A DNA stretch of 38,369 nucleotides, from assembly GCA_023659935.1 (NCBI GenBank), contig JAGXOK010000005.1, forward strand, positions 1 through 38,369, given 5' to 3'. Positions 1 to 38,369 of this stretch are shown piece by piece. Position numbers and translations under genes: made by a program. Source of the DNA: Candidatus Aenigmarchaeota archaeon LH_S6 (GTDB lineage: Archaea; Aenigmatarchaeota; Aenigmatarchaeia; QMZS01). Positions within the stretch are counted from its first letter, which is position 1. The number at the start of each line of letters is the position of its first letter. Under the pieces are notes generated by a model. It was given only the letters and a program-made list of their open reading frames with translations. It was not told the origin of the DNA and did no database searches.

Positions 1-51
1 TCATCGTTGGAAGCCACTTCCAAAAATCAATTTGGTGGTGGAGGATGTCAC
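1..51. repeat. Integrase 3'-end repeat, copy A (inverted partner at 20581-20631)
   Basis: These 51 bases are the exact reverse complement of 20581-20631. They encode the last residues of the recombinase remnant ([13 protein letters not shown]). Identity stops at 52 on one side; on the other side the window ends, so the repeat may be longer. The two copies face each other across 20.5 kb. Confidence 0.95.
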
Positions 52-382
52 TATTTCTGTTTGCAACATGAGTATAAATTTGTGTTGTTTGTAAATTTTT
101 ATGGCCTAATGATTGCTTAATATATCTTATATCCACTCCTGCTTCAAGTAAGTGAGTGGCAAAACTATGTCTAAAACTTCGTGGTCTTGGCTTTTTTTGC
201 TTATTCCTGCTTTTTAGTAGCATTTTTGACTATTTGTTGGACTGTTCTCTCGCTATATATTCTTCCTCTTTCTGAAATTAAAATTAAACTATACTTCTTT
301 GTTCTGTTTTCTTCCAAAATTTGTTTTAATTTCTTGTGTAAGAAAATAACTCTTTCCTTTTCTCCCCTCGTTTTTTCAAGTT
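1..382 (-). pseudogene. Tyrosine recombinase (XerA-like integrase), C-terminal remnant
   Basis: Reading the minus strand from 382 downward gives recognisable integrase catalytic-domain sequence: GEKERVIFLHKKL, then [32 protein letters not shown], and after frame changes near 180-210 [16 protein letters not shown] and [15 protein letters not shown]. The last two carry the conserved HxxR-region Arg/His, the LGH box and the catalytic Tyr of the family. An A-rich stretch around 185-205 must be crossed by at least one frameshift, probably two, so the gene is dead. The 5' side stops abruptly at a TAA next to the Nudix gene, so the N-terminal and middle thirds are missing here. A matching N-terminal piece lies at 2160-2352 on the same strand, which suggests one gene split by inserted cargo. 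The 3' end runs off the window edge. Confidence 0.85.
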
Positions 383-386
383 AATT

Positions 387-869
387 ATGACATTTAACAA
401 AAACAAAGTAAAAAAACATTTTACAGCCTCTGCTTTAATTATTAATAAAGAAGGAAAAATATTATTAGTCAACCATAAAAAATTGGGTGTGTGGCTTTAT
501 CCAGGAGGGCATATTGAGGAAGGAGAAACTCCAGATGAAACGGTTGTACGTGAAGTTAAAGAAGAAACTGGTTTGGATTTAAAAATAATTGGTAGCAGAG
601 ACAATAATTTATCTGACTCAGAGACAGATGTTTCTGTTTTATATCAACCTTATGTTATATTATGTGAAAAAATAAATGGAACTAATGAACACTATCATAT
701 AGACTTAGTTTATTTATGTGAGATAAAATGTGAAGATAATATTGAGCTATATTATAATCATAGAGAATCTCGCAGTATTAGATTTTTTGGATTAGAAGAT
801 TTAGATAATATAAAATTGTTTCCTAACTTTAGAAAACTGATTGAGAAAGTACTAAGAGAAAGGGTATAA
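387..869 (+). CDS. Nudix hydrolase
   Basis: A 160-residue protein with a complete Nudix box at about residues 41-63: GGHIEEGETPDETVVREVKE followed by ETGL, matching Gx5Ex7REUxEExGU. The glutamates of the REVKEE segment are the expected Mg2+ ligands, so catalysis of a nucleoside-diphosphate-linked substrate is plausible. The substrate cannot be told from sequence; the family ranges over (d)NTPs, ADP-ribose, NADH and capped RNA. It starts 4 nt after the broken integrase and is followed by a degenerate attC-like tract (880-1110), so it reads as mobile-element cargo rather than a core gene. No TATA box is obvious because the upstream DNA is integrase remnant. Confidence 0.9.
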   Translation: MTFNKNKVKKHFTASALIINKEGKILLVNHKKLGVWLYPGGHIEEGETPDETVVREVKEETGLDLKIIGSRDNNLSDSETDVSVLYQPYVILCEKINGTNEHYHIDLVYLCEIKCEDNIELYYNHRESRSIRFFGLEDLDNIKLFPNFRKLIEKVLRERV

Positions 870-879
870 TATTTATTTT

Positions 880-1111
880 AGATGCCCGAAAATTGACTCT
901 CACAAAAATAGAAATTTTGCTCGGCACTTCCGTGTTTGCCTAACAGCCGTTTTACGGAAAATTTACGCTTCGCCTAAAACCAGCCCTCTATGCATTTTAT
1001 TAGAGAGCAAGAGATATTGCAAGGATGTATTTAGTGGGGTTTCGTGAACTCAAGGGGACGCTGCGCTCTCGCTTCGCTCATGGCGTTGAACAGCGCTTAT
1101 ATTCAATCCGC
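880..1111 (+). other. Intergenic tract with degenerate attC-like 5' arm
   Basis: No gene is visible in these roughly 230 bases. The tract is more GC-rich than its surroundings. It holds GCCTAAC at 938-944, which fits the RYYYAAC core of an integron attC, followed by AGCCGTTTTACGG, similar in layout to the sites at 1963 and 3757. I cannot find a convincing complementary 3' arm; GTTGAAC near 1085 fits GTTRRRY but does not pair with the 5' arm. The tract lies directly 3' of the plus-strand Nudix gene, where a cassette attC would be expected. Confidence 0.3.
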
Positions 1112-1840
1112 CTACGCCTGCCTTAATAGAATTTTTGCTACTTTTTCTAGTTCTTGAGAAGAGAGTTTAATTCTTGATTCTTTATTTCGTATGTAATTAC
1201 ATAATTGATTAACTTTGAAAACAGGAACAGTTGGATTATTGCAACGCAAAATTACATTATCATGGCTAAAAACTACCATTCCCTCAACCCATAATCTTAA
1301 TGATTTATTAAATATTTTTTTTGACTCAATATACTGCTTTAATTTTAAAGCATTTCCTTTCACTTGTTTACTTGGACTTTTTATTTCGTGTTCTTCGGGG
1401 ATCTCCCATGTATCTTTATATTTATACCAATTATCTCCCTCACATCTAATTTCTCCTTCAAAATTTTTTGTTTCTATAATGAATATTCCATTAGTTCCTA
1501 AAACAACATGGTCAATATTTCCATAACACTTTGGTAAATTCACATCATTAATAAGATAATATGAATCTGGCAAATTTTGGAGGGCTTCTATAATTATCTG
1601 TTCCCCTTGTAACCCCTTACTATAATTTAAATAAGATTTAAGGAAAAACCCTCCAATTGGTAACGAAATAATAAAGATAAAAATTAGTGTAAAATTTGTA
1701 ATCAAAAATAGTGTAAAATTTGTAATCAAAAATGAGACTAAAAGTCCAAGTCCACCAATAGCAAAAAATATAATTGAAATATTTCTATGTAATTTTGCTT
1801 TCTCTTCCAAGTATGTTCCTGTTTTCTGAAGATTCTTCAT
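1112..1840 (-). CDS. NERD-domain membrane protein (nuclease-related)
   Basis: A 242-residue protein. Residues about 20-68 form two hydrophobic membrane segments. A NERD domain follows from about residue 76: GLQGEQIIIEAL, then GNIDHVVLGTNGIFIIETKN, which carries the Asp and ExK of a PD-(D/E)XK-like fold. NERD proteins are predicted nucleases seen in plasmids, phages and defence-like loci; cleavage by this one is not shown. Within the membrane region the peptide FLITNFTL occurs twice in tandem because of a 24-bp duplication (1686-1733). It lies on the minus strand between a Nudix gene and a truncated HNH gene, inside the split integrase. Spacing and base composition fit recently acquired cargo. 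Confidence 0.85.
   Translation of the reverse strand: MKNLQKTGTYLEEKAKLHRNISIIFFAIGGLGLLVSFLITNFTLFLITNFTLIFIFIISLPIGGFFLKSYLNYSKGLQGEQIIIEALQNLPDSYYLINDVNLPKCYGNIDHVVLGTNGIFIIETKNFEGEIRCEGDNWYKYKDTWEIPEEHEIKSPSKQVKGNALKLKQYIESKKIFNKSLRLWVEGMVVFSHDNVILRCNNPTVPVFKVNQLCNYIRNKESRIKLSSQELEKVAKILLRQA
1686..1733. repeat. 24-bp perfect tandem duplication inside the NERD gene
   Basis: The unit at 1686-1709 is repeated exactly at 1710-1733. Its length is a multiple of three, so it duplicates eight residues (FLITNFTL) in the membrane segment and keeps the reading frame. Confidence 0.95.
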
Positions 1841-1919
1841 ATTATTAATTGTAAATTTTCTTCTCTTTAATAACTTTCTGAACGGCAGGCCACAGCGGAC
1901 TTTGATTTTTTTGCCTTCG

Positions 1920-2015
1920 ACATTGTTGCACTAAAACTCAATCCTCACTACGTCTGAAAAACTAACAGTGATTTAACGGAAAATCCTTGCAGGAATTTCT
2001 CCAAATTTCCTAATT
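1920..2015 (+). other. attC-like 5' half-site with shared flank
   Basis: Bases 1925-1980 repeat almost exactly at 3719-3773, with three or so mismatches. The segment contains CTAACAGTGATTTAACGG (1962-1979). The next stretch, CCTTGCAGGAATTTCTCC, recurs at about 4399-4416. The left arm TAACA-GTGATT-TAA here would pair not with its own downstream sequence but with TTAAT-CAC-GA-TGTTA at 4444-4458. So this looks like one half of an attC whose other half now lies at the third site. Confidence 0.45.
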
Positions 2016-2130
2016 CTCTATGTGCTATTTCAGTTGTTGGAAATCTACAAGTGGGAATCGCACATATAGGTCCTGCTTCTACTAAGATTTGTCTTTTCAA
2101 TTCAGCAGAAATATCCGGTCTATCACTCAT
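1948..2130 (-). pseudogene. HNH endonuclease, truncated after the N-terminal third
   Basis: The first 37 or so residues (RPDISAELKRQILVEAG, CAIPTCRFPTTEIAH) match the start of a common HNH endonuclease type that continues with Trp, further Cys/His residues and the catalytic HNH motif. Here the frame runs into the attC-like repeat straight after IAH and ends 23 codons later in repeat-derived sequence (…FLQGFSVKSLLVFQT). No HNH core remains, so a nuclease function is very unlikely. ATG at 2128-2130 follows the integrase N-terminal remnant on the same strand by a few bases. Confidence 0.75.
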
Positions 2131-2159
2131 TTTATCATACCAAAAAAACTTTTATTCAA

Positions 2160-2352
2160 CAAAATCTTAAACCTGTTTGCTCTTGCTTCTTTCCAGAAGA
2201 AGAAAGTAAAACTCTCGGGAATCCTTGCTAGAATTGAGAAAATTTTTTACAATATTTATGTAGCTTTTTCCTGTTTCAAAACTATATTTCCGCAACTTTA
2301 TCTCTTCAATGAGCTTTCCAATAAAAATCTCGCTAAATAGGCGTTAAATCCA
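2160..2352 (-). pseudogene. Tyrosine recombinase, N-terminal remnant
   Basis: Minus-strand translation from about 2345 gives GKLIEEIKLRKYSFETGKSY then INIVKNFLNSSKDSREFYF, the SAM-like DNA-binding N-terminal domain of XerA/XerC-type recombinases (the usual form is LIEEIKLRKYSPKT.KSY...). It breaks down into stops and frameshifts about 60 residues in, just before the HNH start. No methionine is visible at its head, because the 117-bp inverted repeat begins at 2354. Together with 1-382 it forms the two ends of one integrase, with about 100 middle residues missing and 1.75 kb of cargo in between. Confidence 0.8.
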
Positions 2353-2353
2353 A

Positions 2354-2470
2354 TTGAGTTTGAGTTTTCGTCATCAAACACGAAGTGCCATCTAACTAAA
2401 GAATAAAAGGGCGAATTCTGACTATTTAGTATATCTTTTTAATCCACCATATCTAGTAATTGATGGACTT
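2354..2470. repeat. 117-bp perfect inverted repeat, left arm
   Basis: Identical, base for base, to the reverse complement of 3574-3690. The left arm is an inverted copy of the 3' end of the downstream transglutaminase-like gene plus 68 bases beyond its stop. It ends at CTT 2468-2470, where the arms diverge. It has displaced the natural 5' end and start codon of that gene. Confidence 0.97.
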
Positions 2471-3622
2471 CCCTTTCATTGTAGAAGATGTGGTAAATAC
2501 TTTTGTCCAAAACATAGACTTCCAGAAAACCATAATTGTCCTGGTTTGAAACAAGGAAACATATCTGAAAATTTAAGTGATAAAAGGAAAAAGTATCCCT
2601 ACAAAAAGGCTAAAAAACATTATTATGATGTTGATGAAGAGCATAAAAAAGAAAAAGCAAAAGAATTCTTTAATTCTGCTAGGAGAACATATTATAGAAT
2701 AAAAAACACTCTATTAAGCCCTTTTAGAAAATTCTCTTTTGAGAATTTATTCAAGGGTTTTTTCAAACTTCCTCTCCTTATTGGGTTGTTAATAATTTGG
2801 CTAATTATTTCAAAAATAATAAATAGCATCTTTTTAGAGATTGGTTATAGTATTGAACCCTATGGATTTTTATCATTCATTTTATTTTATGCCATTCTAT
2901 TCTTTGCACCAATCTATTTGGTTTATAGGTTCTTTACAGATATGCCTCATTATAAAAAATTCTCATATATTCTTGGTGGAATATTAAGCCTAATTGTAAT
3001 TTCATATGCTTTAAGCTGGGCTATCCCTCAAATTCCAGATACGACCTTTGAAAGAGAATTTTACATTCCGAATAGTGCAAGTTCAATAGAAGTAGAGATG
3101 AATGAATATCAATACTTATTTTACACTTCATTAAATAAAGCCCATTTTATGAATTGGATTTCTCAATTTACTATCTTTGATAAATATATTTTCAAAAAAA
3201 ATCTCCCAGCAGATATTATTCAATCTCTCAAAGAAAAATACCCTTCAAAAACTGATGACCAACTTGTTAGAGATGTTGTTTCTTTAGTACAAAATCTTGA
3301 TTATGATTATTCTAAATTAGATAGCCTTAGTTTTCAAGTTAGATTTCCATATGAAACTTTATATGAGGAGAAGGGTGTTTGTATTGAAAAGTCTTTGTTA
3401 CTATTAAGATTATTGAAAGAACTTAATTACAATACTGCACTTCTAACTTTTTATGGTGCAAATCATGCAGGAGTAGGAATCCAATGTAATAAGCCAAATT
3501 ATGAGGAATTTTGTTTCATTGAATCTACGAATTCTTTTGCTGTTGGGGAAGTTACTCCTGATCTAAGAGGAGAAAGTCCATCAATTACTAGATATGGTGG
3601 ATTAAAAAGATATACTAAATAG
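2396..3622 (+). CDS. AN1 zinc finger - membrane - transglutaminase-like protein, 5' end damaged
   Basis: The open frame runs from just after a TAA at 2393 with no ATG, GTG or TTG before the zinc finger. The first usable start, TTG 2546, would drop the finger. From codon 29 the frame reads [20 protein letters not shown] then NC, an AN1-type Zn finger. Then come a Lys-rich linker, three membrane segments (within about 2755-3030), and a transglutaminase-like domain with Cys in [10 protein letters not shown], His in [10 protein letters not shown] and an acidic third residue in CFIEST. Such domains act as cysteine proteases or acyl transferases; the target is unknown. The start was probably lost when the inverted repeat formed, so the gene may be silent or truncated. 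An attC-like site follows it. Confidence 0.75.
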
Positions 3623-3690
3623 TCAGAATTCGCCCTTTTATTCTTTAGTTAGATGGCACTTCGTGTTTGATGACGAAAACTCAAACTCAA
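3574..3690. repeat. 117-bp perfect inverted repeat, right arm
   Basis: Partner of 2354-2470. It covers the last 16 codons and stop of the transglutaminase-like gene and 68 bases after it. This arm is the original, since it continues an intact reading frame, and the left arm is the inverted copy. Between the arms lie 1103 bases. Confidence 0.97.
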
Positions 3691-3701
3691 CTTCTTCGGG
3701 C

Positions 3702-3830
3702 TTTCAGCCCTCGACAACGTTGCACTAAAACTCAATCCTAACTACGTCTGAAAAACTAACAGCAATTTAACGGTTTCGCTCGGTTGCACTCACTCTGCTC
3801 GTACTTCTCTTAATAGCGATGTTATGTGCA
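3702..3830 (+). other. attC-like recombination site (best preserved)
   Basis: The site reads TAACA-GC-ATTTAA (3757-3770) at its left and TTAAT-AGC-GA-TGTTA (3810-3824) at its right, about 68 bases apart. The outer TAACA/TGTTA and the inner ATTTAA/TTAAT pair as an imperfect hairpin, with GC opposite GC. The size and nested-box layout match integron attC sites. It lies immediately 3' of a plus-strand gene. The right part (CTTCTCTTAAT...GATGTTAT) recurs at 4438-4459. The left flank recurs at 1925-1980. The R' box GTTATGT departs from the GTTRRRY consensus. Confidence 0.45.
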
Positions 3831-3915
3831 ATATTACTCGTGGTGCCTCGCTTATCCAATCCCATTTGAAGTTATAGCAAATTTTATATACTATTTAATA
3901 CAATTTTATAATATT

Positions 3916-4344
3916 ATGTTAAAAGAATTACTTACTCCAAAAAAGAACAAAATTTTATTAGTCATTCCTTTTGCAATTCTGTTTTGGTTCTTCCCTATCA
4001 TAAGTAGAAGTATAATTGCAATTCCGTCCATTAATGTTTCATCATTAATTTTTTCTTTAATAATCAATCTTGCAATTGCATATCTTTTTAGCTGTTTAAT
4101 AATTAATAATTTAAACAACAAGAAAAAATTAATTCTAGTTATATGCATCATACTTGCGATTTATTTGTTGATACCAAAAGTTACTTCTTTTTATCTTGGT
4201 GATATGGGGGGAAAAACCAAAACCAACTGTGATTGCTATGGAATCGACTGGAGTGTAAGTTCATGCTGTCATTCTTCTGTTAATTATTGTATTGGAATTT
4301 GCAAAAGGAATGAAGATACAAGTTCTTGGGATTGGGGAGGATAA
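3916..4344 (+). CDS. Small membrane protein with Cys-rich tail
   Basis: I start it at ATG 3916, not at the upstream ATG 3826, because 3826 lies in the attC-like repeat and a TATA-like tract (around 3879-3895) sits about 30 bases before 3916. This gives 142 residues. There are three or four hydrophobic segments (about residues 15-35, 40-62, 72-92), then a soluble tail with clustered cysteines (NCDCYGIDW, SSCCHSS, YCIGICKR) that could form disulfides or bind metal. I recognise no family. It is a single-gene cassette between two attC-like sites, in the same orientation as its attC, which is the classic cassette layout. Confidence 0.65.
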   Translation: MLKELLTPKKNKILLVIPFAILFWFFPIISRSIIAIPSINVSSLIFSLIINLAIAYLFSCLIINNLNNKKKLILVICIILAIYLLIPKVTSFYLGDMGGKTKTNCDCYGIDWSVSSCCHSSVNYCIGICKRNEDTSSWDWGG

Positions 4345-4462
4345 TTTATCACTCGGCAACTCTGCGTCATACTGTCGGTCGCTTTGCTCCCTCGTTCGCC
4401 TTGCAGGAATTTCTCCAAATTTTTGCTAACGCAAAAACTTCTCTTAATCACGATGTTATACA
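4345..4462 (+). other. attC-like 3' half-site abutting pheT
   Basis: The right arm TTAAT-CAC-GA-TGTTA (4444-4458) is near identical to that at 3810-3824. The middle CCTTGCAGGAATTTCTCC AAATTT is shared with 1985-2010. The left arm that would pair with GTGATT is found at 1963, not here. The sequence 4345-4395 shows no TAACA box. The TTA inside TGTTA is the stop codon of pheT on the other strand, so the site ends exactly at the pheT 3' end. Confidence 0.4.
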
Positions 4463-6072
4463 AACAAAAACTCTACTCCTAATTCAAAGCCAACTACAGG
4501 GTTTTCAAGTTTAAAATTTTCTAAAACTTGTGGAGAAATTTCACCTATCACACCAACTTCTTTGTTATTAACGAGAATTTTCGCAACTCTTCCTTCAATA
4601 AATCTTGAGTCAAAAATCTTTTTCAATTTGTAGTTTGTTTTCAGATTTGAAAGGAAAGATTCCAGGACAGAAGAGATTTCCTCATACCCAACTGAAGAAT
4701 TAGTTATCATAGAGGAAAGAATGATTTTTTCCTTGTCTTTTCTAACAACCTTTCCAACCTCAAACACTTTCTGTGGTAGTTCATGATGTTGATTCTTTGA
4801 GAAGAAATCCAGCAGAGGAGGGATTAAGCTGGTTCTGATTTCCGTGTAGTTTTGGGAAGCTGGATTTCTGATACTGCACAGTTTTTCCTCTCTTTCCATC
4901 TTCTCGTTTTCTTCTTTTTTGTTGGTTAGGATAAATGATAAGATTTGTTGGAAACCTAAACCAATCATTACTTCTTCAACAACTTTCGAGAGTTTTTCCT
5001 TTTTGTTCTCTTCTCCAACAGTAAATATTTCCATTCCTTGAGGATAAATATTGTTGTAACCAAAAGATATTGCTATGTCTTCTATCACATCTCTTTCATC
5101 AAAAATATCATACCTGTAAGGAGGATAAACACATTCTATAAATTTGCCTTTTTGAGAGCACTCATAACCTGCCCTTCTTGACAAAGTCAAGATTTCCTTG
5201 TCACCCAAATTCAAGCCTAAGATTTTTCTCGTGTTTTCAGTACTTATTTTTGTTCTTCCTTTATCCATTACAGGATGTATTAATTTCTTATTTTTGTATT
5301 TGGTCTTCACTCTCTCAATTTTCCCTCCTCTCTCAGCAAAATCCAAAGCAAGTGAAAGTAAAGTTAAATTAACAAGTTTCTCATCTGTTCCTGTAACATC
5401 AATGAAAATGTTCTTTGTTTCTGGGTTTATTCTTCCCAACTTGTTTGAATTAATTATAGGTGGCATGGATATAACCTCTCCTTTTTTGTCAATTAAAATT
5501 GGTATTCCTTTCTTTACTAAGTGCTTATATTTTTTTCCTTTTTCATGTTTTTCCAATACTTGTTTAGGTGTCATTGATTCATTGTGTTCAAGAGGAACAA
5601 ATCTTATCTTTTCTGTTCCTAATTTGTATTCAATGTTTGGGGTAATTAAATCAAAATTTGAGATTCCTATTGCTATTTTTTCTCTTTCCCTGCCTAACAA
5701 AGAATGTAATCTCTCTTGTTTCTCCATCAGTTCCTTTATTGCTTCATCATTTAATTTAACTCCTTTAACCACGCAACAAGCAATATAAGGTCTTACTTTT
5801 TCCATCCCTCTACCAACAGAAACTTCAATATTAGAATCCTTATAACCCATTTTGGTTTTCAAGTCTAGATGGAGTTTTATTTCTCTTGCTATTCCTTCCA
5901 CGCTCCACAAGTCAGCTCTGTTAGTGTCTTTCATATCAACTTTTAAAGTATCATCATTAACTTCTTCTAGCTCCCCTTTACAAAACATTAGTAACTCATC
6001 TAATCTATCTATAGATAGGTCTCTACCAACCAGTTTTTCTAGCTCCTTCTTTGAAATTTCAATCTTTGGCAT
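4456..6072 (-). CDS. pheT: Phenylalanyl-tRNA synthetase beta subunit (archaeal type)
   Basis: A 538-residue archaeal/eukaryotic-type PheT, without the long bacterial N-terminal tRNA-binding domain. It begins with MPKIEISKKELEKLVGRDLS, has the DTNRADLWSVEGIAREI segment of the B1/B3-4 region, the B5-like DNA-binding-fold domain (HPVMDKGRTKI, PPYRYDIFDERDVIEDIA), and the catalytic-like C-terminal fold (NPASQNYTEIRTSLIPPLLD). With PheS it forms the (alpha-beta)2 enzyme charging tRNA-Phe, whose gene is also in this window (11728-11877). Its start overlaps the pheS stop by 14 bases, implying translational coupling. Its stop codon lies within an attC-like R' box, so the last residues may have been rewritten by insertion. 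Confidence 0.97.
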   Translation of the reverse strand: MPKIEISKKELEKLVGRDLSIDRLDELLMFCKGELEEVNDDTLKVDMKDTNRADLWSVEGIAREIKLHLDLKTKMGYKDSNIEVSVGRGMEKVRPYIACCVVKGVKLNDEAIKELMEKQERLHSLLGREREKIAIGISNFDLITPNIEYKLGTEKIRFVPLEHNESMTPKQVLEKHEKGKKYKHLVKKGIPILIDKKGEVISMPPIINSNKLGRINPETKNIFIDVTGTDEKLVNLTLLSLALDFAERGGKIERVKTKYKNKKLIHPVMDKGRTKISTENTRKILGLNLGDKEILTLSRRAGYECSQKGKFIECVYPPYRYDIFDERDVIEDIAISFGYNNIYPQGMEIFTVGEENKKEKLSKVVEEVMIGLGFQQILSFILTNKKEENEKMEREEKLCSIRNPASQNYTEIRTSLIPPLLDFFSKNQHHELPQKVFEVGKVVRKDKEKIILSSMITNSSVGYEEISSVLESFLSNLKTNYKLKKIFDSRFIEGRVAKILVNNKEVGVIGEISPQVLENFKLENPVVGFELGVEFLFV

Positions 6073-7291
6073 AGTAAAATGTGTCTCTCAACCATTTAAT
6101 ATTATAAGAATAAAGCTCCCTAATATCATTTATTCCAAGCTTGAACATTGCTAACCTGTCTATTCCCAGACCCCAAGCTATTACTGGTTCTTTCACACCA
6201 AAAGGTCTTGTCACTTCTTTCCTGAAAATCCCTGCTCCACCTAATTCAACCCAACCTAGTTTCTTGTGCTTCGCTGATATTTGCACAGAAGGTTCTGTAA
6301 AAGGATAATAATCAGGATAGAATTTTACTTCTTTTGCATCTGCTACTTCCTCAGCAAACTTCTTTAATAAACCTAAAAGGTGACGGAAGTTTAAATTAGG
6401 GTCCACAACAATACCCTCAAATTGATAGAACTCCAATAAATGGGTTGCATCAACAACATCAGGTCTAAACACTTTCACTAAGGAGAAATATTTTCCTGGT
6501 ATCTCCAAATTTTTCAGTTGCATAGCTGACAAAGTAGTTCCCTGGGAGATAAGAACATTTCTTTTTGCTTTATTGTAATCCCAACTATACTTCCAGCTTT
6601 CCTCATGTTCCTTCTTTACATCCTTTGCTAAATTTTTTTCCAACTCATCTTCCTTCATGTCAACATAAAACATATCATGGATATCTCTAGCGGAATGGGT
6701 TTGTGGCATGAACAAAGCATCGCAATTCCAAAACTCAGGTACCACTACCTTAGGTTCCATCTCCTTGAAACCGAGTCTTATCAATTTTTCCTTGACTTCA
6801 TCCAAAAATTTCTTGTAAGGTTGTTTCTTTCCAGAATAAATTTTCTTCCCAGGTGCTTCCACATTATAAGGCTTAAACTTCACTTTCTTCCAATAACCTG
6901 TTTTCAATAATTCAGGAGTCAGGTTCAAAACTTGTTTTCCAGCGAGCTTCTTTGCTTTCCTTTCCCTTTCTGTTATTTTCCTCACCAAATTCCTTTTAAT
7001 CAAAATTTTGGATTCCTCTTCTTTTAATTTTTCTTTTTCAGCTTTTTTTAATAGCTCTTCTAAATCATATTTTTCCTTGAGAGCCTTTTTACCTTTTTCA
7101 TTTAATTTTAATTTCCCTTCTTCTATTTTTACCCAGTTGTTTTTCTTAGCCCATTGCAAAGCAATGTTGAAGTTTTCCAATTTTTTTGCTTCATTAAAGG
7201 ATAGTTCTTTTTTCTGGAGTTTCTGAATTAAGTTTATTTCTGGTAATCCTTTTTTCAAATAATTTTGCCCTTCTTCAGTAAGTTCGTACAT
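6059..7291 (-). CDS. pheS: Phenylalanyl-tRNA synthetase alpha subunit, short N-terminus
   Basis: A 410-residue alpha subunit. Class II motifs are clear: motif 2 region (FRPDVVDATHLLEFYQFEG) and motif 3 (GLGIDRLAMFKLGI). QTHSARDIHDMF binds the amino acid and ATP. Archaeal PheS is usually about 480-500 residues, starting with a winged-helix segment before LTEEGxxYLxxGLPE. Here the frame starts at MYELTEEGQNYLKKGLPE with an in-frame TAG just upstream, so roughly the first 60 residues are absent. The DNA upstream is repeat-rich (7344-7427), so loss by insertion is possible, though lineage-specific shortness cannot be excluded. It is co-transcribed with pheT. Confidence 0.95.
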   Translation of the reverse strand: MYELTEEGQNYLKKGLPEINLIQKLQKKELSFNEAKKLENFNIALQWAKKNNWVKIEEGKLKLNEKGKKALKEKYDLEELLKKAEKEKLKEEESKILIKRNLVRKITERERKAKKLAGKQVLNLTPELLKTGYWKKVKFKPYNVEAPGKKIYSGKKQPYKKFLDEVKEKLIRLGFKEMEPKVVVPEFWNCDALFMPQTHSARDIHDMFYVDMKEDELEKNLAKDVKKEHEESWKYSWDYNKAKRNVLISQGTTLSAMQLKNLEIPGKYFSLVKVFRPDVVDATHLLEFYQFEGIVVDPNLNFRHLLGLLKKFAEEVADAKEVKFYPDYYPFTEPSVQISAKHKKLGWVELGGAGIFRKEVTRPFGVKEPVIAWGLGIDRLAMFKLGINDIRELYSYNIKWLRDTFYYAKD

Positions 7292-7343
7292 AATTATCTA
7301 AGATCAACAATATTATAGGACCCTAAATTTCTTATTCTCTTTG

Positions 7344-7427
7344 ATTTTACAGATAAAGTCCCAAAAAAGCTACTGACTTTAGTGAGGGTAGATGAATTGG
7401 GTTTAGGATAAGAGCAGTTAAAGTTTT
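7344..7427 (+). repeat. 84-bp structured dispersed repeat, copy 1
   Basis: About 85% identical to 38263-38346 in the same orientation. Both copies fold the same way: outer CCCAA (7360-7364) with TTGGG (7397-7401), then CTAC (7370-7373) with GTAG (7388-7391). The inner loop here (TGACTTTAGTGAGG) is degenerate compared with copy 2. The repeat ends in TTAAAGTTTT, followed by an AT-rich tract and an ATG. It lies between pheS and a TnpB-like remnant. Confidence 0.75.
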
Positions 7428-7440
7428 CTATATATATTTA

Positions 7441-7695
7441 TGGAGTTCTTTCTCTATAGCTGTGCTGGAGAAAGGTTAAAACTTCAGAACACTACACCTG
7501 TTAAAACCGTTGGCAACAACTAAATAAGAGGTAAGGTGCTTATACAACGAAAAAGACCAACGAGATTTAGGCTATATGTCTACTCTAGGGGAGCTATTTT
7601 GGCCCTACCCAGAACTGAGGCAGAGGCCTATAAAGAAGTCAGCAGACTTTAGGGGTTCAGAGTGCGATCTCAGAATCTCCTGACTTTAGTGAGGG
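7441..7695 (+). pseudogene. Probable TnpB (IS200/IS605) C-terminal remnant with right-end hairpin
   Basis: In one plus frame the DNA reads NTTPVKTVGNN, then after stops TEAEAYKEVSRL, resembling the variable tail of archaeal TnpB proteins that often carry TPVE and EA-rich endings. At 7679-7695 CCTGACTTTAGTGAGG resembles the subterminal hairpin found downstream of many archaeal TnpB genes; a related CAGACTTTAGGGG lies at 7646-7658. At least two stops interrupt the frame. No catalytic motif is left. The identification is tentative; it marks the point where the pheA pseudogene is cut. Confidence 0.4.
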
Positions 7696-8113
7696 AAGAG
7701 TGTAAAATGGCTCAAGAAACTTATATAACCCTCCTGGATTATTTTCAAGGTCTGCCATTAATATGGTATATTTTCCTTCCCTCATGGGATAATAAATTTC
7801 TTTTGTAATAAAAATATTTTCTTTCTCTCTCTAGTATCTAGTTCCCAAAAGATTGAATAATTATTTTTAAGATCCTGCACCCCACATTTCAGCAATTCAA
7901 GACCATAACCTTTTATTGCTTCTTCTGAGGCTATAACACCAGCGGAAGGGTTATCCAATTCGCGGACAATTTCTACTGCCTCTGCTGTACTATTTGTTGT
8001 CTTTAATTCTACACCCAAGTTCCTTAGATAATTCATAGACTGACCTAATGCTTTTGGATGAGAATAAATAACCTCTAAATTTTCTTCTTCATTATCTTTT
8101 ACCCCGCCAAGGC
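7695..8113 (-). pseudogene. pheA: Prephenate dehydratase remnant with partial ACT domain
   Basis: Minus-strand translation gives IYSHPKALGQSMNYLRNLG, TTNSTAEAVEIVRELDN, then GVIASEEAIKGYGLELL and the NNYSIFWEL segment, which is the second half of the prephenate dehydratase domain (family form: SHPxAL, STAxA, N.TRF). After a 2-base insertion in a CTCTCT run (near 7830) the frame resumes as MREGKYTILMADLENNPGG and LYKFLEPFYTL, the beginning of the regulatory ACT domain. The gene therefore lacks its N-terminal third, carries a frameshift and is cut in the ACT domain by TnpB-like DNA. The catalytic Thr of the TRF motif is Ser here (YSIF). It is a dead gene of phenylalanine synthesis. Confidence 0.85.
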
Positions 8114-8121
8114 ATTGGATG

Positions 8122-8206
8122 ATGGATAATAAATTTCTTTTGTAATAAAAATATTTTCTTTCTCTCTAGTATCTAGTTCCCAAAAGATCGAATAATTATT
8201 TTTGGT
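8122..8206 (-). repeat. Direct duplication of part of the pheA pseudogene
   Basis: About 80 bases (8122-8203) repeat 7786-7867 nearly exactly, 336 bases away and in the same orientation. This copy keeps the frame through NNYSIFWELDTREKENIF and EIYYP, lacking the 2-base insertion seen in the other copy, so it shows the ancestral reading. It fits unequal recombination or slippage during decay of pheA. Confidence 0.9.
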
Positions 8207-8207
8207 A

Positions 8208-8236
8208 TCTTTCAGTTAATGTGATATGTTAGACGT
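8208..8236 (+). other. attC-like 3' end
   Basis: CAGTTAAT-GTGATA-TGTTAGAC has the inner TTAAT and outer TGTTA boxes at the same spacing as the sites at 3810 and 4444. Its last seven bases, GTTAGAC, fit GTTRRRY exactly. No left arm remains upstream, where pheA remnant DNA begins. It marks the left border of the restriction-modification cassette. The next 200 bases (8237-8433) hold no gene I can see. Confidence 0.4.
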
Positions 8237-8433
8237 AATTAAAATGAACTCTGAAATCCCCAACCACCCACACCCTAAATTGAGAGGGGTTGCTTATAAA
8301 AAAGAAAAATCCTTCGCTTAATCTTAATAAAACAAAAGGGAAAAATAAAATTGCTTTGCAACTTTATATAATATTAGTTAAGCAGTTTCACTTCGCTACA
8401 CCAAAAGATTTTTCTAACGAGCAAGTATTCTCT

Positions 8434-9027
8434 TTATTTTAAATTCTTAAAAACTAAATAATAAATCTGATTAATTCTTATTAACCCTGGTATTTTATCT
8501 TTCTTATCTATAGGGCAGACAAATATGCCTTGAGGTTCCATCTCCTTTGCCATAATATCAAAAAGTTCAAATGCAAGTGGAAGGTATTTTTTACCGATAT
8601 AACCATCCATTATCTTTGCTATAAAAATTCCCTTATTCTTCAGGATTCTTGGAACTTCAGTTTGTAATGTAATAAGTGCCTCTGCAAATTCTTGTTCTGT
8701 CCAAAACACTTCTTCTTCATTATTTAACATTTGGTCATTTATATTGAAGTTACTGATTTTCTCTTTAAAATAATAAGGCGGGTCAAAATAAATACAATCA
8801 ATAGAGTTACTTTCTTTTTTATTTAAATAATTATTAAAATCTGCCTGGATTACATCATCAAATAATTTTCTTTTATCTACCTTCATTATTTTATAATTTT
8901 CTTTCAAATCTTTCCAGGAAAGTCCTCTACCAAAGGTAATGTCTAATATAGTGCTTCCTTCTTTAACAAAAAATTTCAATATTTTCTGAAAAACAATATT
9001 TGTTGAACCCTGATAACATGTTAACAT
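8434..9027 (-). CDS. DNA methyltransferase (DPPY type)
   Basis: A 197-residue SAM-dependent methyltransferase. Motif I (TILDITFGRG, about residues 25-34) is the SAM-binding loop, and CIYFDPPYYF (about residues 79-88) is motif IV of N4-cytosine or N6-adenine DNA methylases. It lacks an obvious target-recognition domain, so it is either a compact enzyme or works with a partner. It is divergent from an RHH regulator, a second methyltransferase and a nuclease, which together read as a restriction-modification system. Its own promoter has a TATA element at 9051-9060, giving a leaderless transcript. Confidence 0.82.
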   Translation of the reverse strand: MLTCYQGSTNIVFQKILKFFVKEGSTILDITFGRGLSWKDLKENYKIMKVDKRKLFDDVIQADFNNYLNKKESNSIDCIYFDPPYYFKEKISNFNINDQMLNNEEEVFWTEQEFAEALITLQTEVPRILKNKGIFIAKIMDGYIGKKYLPLAFELFDIMAKEMEPQGIFVCPIDKKDKIPGLIRINQIYYLVFKNLK

Positions 9028-9121
9028 ATTATAGATTGAATAAATTAGAATTTATATAACTGTTGGTAATATATAATACAATAACAAAACATTTATATAC
9101 TACTTATGTCATATTAATATT
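9028..9121. promoter_or_regulatory. Divergent promoter region of the restriction-modification cassette
   Basis: Two TATA-like elements face away from each other: GTTATATAAA on the minus strand (9051-9060) and ATTTATATAC on the plus strand (9091-9100). Each lies about 26 bases before the respective ATG, so both transcripts should be leaderless. The AT-rich core between them (9065-9090) is a likely operator for the RHH protein. Confidence 0.6.
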
Positions 9122-9268
9122 ATGGAAAATAAAAACAGAGAGACAACTAGTATAAAAATAAATCCTAAATTATGGAAGGAAATAAAAAAATATTGTATAG
9201 ATAAGAATAAAACCATCTCTGATCTTATTGAAAGATTATTAGATGAAGAATTAAAAAAGGAAGGTTAA
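9122..9268 (+). CDS. Ribbon-helix-helix regulator
   Basis: A 48-residue protein. A beta-strand (TTSIKINPKLWKEIK) is followed by two helices (KYCIDKNKTISDLIERLLDE), the MetJ/Arc/CopG layout. ISDLIERLL is typical of the second helix. RHH proteins bind operators as dimers. This one is encoded between two methyltransferases, 1 base upstream of the second, and its own promoter lies in the divergent region. By context it is the controller of the R-M genes, comparable in role to C proteins; an antitoxin role is less likely because no toxin is adjacent. Confidence 0.75.
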   Translation: MENKNRETTSIKINPKLWKEIKKYCIDKNKTISDLIERLLDEELKKEG

Positions 9269-9269
9269 A

Positions 9270-10241
9270 ATGAGTTATAAATCTGTATGGGACTTTGGAA
9301 GAGAGGGGAAAGCAAATTATAGTGTTCATGCTATTGGAGAATATCCAAGCAAAATTAGACCTATTGTTTTCGCAACAGTTGTAAATCGTTTTTCTTCAAT
9401 TGGAGATACAATACTTGATCCTTTCTGTGGTTGTGGGACATTAGCAGTAGAAGCGAAATTACAAGGAAGAAACTCCATAAATTATGATATTAATCCAAAT
9501 GCAATAGAACTTACTAAAAAAAAGTTAGATGCTTTAACAAAAGAAGAAATGGTCAAAGCAACAAATGAACTAATTAAAGATTTAGAAAAGGATTTTCAAA
9601 GTGTTTTAGGAAATGGTGATCTTAAATTTAAAAGTAAATTTAGACAAATTCAGGCACAAAAAGAGGTAAAAAAATTAAAAGAAAGATTAAAATTAATACA
9701 GCCGGATAATTCTGTTTTTCATAGGACAAAACATATTGTTGAAGTGAAAGATGCTAGAAAGTTAGAATTGTTAGATGAAAGTATTGATACAATTATAACA
9801 GATATTCCCTACGCAAGCATGATTAGATATTCAGATTTACCTAATGATTTGAGCACAATTGAAGATTATCCCAATTTTTTAGGAGAATTAACAACTTCAT
9901 TTAAAGAGATAGTAAGAGTTCTTAAAAAAGATAAATATTGTGTTATTTTTGTTGCTGATTATAGAGTTGGTGCATCAAGGAGAATTTTACCTGTTCATTC
10001 AGATGTTATACAAATAATGCAAAAATTAGGTTTGGTATTGTTTGATACTTATATTTGGAGATATTATAGAAGTGGGGGATTTAGACCCTTTGGAAAGAGA
10101 CCATTTCAAGCGATGAATATACACATTTACATCTTAGTGTTTTATAAACCTAATGGTGATGAAGAGTTGCATAAAAAAAATCGTCCTGTTAAATATAGAA
10201 AAAGATTATTGAAGAAAATGGAAAAAAACAAAGATTTATAA
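9270..10241 (+). CDS. DNA methyltransferase (N4/N6 family, TDIPYA motif)
   Basis: A 323-residue methyltransferase. Motif I is ILDPFCGCGTLAVEAKLQG (about residues 47-65) and the acidic loop is NYDINPNAIELTKKK. A 90-residue Lys-rich insert follows, then TIITDIPYASMIRYSDL, with DIPY where most DNA methylases have DPPY. The C-terminal half (RVLKKDKYCVIFVADYR, RRSGGFRPFG-like Arg/Gly segment at about 275-285) completes the fold. The DPPY-to-DIPY change may affect target-base stacking. It resembles Dam/DNA-methylase N-4/N-6 proteins more than tRNA methylases. It is co-transcribed with the RHH gene and the nuclease. Confidence 0.8.
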   Translation: MSYKSVWDFGREGKANYSVHAIGEYPSKIRPIVFATVVNRFSSIGDTILDPFCGCGTLAVEAKLQGRNSINYDINPNAIELTKKKLDALTKEEMVKATNELIKDLEKDFQSVLGNGDLKFKSKFRQIQAQKEVKKLKERLKLIQPDNSVFHRTKHIVEVKDARKLELLDESIDTIITDIPYASMIRYSDLPNDLSTIEDYPNFLGELTTSFKEIVRVLKKDKYCVIFVADYRVGASRRILPVHSDVIQIMQKLGLVLFDTYIWRYYRSGGFRPFGKRPFQAMNIHIYILVFYKPNGDEELHKKNRPVKYRKRLLKKMEKNKDL

Positions 10242-10265
10242 ATTATTTCTTAAATCTATGTATTT

Positions 10266-11471
10266 ATGAAGTCGCATGTATTTGTAGTAGATGTAGATAG
10301 CTACCCTGTACATAGGGATAGATTATTTTGTGGTGTCAAGAATCCTAATAGAATAAATGCTAGAGGAAACCCGAATTCTAGTTTTTTTGGACTTTATGCA
10401 GATATAAAGGCATTAAGAAAGGGGGATTTAGTGTTTTTTTATCAAATGAGAAAAGGAGAAGAAAAACACCTTAGAGGTTTCAGGGGTGTTTTCAAAGTTG
10501 TGAGTGATCCTTTTTTTAGTGATGAGATTATTGATGGTGTTAGTAATTCTTTTAGTAACTTAGGTTCTTTAAATAAAAAAGTTTTAGGAAGATGTCCTAA
10601 ATGTGGTAGTTCAGTTTCTGATAAGCAAAAAGATGTTAAGAAAACAATTAATGGTAGGGAACGAAAGGTTACTATAAAATATTGTCAAAAATGTGGAGAA
10701 GAATTAGATTTTCATATTTTGCCAAATAGGGTATTGATAGAGCCTTTGGTTTATTATGATGATCCTATTGATGATAATACAGCGTATATTGACAGAAATT
10801 TCATAAAGAAAAAAGGTATGTTGTGGACAATGTTATTTAGAAAAACATTTGGAGCAGGAAGAGAAAGAAGCATAACCCATATATTACCAGAAGAAACAGA
10901 GAAATTATTGTTTATGTTCAAAACATTATTCAGAGAAAAAAAGATTGATACTTCCAATCATTATAACCCAGAAGTAATGAAACCTTTGATCGTACCATTA
11001 GATACTAAAGAAAATGGAGAGCTAGTTATAGAAGCCTATTTGGAAGCATGGATGATGGAGAATATTGATAAAAATATACCTGTTCTTAAAGAAATAATTG
11101 GTCCTGTCAACCAAATAGAATACATTGGAAATAATGTCCTTTATGGTATTGGCGGAGAAAAAGTAGATGTTTTAGTATTGCACAAAAAAAATGAAGAAAG
11201 ATTTAAGGCGACTGTTATAGAACTTAAAAAAGGCAAATTAAAAAAACAAGATATACTTCAGATTGGAAACTATACCAAGTGGATGGCACAATTAGTTTTT
11301 GGAGATAATACTAAAGAATCAAAAAATAAAATTCAACCTGTTCTAATTGGATTTCAAACACCACAAGATATCATTAGTTTTGCTAGAAATTTTATAACAG
11401 ATACTCAGTCGCCGATAATTCTAAATTATAAAGTTGGAAATAATACAATAAAGTTTGAGAGGATTCTTTAG
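10266..11471 (+). CDS. Putative restriction endonuclease: EVE-like domain, zinc ribbon, PD-(D/E)XK nuclease
   Basis: A 401-residue protein in three parts. Residues 1-95 look like an EVE/ASCH-like (PUA-fold) domain: GDLVFFYQMRKGEE and GFRGVFKVVSDPFF. EVE domains in other systems read modified bases. Residues about 110-150 hold a CPKCG...YCQKCG zinc ribbon inserted in or after it. The C-terminal part has GGEKVDVLVLHKK then ATVIELKKGKL, the D-(x)n-ExK signature of a PD-(D/E)XK nuclease, resembling the NucS/DUF91 arrangement. Placed after two methyltransferases and an RHH gene, it is the likely cleavage subunit. Whether it cuts unmodified or modified DNA is open, since the EVE-like domain would suit modification sensing. 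Confidence 0.7.
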   Translation: MKSHVFVVDVDSYPVHRDRLFCGVKNPNRINARGNPNSSFFGLYADIKALRKGDLVFFYQMRKGEEKHLRGFRGVFKVVSDPFFSDEIIDGVSNSFSNLGSLNKKVLGRCPKCGSSVSDKQKDVKKTINGRERKVTIKYCQKCGEELDFHILPNRVLIEPLVYYDDPIDDNTAYIDRNFIKKKGMLWTMLFRKTFGAGRERSITHILPEETEKLLFMFKTLFREKKIDTSNHYNPEVMKPLIVPLDTKENGELVIEAYLEAWMMENIDKNIPVLKEIIGPVNQIEYIGNNVLYGIGGEKVDVLVLHKKNEERFKATVIELKKGKLKKQDILQIGNYTKWMAQLVFGDNTKESKNKIQPVLIGFQTPQDIISFARNFITDTQSPIILNYKVGNNTIKFERIL

Positions 11472-11727
11472 AAAATATTTTTCTGATGCTCCTTTAGTTT
11501 TTAGAACATTTTGTCTGCTTCGCAGGATATCATTAAAAGCACTCCTTCTTTATTTTATTTAGAAATTTCGGCGGTTCCCACCGTCCTATTGTTCTTTTTA
11601 ACTTCTCCGTTCACTTGTAGTTTACTCTGTCTAAATTTCTCCTACGACAAACTTCGGTTAATGCGATATGTCAACTAACTTCTTATTTTCTCTTTGGAAT
11701 GATAAGTATAACAATAAAGGGTTGAAA
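11472..11727 (+). other. Gene-free tract with degenerate attC-like palindrome
   Basis: No gene is visible. GGATATCATTAA (11528-11539) and TTAATGCGATATG (11658-11670) form the ends of a possible long hairpin about 140 bases across. The right end has the same box order as the other attC-like sites (TTAAT, three bases, GATATG), but the final TGTTA is TGTCA. It lies 3' of the nuclease gene in the same orientation, so it would be the cassette's own attC. Weak on its own; it gains weight from the series. Confidence 0.3.
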
Positions 11728-11877
11728 TGGGAAGGGCGTGATTTCCAACAACATCTGCTTTTTTGGGTGCAGACCTTTTGACCAATTTGGCCAATAAAGG
11801 GTTGCTTTGAACACGCGACATCATGGTCTTCAACCATGCGCTTTTGGTTTTAAACTCCCAGACTGAGCTACCTTCCC
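11728..11877 (-). tRNA. tRNA-Phe (GAA) with D-loop and T-loop introns
   Basis: The exonic parts fold as a full cloverleaf: acceptor GGGAAGG/CCTTCCC with A73, D-stem GCTC/GAGC, anticodon stem CATGG/CCATG with loop TTGAAGA (anticodon GAA), variable ATGTC, T-stem GCGTG/CACGC with loop TTCAAAT. To obtain it, 12 bases (11843-11854) must be removed from the 3' side of the D-loop and 64 bases (11745-11808) from the T-loop, leaving 74 nt. The T-loop intron boundaries are ambiguous by three bases because AAA occurs at both ends. GCAAC/GTTGT at the intron ends can form the central helix of a relaxed bulge-helix-bulge. No anticodon-loop intron is present. The gene lies 26 bases after infB on the same strand. 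Confidence 0.88.
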
Positions 11878-11902
11878 ATAATCTTATTAAGATATTTTAA
11901 AT

Positions 11903-13612
11903 TCAAAAATAACCTAAAATCTCTTTTATCTCTTCAAGCAATTCTACATCAGTCTCCCTATAGTTTTTTAATTCTCTGTAATCTTCTCTTGAAATTGGAG
12001 TATATAAAATCTCTTCTTCTTTAATTTGCCTCCCAACTATAACTCTTGGAATTGAAATTGCTGCTTGTTCACCTCTTTCCAATTTTTTTATTGTTTTTCC
12101 CTCATTTTGTATTTGTTTGACACTTCCAATGATTTTTCCTTCTTTGTTCATCAATTTTGCATCCTCTTCTAAAACTCCAGCTAAAACTTCTACTCCAACA
12201 ATCGCTGGATTGCTCTGTCTGAAAACAAAACCTTTTAGCAATTTAATTTTCCCAATTTTTTTCATTCTTTGTTTTTTCTCTTCCTCTTCCTTTTGTTTCA
12301 ATTTTTCTATCCATTCCTCAAATTCTTCAAATAACTTATAAATAACTCTTCCTTCAATTACTCTTATTCCCTTACTATTTGCCAAATCTCTAAGAGGGTT
12401 ATCTACATTAAAACAAATTAAAACTTTATTTTCTGGAGAAACATCTTCGAGAGCAACAACGTCTTCTTTTGTTGGGGCTCCAATTTTTGCTCTTTTTATT
12501 TTAACATTTTCAAATAAATTTATCAGTGCTTCTAAACCTCCTAAACTAGAGGCTCTTAAAATAATTCCTTCACTCTGCTCTTCTATCTCCTTTGAAATCT
12601 GCTCTTTTTTCAATTCTTTTAAAACTTTCTCTTTTTCCTTTTTAGAATTAACAACCTGGAAATTAACACCTGCTAAAACATTTTCAATATTTTTTCCAAT
12701 AATTTTTACTCCTGCCGCTGCATAAACCTTACCTACGCTTACAAGTTTTTTCTCTGTCCTAATATCTTGTAAAGAGCTTGGCTTCAGCAAACCCCTTATT
12801 TTTACATAAATGGGTTCAGCAAGTTCAACTAACATTTCATCTCCAACTTTCAAAGTTCCATCATATAAAATTACATCTACATTGTTGCCCAATTTTTCAT
12901 CTTTTTTTAACTCCAGAATAACACCTTTTCCTCTATCAGATATTTTTAATTTATCAACTAGAAATTTTTGTGATAATCCAATCAAAATAGTAAATAAATT
13001 TGGGGTTCCTTCTCCTGTTCTTCCTGAACATGGAACAATTGCAAGCTCTTTTGTAAAATCTTTAATTTCAGAAAAGAGGGAGGAATTAAATCCATAATTT
13101 GAAAGTTCTCCTTCTACTCTATAAAACTTATCATAAAATTCTTGTTTTACATGTTCAGGTTGCTCTTTGAAATTAGTTAGAAAATCTTTACTACTATTTC
13201 TCCATCCTGTTAATCTGTCAATTTTTGTTAAGGCAACAACAAAAGGTGTTTTGAATTTCCTTAAAATTTTTAAACTTTCTTCTGTTTGGGGTTTTATCCC
13301 TTCGTTTATATCGATAGTTAAAATTGCCAGATCAGCAATTGCCCCTCCTTTTTTTCTCATTGCTGTAAAAGCCAAGTGTCCGGGGGTATCAATGAAAAGT
13401 AATCCTGGAATTTTTATTTTATCTCTTATCGTCTTTAGATATTGTGGAGCAATATCAAGTATTATAGAAATTTTAACATCTGTTGCTCCAATGTCTTGTG
13501 TAATTTTTCCTGCTTCCTTTTTTGCAACAACAGTCTTTCTTATATAATCTAATAGAGTTGTTTTCCCATGGTCAACATGACCTAGTACAGTAACAATAGG
13601 TTGCCTTATCAT
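11903..13612 (-). CDS. infB: Translation initiation factor aIF5B
   Basis: A 569-residue aIF5B GTPase, which promotes subunit joining with initiator tRNA. G1 is GHVDHGKTTLL at residue 12, the G2 region is IGATDV, G3 is DTPGH (about residue 76) and G4 is TKID. Domain II (GVILELKKDEKLGNNVDVIL), domain III (ILRASSLGGLEALINLF) and domain IV (FVFRQSNPAIVGVEVLAGVL) follow. It lacks the eukaryotic N-terminal extension, as archaeal forms do, and is slightly shorter than the usual 590-600. It is followed on the same strand by tRNA-Phe. Confidence 0.97.
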   Translation of the reverse strand: MIRQPIVTVLGHVDHGKTTLLDYIRKTVVAKKEAGKITQDIGATDVKISIILDIAPQYLKTIRDKIKIPGLLFIDTPGHLAFTAMRKKGGAIADLAILTIDINEGIKPQTEESLKILRKFKTPFVVALTKIDRLTGWRNSSKDFLTNFKEQPEHVKQEFYDKFYRVEGELSNYGFNSSLFSEIKDFTKELAIVPCSGRTGEGTPNLFTILIGLSQKFLVDKLKISDRGKGVILELKKDEKLGNNVDVILYDGTLKVGDEMLVELAEPIYVKIRGLLKPSSLQDIRTEKKLVSVGKVYAAAGVKIIGKNIENVLAGVNFQVVNSKKEKEKVLKELKKEQISKEIEEQSEGIILRASSLGGLEALINLFENVKIKRAKIGAPTKEDVVALEDVSPENKVLICFNVDNPLRDLANSKGIRVIEGRVIYKLFEEFEEWIEKLKQKEEEEKKQRMKKIGKIKLLKGFVFRQSNPAIVGVEVLAGVLEEDAKLMNKEGKIIGSVKQIQNEGKTIKKLERGEQAAISIPRVIVGRQIKEEEILYTPISREDYRELKNYRETDVELLEEIKEILGYF

Positions 13613-13651
13613 AAAATTAAATTGAAAAATAATTGTTGTTGAGTTTCTATT

Positions 13652-14629
13652 TTAAAGTTTCTTTTTAAATTCTTCCACAATTTTTACTTTAGTAGGATTC
13701 ACTTTATATTCCAACGCTAAATAATATGAAATCTGCTCCCCAAGAAGAATTGTATTAAATATTCTGCTCAAAATATCTCCTTTTTGTATATCTATTATTT
13801 CTACCTCTTGTTTTTTTGATTTTATTAATTCAACGGTGAGCTTGATTCTCTTAAGCATTTTAGGATGGTCTTCCAAATCCCTTAGAATAAGAACAAAAAA
13901 TTTTCCTAGAGGATTCTGCCAACCATTCATTTCATTATGGTTAAGTTCAGAAAAATAATGAGTAAACGCAGGAACTTTGGAATTTTCATTAAAACTAATT
14001 TTCCAGACATACCCAATTGATTTAAATTTATCTGGGGTATAAATAATGGGGATTTTTTTAAATAACTTTTTAGCAATTTCTTTTCCTCTATCTTCTAATT
14101 TTTTAGGTTTTAATTTTTTATCTAATTCTAAAACATCCTTTACATATTTTTTATCTATTAAACTTGCATTAAAAAAAATAGAAACTAAAGAAGAAAAGAG
14201 GTAACCAGTAGCCATTCTTGGTTGTAAATTAGAAGGAATCAGAATTAGGGGAGTTTTATTTTTTTCACAGAGTTTTTTTAATTTTCCTCCAGATGTTATT
14301 GCTATTGAAGGAATTTTTTTCTTAATTGCCTCTTTGTAAGAGGAAACAGTTTCTTCTGTATTTCCGGAATAAGAACTAAAAATTGATAATGTTTTTTTGG
14401 TTGTTTGAGTAGGAAGATTATAAGTCCTGTTCACATAGACAGGAATTGGCAAAGTAAGCCAGGTAGTTAAAATATCTGTTGGCCATGCACTACCACCCAT
14501 CCCAGAGACAACAATATTCTCAAATTTTCCTTTTATTCTAATATTTTTTGCAGACTCAAATCCAACTCTAAACTGTTTTGGAAAATCTAAAATAACTTTT
14601 CGCATTCCTGACTTATCTATTGTTTCCAT
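13652..14629 (-). CDS. Bifunctional phosphoglucose/phosphomannose isomerase family (SIS domain)
   Basis: A 325-residue double-SIS protein. NIVVSGMGGSAWPTDIL and FSSYSGNTEETVSSY are sugar-phosphate-binding loops, and HYFSELNHNEMNGWQNP holds the conserved His-Asn-Glu residues of the archaeal PGI/PMI family. The enzyme interconverts glucose-6-P, fructose-6-P and mannose-6-P, linking glycolysis with sugar-nucleotide precursors. It overlaps the upstream sugar-kinase gene by 17 bases, so the two are translated together. Assignment to this family rather than another SIS protein is strong. Confidence 0.88.
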   Translation of the reverse strand: METIDKSGMRKVILDFPKQFRVGFESAKNIRIKGKFENIVVSGMGGSAWPTDILTTWLTLPIPVYVNRTYNLPTQTTKKTLSIFSSYSGNTEETVSSYKEAIKKKIPSIAITSGGKLKKLCEKNKTPLILIPSNLQPRMATGYLFSSLVSIFFNASLIDKKYVKDVLELDKKLKPKKLEDRGKEIAKKLFKKIPIIYTPDKFKSIGYVWKISFNENSKVPAFTHYFSELNHNEMNGWQNPLGKFFVLILRDLEDHPKMLKRIKLTVELIKSKKQEVEIIDIQKGDILSRIFNTILLGEQISYYLALEYKVNPTKVKIVEEFKKKL

Positions 14630-15521
14630 AATATTTCTCCTGTTCTTTTATTGCAAGTTTTGCTGCACCTAGAGCAGGATTTTTTACAATTATTATCTTT
14701 GCCTTTTTAAATCTTTTTTTAACTCTCTTCTCTAGTCTTGTTAACAAAAATTTATTTTTAAAAACACCCCCAACAAGAGCAATTTTAAAATTTCCTTTTA
14801 GTTTTACTTTTTTTATTACTGTTCCTACTCCATTTTCAAGTTCATCAATTACAGAGGAAATAATCCTTACCGCAACCTTATCTTTCTTTTTGCATGCTTT
14901 CTCTAACAAAGGAGCAAACTCACCAACATTTGATTTGAGGGTTTTCGTATAAATCAAGTTAACTATCTCTCTCATATCTTTTATCTTAGCTTTTTTGAGA
15001 ACAAGTCTTTCTAAAATTGTTTTTTCCCCTCTCCCATCTCTTGATCTAACTGCTGCTCTCAAAACTTTCTGCCCAATAGAAAAAGCACTTCCCTCATCAG
15101 ATAAAATATAATCCAATCCTCCTGCCTTTGCAACCAAGTTTCCATTTTTTGCGTAATAGTTGGAACCGGTACCTGCAATTATCACAGCACCATTTTCTAA
15201 ATTTAGGGAGGGTAGTACCCCCTCTATATCACTCACAACAGCGAAAGGAAAATTAACTATTTTATTTATTAATTTAATAACTTTTTCTCTATCTTTTTCT
15301 GTATCTATGGCTGCCAGGGAAAAACAACCAAACAAAATTTTTCTATTTTTTATTTTGGTAACAAGATTGGAAACATTTTGAATAAATTCTTCTTCAGGTA
15401 TATTTCTATGAGATAAACACCTACCCTCTACCTCAAAAACTTTTTTACCTTTCAAATTTAGAAGAACCAATCTGCTTCTTGTTGAGCCACCATCAATTCC
15501 TAAAAAATATTTTTTGTCCAT
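14613..15521 (-). CDS. BadF/BadG-type ATPase, probable N-acetylglucosamine/hexosamine kinase
   Basis: A 302-residue ASKHA-fold kinase. Phosphate-1 motif: FLGIDGGSTRSRLVLLNLKG. Phosphate-2/adenosine loop: AVIIAGTGSNYYAKNG. LSDEGSAFSIGQKVLRAAV is typical of N-acetylglucosamine kinases in the BcrAD/BadFG family. The 2-hydroxyacyl-CoA dehydratase activators of the same family carry a 4Fe-4S cysteine pair that is not seen here, so a sugar-kinase role is favoured. It is coupled to a phosphohexose isomerase downstream, consistent with salvage of an amino sugar or hexose. Confidence 0.82.
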   Translation of the reverse strand: MDKKYFLGIDGGSTRSRLVLLNLKGKKVFEVEGRCLSHRNIPEEEFIQNVSNLVTKIKNRKILFGCFSLAAIDTEKDREKVIKLINKIVNFPFAVVSDIEGVLPSLNLENGAVIIAGTGSNYYAKNGNLVAKAGGLDYILSDEGSAFSIGQKVLRAAVRSRDGRGEKTILERLVLKKAKIKDMREIVNLIYTKTLKSNVGEFAPLLEKACKKKDKVAVRIISSVIDELENGVGTVIKKVKLKGNFKIALVGGVFKNKFLLTRLEKRVKKRFKKAKIIIVKNPALGAAKLAIKEQEKYYGNNR

Positions 15522-15545
15522 AATTTAGAGAGTTATCCAAAGAAA

Positions 15546-16418
15546 CTAACCTTTATATTCCTCAACAATCTTCCTGAAGTCAGGTTTTCTTTTAAATCTG
15601 TGCCAAGTTCTTATCTGGGGCCATTGCCTTCTATAAGTTGGTTTTTTAACTTTGTAGAAAATTCCAATAGGAATTTTTGAGTTTTCACTATAACAGTAAT
15701 CCCACTCCAAAGACTTTTTCATCGCATCTTCATAATTACTTGAGTTATGGTTTACTTTCTCTAACTTATAAACGTGTTCTCTCAAAAATTGAGTTGTATT
15801 GTGATATGAAATACAGGGCTGTAAAATATCTATAAAAGAAAAACCTTTGTGTGTTATTGCTTCTTCAATCACTTTTGTCAGGTGAGGTATATCAAGAGCA
15901 AAACTTCTTGCCACAAAACTTGCACCATTTATCAAAGATAAAGCAAGGGGGTTTACTGGTTTTTCTCCTATTCCTAAGGGTGTTGAAGGGCTAACTAAAC
16001 CCTTTTCACTTGCAGGTGTTGCCTGTCCTGTAGTCAAAGAAAAAATCTGATTATTAAAAACCATAAAAGTTGCATTTATATTATACCTGCATGAATGGAC
16101 CAAGTGGGCAATTCCCTCTGCATAGGTTGCTCCATCCCCCCCAAAACCTATTACAGTTAATTCAGGATTTCCGATTTTTATTCCAAATAGAGTTGGAAGA
16201 GTCCTCCCATGCAAAGTATGAAAAAAATTTAAATTCAGGTAATCGTATATTTTGTCATAACAACCAACTCCACTAACTCCAACAATCTTATTCAAATCAA
16301 CTTTATTGTTATTTACCAAATTTGTTATTGCCTGTTTTACCCCACTCAAAATTCCAAAGTTAGTGCAGCCAGGACACCATGTTATTTTTTCCCCTGTATT
16401 TAAATCTTCTATTTTCAT
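15546..16418 (-). CDS. korB: 2-oxoacid:ferredoxin oxidoreductase beta subunit
   Basis: A 290-residue TPP-binding subunit. WCPGCTNFGIL supplies two cluster cysteines, GVGCYDK the third and LQPCISYHNTTQF the fourth, so the 4Fe-4S site is complete. The TPP-Mg2+ motif is GFGGDGATYAEG followed by NNQIFSLTTGQATP. It oxidatively decarboxylates a 2-oxoacid with CoA and reduces ferredoxin. Pyruvate and 2-oxoglutarate types cannot be firmly told apart from sequence alone; the alpha-beta layout with a fused gamma resembles KorAB/archaeal 2-oxoacid OFORs. It overlaps the alpha-gamma gene by 4 bases. Confidence 0.92.
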   Translation of the reverse strand: MKIEDLNTGEKITWCPGCTNFGILSGVKQAITNLVNNNKVDLNKIVGVSGVGCYDKIYDYLNLNFFHTLHGRTLPTLFGIKIGNPELTVIGFGGDGATYAEGIAHLVHSCRYNINATFMVFNNQIFSLTTGQATPASEKGLVSPSTPLGIGEKPVNPLALSLINGASFVARSFALDIPHLTKVIEEAITHKGFSFIDILQPCISYHNTTQFLREHVYKLEKVNHNSSNYEDAMKKSLEWDYCYSENSKIPIGIFYKVKKPTYRRQWPQIRTWHRFKRKPDFRKIVEEYKG

Positions 16419-18064
16419 TTTAAAACCTTTTCAACTTTCATAACAATTTCTTCAGAAGTAAGAGGCCTTGCATTATATTTCAGAATCTTTTTTTCAATAA
16501 TTTTTCCTGTCTGCTCTGCAATTATATCTCCAAGCAGACCTGTAACATTGTTTTCAATTAAAATTATTTCATTTGAATTTTCTATTTCCCTCTTTACAAT
16601 TTCTGTTGGAAAGGGACAAATGTAGGAAATTTGTAAAAACCTGAAGTTCTCAAGTTTTTTCAGGGAATCAATTATTGCCCCTTTTGTAGAGCCCCACCCA
16701 ACAATCAAGTTTTTTCCTTCTCCATAAACGGATACAGGTTTAAGTTTATTTATTTCCTCTTTTATAAAATCCATTTTTCTAAGTCTTTTGTCATTCATTT
16801 TAACTATCAAGTCTTCTTTCTCTGTTGTATAACCAAGTTCATTATGTTCATAACTCGATGCCCTGACTTTTGCATTTTCTCCTGGAACTGCTCTTGGTGA
16901 AACACCATTTTCTGTTATAGAATAACTTTTGTACTCTTCTGAGGGTGTGGTAATAAAATTCGAAGGTTTTATCTTAGGTTCCTCAAACTCATCAAAACTA
17001 TAGTTACTTTCTCCAACATGTTTATCCCCCAAAATTATTGAGATAACTCTATATTTGTAGGCTAAATAAAAGGTTTCAATTGTTCTATAAAAACATTCTT
17101 TTGAATCTCCTGGAGCTACAACTACCCTAGGAAATTCCCCGTGTCCCGCATTTACTGCGAATTTCAAATCTCCCTGAGAAGTATAAGTTGGGACTCCATT
17201 TGCTGGACTTGTTCTTTGGCCTAAATATAATACTAAGGGAACTTCAGAAATTCCCTGTAGACTTATCGCCTCTGCCATCAAAGAAAAACCTAGTCCAGAT
17301 GTCCCCACCATACTTATAGCACCAGCATAACTTGCCCCTAGGGCAGCATTAATAATGGCAATTTCATTCTCGGGCTGGACAACCATAAAATCATTTTCAA
17401 TCTGTTTTGAGGCAAGAATATGTAAAACAGGAGTTGCTGGAGTTATAGGATATGCAAAATAAATATCAAGACTTGAAGCAATAGCTCCAGAAGAAATAGC
17501 TTCATTTCCAGTCATGAAATACTTATTTTTCTCATTTGGTTCAGGTAGTTCGATTTTCTGCTCAACAGAGGTGTAACCTCTTCTGATTAATTTCTCTATA
17601 ATATCTGTTTTTTTCTTAAACACTTCTTCAACAACCTTCAGAACATTTTCAATAGGGAGACCGAGAATTTTGAAAAATGCACCAATCAAAACATCAATAC
17701 CAAATTTTTTAGGTGTGCCTGTTTCTTCAAGGACTTTTGATATGTCAAGCTCAATTAAATTTCTCGCTTTTAGATTTTTATCCCCTAAAACAAAACCCCT
17801 CTTATTCAATTTTTCCCTGTGTTTATCTATTGTATCCTGATTCAGACTAATAATCATATCATAAAAATTTTCATGGGAATTAACCGGTTTATCAGAAACT
17901 TTTAGAATATTAAAATTGTGACCTCCTTTTATCAGAGAAGGATAATCCCTATAATTAAATACATAATAACCAGAATTTGTGAAAATCTTGCCAATTAATA
18001 AAGCTGTTTTTGCAATTCCTTGACCAGCGGCCCCACCTATTAATATCTGTTTTTCCATAATCAA
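16415..18064 (-). CDS. korA: 2-oxoacid:ferredoxin oxidoreductase, fused gamma-alpha subunit
   Basis: A 549-residue fusion. Residues 1-175 are the gamma (CoA-linked) domain (IGGAAGQGIAKTALLIGKIF, YPSLIKGGHNFNILKVSD). From about residue 183 the alpha domain begins (MTGNEAISSGAIASSL, with the YPITPATP substrate loop), and the C-terminal domain includes YGEGKNLIVGWGSTKGAI. It pairs with the beta subunit to form a two-gene OFOR typical of aerobic and many other archaea. No delta ferredoxin subunit is encoded next to it, so it must use an external ferredoxin. It overlaps the radical SAM gene upstream by 4 bases and the beta gene downstream by 4 bases: a tightly coupled operon. Confidence 0.93.
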   Translation of the reverse strand: MIMEKQILIGGAAGQGIAKTALLIGKIFTNSGYYVFNYRDYPSLIKGGHNFNILKVSDKPVNSHENFYDMIISLNQDTIDKHREKLNKRGFVLGDKNLKARNLIELDISKVLEETGTPKKFGIDVLIGAFFKILGLPIENVLKVVEEVFKKKTDIIEKLIRRGYTSVEQKIELPEPNEKNKYFMTGNEAISSGAIASSLDIYFAYPITPATPVLHILASKQIENDFMVVQPENEIAIINAALGASYAGAISMVGTSGLGFSLMAEAISLQGISEVPLVLYLGQRTSPANGVPTYTSQGDLKFAVNAGHGEFPRVVVAPGDSKECFYRTIETFYLAYKYRVISIILGDKHVGESNYSFDEFEEPKIKPSNFITTPSEEYKSYSITENGVSPRAVPGENAKVRASSYEHNELGYTTEKEDLIVKMNDKRLRKMDFIKEEINKLKPVSVYGEGKNLIVGWGSTKGAIIDSLKKLENFRFLQISYICPFPTEIVKREIENSNEIILIENNVTGLLGDIIAEQTGKIIEKKILKYNARPLTSEEIVMKVEKVLK

Positions 18065-19656
18065 CCAAAGAAATTTTTTAGCTTATTATAAGTTTTCTTA
18101 TAAACTTTTCCTGATTCTAATTTTTTTACATCCCTATGATATAAATCATCTTTTAATTTTCTTTTATTCTTTTTTTCCCATTCCTCTGTTGGGACGCTAG
18201 ATTCTTCCTGTACTTTATCCCTATAGTATTCTGGGAGAACATTGAAAGTACAGAAAGGAATTATCTTTTTATTTGGCATTAAATAATGAATAACACATCT
18301 TTTAACCCTCTCAATGTCATAGTTATATAAATCCTGAAAGTGCATAATCCCTATAAACAGGCTCTTGTGGTGAAGTTCCCCTAGGGCTTTGTAGTTATGT
18401 TTAATAAGAGCATTAAAAAGTAATTTAGACAAATTCAGGTTTTTTGGCTCCTTCTTTTTATCTATGAACTTTCTCAAATTCAAAATAATCTTTGAAGCAG
18501 TTAAATATTTATTTTTTCCTTTCTCAATTTCATCAGCTTTTTCATCCAAATATTCAAAAAAACCTTCAACATCAACAAATCTTGTTATTGGAACAACTTT
18601 ATCTCCATCGAGGAATAAATATGTTGCAGCCCCACAGGCAAAATGACAACTTAGAGAATATTGTGGTTTTCCAGTTATAGCTTCGACAAACCTTGTTATT
18701 GGCCTTATAACAGGAATAGGATAAAAGTCCTCTTTTAATATTGTACTGTTTGTCTGCTCTTCTAACTTTTTAATGACTTCTGGAATTGTTATTCTCTGCT
18801 TTTCCCTCTCCTTTCTAGGCATTCTTCCAACAAGAGAAACCGGCTGGAAATTTACAGATCTAACAATATCTAAATTGTTTAAACCAAAGTTTACCATTGA
18901 GCCTATTTCCTGGTTATTCATCCCTTTAATTACTGTTGGTACCAGAACAGTTTCCAAATTTGATTTTCTGAAATTCTTTAGAATATAGGGAACTTCCCAG
19001 TGATTTTTAGGATTTGCTTTTTTTGAAACTCCATCAAAACTTAAATACATCGTATTAACTCCCGCTTTTTTTATTTCCTTTGCAAATTTTAAGTTCTTAT
19101 AAAGTTTGTAAGTCCCCTGAGTATTTAACTGAACATGGTCATATCCTTCCTCTTTACAAATTTTGATAATATCAATTAAGTCTGGTCTTAACTCAGGATT
19201 CCCTCCAGTCAGCTGGATTGCTGTTGGAGGAACAGGCTTTTCTTCTCTCCCCACTCTCAACATTTCTCTTATTTGGCTTAAACTTGGTTCGTAAACGCTC
19301 CCTCCTTCCTTAGCATAATAAAAACAATACCAGCATCTCAACTCACACCTATTTGTAACTACTATATTTGCCAGGCAGGTCTGTGATTTATGAGAGGAAC
19401 AAAGACCACAATCAAAAGGACAATTTCCTGTACTTTTTGTGTTTAGGTTTGATACACCTTTTCCATTATAACCAAATTTTCTAAACTTGTTATACATTTC
19501 AGCATCAGAAAAATAAATTTCTTTAAATTTCCCATGTTTTGAACATTTTTTTTCTATCCAAACTTTTCCATTTTTAACAAAAACGCTAGCAGGAATTTTT
19601 TTAACACAAACAGGACACAAAGAGTAAGTTTTCTTTGGCAATTTCTGCTTATACAT
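18061..19656 (-). CDS. tes: Radical SAM protein, tetraether lipid synthase (Tes)-like
   Basis: A 531-residue protein. An N-terminal metal-binding region (SLCPVCVKKIPASV, then GNCPFDCGLCSSHKSQTC) precedes the radical SAM triad CELRCWYCFYY (Cx3Cx2C) at about residue 108. AIQLTGGNPELRPDLIDII is the SAM-binding GGE-equivalent. The C-terminal half has further Cys residues (SLSCHFACGAATYLF). This order matches the archaeal Tes/MJ0619 family, which joins two archaeol chains to make GDGT membrane lipids; related members make other C-C bonds, so the product is inferred. Both added FeS clusters and repeated SAM cleavage demand low-potential electrons, and the next two genes encode a ferredoxin-reducing OFOR. 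Confidence 0.85.
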   Translation of the reverse strand: MYKQKLPKKTYSLCPVCVKKIPASVFVKNGKVWIEKKCSKHGKFKEIYFSDAEMYNKFRKFGYNGKGVSNLNTKSTGNCPFDCGLCSSHKSQTCLANIVVTNRCELRCWYCFYYAKEGGSVYEPSLSQIREMLRVGREEKPVPPTAIQLTGGNPELRPDLIDIIKICKEEGYDHVQLNTQGTYKLYKNLKFAKEIKKAGVNTMYLSFDGVSKKANPKNHWEVPYILKNFRKSNLETVLVPTVIKGMNNQEIGSMVNFGLNNLDIVRSVNFQPVSLVGRMPRKEREKQRITIPEVIKKLEEQTNSTILKEDFYPIPVIRPITRFVEAITGKPQYSLSCHFACGAATYLFLDGDKVVPITRFVDVEGFFEYLDEKADEIEKGKNKYLTASKIILNLRKFIDKKKEPKNLNLSKLLFNALIKHNYKALGELHHKSLFIGIMHFQDLYNYDIERVKRCVIHYLMPNKKIIPFCTFNVLPEYYRDKVQEESSVPTEEWEKKNKRKLKDDLYHRDVKKLESGKVYKKTYNKLKNFFG

Positions 19657-19687
19657 ATTTTTATATCTTTTTAAAATATATAAAACT
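19657..19687. promoter_or_regulatory. Interlocked divergent promoters of tes and the HTH gene
   Basis: Only 31 bases separate the two start codons. Placing TATA boxes about 26 bases from leaderless starts gives TTTTATATC (19661-19669) for the plus-strand gene and TTATATAT (minus strand, about 19675-19682) for tes. Each promoter's TATA box therefore lies inside the other's initiation zone, so the two polymerases cannot both bind, and the HTH product could switch between them. Confidence 0.55.
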
Positions 19688-20098
19688 ATGGAAAAAGTCT
19701 ATGAAATCTTCAGCAATTTAGTTTCAACCTTAGGTTACTCAAGAGCCCACGCTTCAATACTCACAACCCTTTTTGCTCACAGAGAGTTATCTCTAGGGGA
19801 AATAGCCAAAAATACAAAATATTCTCTATCTTCAATATCCCTCTCTTTGGATTTGTTGGAGTTTTTAGGGTTGATTAAAAGATTCAGAAAAGATAAGAGC
19901 AAGAAAGTTTATGTTAAATTAGAAGGGGACCTGTTGTTGGCCCTGAAAGAACTTATTTTGATGAAAATCAATAGAGGAGTTAACAGTGCACTTGAGGAGT
20001 TGAAAAGAGAAAAAAAAGAAGAAACAGTTAAGAGGGAAATTTTAAGATTTAAAAAATACATAGATAACCTATACAAAGTTGAAATACCAAAAGATTAA
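19688..20098 (+). CDS. Winged-helix transcriptional regulator (MarR/TrmB/GbsR-like)
   Basis: A 136-residue protein. Residues 1-75 form a winged helix (GYSRAHASILTTLFAHRELS, LGEIAKNTKYSLSSISLSLD as recognition helix, then KSKKVYVKLEG as wing). The tail (about residues 85-130) is a charged helix likely used for dimerisation. No effector-binding domain is present. Being divergent from tes with a 31-base shared promoter, it probably controls itself and the tes-korAB operon, perhaps in response to membrane or redox state; this is inference from position. Confidence 0.8.
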   Translation: MEKVYEIFSNLVSTLGYSRAHASILTTLFAHRELSLGEIAKNTKYSLSSISLSLDLLEFLGLIKRFRKDKSKKVYVKLEGDLLLALKELILMKINRGVNSALEELKREKKEETVKREILRFKKYIDNLYKVEIPKD

Positions 20099-20117
20099 GA
20101 ATTTAAGCAATTATCAA

Positions 20118-20273
20118 CTATTCTTTTTTAGCCCATTTACCTCTTTTTCTCCCCATTTTAAAGTATTTTCTACATTTTGATGAGCAGAAATAGAAAATCC
20201 GGCCTTTGTTGTTTACAAACATAACTCCTGAACCTTTTTTTACTATTTTCCCACAAAAAGAGCATTTTACCAT
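20118..20273 (-). CDS. rpl24e: Ribosomal protein L24e
   Basis: A 51-residue L24e, too short for most gene callers' limits. Its zinc site is CSFCGKIV with [10 protein letters not shown] (C2-C2), and the body reads [14 protein letters not shown]. The tail [11 protein letters not shown] is basic as expected. It starts 1 base after the S28e stop, an archaeal gene pair usually found with L7Ae. Confidence 0.95.
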
Positions 20274-20274
20274 A

Positions 20275-20463
20275 TTAAGTGTATGCGCCTTCCATTTCCA
20301 TTTCCTTTAAATAAACAATATCACCTGCCTTGATTTTACCAACTGTTGTCCTTTCAAGTATTTTATTTTTCTTTTTACCTTCCAATAATTTACACTTAAC
20401 GATACTAATTCCTTTTGGTCCTTCTCTCCTAATGAGTTTTATAACTTCTGCTGCTTCTGCCAT
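20275..20463 (-). CDS. rps28e: Ribosomal protein S28e
   Basis: A 62-residue S28e. I use ATG 20461-20463 ([20 protein letters not shown]) because this gives the family's normal length; the longer open frame to 20652 runs through integrase-remnant DNA on the other strand. [20 protein letters not shown] and [14 protein letters not shown] match the OB-fold core and the conserved LRETERE end. It is co-transcribed with rpl24e; an AT-rich promoter lies at 20472-20495. Confidence 0.95.
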
Positions 20464-20498
20464 AAATACTTCTAAATTTAAAAAGGTAATTAATCCAG
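20464..20498 (-). promoter_or_regulatory. Promoter of rps28e-rpl24e
   Basis: Upstream of the ATG at 20463 the minus strand is AT-rich (ATTAATTACC at about 20486-20495, CTTTTTAAATTTAG at 20471-20484). A TATA element about 26 bases from the start would give a leaderless message. Confidence 0.4.
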
Positions 20499-20580
20499 GA
20501 AAGGATATAAAGCCAAGTTTGGTTAGAATTAAAGAAGTTGGAATTTCAAGGGAGGAATTTTTTGAGTTATTGGGAAAAGT

Positions 20581-20645
20581 GTGACATCCTCCACCACCAA
20601 ATTGATTTTTGGAAGTGGCTTCCAACGATGAAATTATGCTATTGA
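20581..20645 (+). repeat. Integrase 3'-end repeat, copy B
   Basis: Bases 20581-20631 are the exact inverse of 1-51. Translated on the plus strand they give [16 protein letters not shown], followed by KLCY and a stop at 20643-20645. No other part of an integrase is upstream here; the DNA before it (20464-20580) is the rps28e promoter side. The copy lies next to a TnpB remnant. Confidence 0.9.
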
Positions 20646-20776
20646 GACTCATCGTATATAGTTCCTGCTTCCACGACCCGACTTGCTGACTGAGCAGTAG
20701 AGGTCAACTCTCCACAGGCGTGAATTCCCACTCGTCCAGCGGTATTTCTATTCCTTCCCTTAGTATAATATAACAA
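20639..20776 (-). pseudogene. tnpB: TnpB (IS200/IS605 family) C-terminal remnant
   Basis: The minus strand reads RNRNTAGRVGIHACGELTST then AQSASRVVEAGTIYDESQ and a stop at 20639-20641. RNTxGxxGIxACGE and EAGT are hallmarks of the tail of archaeal TnpB, the RNA-guided nuclease carried by IS605-type elements. Upstream the frame breaks after about 15 more codons, so the RuvC and zinc-finger parts are gone. The 100 bases up to the XRE gene hold only its promoter region. Confidence 0.8.
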
Positions 20777-20876
20777 AATCCTTTAGTAAGGTAATTGAGC
20801 TACTACCAAAATCCTATATTATTAACTAAGCTTTTGGAAGTAGACTTCTTGGCTATTTTAAGTTAAAGAATAAATT

Positions 20877-21584
20877 ATGGAAGATATAGATGAATTAAAA
20901 AAGAAAATTGCAGGGGAAATTGTACTTTCTAATATTCCAGGGGAAACAATCAAAAAATGGAGGCAATTGTTCAAAATTCCTCAGGGAGAATTATCTAGAA
21001 AACTAAATATAAGTTCCTCTGTAATTTCTGACTATGAATCTGGTAGAAGGAAATCACCTGGAACAAAAATAATAGACAGAATTGTTAATGAGATTATAAA
21101 TATAGACATGAGGAAAGGAGGAAAAGTTATTGAAGAATTTTTAGCCTTGTATAAAACACCAGATTTCAAAACATTTATTTTAGCGATGAAAGAATTTGAA
21201 AAACCTGTAAAAATAAAAGATTTCTTAAGGGAAATAAATGGGGAGCCCTGCTATGAATTTGATAACATAGATATTTATGGTTATTCTTTAATAGACAGCG
21301 AGCGAGCGATAATAAATTTTCCACCATTAGAATTATCAAGAGTTTCTTCTCTGATAAACAGACATTGTTTGATATTCACGAATTTACAGAGAGGGAGGTC
21401 TCCTTTAGTAGCAATAAGATTGACAAACCTGAAACCAGGGCTAATTGTCTTGCATGGAATAAAAAAAGTAGATGAAACTGCCTTGAGAATTGCAAAACTT
21501 GAAAATCTACCTGTTGCCATCTCCTATGTTTCTACAGAAGACAGATTAATTAAACTGTCAGAAAATATTAATAACAAATTCTAA
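20877..21584 (+). CDS. XRE-family HTH regulator with archaeal C-terminal domain
   Basis: A 235-residue protein. An HTH of the Cro/CI type spans about residues 25-80 (WRQLFKIPQGELSRKLNISS, VISDYESGRRKSPG). The rest (about 100-235), including RSPLVAIRLTNLKPGLIVLH, is a domain shared by a family of archaeal XRE regulators whose ligand is unknown. The long N-terminal region before the HTH resembles MBF1-like proteins but the zinc ribbon of MBF1 is missing. It has its own promoter (AT-rich tract 20845-20870). Its 3' end overlaps the convergent pilin-like gene by 17 bases. Confidence 0.85.
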   Translation: MEDIDELKKKIAGEIVLSNIPGETIKKWRQLFKIPQGELSRKLNISSSVISDYESGRRKSPGTKIIDRIVNEIINIDMRKGGKVIEEFLALYKTPDFKTFILAMKEFEKPVKIKDFLREINGEPCYEFDNIDIYGYSLIDSERAIINFPPLELSRVSSLINRHCLIFTNLQRGRSPLVAIRLTNLKPGLIVLHGIKKVDETALRIAKLENLPVAISYVSTEDRLIKLSENINNKF

Positions 21585-21870
21585 TTATTTTGAAATCATC
21601 CCTCTCAGAAATCGTAAAATAATCAACAATTCTTTTATCTTCACATTTTTCTGATACAGAGATATCAAAATCTAAAACTCTTTCCATACAACTTTCTATT
21701 CTATAACTGCTCTGGTTTAGTTTTTCTTCATCTCTCAGTATCTCTAAAGCATTATACACCTGCCCTTTCTTATTATTGAATTCCATAGAATTAATATTAA
21801 TTATAAGAGTAGGAAAAAGCAAAATTATAATTGCTATCAGCGCCTCCAGAGAAAATAAATAACCTTTCAT
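21568..21870 (-). CDS. Small pilin-like membrane-anchored protein
   Basis: I use ATG 21868-21870 (MKGYLFSLEALIAIIILLFP), one of two near starts (the other is 21876); 100 residues. A short basic leader ending in KG is followed by SLEALIAIIILLF, the pattern of archaeal class III signal peptides, where a prepilin peptidase cuts before the hydrophobic helix. The rest is small and soluble with three cysteines (SCMERVL, SEKCEDK, IRICY), so it probably sits outside the membrane. The same KG-x4-LE leader pattern appears in the 987-residue protein at 26852. It is divergent from ychF with only 20 bases between. Confidence 0.6.
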   Translation of the reverse strand: MKGYLFSLEALIAIIILLFPTLIININSMEFNNKKGQVYNALEILRDEEKLNQSSYRIESCMERVLDFDISVSEKCEDKRIVDYFTISERDDFKIIRICY

Positions 21871-21890
21871 AATCAATCACAAGAATAATT

Positions 21891-23030
21891 ATGAAAATAG
21901 GTCTTGTTGGAAAGCCGAGTTCAGGGAAATCAACCTTTTTTAAGGCAGCAACTTTAATAGATACAAAAATAGGGAATTTTCCATTTACAACAGTTAATCC
22001 AAGTATTGGATTTGGATATGTGAGAGTTAGTTGTCCTGAGAAATTTTTTAATGTAAAATGCAATCCAAGACAGGGTTATTGTATTGAAGGAAACAGATTT
22101 GTCCCTCTTGAATTAGTAGATGTTGCCGGGCTGGTCCCTGGTGCTCATGAAGGAAAAGGTATGGGAAATAAATTTCTGGATGATTTAAGACAGGCGGACT
22201 GTTTAATTCATATTGTTGATGCTTCAGGAACAACTGATAGTGAGGGAAAGGAATGTTCTGAACATAATCCTCTAGAAGATGTAAAATTTTTAGAGGATGA
22301 ATTAAATAGATGGTTTTTATCAATTCTTGAAAAAAACTGGAAAAAAATTAGTGATGCAAAGGATATAGCAAAACAGTTTTCTGGGTTGAAGGTATTACTT
22401 TCAGTAGTCTCAGAGACGATGAAAGAACTAAACCTTGATGAAAAAGTAAAAACCTGGACAAGTGAAGAAAGATTAAATTTTGTAAGTAGATTAAGAGAAA
22501 AAGTGCAGCCAATTTTGATCGCTGCAAATAAAGTTGATAAACCCGAAGCAGAAAGGTGGATTGGAGAGTTAACTAAAATTGGAGGAGTTCCTTGCTCAGC
22601 AGAAGCTGAACTTGCTTTAAAGGAAGCAGAAAAAAACAATTTGATAAAATATATCCCTGGAAACAAGGACTTTGAGATAATAGGAGAGGTTACAGATAAA
22701 CAAAAACTGGCCCTCGAAAAGATTAAAGAATCACTAAAAAAATTTAGTTCTACCGGAATCCAAGTTATAATGAATAAAGCAGTTTTTGAAGTTCTGCAAT
22801 ATATTGCTGTTTTTCCTGTAGTAAAAAAACTTAGTGATAAAGAAGGTAGGATTCTACCTGATGCTTTTTTGATTCCCCCAAATTCAACAGCTTTGGATTT
22901 TGCTTATAAAATTCATGAAGACCTTGGAAAAAAATTCATTACCGCGATAGATGTAAAAACAAAACAAAGAGTTGGAAAAAACTATAAATTAAAAAACCTT
23001 GATGTTATTGAGATTGTTTCAGGTAAATAA
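21891..23030 (+). CDS. ychF: YchF/OLA1-type GTPase/ATPase
   Basis: A 379-residue Obg-family P-loop protein. Walker A GKPSSGKSTFF, switch II DVAGLVPGAHEGKG and ANKVDKPEA (NKxD in place of the ATP-specific NxxE) are clear. A helical insert follows the G domain, and the C-terminal TGS domain reads GRILPDAFLIPPNSTALDFA. It carries the archaeal insert with Cys pairs (KFFNVKCNPRQGYCIEG). YchF binds ribosomes and tunes translation and stress responses; the exact role in archaea is unsettled. Confidence 0.93.
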   Translation: MKIGLVGKPSSGKSTFFKAATLIDTKIGNFPFTTVNPSIGFGYVRVSCPEKFFNVKCNPRQGYCIEGNRFVPLELVDVAGLVPGAHEGKGMGNKFLDDLRQADCLIHIVDASGTTDSEGKECSEHNPLEDVKFLEDELNRWFLSILEKNWKKISDAKDIAKQFSGLKVLLSVVSETMKELNLDEKVKTWTSEERLNFVSRLREKVQPILIAANKVDKPEAERWIGELTKIGGVPCSAEAELALKEAEKNNLIKYIPGNKDFEIIGEVTDKQKLALEKIKESLKKFSSTGIQVIMNKAVFEVLQYIAVFPVVKKLSDKEGRILPDAFLIPPNSTALDFAYKIHEDLGKKFITAIDVKTKQRVGKNYKLKNLDVIEIVSGK

Positions 23031-23051
23031 TTAATTAAAATTTAGTAGATT

Positions 23052-24047
23052 ATGGAAGATAAAGAAAAAAACAAAATCGGTTTTTATGGGTCTGTGATTT
23101 TATTAATTATTCTAATAGTTGTCTCGGGTTATTCCTTATTCTCTGTTTACAAAAATTCTGAGAAGATGGCTTCCCGTTATGGGACAGGAATTTCAAAAAA
23201 CTGGGCTGATGCAATGAACTGGCTTAAAAACAACTCCCCTGAGTGTACAGTAATCACAACTTATTGGGACCCTGGTTACTGGATTGCAGCCCTCTCTGAA
23301 AGAAAAGTAATATACGATGGAGGAAGTCAAGGTAGTATAAGGCATACTCCAATTGATGAGTTGAACGGTTTAGATTGTGTATTGGACAGAGAGGGTTATA
23401 TAGAGGAAGAAGACGGAAAAGAATATTGCGTAACTTCAAGAATGCAGGATATGGCTGGAGTACTTTATACTTCAAATGAAACAAAGGCAGCAAAAATATT
23501 AGAAACTTACTTGGGAAACTGCTCAGAAATGTATGAATTAGCATCAAGTGATTTGATTGGAAAATCTCATTGGTGGAGTTATTTTTCAAACTGGGACCCT
23601 GAAAAAGGTAAAGGTAAAGCTTATGATTATGCCAAGGTAAGGCTACAAGATCAGAGAAAATTATTGCTTGAAAATGGTACTGCTCTAATTTATGGTCCAT
23701 TTAACCTAAAAATTATTTTTGAAAATAATACCCAGAAGTTTGAACCATTACTTTTACAGGAAGGAAAATATCATAAAATTAAACATCTGGTAATTACCAA
23801 AAACAATACCCACATGAAACTAAATTATTCAGATGCAACCGTCCCAGGAACTCTGTGGGTAGATCCAAGCATGAAGCTAGTAATCTATATGCCAGAGCAG
23901 ATTGAGAACTCTATGTTTACAAGAATGTTTTTCTACGATGGAGAAGGCTTGGAATATTTTGAGCCCGCTTATATAAATCCACAAGTAAAATTGTTCAAAT
24001 TTAATATTGAGAAGTTTAGGGAAGATTTAGAAGCTGGAAAGATTTAA
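23052..24047 (+). CDS. Stand-alone C-terminal domain of an STT3/AglB oligosaccharyltransferase
   Basis: A 331-residue protein with one N-terminal membrane helix (about residues 10-32) and then the AglB soluble region: WADAMNWLKNNSPECTVITT, directly followed by YWDPGYWIAALSERKVIYDG. TYWDPGYW corresponds to the WWDYG motif that recognises the Ser/Thr of the N-glycosylation sequon. A full AglB has 12-13 membrane helices with the catalytic Asp residues ahead of this region; none are present, and ychF ends 21 bases upstream. It is either a split subunit working with a membrane half elsewhere or a remnant. It has no frameshift and normal codon use, so it seems maintained. Confidence 0.8.
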   Translation: MEDKEKNKIGFYGSVILLIILIVVSGYSLFSVYKNSEKMASRYGTGISKNWADAMNWLKNNSPECTVITTYWDPGYWIAALSERKVIYDGGSQGSIRHTPIDELNGLDCVLDREGYIEEEDGKEYCVTSRMQDMAGVLYTSNETKAAKILETYLGNCSEMYELASSDLIGKSHWWSYFSNWDPEKGKGKAYDYAKVRLQDQRKLLLENGTALIYGPFNLKIIFENNTQKFEPLLLQEGKYHKIKHLVITKNNTHMKLNYSDATVPGTLWVDPSMKLVIYMPEQIENSMFTRMFFYDGEGLEYFEPAYINPQVKLFKFNIEKFREDLEAGKI

Positions 24048-24049
24048 GA

Positions 24050-24535
24050 ATGAAAACTATGCTAAATTTTACAAAGGAGTTTAAGTTTAAAAATTTTAAA
24101 TTATTTATTTTGGTTTTTATTCTAGTTTTCTTTAATTTGTCACCATTACTTGAAGCACATAATGAAACAGAGTATCCATTTTGTATTAATGGTAGTATTC
24201 CAGAAGGATATCTGTGTTGTAGGATTAATTAAACCAATAAAATATGTAATGTGGACTTACCTCTATATATACACTCACAAGACGAGGTTGGAGGTTATTA
24301 TCAGAAATAGTCAGAAAAATTTAGTGTTCTGAATATAATTTATGGTATAATTATAGGTACCATATTAGGTATTGCGATTGTATTTATCGTATCTCCCATA
24401 GACAGATATTTATCTAAGAAAATAAAATCTAAATGTAAAGAATTTATAGTCAGAATTATTATCTCTATTGTACTTTTAATATCAGCTATTTTTTTAGTAG
24501 AAAAACTTTTTAAATTAACAATCCACTTAATTTAA
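24050..24535 (+). pseudogene. Membrane protein gene with two in-frame stop codons
   Basis: One frame of 162 codons runs from ATG 24050 to TAA 24533, but holds TAA at 24230-24232 and TAG at 24308-24310. All three pieces look coding: a signal-like start (KLFILVFILVFFNLSPLLEA) and a Cys-containing segment (FCINGSIPEGYLCCRIN); then TNKICNVDLPLYIHSQDEVG; then SVLNIIYGIIIGTILGIAIV and a second helix VRIIISIVLLISAIFLVE. No frame change is needed, only the two stops. A decayed gene is the simplest reading. It starts 2 bases after the STT3-like gene, so it was probably part of that operon. No family recognised. Confidence 0.65.
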
Positions 24536-24550
24536 TTTTTTTGGGGATAA

Positions 24551-26467
24551 TTATTTTATAATCCCCCTAATCTCCTCAACACAATCAGGATTAGAAAGAG
24601 TACTCAAATCACCTAAATTTTCACCTGTAAACAATTTCCTCAAAATTCTTCTCATTATTTTTCCTGACCTCGTCTTTGGTAATTCTTTAACAAAATAAAC
24701 TTGAGAAAGTCTCGCTGTCTTTCCAATTTCTTTTTCAACTCTCCCTGCCAATTCCTTTTTTATCTTATTATTAGGTTTTCCAGATTTTAAAACAACAAAG
24801 GCTACAGGAACTTCCCCTTTTATCTCGTGAGACACTCCAATAATAGCAACTTCACTAACTTTTTTATTTGAATCAATTATATTTTCTAATTCTCCAGTTG
24901 ATAATCTGTGTCCTGCAACTTTTATAACATCATCTGCTCTCCCAACAATCCTTACCAATCCTTTCTTATCTTTGTAAGCTATGTCCTCAGTAAAATAAAC
25001 TTTGTCTCCATACTCACCAAAATAAGTTTTCTTGTATTTCTTAGGATTTTTGTAAACACCCCTCAATATTCCAGGGCTGAAAGGAGGTAAAATTACAAGA
25101 TTTCCTTTCTGGTTTGCTTTAACTTTCTTCCCTTTGTTATCCAAAATGTCTGTTTGCACACCTGGGAAAGGCATTCCCGCAAAGGTTGGTTTGAAAGGTC
25201 CCACTCCTGGTAAGGAGGTAATTAAAATTCCACCAGTCTCAGTTTGCCACCAAGTATCCAAGACAGGGCAACTTTCTTTTCCAACTTGAGCAAAAAACCA
25301 TTTCCAAGCTTCCTCATTTATTGGTTCTCCAACAGAAGCAATTAATTGCAAAGTCTTCAAGTTTTCCTTTACTTTTCCCACTTCCTTCTCAAACATTCTT
25401 ATTGCGGTTGGAGCAGTGTAAAAAGTTGTTACACCATATTTTTCTATTATATGACACCATCTGTCTAAAGAAGGATAATCAGGAGCACCTTCATATAAGA
25501 CAAAGGTAGTACCATTCAGTAAAGGGCCATAACAGGAGTAAGTATGGCCTGTTATCCAACCAACATCAGCAGTACTCCAAAAAATATCATCCTCCCATAA
25601 ATCAAAAATTAACTTCGCAGTCCAGTAAGTTTGCACAGTATATCCCCCACAAGCATGCATCACTCCTTTTGGTTTTCCTGTGCTTCCACTAGTAAACAAA
25701 ATAAATAATTTATCCTCTGAGTTCATTTGTTCTGGTTTACAATAATCTGATTGCTCTTTAATTAAGTCATCAAAAAAACAATCTCTTCCTTTAACAAATT
25801 TTATTTTGTTACTTGCCCTCCTTACAACAACCACTTTTTTAACCTTTGTTTCTTTAATTCCTTTATCAGCGCTATCCTTTAAATTAATTATTTTACCCCT
25901 TCTATAATATCCGTCACATGTTATTAAAACTTTAGCATCTATTTCCTGCATCCTTATTTTCAGGGCATTGGAAGAAAAAGCAGAAAACACAACAGAGTGG
26001 ATTGCTCCAATTCTTGCACAGGCAAGCATAGATATTATTGTTTCAGGAATCATTGGCAGGTAAATTCCTACTCTATCACCTTTTTTTACTCCTAACTTTT
26101 TAAGAGCATTAGCAGTTTTGTTTACTTTTCTGTATAGCTCATAATAGGTTAATTTTATCTCCCTCTCTCCAAGAGGTTCTGGCTCAAAAATCAGAGCAAC
26201 CTTATTTCTTCTTTTTTCAAGATTTCTCTCAAGACAATTATAAGAAATATTTATTTTACCTCCCTGAAACCATTGAAAATAAGGAGGTTTGTGAACAAAA
26301 GTTTTATTCCATTTTTTAAACCAATACAATTCCTTAGCAAGTTTCCCCCAGAACTTTATTGGATTTTTGCTTGCTTCTTTATAAATAGAATTATTATTTA
26401 TCCAAGCCTTTTTTTTAAATTCTTTATCTGGAAAATACAATTTCCCTCTCTTTATCAGTTTTCCCAT
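24551..26467 (-). CDS. acs: Acetyl-CoA synthetase (AMP-forming)
   Basis: A 638-residue adenylate-forming enzyme. The P-loop-like motif is LFILFTSGSTGKPKGVMHA, the A5 region is LDTWWQTETGG (ACS-type), and the catalytic Lys is in TRSGKIMRRIL near the C-terminus. The N-terminal part (FHKPPYFQW-like VHKPPYFQWF, GGKINISYNCLER) and length fit ACS rather than a fatty-acyl ligase. It activates acetate with ATP and CoA. Many DPANN and euryarchaea instead use ADP-forming acetyl-CoA synthetase, so the AMP type here suggests acetate assimilation or supply of acetyl-CoA. Monocistronic. Confidence 0.95.
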   Translation of the reverse strand: MGKLIKRGKLYFPDKEFKKKAWINNNSIYKEASKNPIKFWGKLAKELYWFKKWNKTFVHKPPYFQWFQGGKINISYNCLERNLEKRRNKVALIFEPEPLGEREIKLTYYELYRKVNKTANALKKLGVKKGDRVGIYLPMIPETIISMLACARIGAIHSVVFSAFSSNALKIRMQEIDAKVLITCDGYYRRGKIINLKDSADKGIKETKVKKVVVVRRASNKIKFVKGRDCFFDDLIKEQSDYCKPEQMNSEDKLFILFTSGSTGKPKGVMHACGGYTVQTYWTAKLIFDLWEDDIFWSTADVGWITGHTYSCYGPLLNGTTFVLYEGAPDYPSLDRWCHIIEKYGVTTFYTAPTAIRMFEKEVGKVKENLKTLQLIASVGEPINEEAWKWFFAQVGKESCPVLDTWWQTETGGILITSLPGVGPFKPTFAGMPFPGVQTDILDNKGKKVKANQKGNLVILPPFSPGILRGVYKNPKKYKKTYFGEYGDKVYFTEDIAYKDKKGLVRIVGRADDVIKVAGHRLSTGELENIIDSNKKVSEVAIIGVSHEIKGEVPVAFVVLKSGKPNNKIKKELAGRVEKEIGKTARLSQVYFVKELPKTRSGKIMRRILRKLFTGENLGDLSTLSNPDCVEEIRGIIK

Positions 26468-26524
26468 AAATATTCAATTCTTTTAATATAAAAGTTAACA
26501 AAAATGAAAATAAAAAATAGGTAT

Positions 26525-26755
26525 TTAGAGTTCTTTTATTTTTTCTGCTATGAACTCTCTTAATTCTTCATTGCCTGCTGGTACTGCTATAGATTTTTTA
26601 TATCTCCTGCTTCCATCTGGGGTAAAAAATCCCCGAGCTATTTGCACAAATTCATTTTCCCCGTTTTCACTTTTTGCCAATTTCCTCGCTATTTCTAGGA
26701 AGTTATTTGTTCCGAATTTTCTTTCTTCACTTTTCAGTGTTTCAAATTCAACCAT
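26525..26755 (-). CDS. Small conserved-looking protein of unknown function
   Basis: A 76-residue protein: MVEFETLKSEERKFGTNNFL, then ENEFVQIARGFFTPDGSRRY and GNEELREFIAEKIKEL. It has balanced charges, no cysteines and no membrane segment, and is predicted to be a small alpha/beta domain. It has its own AT-rich promoter region upstream. I recognise no characterised family; the regular sequence and normal codon use support a real gene. Confidence 0.65.
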   Translation of the reverse strand: MVEFETLKSEERKFGTNNFLEIARKLAKSENGENEFVQIARGFFTPDGSRRYKKSIAVPAGNEELREFIAEKIKEL

Positions 26756-26851
26756 TTGTTTTCACTAAAATAATTTGTTTTTAAACTTTAAATAGATAAC
26801 CATTTTAAAAAAGCTTAAGATATAGGGAATTAATTAAAACCAATAGCTATT

Positions 26852-29815
26852 ATGAGATATAAAGGGATTTCTCATTCTTTAGAAATTTTGATTGGCTTAA
26901 TTGTCTGTGTATTTATTTTGATGATTGCCCTTAAACTTTTAGGTGTTTACAGTGACTACCAATATGAACAGCAGGCACAAATCACAGCAAAAAATCTACA
27001 GACTGCAATGAATAGAGTATGTGTTTCTGGGCAGCCGATGGAAGTAAATGTTAATTTTCCTCAGGAATTAACAAGTGGGGGAAAGGCTACGAACCCTATA
27101 AGTCTTATTTTGGATAAATTTACCGGAAGGAAAGATGCAGTTACAAATGCTCTCAGGTATATGACTGCTCTACAATCCTATGGAGATCCCTGGTATGTTA
27201 TTTATTATGAAGATTTTCCTCAGGAAGAAGATGCTGGGTGGACTGGTTGGAGTGAAGTTGCTGCTATGAGGACGACTTCTATGGTAATGAGAGGAATAAC
27301 TGTCGCTTCTTGTGCCATGAATCTAATTCCTTTTTCAGGAGTCGGAAAGAGAATAAGTAGATTTGTTACCAAATTATCTGAAAGAGAAGGTAAGATTGCA
27401 AAACTGGCAAAAGCTGCAATAAAAATTTCAAGAAAAGCAAGAGCAACAGGAAGAGCTGTATCAAAAGTAAAAAACGTGGGAAAACTTTTAAATGCTCAAA
27501 AAACTAAATTAGCAAAAAAAATGTTCTTCAAAGAAATTGGAAAGAAAATTAGAGGAAAAGTAAATGTTGGCAAAGCTTGGTTATGGATTAAAGGCAAATC
27601 TATTAAACCGTTAACACGTCATCTTACAGAAAGTTCTAAATTGATAGAAGTTTATAGAGGATTTTTTAAAGTTGGAAATAAGCTTAAATCTGTTAGTGAT
27701 AGTGCAAATAATGTAGTCAAGAAATTAAGAGAAGTTGCAGATAAGGGTTTATATAAAGAAGTATCTAATGAAGAAATTAGAAAGGATGCAATAAACTTAA
27801 AGGCACTTAGTAATCCAAAACTTAGGACAAGAAAAGGAGCCTTGAGGGCTCTTGGTGTCTCAGATGTAAATAACTTCTATAAGAAGATTGGTAGGAAAGG
27901 AAAGAGATTTATGAATGAACTCGACTCAGATGAAATTAAAGCTATGTTACCAGAAGATGAGCACAGAGTACTTAAGGATTTAGCTCGAAAACTTGAAAAA
28001 AAAAGAGTTCCTAATAAAAAAGATATAGAAAATGCAAGGGGTATCATGGCAAGACTTGAGGCTAAAGGTTCTTGTAGGGGAGGAGGATGCAAAAAAATTA
28101 ATTCTTATCTGGATGTAACAGAAGACTACACAAATTTGCATAGGATGGGGGAAACTTTGAACAAAGAGAATCTAATTGATGATGCTTTTTCTTTCAGATA
28201 TACAAGATCTATTTTATTGGCAGAAGCAAGTGAACCTTTTGCTTCTGGTTTACCTGGACTTGCAGCATATATTGCGAGAGCTGCAAAAAGGGGCATGGTA
28301 TTTAGAGGGGGTCCAATCGCTACAAAATGGGGTATTTGGCATGGTTCTTCTTTTGTTTTTAGTAAGGCCCTCTCTCTTGCAGATGTATCTATGTTGAAGT
28401 TCTCTCCCTGTTCAGACCATGCTCTCTGTCTAAAATCTCAGGTAAATCCTTCAATAACAATCTATCCTTTAGATGAATGTAAAGAGGCAGGAATTGATTA
28501 CATACAGTTGGATAAATATCCTCCTGGAGAAGAAGGTGTACTTGGGTTTACAAGATGGATAGATTCTGTTACTGGTTCTTCCCCTGTTTCAAAGTTTTAT
28601 ACAGCAAGTCCCTGCGAAGGGAAATTAAAAATAGAAAAAAAAGAGTGTGAATGCTCAGGGGTCCAAAAACCTTATTTTGATTATAGTTCTCAGGATGTTT
28701 TTATCTTTGATTGTGTTCTGACATCAACAACAGAAGCAGAGTGTAATTTCACAAAGTATATGGACTATCTTAATGAAACAGAAGATCTGGGCCTAGTAAC
28801 AAAAAGTTCCTCGAGTTCCTCGGAGATAAATGTGAGTGAAATAACAAATAGCACAGGTCATTTTATAAAATACAATGTATCTGTTGATTTCAATGATGAA
28901 ATATGGGATCAAGGATACAAAGACTTTAAAAGTACAGAAGACCCCAGACCATTTAAATGTACAAAATATGTTACAGATACTGATCATCCTTTCTCTTGTG
29001 AATTTTCTATGCCTTCAATACCTTTCCATACAACAAAATGTGAGGGTAGTAATCTCTGGTTAGAATGCACAAATTGGACAGAAGGAGACACAGAAACAAA
29101 AGAATTGCCTGGGATGGAAGAAAAAACAGAAGTTGAAATCACAGAATGGTTTTGTGTACAATGGAATTTAACAGATTATGGAGCAGAGGAAAATACAGCC
29201 AAAATAATTAATGTGAGTGAGGAGTATGAGTGGGGGTGGGGTGGGCTAGATGGTCCTTCAGACACAGAAATAAAAAATAATTTAAATTCCACCCTAAACG
29301 AGGGAACCCCTCCAGGAAGTGCATGGAATATTAGTGACCCAGACGCATATTATAACTCTGTAATAGGAAATGTAATTAAAGCAATTAAGAATACTTCAGA
29401 AATAGAATTGAACAAAGGGGAGGACCCAAATAATGCAAGTATAAACGCGTTATATATGCATAATCTATATCCTAAAGATAAAACTCCTTGCTTAAGAGTT
29501 ACTTATATTAAGGATGATACCAAAGGTTTTTGTTATAGTTCCCCACCAAATGGAGAATTTTTAGAAGAAATAGGTACTATGGCTGGTTCTATAGTAACGC
29601 AAGCGACTCTGGAAGCAGGAGGAGCTGCATTGTGTGGACTATCGTCAATACCAACAGGAGGTACTACTGCTGTGGCTTGCGAAAAAGCTGCAAGTTTTGC
29701 AGCTTGTGAGATAGGGAATATGGTAATGTGGTATGGTCAAAATCAAGTAGCCGAACATAGAGAAGCAAGATTATGGCCTCACAACACTTTTTTCGGCAAG
29801 TATTACACAAAATAG
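26852..29815 (+). CDS. Large surface protein with pilin-like anchor and many N-glycosylation sequons
   Basis: A 987-residue protein. The leader MRYKGISHSLEILIGLIVCV has a KG site followed by SLE and a hydrophobic helix, like the small protein at 21568. Residues about 155-420 are strongly basic and helical (long Lys/Arg-rich stretches). The C-terminal half (about 540-960) is acidic, Cys-rich (for example KKECECSGVQ, EFSMP...TKCEG) and carries numerous NxS/T sequons (NVSEITNST, NWTEGD, NLTDYG, NSTLNEG, NISDPD, NTSEIE). A second hydrophobic stretch lies at about 930-965 (GTMAGSIVTQATLEAGGAAL). It is likely exposed outside the cell. No homologue recognised. It is flanked by its own promoter (26800-26850). 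Confidence 0.7.
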   Translation: MRYKGISHSLEILIGLIVCVFILMIALKLLGVYSDYQYEQQAQITAKNLQTAMNRVCVSGQPMEVNVNFPQELTSGGKATNPISLILDKFTGRKDAVTNALRYMTALQSYGDPWYVIYYEDFPQEEDAGWTGWSEVAAMRTTSMVMRGITVASCAMNLIPFSGVGKRISRFVTKLSEREGKIAKLAKAAIKISRKARATGRAVSKVKNVGKLLNAQKTKLAKKMFFKEIGKKIRGKVNVGKAWLWIKGKSIKPLTRHLTESSKLIEVYRGFFKVGNKLKSVSDSANNVVKKLREVADKGLYKEVSNEEIRKDAINLKALSNPKLRTRKGALRALGVSDVNNFYKKIGRKGKRFMNELDSDEIKAMLPEDEHRVLKDLARKLEKKRVPNKKDIENARGIMARLEAKGSCRGGGCKKINSYLDVTEDYTNLHRMGETLNKENLIDDAFSFRYTRSILLAEASEPFASGLPGLAAYIARAAKRGMVFRGGPIATKWGIWHGSSFVFSKALSLADVSMLKFSPCSDHALCLKSQVNPSITIYPLDECKEAGIDYIQLDKYPPGEEGVLGFTRWIDSVTGSSPVSKFYTASPCEGKLKIEKKECECSGVQKPYFDYSSQDVFIFDCVLTSTTEAECNFTKYMDYLNETEDLGLVTKSSSSSSEINVSEITNSTGHFIKYNVSVDFNDEIWDQGYKDFKSTEDPRPFKCTKYVTDTDHPFSCEFSMPSIPFHTTKCEGSNLWLECTNWTEGDTETKELPGMEEKTEVEITEWFCVQWNLTDYGAEENTAKIINVSEEYEWGWGGLDGPSDTEIKNNLNSTLNEGTPPGSAWNISDPDAYYNSVIGNVIKAIKNTSEIELNKGEDPNNASINALYMHNLYPKDKTPCLRVTYIKDDTKGFCYSSPPNGEFLEEIGTMAGSIVTQATLEAGGAALCGLSSIPTGGTTAVACEKAASFAACEIGNMVMWYGQNQVAEHREARLWPHNTFFGKYYTK

Positions 29816-29953
29816 AACATTTTTTATTAATTAAAAAGGTCTCTACCCCAAAAAGCAATGGAACACTTTATTGGTTAAATTAAGAAATAATGTCCTCCAG
29901 ACCCCATTATTTTTGGAAAACAATGGTATTAATACTCTTAAATAACTATTTTT

Positions 29954-31165
29954 ATGATAGAGTTAACATCTTTAAACAGGCACTGGGAAAAGGGGTTTAA
30001 TTATAATTTCCCAAAGAAGAGATTACTCTATGAGAAAATAATTCCTTTTTTAAACAAAAGATTTATTATTTCTATAGTTGGGTTGAGGAGAACAGGAAAA
30101 ACAACAATAATGAAGCAGATAATAGATTATCTCACTAAAAATATTAACAGAAAAAGGATATTATATTATTCCTTTGATGAACCTGCAGAATTAAAAGAAG
30201 TTATTGAGAATTATTTAAAAATAAGTGGATACTCTGTTGAGGACAAGTTATACATGTTTTTAGATGAAATTCAAAAAGTTGAAGACTGGCAAAATAAAAT
30301 TAAGATTTATTATGACAATTATCCAAATATAAAATTTATTGTTTCGGGTTCTTCAAGTCTGCACATAAGAAAAAAAGCAGAATCTTTGGCAGGAAGAATA
30401 ATAGAGTTTGAACTTGAGCCTTTGTCTTTTAAAGAATATCTTATTTTTAAAGAAAAAGAAGATTGGATAGATAACCAAAAACTTTTTGCTAATAACCTAA
30501 GAGAAGAATTCGAGAAATATATTTTTAGGCAGTTTATAGAAATTATAGATGAAGATTTAGAGACTATAAAACAATATGTAGAAAGTATAATTAGAAAAAT
30601 TATTTTTGAGGATATTCCTTTTATTTATCCTGTTGAGCAACCACAGGTTTTATTGAGAGTAATGCAGATAGTTGCAAACAACCCTGGAATGTTACTAAAT
30701 TACAAAAATTTATCCTCTGATTTAAATATAAATGAAAAAACATTATCTAATTATATTGAATATATGGAGAAAGCATACTTATTAGATAAACTATATAATT
30801 TTTCTAAGAATCTTCTAACAACAGAGAAAAAGCTAAAAAAAGTTTATCTAAAAACAAGTTCCTTCTGTACCACCAGTTTTTCAAATTTAAATAAACTTAT
30901 AGAAAATAGTGTAGTAATTCAGTTAAAAAGCAAATTTTTCTGGAGACAAAATTTTGAAGTTGACTGTATTTTAGTAAATGATAAAAAGATCGTCCCTTTG
31001 GAAGTTAAATATAAAGATGACATAAAACAAAAAGATATTAAAGGGATAAAAAAGTTTATTGATAAATATGATATTGCCAAAGGCTTTATATTGACAAGAA
31101 ATCTTGAGAAAGAGGAAGGAAACTTGAAGTATATTCCAGTATGGAAATATTTATTAAATTTTTAA
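29954..31165 (+). CDS. AAA_14/DUF4143-type ATPase
   Basis: A 403-residue protein of a family common in archaea and bacteria. Walker A is GLRRTGKTTIMKQ (about residue 43), Walker B is YMFLDEIQKVEDW, sensor-like SGSSSLHIRKKAESLAGR. A winged-helix segment (LSSDLNINEKTLSNYIEYME) follows, and the C-terminal DUF4143 part ends with a PD-(D/E)XK-like strand pair (NFEVDCILVNDKKIVPLEVK). The biological role is not established; members are often found singly and in multiple copies and have been suspected of mobile or defence functions. It stands alone, between the surface-protein gene and aEF1B. The 138 bases before it hold no gene. Confidence 0.88.
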   Translation: MIELTSLNRHWEKGFNYNFPKKRLLYEKIIPFLNKRFIISIVGLRRTGKTTIMKQIIDYLTKNINRKRILYYSFDEPAELKEVIENYLKISGYSVEDKLYMFLDEIQKVEDWQNKIKIYYDNYPNIKFIVSGSSSLHIRKKAESLAGRIIEFELEPLSFKEYLIFKEKEDWIDNQKLFANNLREEFEKYIFRQFIEIIDEDLETIKQYVESIIRKIIFEDIPFIYPVEQPQVLLRVMQIVANNPGMLLNYKNLSSDLNINEKTLSNYIEYMEKAYLLDKLYNFSKNLLTTEKKLKKVYLKTSSFCTTSFSNLNKLIENSVVIQLKSKFFWRQNFEVDCILVNDKKIVPLEVKYKDDIKQKDIKGIKKFIDKYDIAKGFILTRNLEKEEGNLKYIPVWKYLLNF

Positions 31166-31169
31166 TTAT

Positions 31170-31415
31170 TTAGATCAAACTCGTTCCTTCAACCTGAAGA
31201 GAATTTATCCCTTCTATTTTTTCTATTTTCTTTTCTAATTCCTCAATACTATTTGGTTTGTCTTCAAGAACAAAAACAACTTTTAAAGAAACAATACCAA
31301 AACCGATCTCTTCCTCTTTTATCTCTTTTGCTCCTAACTCTGATAATTCTTCTTTAATTTTTTCTTTTTTCTCCAAGTCGGGATTTATTTTATATACAAC
31401 AGCAACTTCTCCCAT
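31170..31415 (-). CDS. Elongation factor 1-beta (nucleotide exchange factor for aEF1A)
   Basis: An 81-residue archaeal aEF1B: VAVVYKINPDLEKKEKIKEE, then EEIGFGIVSLKVVFVLEDK and SLQVEGTSLI. It is the guanine-nucleotide exchange factor that recharges aEF1A with GTP. Its start overlaps by one base the stop of the upstream zinc-ribbon gene (TAATG arrangement), the standard archaeal pairing. Confidence 0.95.
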   Translation of the reverse strand: MGEVAVVYKINPDLEKKEKIKEELSELGAKEIKEEEIGFGIVSLKVVFVLEDKPNSIEELEKKIEKIEGINSLQVEGTSLI

Positions 31416-31579
31416 TATGGACCCTCAAACCCGCAGTTTTTGCAAATATAGATCTTAGAATTTTTCCTGCAGACATCACATCTTATAATCTCTTGTTTCC
31501 TACACTTTGGACACATAAATCTCACAAAATTTTCTCCTATTACACCTTTTCCGCAACTTGTACAATACAAATTCTCCAT
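31415..31579 (-). CDS. Zinc-ribbon RNA-binding-type protein
   Basis: A 54-residue protein made of two CxxC pairs plus two more: YCTSCGKGV, MCPKCRKQ, CDVCRKN, CKNCGFEG. This four-CxxC layout is that of the small archaeal zinc-ribbon proteins regularly encoded just before aEF1B (DUF1610-like). Their function is not settled, though an RNA-associated role is suspected. It is too short for many gene finders. Confidence 0.88.
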   Translation of the reverse strand: MENLYCTSCGKGVIGENFVRFMCPKCRKQEIIRCDVCRKNSKIYICKNCGFEGP

Positions 31580-31632
31580 ATAAACTCTTCTTTTTAAAAA
31601 AAATAAAAGGTTTAACCTAAAAATATTTTTCT

Positions 31633-32262
31633 TTATACTGTAAAATCTTTTCTAAAGGGCTGCAAAGGAACAAAACTAAAACCAAAAAATTCCTTTTCTT
31701 CAAATTTATTTGGTTTTCTAATCACTAAAAAGATTGAGTTCCTAACTGGTATAACCAACCTTCCTCTAATTCTTAATTGCCCTCTCAGTTCAGTTGGAAT
31801 TTTATCTGCTGCTGCAGAAACCAGGATTTTGTCAAATGGTGCTTTTTCATGAAAACCCGCTGAACCATTCTTACAACTAAATTTCGCAATTCCTTTTTTA
31901 ACAAAATTATATTTTGCTGTGTTCCTTTCACCAATATCCTTTAATTCTTTTTTTATTTCTATCGCATAAACTCGTCCTTTATCTCCAACAATCTTAGATA
32001 ATAGGGCTGTTGTCCAACCAGAACCAGAGCCTATATCCAAAATCTTATCTCCTTTTTTTGGAAGTAAAAGTTCAAGCATAAAAGCAACTGTTAGAGGCTG
32101 TGAAATTGTCTGTCCAAAACCAATTGGCAGAGGCTCATTTACTTCACTGGAATTTTTTAAATCCTCAGGCAAAAAATCCTCTCTTCTTATTTTCTTAAAA
32201 GCAGAAATTATTTCAGGTGTTTTTAAATAACCTTGTTTTATCAATTCATTAAGGGTAGCCAT
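31633..32262 (-). CDS. pcm: Protein-L-isoaspartate O-methyltransferase
   Basis: A 209-residue PCMT. RREDFLPEDL and GFGQTISQPLTVAFMLELL are the substrate-side motifs, and KILDIGSGSGWTTALLSKI binds SAM. VSAAADKIPTELRGQLRIRG completes the family core. It repairs isoaspartyl damage in aged proteins, a common feature in archaea of warm habitats. It starts 3 bases after the DUF1003 gene, forming an operon. Confidence 0.94.
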   Translation of the reverse strand: MATLNELIKQGYLKTPEIISAFKKIRREDFLPEDLKNSSEVNEPLPIGFGQTISQPLTVAFMLELLLPKKGDKILDIGSGSGWTTALLSKIVGDKGRVYAIEIKKELKDIGERNTAKYNFVKKGIAKFSCKNGSAGFHEKAPFDKILVSAAADKIPTELRGQLRIRGRLVIPVRNSIFLVIRKPNKFEEKEFFGFSFVPLQPFRKDFTV

Positions 32263-32265
32263 AAA

Positions 32266-32703
32266 TTATTTTTTTAAGTTTCGAATTAACATCTTTATCT
32301 CATCCAAATCTTTCTGCATATCTTCAACTTCTCTCTCAGCCTCTTTGTCAACCAGATAATCCCTCTCAACCTTTACTTTTTCTTTTTCTTCTTCCCTATT
32401 CTGGCTCATCAAAATTATTGGAGCTTGTACTGCTGCCAGACAGGAAAGAGTCAGGTTAAGAATAATAAAAGGCCATGGATCCCAACGATAAAAGTATGCA
32501 GTGAGATTGAGGTAAATCCAAACAGATATAAATATAGATAAAAGAAATATAAAAGACCAGGAACCACAAAATCTTGTTAATTTATCTGCTGCCTTTTGCC
32601 CAAGAGTTAATTTTCTTTTGTGCAATAAATGGCTATCTTTCTCAAGTTTATTGTTTATCCTTGAAAATTTTTTTTTGCCAGAATTTTCTTTTTTCTTAAC
32701 CAT
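32266..32703 (-). CDS. DUF1003 membrane protein
   Basis: A 145-residue protein. A basic N-terminus (about 1-40), two membrane helices (GSWSFIFLLSIFISVWIYLN and WPFIILNLTLSCLAAVQAPI), the signature IILMSQNREEEKEK after the second helix and a coiled-coil tail. DUF1003 function is unknown. It is coupled to pcm. Confidence 0.88.
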   Translation of the reverse strand: MVKKKENSGKKKFSRINNKLEKDSHLLHKRKLTLGQKAADKLTRFCGSWSFIFLLSIFISVWIYLNLTAYFYRWDPWPFIILNLTLSCLAAVQAPIILMSQNREEEKEKVKVERDYLVDKEAEREVEDMQKDLDEIKMLIRNLKK

Positions 32704-32719
32704 ACGTTGATTTTTTAAA

Positions 32720-32949
32720 TGTTGGGAGAGGGGTTTGATGAAGGAGATTTTTTACCCAAAAAAATCTTACCCTCGCTCTCTGCGTTTCTCAGCGCTAAAA
32801 ATCATCGAATTCTCTCAAAGCTCACATTTTTCTTTTAGTTTTGGTTTTTAAAGGTTCCGAGCCCTTTTTTTGGCTCGAGCCTTTTTAACCAATCCAACCA
32901 ATAAAAGGCTCGTATGAGCGCAGCGCCTTAGCCACTAGACTACCCCAAC
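32720..32949 (-). tRNA. tRNA with CAT anticodon (probably elongator Met) carrying two introns
   Basis: Exons fold into acceptor GTTGGGG/TCCCAAC with A73, D-stem GTCT/AGGC, anticodon stem CTGCG/CGCAG with loop CTCATAA, variable AGAGC, T-stem GAGGG/CCCTC with loop TTCAAAC: 73 nt. A 127-base intron (32786-32912) sits after position 37, the canonical site, with a textbook bulge-helix-bulge: 3-base bulges TAC and AAA around the 4-bp helix CTCA/TGAG. A second intron of 30 bases (32739-32768) interrupts the T-loop after its first base and is almost all hairpin (AGATTTTTT with AAAAAATCT). The stem is not initiator-like (no GGG/CCC), so elongator Met is favoured; Ile2 (lysidine/agmatidine-type CAT) is possible. 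Confidence 0.88.
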
Positions 32950-32977
32950 ATAAATTTATAAGAAATATTTTTTATGG

Positions 32978-33559
32978 TTAATATCCTTTTCTTGCATCAG
33001 AAAAATCAGGTGCTTTATCCTGTTCTTCAAAATTAAATTCCTGCCAGTCTCTTTCAGCACTTTTTGTCGGTTTTTTATCTTCTGATTTCTTTTCTTCTGT
33101 TTTAACTTCTTTTCCCTCCTCTTTTTTAGATTCTGCAGAATTTTCTATCCCTCTCTTAATTTTCTCTGCAAGTTGTGGTAAATCTTCTCTTTTTACTTCA
33201 ATTTTTACGAGACTCTGGATTGGTAAACCTTTATCCCCTTCAAACCTTGGAATTATATGAAAATGTAGATGTGGTATCTCTTGACCAGCCAATTTTCCAT
33301 CATTTATTCCTATATTGTAATCTGTTGTTTCAACAATTTTAGGAATAACTTTTGCCAATTTAAAAATCACCAAAAACAGTTCTTTTGCCTCATTTTCTGG
33401 CATTTCTTCCAGTTTCTGATAATGCTTTTTTGGAATTATGATTGTATGTCCTAAGGAAGAAGGATTTACATCAAGAAAAGCAATGTTTAAGGAATCCTCA
33501 TAAACTTTGAGGGTAGAAATTTCTCCATTTGCAATTTTACAAAATAGACACTCTACCAT
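32978..33559 (-). CDS. HIT-family hydrolase with charged C-terminal extension
   Basis: A 193-residue protein. Residues 1-115 are a complete HIT domain (CLFCKIANGEIST, then HLHFHIIPRF with the catalytic His triad). The remaining 70 or so residues are Lys/Glu-rich and disordered-looking. HIT proteins hydrolyse nucleoside-phosphoramidates and dinucleotides; the substrate here is unknown. CxxC at the N-terminus suggests a zinc-binding Hint-type member. It lies downstream of smc on the same strand. Confidence 0.92.
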   Translation of the reverse strand: MVECLFCKIANGEISTLKVYEDSLNIAFLDVNPSSLGHTIIIPKKHYQKLEEMPENEAKELFLVIFKLAKVIPKIVETTDYNIGINDGKLAGQEIPHLHFHIIPRFEGDKGLPIQSLVKIEVKREDLPQLAEKIKRGIENSAESKKEEGKEVKTEEKKSEDKKPTKSAERDWQEFNFEEQDKAPDFSDARKGY

Positions 33560-33641
33560 AATATTTTAACAATTATATTAATTACTTTTTGACTTCTATT
33601 ATTTCAGCTCCAAAAGGAACAGAAAATTCATACTTCTTAAT

Positions 33642-36071
33642 TTACTTCTGATTAATCTTAATCCCAACAACACTTGAAACCCCGTTTTCAGCAACAACAC
33701 CATAAACTTGATCACTCTTGGAGATTGTGGCATCATTATGAGTAATAATAATATATTGCTGTTCTTTGGAGAATTCTTTGACAACATCTATAACCTTTTT
33801 TGTATTTTCTCTGTCAAGGGTGGCATCAATTTCATCAAGTAAAACAAAGCAGCTTGGTTTGCATTTCTGTATTGCAAGCAGAAATCCTATTGCAGTTATT
33901 GTTTTTTCTCCCCCAGAAAGAGAATCTATACCCAGCAGTCTTTTTCCCTTTGGTCTTGCTTTGATAAGTAATCCGGAATAGATCTCTTCTTGCTCCTCTA
34001 AAACCAAATAACCTTCACCACCTGTGAACCTGAAATAAATATCTTTAAATTCTTTGTTCACCTCCCTGAACAAATCCATAAATTTCTCTTTTCTTCTATT
34101 TTCAATCTCAGTTATCACCTTCAAAATTGCATATTTTTCCTCAACAATTTTTTCAACTTTCTCTTTTAAATTTTCATATTCCCCTCTGTATTTTTCAAAG
34201 TCCTCAACAGCCTTCAGGTTTAGTGGACCTAATTTGCTAACTTCATTTGTATAACTTTTTAACCTATCTTTTAATTCGGAAATATTACCTTCCTCAACCT
34301 CATCAAATAATTCTATTTCAGAAAGTTTATCCTGATAATTTTTAACTTCTACTTCTATTCTTGCTAATTTTATTTTTTCATCAGATAAATCACTCTGCAC
34401 CCTTAATTTCCTTTCATACCCTTTCCTTCTTTTCTCCCTGCTTTTTTTAAGTTTTTCTTCTATTTTTTCAACTTCTTTTCCTATACCAGCATATTTGCTG
34501 CTTGTTTCTTTTCTCTTTTTGCTTACTTTTTCTAATCCTTTGTTTAAAACCTTTAATTCTTTCTCAAGATTTTTGTTTTCTTCAACCAGATTTTTAATTT
34601 CTTCCCTACTTTTAGTTAGGTCAAAAACCTGCTCTTTGTATCCCCCTAAAACAGCACCACTCCTCTCAATCAGGGAACCTTCTAAAGTTGCAATTCTATA
34701 CTTGTTTACAAACTGTTTGGAATTCTCTACTTTATCTATAATAATAGTATTTCCCAGAACATATTCAACAACCTTTCTGAATTTCTTATCAAAACTAACA
34801 ATGTTTATTGCCCTATCAATTACTCCTTTTCCCTTCGGTGCTTCTATAATATTTCCTTTAATCTTGTCAAGAGGCAGGAATTTTGCCTTACCTATCTTGT
34901 TTTCTTTCAAATATTTTATATAAACAGGAATTTTGTCAAAAGATTTTATAACCAAATCATTTTTTGTACTTCCAAGGGTAGCATCAATTGCCTGTTTGTA
35001 TTCAGGTTTGCAATCTATAATCTGTTTTACAGACCCAAGAATATCTTCCTTATCAATTAAAAATTTGATTGCCTTGGGTTTATTTATTTCTGAAATCTGT
35101 TCAATATATTTCTCCAACCTACCTCTTTCCTTGTTGTTTAAACTTATTTTATTTTCTAATTTTAAAATTTCACTTTTCACTTTTTCCTGTTCTTCTATTA
35201 TTTTAACCTCCTCGCTTCCCCTAAAAATATTTTTCCTATATTCCTTTACTTCATTTTCGTACTCTTCAGTACTTTTGTCTATATCCTGAACTTCTTTGTC
35301 TATATCCTTTATTTTTTTAGCATATTCCCGCTCTTTTTCACTGATCTTTTCTTTCTTATCAAGACAATCATCCAATTTTTTCTTTAAAATCGAGAATTTT
35401 ATTTTTTTAATTTTTGAATTCATTTCATTATAAGTTTCAACTTTTCTCTTTTCTTCTGATATATTCTGAAATAATTTTTCTTTTTCTTTCAAAAGCATAT
35501 TCTGTTCCTTCAAAATATCATCAACTTTCCTCATTTCTTTTTCACTCTTCTTCTTTTTTTCATCAAATTCAGCCAAACCTGCAAGTTTATCTATAACCTG
35601 TCTTCTTTCTAATGGATTCATTTCCAGAACTCTTGTAACATCCCCCTGGGCCACTATATTTAGCCAATTTGGCGAAATCCTTGCCTCTCTCAATAAATCA
35701 ATAATCATCTGCCTTGTCTCTATTTTATCGTTTAACCTATAAGTTGATTGTCCCTGTTGGTTTATCTTTCTCTCAATTTTAATTATCTCCCTATCAAATT
35801 TTATTTCTTTGTTGGAATTATCAATTTCAAATTCAACTTTTGCACTTTCACTTTCACTTTTATCACTCTTAAAAAGCAGGTCTTCCATCCTGTCTGCTCT
35901 CAGAGCCTTTGCAGAATTCTTCCCTAAAACAAAAGAGAAAGCATCTAATAAATTGGATTTTCCAGAACCATTATTTCCAGCAATGCAGGTGATTCCATCC
36001 CCAATAACCAAACCAACCTTGTTTTTAAAAGATTTAAAACCCTGTAAAGTTAACTTCAAAAGTTTTACCAT
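33642..36071 (-). CDS. smc: Chromosome segregation ATPase SMC, short-armed
   Basis: I start at ATG 36069-36071 (MVKLLKLTLQGFKSFKNKV) since the upstream start at 36101 adds ten residues and overlaps ttuA. This gives 809 residues; archaeal SMCs usually have about 1,150-1,190. Walker A is AGNNGSGKSN, the signature motif is DSLSGGEKTITA and Walker B CFVLLDEIDATLD. The hinge (about residues 335-490) has RSGAVLGGYK near its end. The coiled-coil arms, about 165-335 and 490-650, are roughly half the normal length. Head and hinge are complete, so it is not a truncation. It is in an operon with its kleisin. Confidence 0.95.
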   Translation of the reverse strand: MVKLLKLTLQGFKSFKNKVGLVIGDGITCIAGNNGSGKSNLLDAFSFVLGKNSAKALRADRMEDLLFKSDKSESESAKVEFEIDNSNKEIKFDREIIKIERKINQQGQSTYRLNDKIETRQMIIDLLREARISPNWLNIVAQGDVTRVLEMNPLERRQVIDKLAGLAEFDEKKKKSEKEMRKVDDILKEQNMLLKEKEKLFQNISEEKRKVETYNEMNSKIKKIKFSILKKKLDDCLDKKEKISEKEREYAKKIKDIDKEVQDIDKSTEEYENEVKEYRKNIFRGSEEVKIIEEQEKVKSEILKLENKISLNNKERGRLEKYIEQISEINKPKAIKFLIDKEDILGSVKQIIDCKPEYKQAIDATLGSTKNDLVIKSFDKIPVYIKYLKENKIGKAKFLPLDKIKGNIIEAPKGKGVIDRAINIVSFDKKFRKVVEYVLGNTIIIDKVENSKQFVNKYRIATLEGSLIERSGAVLGGYKEQVFDLTKSREEIKNLVEENKNLEKELKVLNKGLEKVSKKRKETSSKYAGIGKEVEKIEEKLKKSREKRRKGYERKLRVQSDLSDEKIKLARIEVEVKNYQDKLSEIELFDEVEEGNISELKDRLKSYTNEVSKLGPLNLKAVEDFEKYRGEYENLKEKVEKIVEEKYAILKVITEIENRRKEKFMDLFREVNKEFKDIYFRFTGGEGYLVLEEQEEIYSGLLIKARPKGKRLLGIDSLSGGEKTITAIGFLLAIQKCKPSCFVLLDEIDATLDRENTKKVIDVVKEFSKEQQYIIITHNDATISKSDQVYGVVAENGVSSVVGIKINQK

Positions 36072-36097
36072 AACCAAACCTTTTTTTAAGAAAGAAC

Positions 36098-37009
36098 TCA
36101 CTTATTTTTTAGTAATTCACAAAATTTACAAACATCCCTTGAAGAAGGCTCGCCGCAGATTTTGCAGTATTTTATTTTCCCTTTTTTGTAAAATCCTTTT
36201 TTTAGAGAAGGAATCAATAAATCAGCAAATTTGACAATCTGGAATAGAGCTCCAGGATATTTTTCTTCCAAATCATAAAGATATTTTCTTATCGTTTTCC
36301 TAACTGATTTTTTTCCAAAAGGGCATTTTTTCTCTTTATAATAAGGTAGTCCCAGAGCATCACAGTAAGCAAAAACTTCCTCTTCAGGTATCTCTCTCAA
36401 GGGCTTTATCCTTGGGACAAATTTCTTTATTTTTTTATTTTCAACCTTTGCCCCCAACCTCAAAAATTTATCCAGATTACCAAAGACAAAATTTAATAAA
36501 ACAGATTCTGCTTCATCATTCAGATTAAATCCAAAAGCGAGTTTTGTTGTTTTGTTTTCCCTTGCTTTTTTATTTAACAAATATCTTCTTAAAACACCAC
36601 AGTAGGTGCAGGCGTTTATTTTTTCATCTTTTATAATTTCTGGCAGACTTTTTCCAAATTCTTCTTCGAAAGAATAAATTTTTAGGGGAACTTTCATTAT
36701 TTCACAAACTTCTCTTGCTTTTTCAATTGTTTTTTTCCTATAATCTCCTATCCCTTCATCTATTGCTATTGCAAAAATTTTCATGTCTTTTCTTTTCTTA
36801 ATTATTTCGTTTAAAATATATAAACAGGTGGTAGAATCTTTTCCCCCTGAAATTGCGACACAAATCTTATCATTTTTTGAAATTAGATTATTTATCCTGA
36901 TATTTTTTTTGACTTTTTTTTCTATTGACCTAACAAAACATTTTTTGCATAATTCTGTACCCTCATATTCCCTCCTGAAATAAGTTTTTTTACCGCATTT
37001 ACAAACCAT
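36098..37009 (-). CDS. tRNA 2-thiolation protein TtuA/NcsA family
   Basis: A 303-residue PP-loop ATPase of the TIGR00269 type. An N-terminal zinc site (CKCGKKTYF, CKKCF), the PP-loop ISGGKDSTTCLY, the cluster cysteines CTYCGV and KKCPFG, and a C-terminal zinc ribbon (CKICGEPSSRDVCKFC) are all present. It adds sulfur to tRNA uridine 34 or 54 with a ubiquitin-like sulfur carrier. T54 thiolation stabilises tRNA at high temperature. It is placed between scpA and smc. Confidence 0.9.
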   Translation of the reverse strand: MVCKCGKKTYFRREYEGTELCKKCFVRSIEKKVKKNIRINNLISKNDKICVAISGGKDSTTCLYILNEIIKKRKDMKIFAIAIDEGIGDYRKKTIEKAREVCEIMKVPLKIYSFEEEFGKSLPEIIKDEKINACTYCGVLRRYLLNKKARENKTTKLAFGFNLNDEAESVLLNFVFGNLDKFLRLGAKVENKKIKKFVPRIKPLREIPEEEVFAYCDALGLPYYKEKKCPFGKKSVRKTIRKYLYDLEEKYPGALFQIVKFADLLIPSLKKGFYKKGKIKYCKICGEPSSRDVCKFCELLKNK

Positions 37010-37027
37010 AATTTCAATTAGATAGAT

Positions 37028-37660
37028 TTACTTTAATGAGATATAAAGATCCTCAAACAAGTTTTCTTGTCTTACCTTTATTTTCTGCTGGTCTGTAAGG
37101 TGTAAAATAGCGATAAAATATCTTGCTATTTCCAGGTTATTCTTTGTATTTGTTAGTTCATAAAAACTTGTCTTATTTATCTTTGAAATTTCTTTAAAAA
37201 CCTTTTCTACATAATCTTCGATATCGATTTCAACTATCTTTTGCAAGTTTTTTATTTTTTCTTCTCTGTTAAGTCTGGTTTTTTCTTTCATTTTTTTTTC
37301 ACTCAGCACTTTTTCTAAGGTTTGAGTTAATTCTTCAAAAGTTATGTTTCTGGCTGGAATTCTTTTGAGAGGAGGCTCAAGGATATTTAGGTCATCAATA
37401 TTTATTGTCTCTAATTCTCTTTCTTCTGTTTCTTCTTTTATAAGACTCTCTGACTTTAATCTTAATAAAATGGCAGAAACCAAAATAAATCTTGCAGGAA
37501 CCCTAAAATTTATTTCTTTTAACTCTCTTAGATAATTTAATAGAGAATCTGCAAGTTTTGATATATCAATGTTCCATGGATCTAGACCTTCTTCTATTAT
37601 AATCTCTCTTAGAACAGATTGAAAATCAGAACCATTAATAATCAAGAAGAGAATATCCAT
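37028..37660 (-). CDS. scpA: Kleisin ScpA (SMC partner)
   Basis: A 210-residue kleisin: FQSVLREIIIEEGLDPWNID, ISKLADSLLNYLRELKEINF, RVPARFILVSAILLRLKSES at the N-terminus (SMC-neck-binding region) and YELTNTKNNLEIARYFIAIL near the C-terminal winged helix (SMC-head binding). Together with the short SMC it should form the ring complex. No ScpB gene is adjacent, as in several archaea. Confidence 0.92.
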   Translation of the reverse strand: MDILFLIINGSDFQSVLREIIIEEGLDPWNIDISKLADSLLNYLRELKEINFRVPARFILVSAILLRLKSESLIKEETEERELETINIDDLNILEPPLKRIPARNITFEELTQTLEKVLSEKKMKEKTRLNREEKIKNLQKIVEIDIEDYVEKVFKEISKINKTSFYELTNTKNNLEIARYFIAILHLTDQQKIKVRQENLFEDLYISLK

Positions 37661-37668
37661 AATATTAC

Positions 37669-37800
37669 TTATCTTGCAATTATTTTTTTGATTTTCTGGG
37701 CTCTATCTTTCATCAAAATTCTGTAGCCGCAGTGGGGACAGATAGCACTCTCTTTTGTTTTCTCAATCTTCCCCTTGCATTTGATGCAAATGTAAGTCAT
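37669..37800 (-). CDS. rpoP: DNA-directed RNA polymerase subunit P
   Basis: A 43-residue RpoP (Rpb12/Rpc10 homologue). The zinc site is YICIKCKGKIE and AICPHCGYRILMKDRA; the CPHCGYRIL box with the following KxR is diagnostic. Its ATG shares one base with the sepF stop, so the two are coupled. It is below most gene-finder length limits. Confidence 0.93.
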   Translation of the reverse strand: MTYICIKCKGKIEKTKESAICPHCGYRILMKDRAQKIKKIIAR

Positions 37801-38156
37801 TATTCCACCCTTGAGACTACTGCGGAACTTGGACAAACTATCAATACAGATTTTGGGCCCATTACAATATCACCCTTTATGGCAATAACAGTCTTTTTTA
37901 TTCTTTCGATTGCCCTTTTAAGTTCTCCTACATCCTTTTCCTTTAATTCTTCTGTCTCAACTACAACAACTTTCCCTTCTCTAACCTCTTTCTGGATTTT
38001 ATCTGTATCTTTATATCCAGATATTTTTTCTATTTTTATCTCTATCTTTCCTTTTGTATCAGTAGGCTGCTCAACAATTTTATTGAAGTCTACATATTTA
38101 TCTTCTTCTTCATCAGCATCTTTCACGTTTTTCCCAAAGATTTTTTCAAGTACCAT
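37800..38156 (-). CDS. sepF: SepF-like cell division protein
   Basis: A 118-residue archaeal SepF. An N-terminal segment (MVLEKIFGKN) could bind membrane, followed by an acidic linker and the SepF/DUF552 core (GKVVVVETEELKEKDVGELK, RAIERIKKTVIAIKGDIVMG, then SVLIVCPSSAVVSR). SepF anchors FtsZ to the membrane in archaea lacking FtsA. It leads a minus-strand operon with rpoP, scpA, ttuA and smc. Confidence 0.93.
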   Translation of the reverse strand: MVLEKIFGKNVKDADEEEDKYVDFNKIVEQPTDTKGKIEIKIEKISGYKDTDKIQKEVREGKVVVVETEELKEKDVGELKRAIERIKKTVIAIKGDIVMGPKSVLIVCPSSAVVSRVE

Positions 38157-38200
38157 AATATATAAAATTATTTATAAGAGACAAGGAACTTTGATATTTT
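38157..38200 (-). promoter_or_regulatory. Promoter of the sepF-rpoP-scpA-ttuA-smc operon
   Basis: Minus strand reads CTTATAAATAATTTTATATA before the sepF ATG; TATAAATA at about 38171-38178 is some 20 bases from the ATG, consistent with a near-leaderless start. Confidence 0.5.
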
Positions 38201-38262
38201 AAGGATTTTTGGTTTTGGCTCCTTCTTTTCTGCTTTGCAGAAATCACAGGGCAATACTACCA

Positions 38263-38346
38263 ATTTTACAGATAAAGTCCCAAGAAAGCTACCGACTTTT
38301 AGTCGTGTAGATGGATTGGGTTTAGGATAAGAGTATTTAAAGTTTT
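38263..38346 (+). repeat. 84-bp structured dispersed repeat, copy 2
   Basis: Matches 7344-7427. Its fold is complete here: CCCAA (38279-38283) with TTGGG (38316-38320), CTAC (38289-38292) with GTAG (38307-38310), CGACT (38293-38297) with AGTCG (38301-38305). The inner part resembles the GACTTTAGTC hairpins at the right ends of IS605-type elements. It ends in TTTAAAG-T7 and is followed by an AT-rich tract up to the window edge. Confidence 0.75.
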
Positions 38347-38369
38347 TTTATTAATATTATTATGAAGAT

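Follow-up and report, generated by a model that had tools for sequence, protein, structure and literature searches.

Positions 53 to 4460 of the window appear to hold a ruined integron, whose intact relatives would use the integron mechanism under the control of a XerA-like recombinase; judged from sequence comparison, this reading has a probability of about 0.85. The window, which is the whole stretch of DNA that was analysed, comprises all 38,369 bp of contig C55 in a draft genome of the archaeal phylum Aenigmatarchaeota of 728,758 bp (63 contigs, ~71% complete). Its PheS is 97% identical to the PheS of 'Candidatus Aenigmarchaeota archaeon LH_S7', which a genome search assigns to another genus of the same family, and because PheS, PheT, and eIF5B lie beside the sites on this one contig, the window is no stray bacterial contig. 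(It should be kept in mind that every genome compared is a draft assembly; the survey of the class covered 156 genomes and that of recombinases 40 fetched loci.)

A preliminary description of this DNA had proposed a decayed integron-type cassette array that lacks an integrase. The array itself is supported by covarying stems, an attI, integrase fragments, additional sites, and cassette units that have moved, and both covariance-model matches and further copies of the sites were found. The missing integrase has to be corrected: a Xer-type integrase is present in broken form, as fragments together with an attI.

Integrase fragments and attI

Where no integron integrase had been thought to be in view, tblastn finds two pieces of a clade B XerA-like integrase on the minus strand, at 53-380 and ~2150-2325. 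The C-terminal fragment (53-380, ~residues 153-261) is matched with E values down to ~1e-33. It contains a Phage_integrase domain above the cut-off at 59-316 (-), its DNA match of ~70% begins at 52, and it is frameshifted between 199 and 222; in the tblastn alignment it spans the point of the IntI insertion and has no insertion there. The N-terminal fragment of the same integrase (residue 16 to ~58; ~2150-2325; E ~1e-16) matches, at the DNA level, the coding region of loci L212 and L218. The best match of the pieces is to clade B, at 65 and 79% identity. The middle of the integrase is missing, and 381 to ~2145 occupies its place.

An attI of the clade B type lies at 2315-2356 (+), with the recombination point G^TT between 2343 and 2344. 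It was detected with model R3, a sequence-only model of clade B sites from whose training the window's genome was excluded (29.2 bits, E 3.4e-8); it is also the best match in the whole genome, and the next-best match in the window has an E of 0.2. The attI overlaps the integrase fragment because the intervening leader has been deleted. It heads a series composed of the transglutaminase-like gene, an attC, the membrane-protein gene, and a half-attC.

attC-like sites in the window

An attC is defined by fixed outer boxes and by variable, paired inner boxes. The places in the window that had been described as sharing such a box order are confirmed in part: there is one complete site, there are three halves (near 938, 1963, and 4444) and a junction at 8228, and 11528-11670 is unsupported. 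The complete site, placed at 3757-3824 with a length of ~70 bases, is borne out as a 75-bp attC at 3754-3828 (+), with G^TT between 3821 and 3822 and scores of 62.3 bits with model R1 and 51.1 bits with model R2 (R1 was trained with this site included, and both models contain sites from the window's genome). It is called degenerate because its bottom strand, folded as a single strand, is not more stable than shuffled versions (z = +0.86); at other loci, seven attC sites give z values of -1.5 to -6.3.

Near 938 and 1963, a genome pattern search and model matches identify left halves rather than complete sites. The first (937-960, +) was found by the pattern search and has the outer box GCCTAAC and the inner box CCGTTTTACGG; 937-1006 gives a weak model match (15 bits, E 2.5 with R2). 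The second (1957-2036, +) has a degenerate right side. Its positions 1959-2036 score 26-28 bits with R1 and R2 (E 0.005-0.035), and 1913-1979 is 91% identical to 3707-3773 by self-BLAST. The pattern TAACAGN{2,5}TTTWACGG occurs five times in the genome, at 941, 1963, and 3757 of the window and once each on contigs C21 and C60, and its reversed control does not occur at all.

At 4444-4458 the pattern search upholds a right half, but the left half is absent. This half-site (4395-4460, +; G^TT between 4455 and 4456) stands before PheT, and comparison with its intact homologue, the EEP (endonuclease/exonuclease/phosphatase) cassette, suggests that the left half was lost by deletion between two CCTTGCAGG repeats; window positions 4362-4407 are 93% identical to the 3' region of that cassette. 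The right-half pattern TCTTAATN{2,6}TGTTA has four matches genome-wide, split equally between the window and contig C63; its reversed control has three.

The place at 8215-8232 has a right half and a true junction, but it is not a complete attC and is matched by no model. From 8227 on, a 222-bp stretch matches the first integron cassette of a genome in another family (G081, family f19) at 84.7% identity. Because of this downstream match, the junction, a G^TT between 8228 and 8229, is taken as a real cassette end whose preceding site has decayed, and 8221-8448 (+) is a remnant cassette. The claimed site at 11528-11670 (+) has a right arm that by eye resembles the attC right arms of relatives; it, too, has no model match. 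Both 8215 and 11528 were rejected as complete attCs, neither being matched by the models. A strict scan of the window for unbulged TAAC/GTTA hairpins gave no excess over shuffles; it accepts only inner stems that are close to perfect, and those of the window sites are not.

As previously proposed, a gene is followed by a site in three cases (Nudix, transglutaminase-like, and small membrane protein), but this order is not seen near 1963 and 8228: the gene before the former is encoded on the other strand, and no intact gene precedes the latter. The restriction-modification genes (8434-11471) have no complete attC. The Nudix hydrolase gene (387-869, +; Pfam NUDIX, 68 bits) has a homologue in LH_S7 that is followed by one complete attC; comparison of the 5' end of the gene with the R'' box of its attC gave no match, and no cassette start was found. 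The NERD-domain nuclease-related gene (1112-1840, -; Pfam NERD, 82 bits) is 66% identical in DNA to locus L115, and a homologue sits within an attC-bearing region of LH_S7. The AN1 zinc finger/transglutaminase-like cassette gene (2444-3622, +; Pfam zf-AN1 and DUF553) is cut at its 5' end. The small membrane protein gene (3916-4344, +), known from the ORF list, lies in a cassette whose start, GTTATGTGCAATATTACTCG, differs little from that of the EEP cassette on contig C63. Separately, a truncated frame at 1990-2140 (-), EAGPICAIPTCRFPTTEIAH, looks by eye like an HNH endonuclease-like fragment fused to attC sequence.

Probable decay and rearrangement

The original order of the locus can be proposed to have been integrase (-), attI, transglutaminase-like cassette, attC 3754-3828, membrane-protein cassette, attC (~4444), and chromosomal PheT. 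A 1.8 kb segment with the Nudix gene, a half attC, the NERD gene, and a second half attC has most probably come to interrupt the integrase gene since then, and this gene has lost its start codon, leader, and middle. The window's own copy of the integron is probably dead.

Part of this disorder may be artefactual. A perfect 117-nt inverted repeat has its left arm at 2354-2470 (+), where it is an inverted copy of the 3' end of the transglutaminase gene, and its right arm at 3574-3690 (+); it truncates the 5' end of the AN1/transglutaminase-like gene. At the contig edge, outside the integrase, the 51 bp at 1-51 are 100% identical by self-BLAST to the reverse complement of 20581-20631. These two perfect repeats may be assembly or amplification artefacts, and the joining of one of them within a gene and the position of the other at the contig edge would suit the idea that the disorder in 53-2470 is a chimera of assembly or whole-genome amplification and that the true genome is more intact here. 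The frameshift in the C-terminal integrase piece speaks against this idea, as does a second, likewise broken recombinase on contig C63, since both fit real decay. A chimera is on balance rather unlikely; it would be compatible with a ruined integron at 53-4460 and bears only on the degree to which this copy is broken. The 117-nt repeat also contains AAGGGCGAATTC (2407-2418 and 3627-3640), which may be a coincidence or a sign of an artefact; this motif also occurs at the insert edges of cloning vectors.

Comparison with LH_S7 and contig C63

In LH_S7 a single complete attC lies between Nudix and PheT, and the window is ~3.4 kb longer between the same two half-sites. The breakpoint between the two at the Nudix gene is not at R', and one simple insertion does not account for it. 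The restriction-modification genes at 8434-11471 are not in LH_S7, where PheS adjoins eIF5B.

Cassette units occupy different places in the related genome. Between the window's genome and LH_S7, the EEP unit and its attC agree at 97% identity, but the surroundings differ: hydrogenase-maturation genes adjoin it in one genome, and gltX is nearby in the other. Identity stops at the GTTAT core at both ends, and the unit is a moved cassette bounded at G^TT. A cassette with an M23 peptidase gene (L129 664-1752 and L136 1617-2705) is likewise found in both genomes, with different upstream neighbours and a near-identical preceding attC.

Contig C63 carries the second recombinase mentioned above, whose best match is to clade A2 (75-83%). 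The order on this contig is an A2-type attI, hydrogenase-maturation genes as the first cassette, an attC, EEP, and another attC. The first cassette of this broken A2-type integron (L012) is apparently hypC-hypD-hypE, an unusual multi-gene housekeeping cassette.

Recombinases at the heads of arrays

The preliminary description had suggested searching the genome for an IntI-type recombinase with its extra motif. None was found: although the integron-integrase family model TIGR02249 has matches in 89 of the 156 genomes, none of these reaches its cut-off, and the enzymes present are XerA-like instead. The good matches break off near model position 180 and restart near 237. Positions ~183-236 are skipped because the stretch between the KDR/KER and HxLRH motifs is short, with an aligned spacing of 53-61 residues versus 66 in XerD and 100 in IntI1 (the IntI1 reference sequence matches plasmid records at 100%). 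The IntI-specific additional domain was looked for in the integrase and is not there. Among solved structures, XerA (5hxy and 4a8e) comes nearest, followed closely by IntI4, and by its best solved relatives the integrase belongs to the XerA sequence family.

Around the 40 recombinases, 19 of 21 attC matches with E<=0.01 lie upstream of a divergent recombinase gene, which is the layout of an integron. Most of the linked recombinases fall into two clades of a quick tree, A2 (support 99) and B (support 100). When the count is limited to recombinases whose contig extends at least 1 kb upstream, an attC is linked to 10 of 13 in A2 and B versus 2 of 12 others (Fisher p = 0.005, for a grouping chosen after the tree was seen). 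Three of the 13 well-placed recombinases of A2/B are without a significant attC. For many other recombinases, the contig breaks off on the array side after no more than a few hundred bases, an expected effect of repeated arrays.

Each clade also has its own attI. In clade B, the DNA that separates the recombinase from the first cassette contains a common sequence that ends in TCGCTTAATAGTTG^TTA and diverges just past G^TT; in clade A2 it contains a common inverted repeat that ends in ATG^TTA. An attI thus placed stands at the array head beside the integrase gene. Matches of the clade B type (E<=1e-4) are present in 25 genomes of the class, and in several of these they are followed by same-orientation attC arrays. 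An attI-like core, GTTTAATAGTTG^TTAGAC, also lies between two genes with no adjoining recombinase (G000:C2:5177-5203, L255).

It is conceivable that the arrays are CALINs (clusters of attC sites lacking an integrase) whose cassettes are shuffled in trans by a canonical IntI encoded elsewhere, and that the XerA-like genes are unrelated dimer resolvases that happen to lie nearby. We know of no attC recombinase other than canonical IntI, which would favour such an arrangement, and LH_S7 has many attC sites and no recombinase match, so some arrays do exist without a recombinase. In addition, the archaeal arrays surveyed by Ghaly et al. 2022 are mostly CALINs (PMC9668308). However, a recombinase over the IntI cut-off was found in 0 of 156 genomes, and it is two clades in particular that stand divergently at array heads with clade-specific attI sequences, other XerA clades being almost unlinked. 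Shuffling in trans is on this evidence unlikely.

Structure of attC across the class

A covariance model built from ten sites of two genomes, the window's and LH_S7, found sites on which it had not been trained, on C18 of the window's own genome and on C3, C8, and C44 of LH_S7. Model searches place attC sites in 54 of the 156 genomes of the class. The sites have conserved R boxes, complementary variable L boxes, and a hairpin. Some have clearly different inner boxes, such as GGATAAAAG with CTTTTATCC instead of GATTAAG with CTTAATC, and across 15 sites seven of the nine pairs of the inner helix have changed on both sides. Among 29 sites near recombinases, the outer AAC and GTT are almost invariant, and the L-box helix is 93.8% paired, again with two-sided changes at 7/9 pairs. 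The covariation score of these 29 sites is 0.367, compared with 0.110 (sd 0.016) for shuffles, which retain relatedness, and <=0.070 for slid alignments.

When applied to 43 other genomes, the attC model left 38 empty. Of the five positives, two duplicate class members in their site coordinates and two are Woesearchaeota; the fifth is a spirochaete, in which there are eight matches. The spirochaete has a full IntI that scores 397 bits, over the cut-off; the archaea-trained model therefore detects attC in a bacterium that has a true integron integrase. (The attCs of class 1 plasmids are not matched by the attC model, as is expected of one trained on a single lineage.) This spirochaete (G171, L057) has, besides its true IntI and attC, several XerA-like recombinases, and is a possible meeting point of both systems.

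Cassette ends

If cassettes are excised as circles at G^TT, then the 5' bases of a cassette must at one time have lain opposite its own attC's R'' box. In a first set of 20 cassettes, 12 match perfectly at five variable positions, and 79/100 positions agree versus 46.1 (sd 4.4) after permutation; a second set of 29 again has 12 perfect cassettes, with 108/145 versus 63.5 (sd 5.6). A count as high was reached by 0 of 50,000 permutations in each set, and perfect matches in the combined sets number 24/49. Within the sites as now arranged, the R'' match is perfect in only 1/24 and 1/39. The match between cassette start and outer box is the mark of cassettes that were once circular. Cassettes bounded at G^TT with a 5' end complementary to their own R'' are found at other loci; those of the window have lost their left ends or left half-sites.

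The poor conservation of the boxes in the window and the poor folding of its site might suggest ordinary intergenic repeats, hairpin terminators, or chance boxes with no role in recombination, but this very improbable explanation is refuted in the main by the covariation and both sets of cassette ends, and the precision of the moved-cassette boundaries and the linkage to attI also stand against it.

Proposed mechanism and relation to known integrons

From the structure of the sites, their boundaries, the attI, the divergent recombinase at the head of the array, and the missing IntI-specific domain, all of them read directly from the sequence as described above, a mechanism can be proposed for the intact relatives. 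The attC would fold as a single-stranded hairpin, the presumed substrate, and the XerA-like tyrosine recombinase would be the enzyme that cuts at G^TT. Cassettes would then exit as circles and re-enter at the attI or at another attC.

An element of the window's type would work like an IntI-type integron, with which it has in common the conserved outer and covarying inner boxes of attC, an attI by a divergent integrase, cassettes of a gene followed by attC, and G^TT. It differs in that its integrase lacks the IntI-specific domain, which the survey in PMC9668308 demanded. As this defining feature was sought and is absent, the element is not classed as an IntI-type integron. The rules of IntegronFinder would probably call the window a CALIN, or miss it; however, the window has an attI and integrase fragments, and where a CALIN has two or more attC spaced by less than 4 kb, away from any integrase, there is here one complete site with several halves. 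The closest solved relatives of the integrase, the archaeal XerA proteins (5hxy and 4a8e; PMC8371274), have the same spacing and no IntI insertion, but they are described as chromosome-dimer resolvases, whereas for the clades found here the linkage is to attI and attC arrays.

Integrons in nine archaeal phyla, with attCs named in Aenigmatarchaeota, have been reported by Ghaly et al. 2022, who also found that IntI1 can use archaeal attCs (PMC9668308). Integrases were identified in that work by the IntI-specific domain, so the enzymes described here would not have been counted there, and the text of the survey contains neither the attI types nor the integrase clades seen here. The review of archaeal tyrosine recombinases touches on integrons only briefly (PMC8371274). 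According to Messier and Roy 2001, as cited in PMC9668308, the IntI-specific domain is needed for activity. No report of Xer-type integrons was found in the literature searched, the scope of which left out preprints and most subscription papers. Archaeal integrons have thus already been published, but Xer-type ones are new within that literature.

The comparisons make it rather probable, though less so than the reading of the window itself, that Aenigmatarchaeota have a distinct class of integrons of XerA type, with at least two clades and attI types of their own, in which folded attC is recombined without the IntI-specific domain; this domain would then not be generally required. At present an integron integrase is defined by it, and current software demands it. 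If Xer-type enzymes do run these integrons, surveys have labelled complete integrons as integrase-less, and the origin of the integron integrase from a Xer resolvase becomes a directly testable question.

Other features of the window

An Rfam search of the window gave no matches, including none for the dispersed repeats at 7344-7706 and 38263-38346, which share 85-89% identity within the contig and 88% with positions 283-410 of L136 in LH_S7. A sequence at 11805-11880 (-) has, on visual inspection, the look of a tRNA gene with an intron and is absent from the output of a bacterial-mode tRNA search. A prephenate dehydratase gene fragment is present at 7782-8036 and 8124-8203, with a partial duplicate that is 96% identical.
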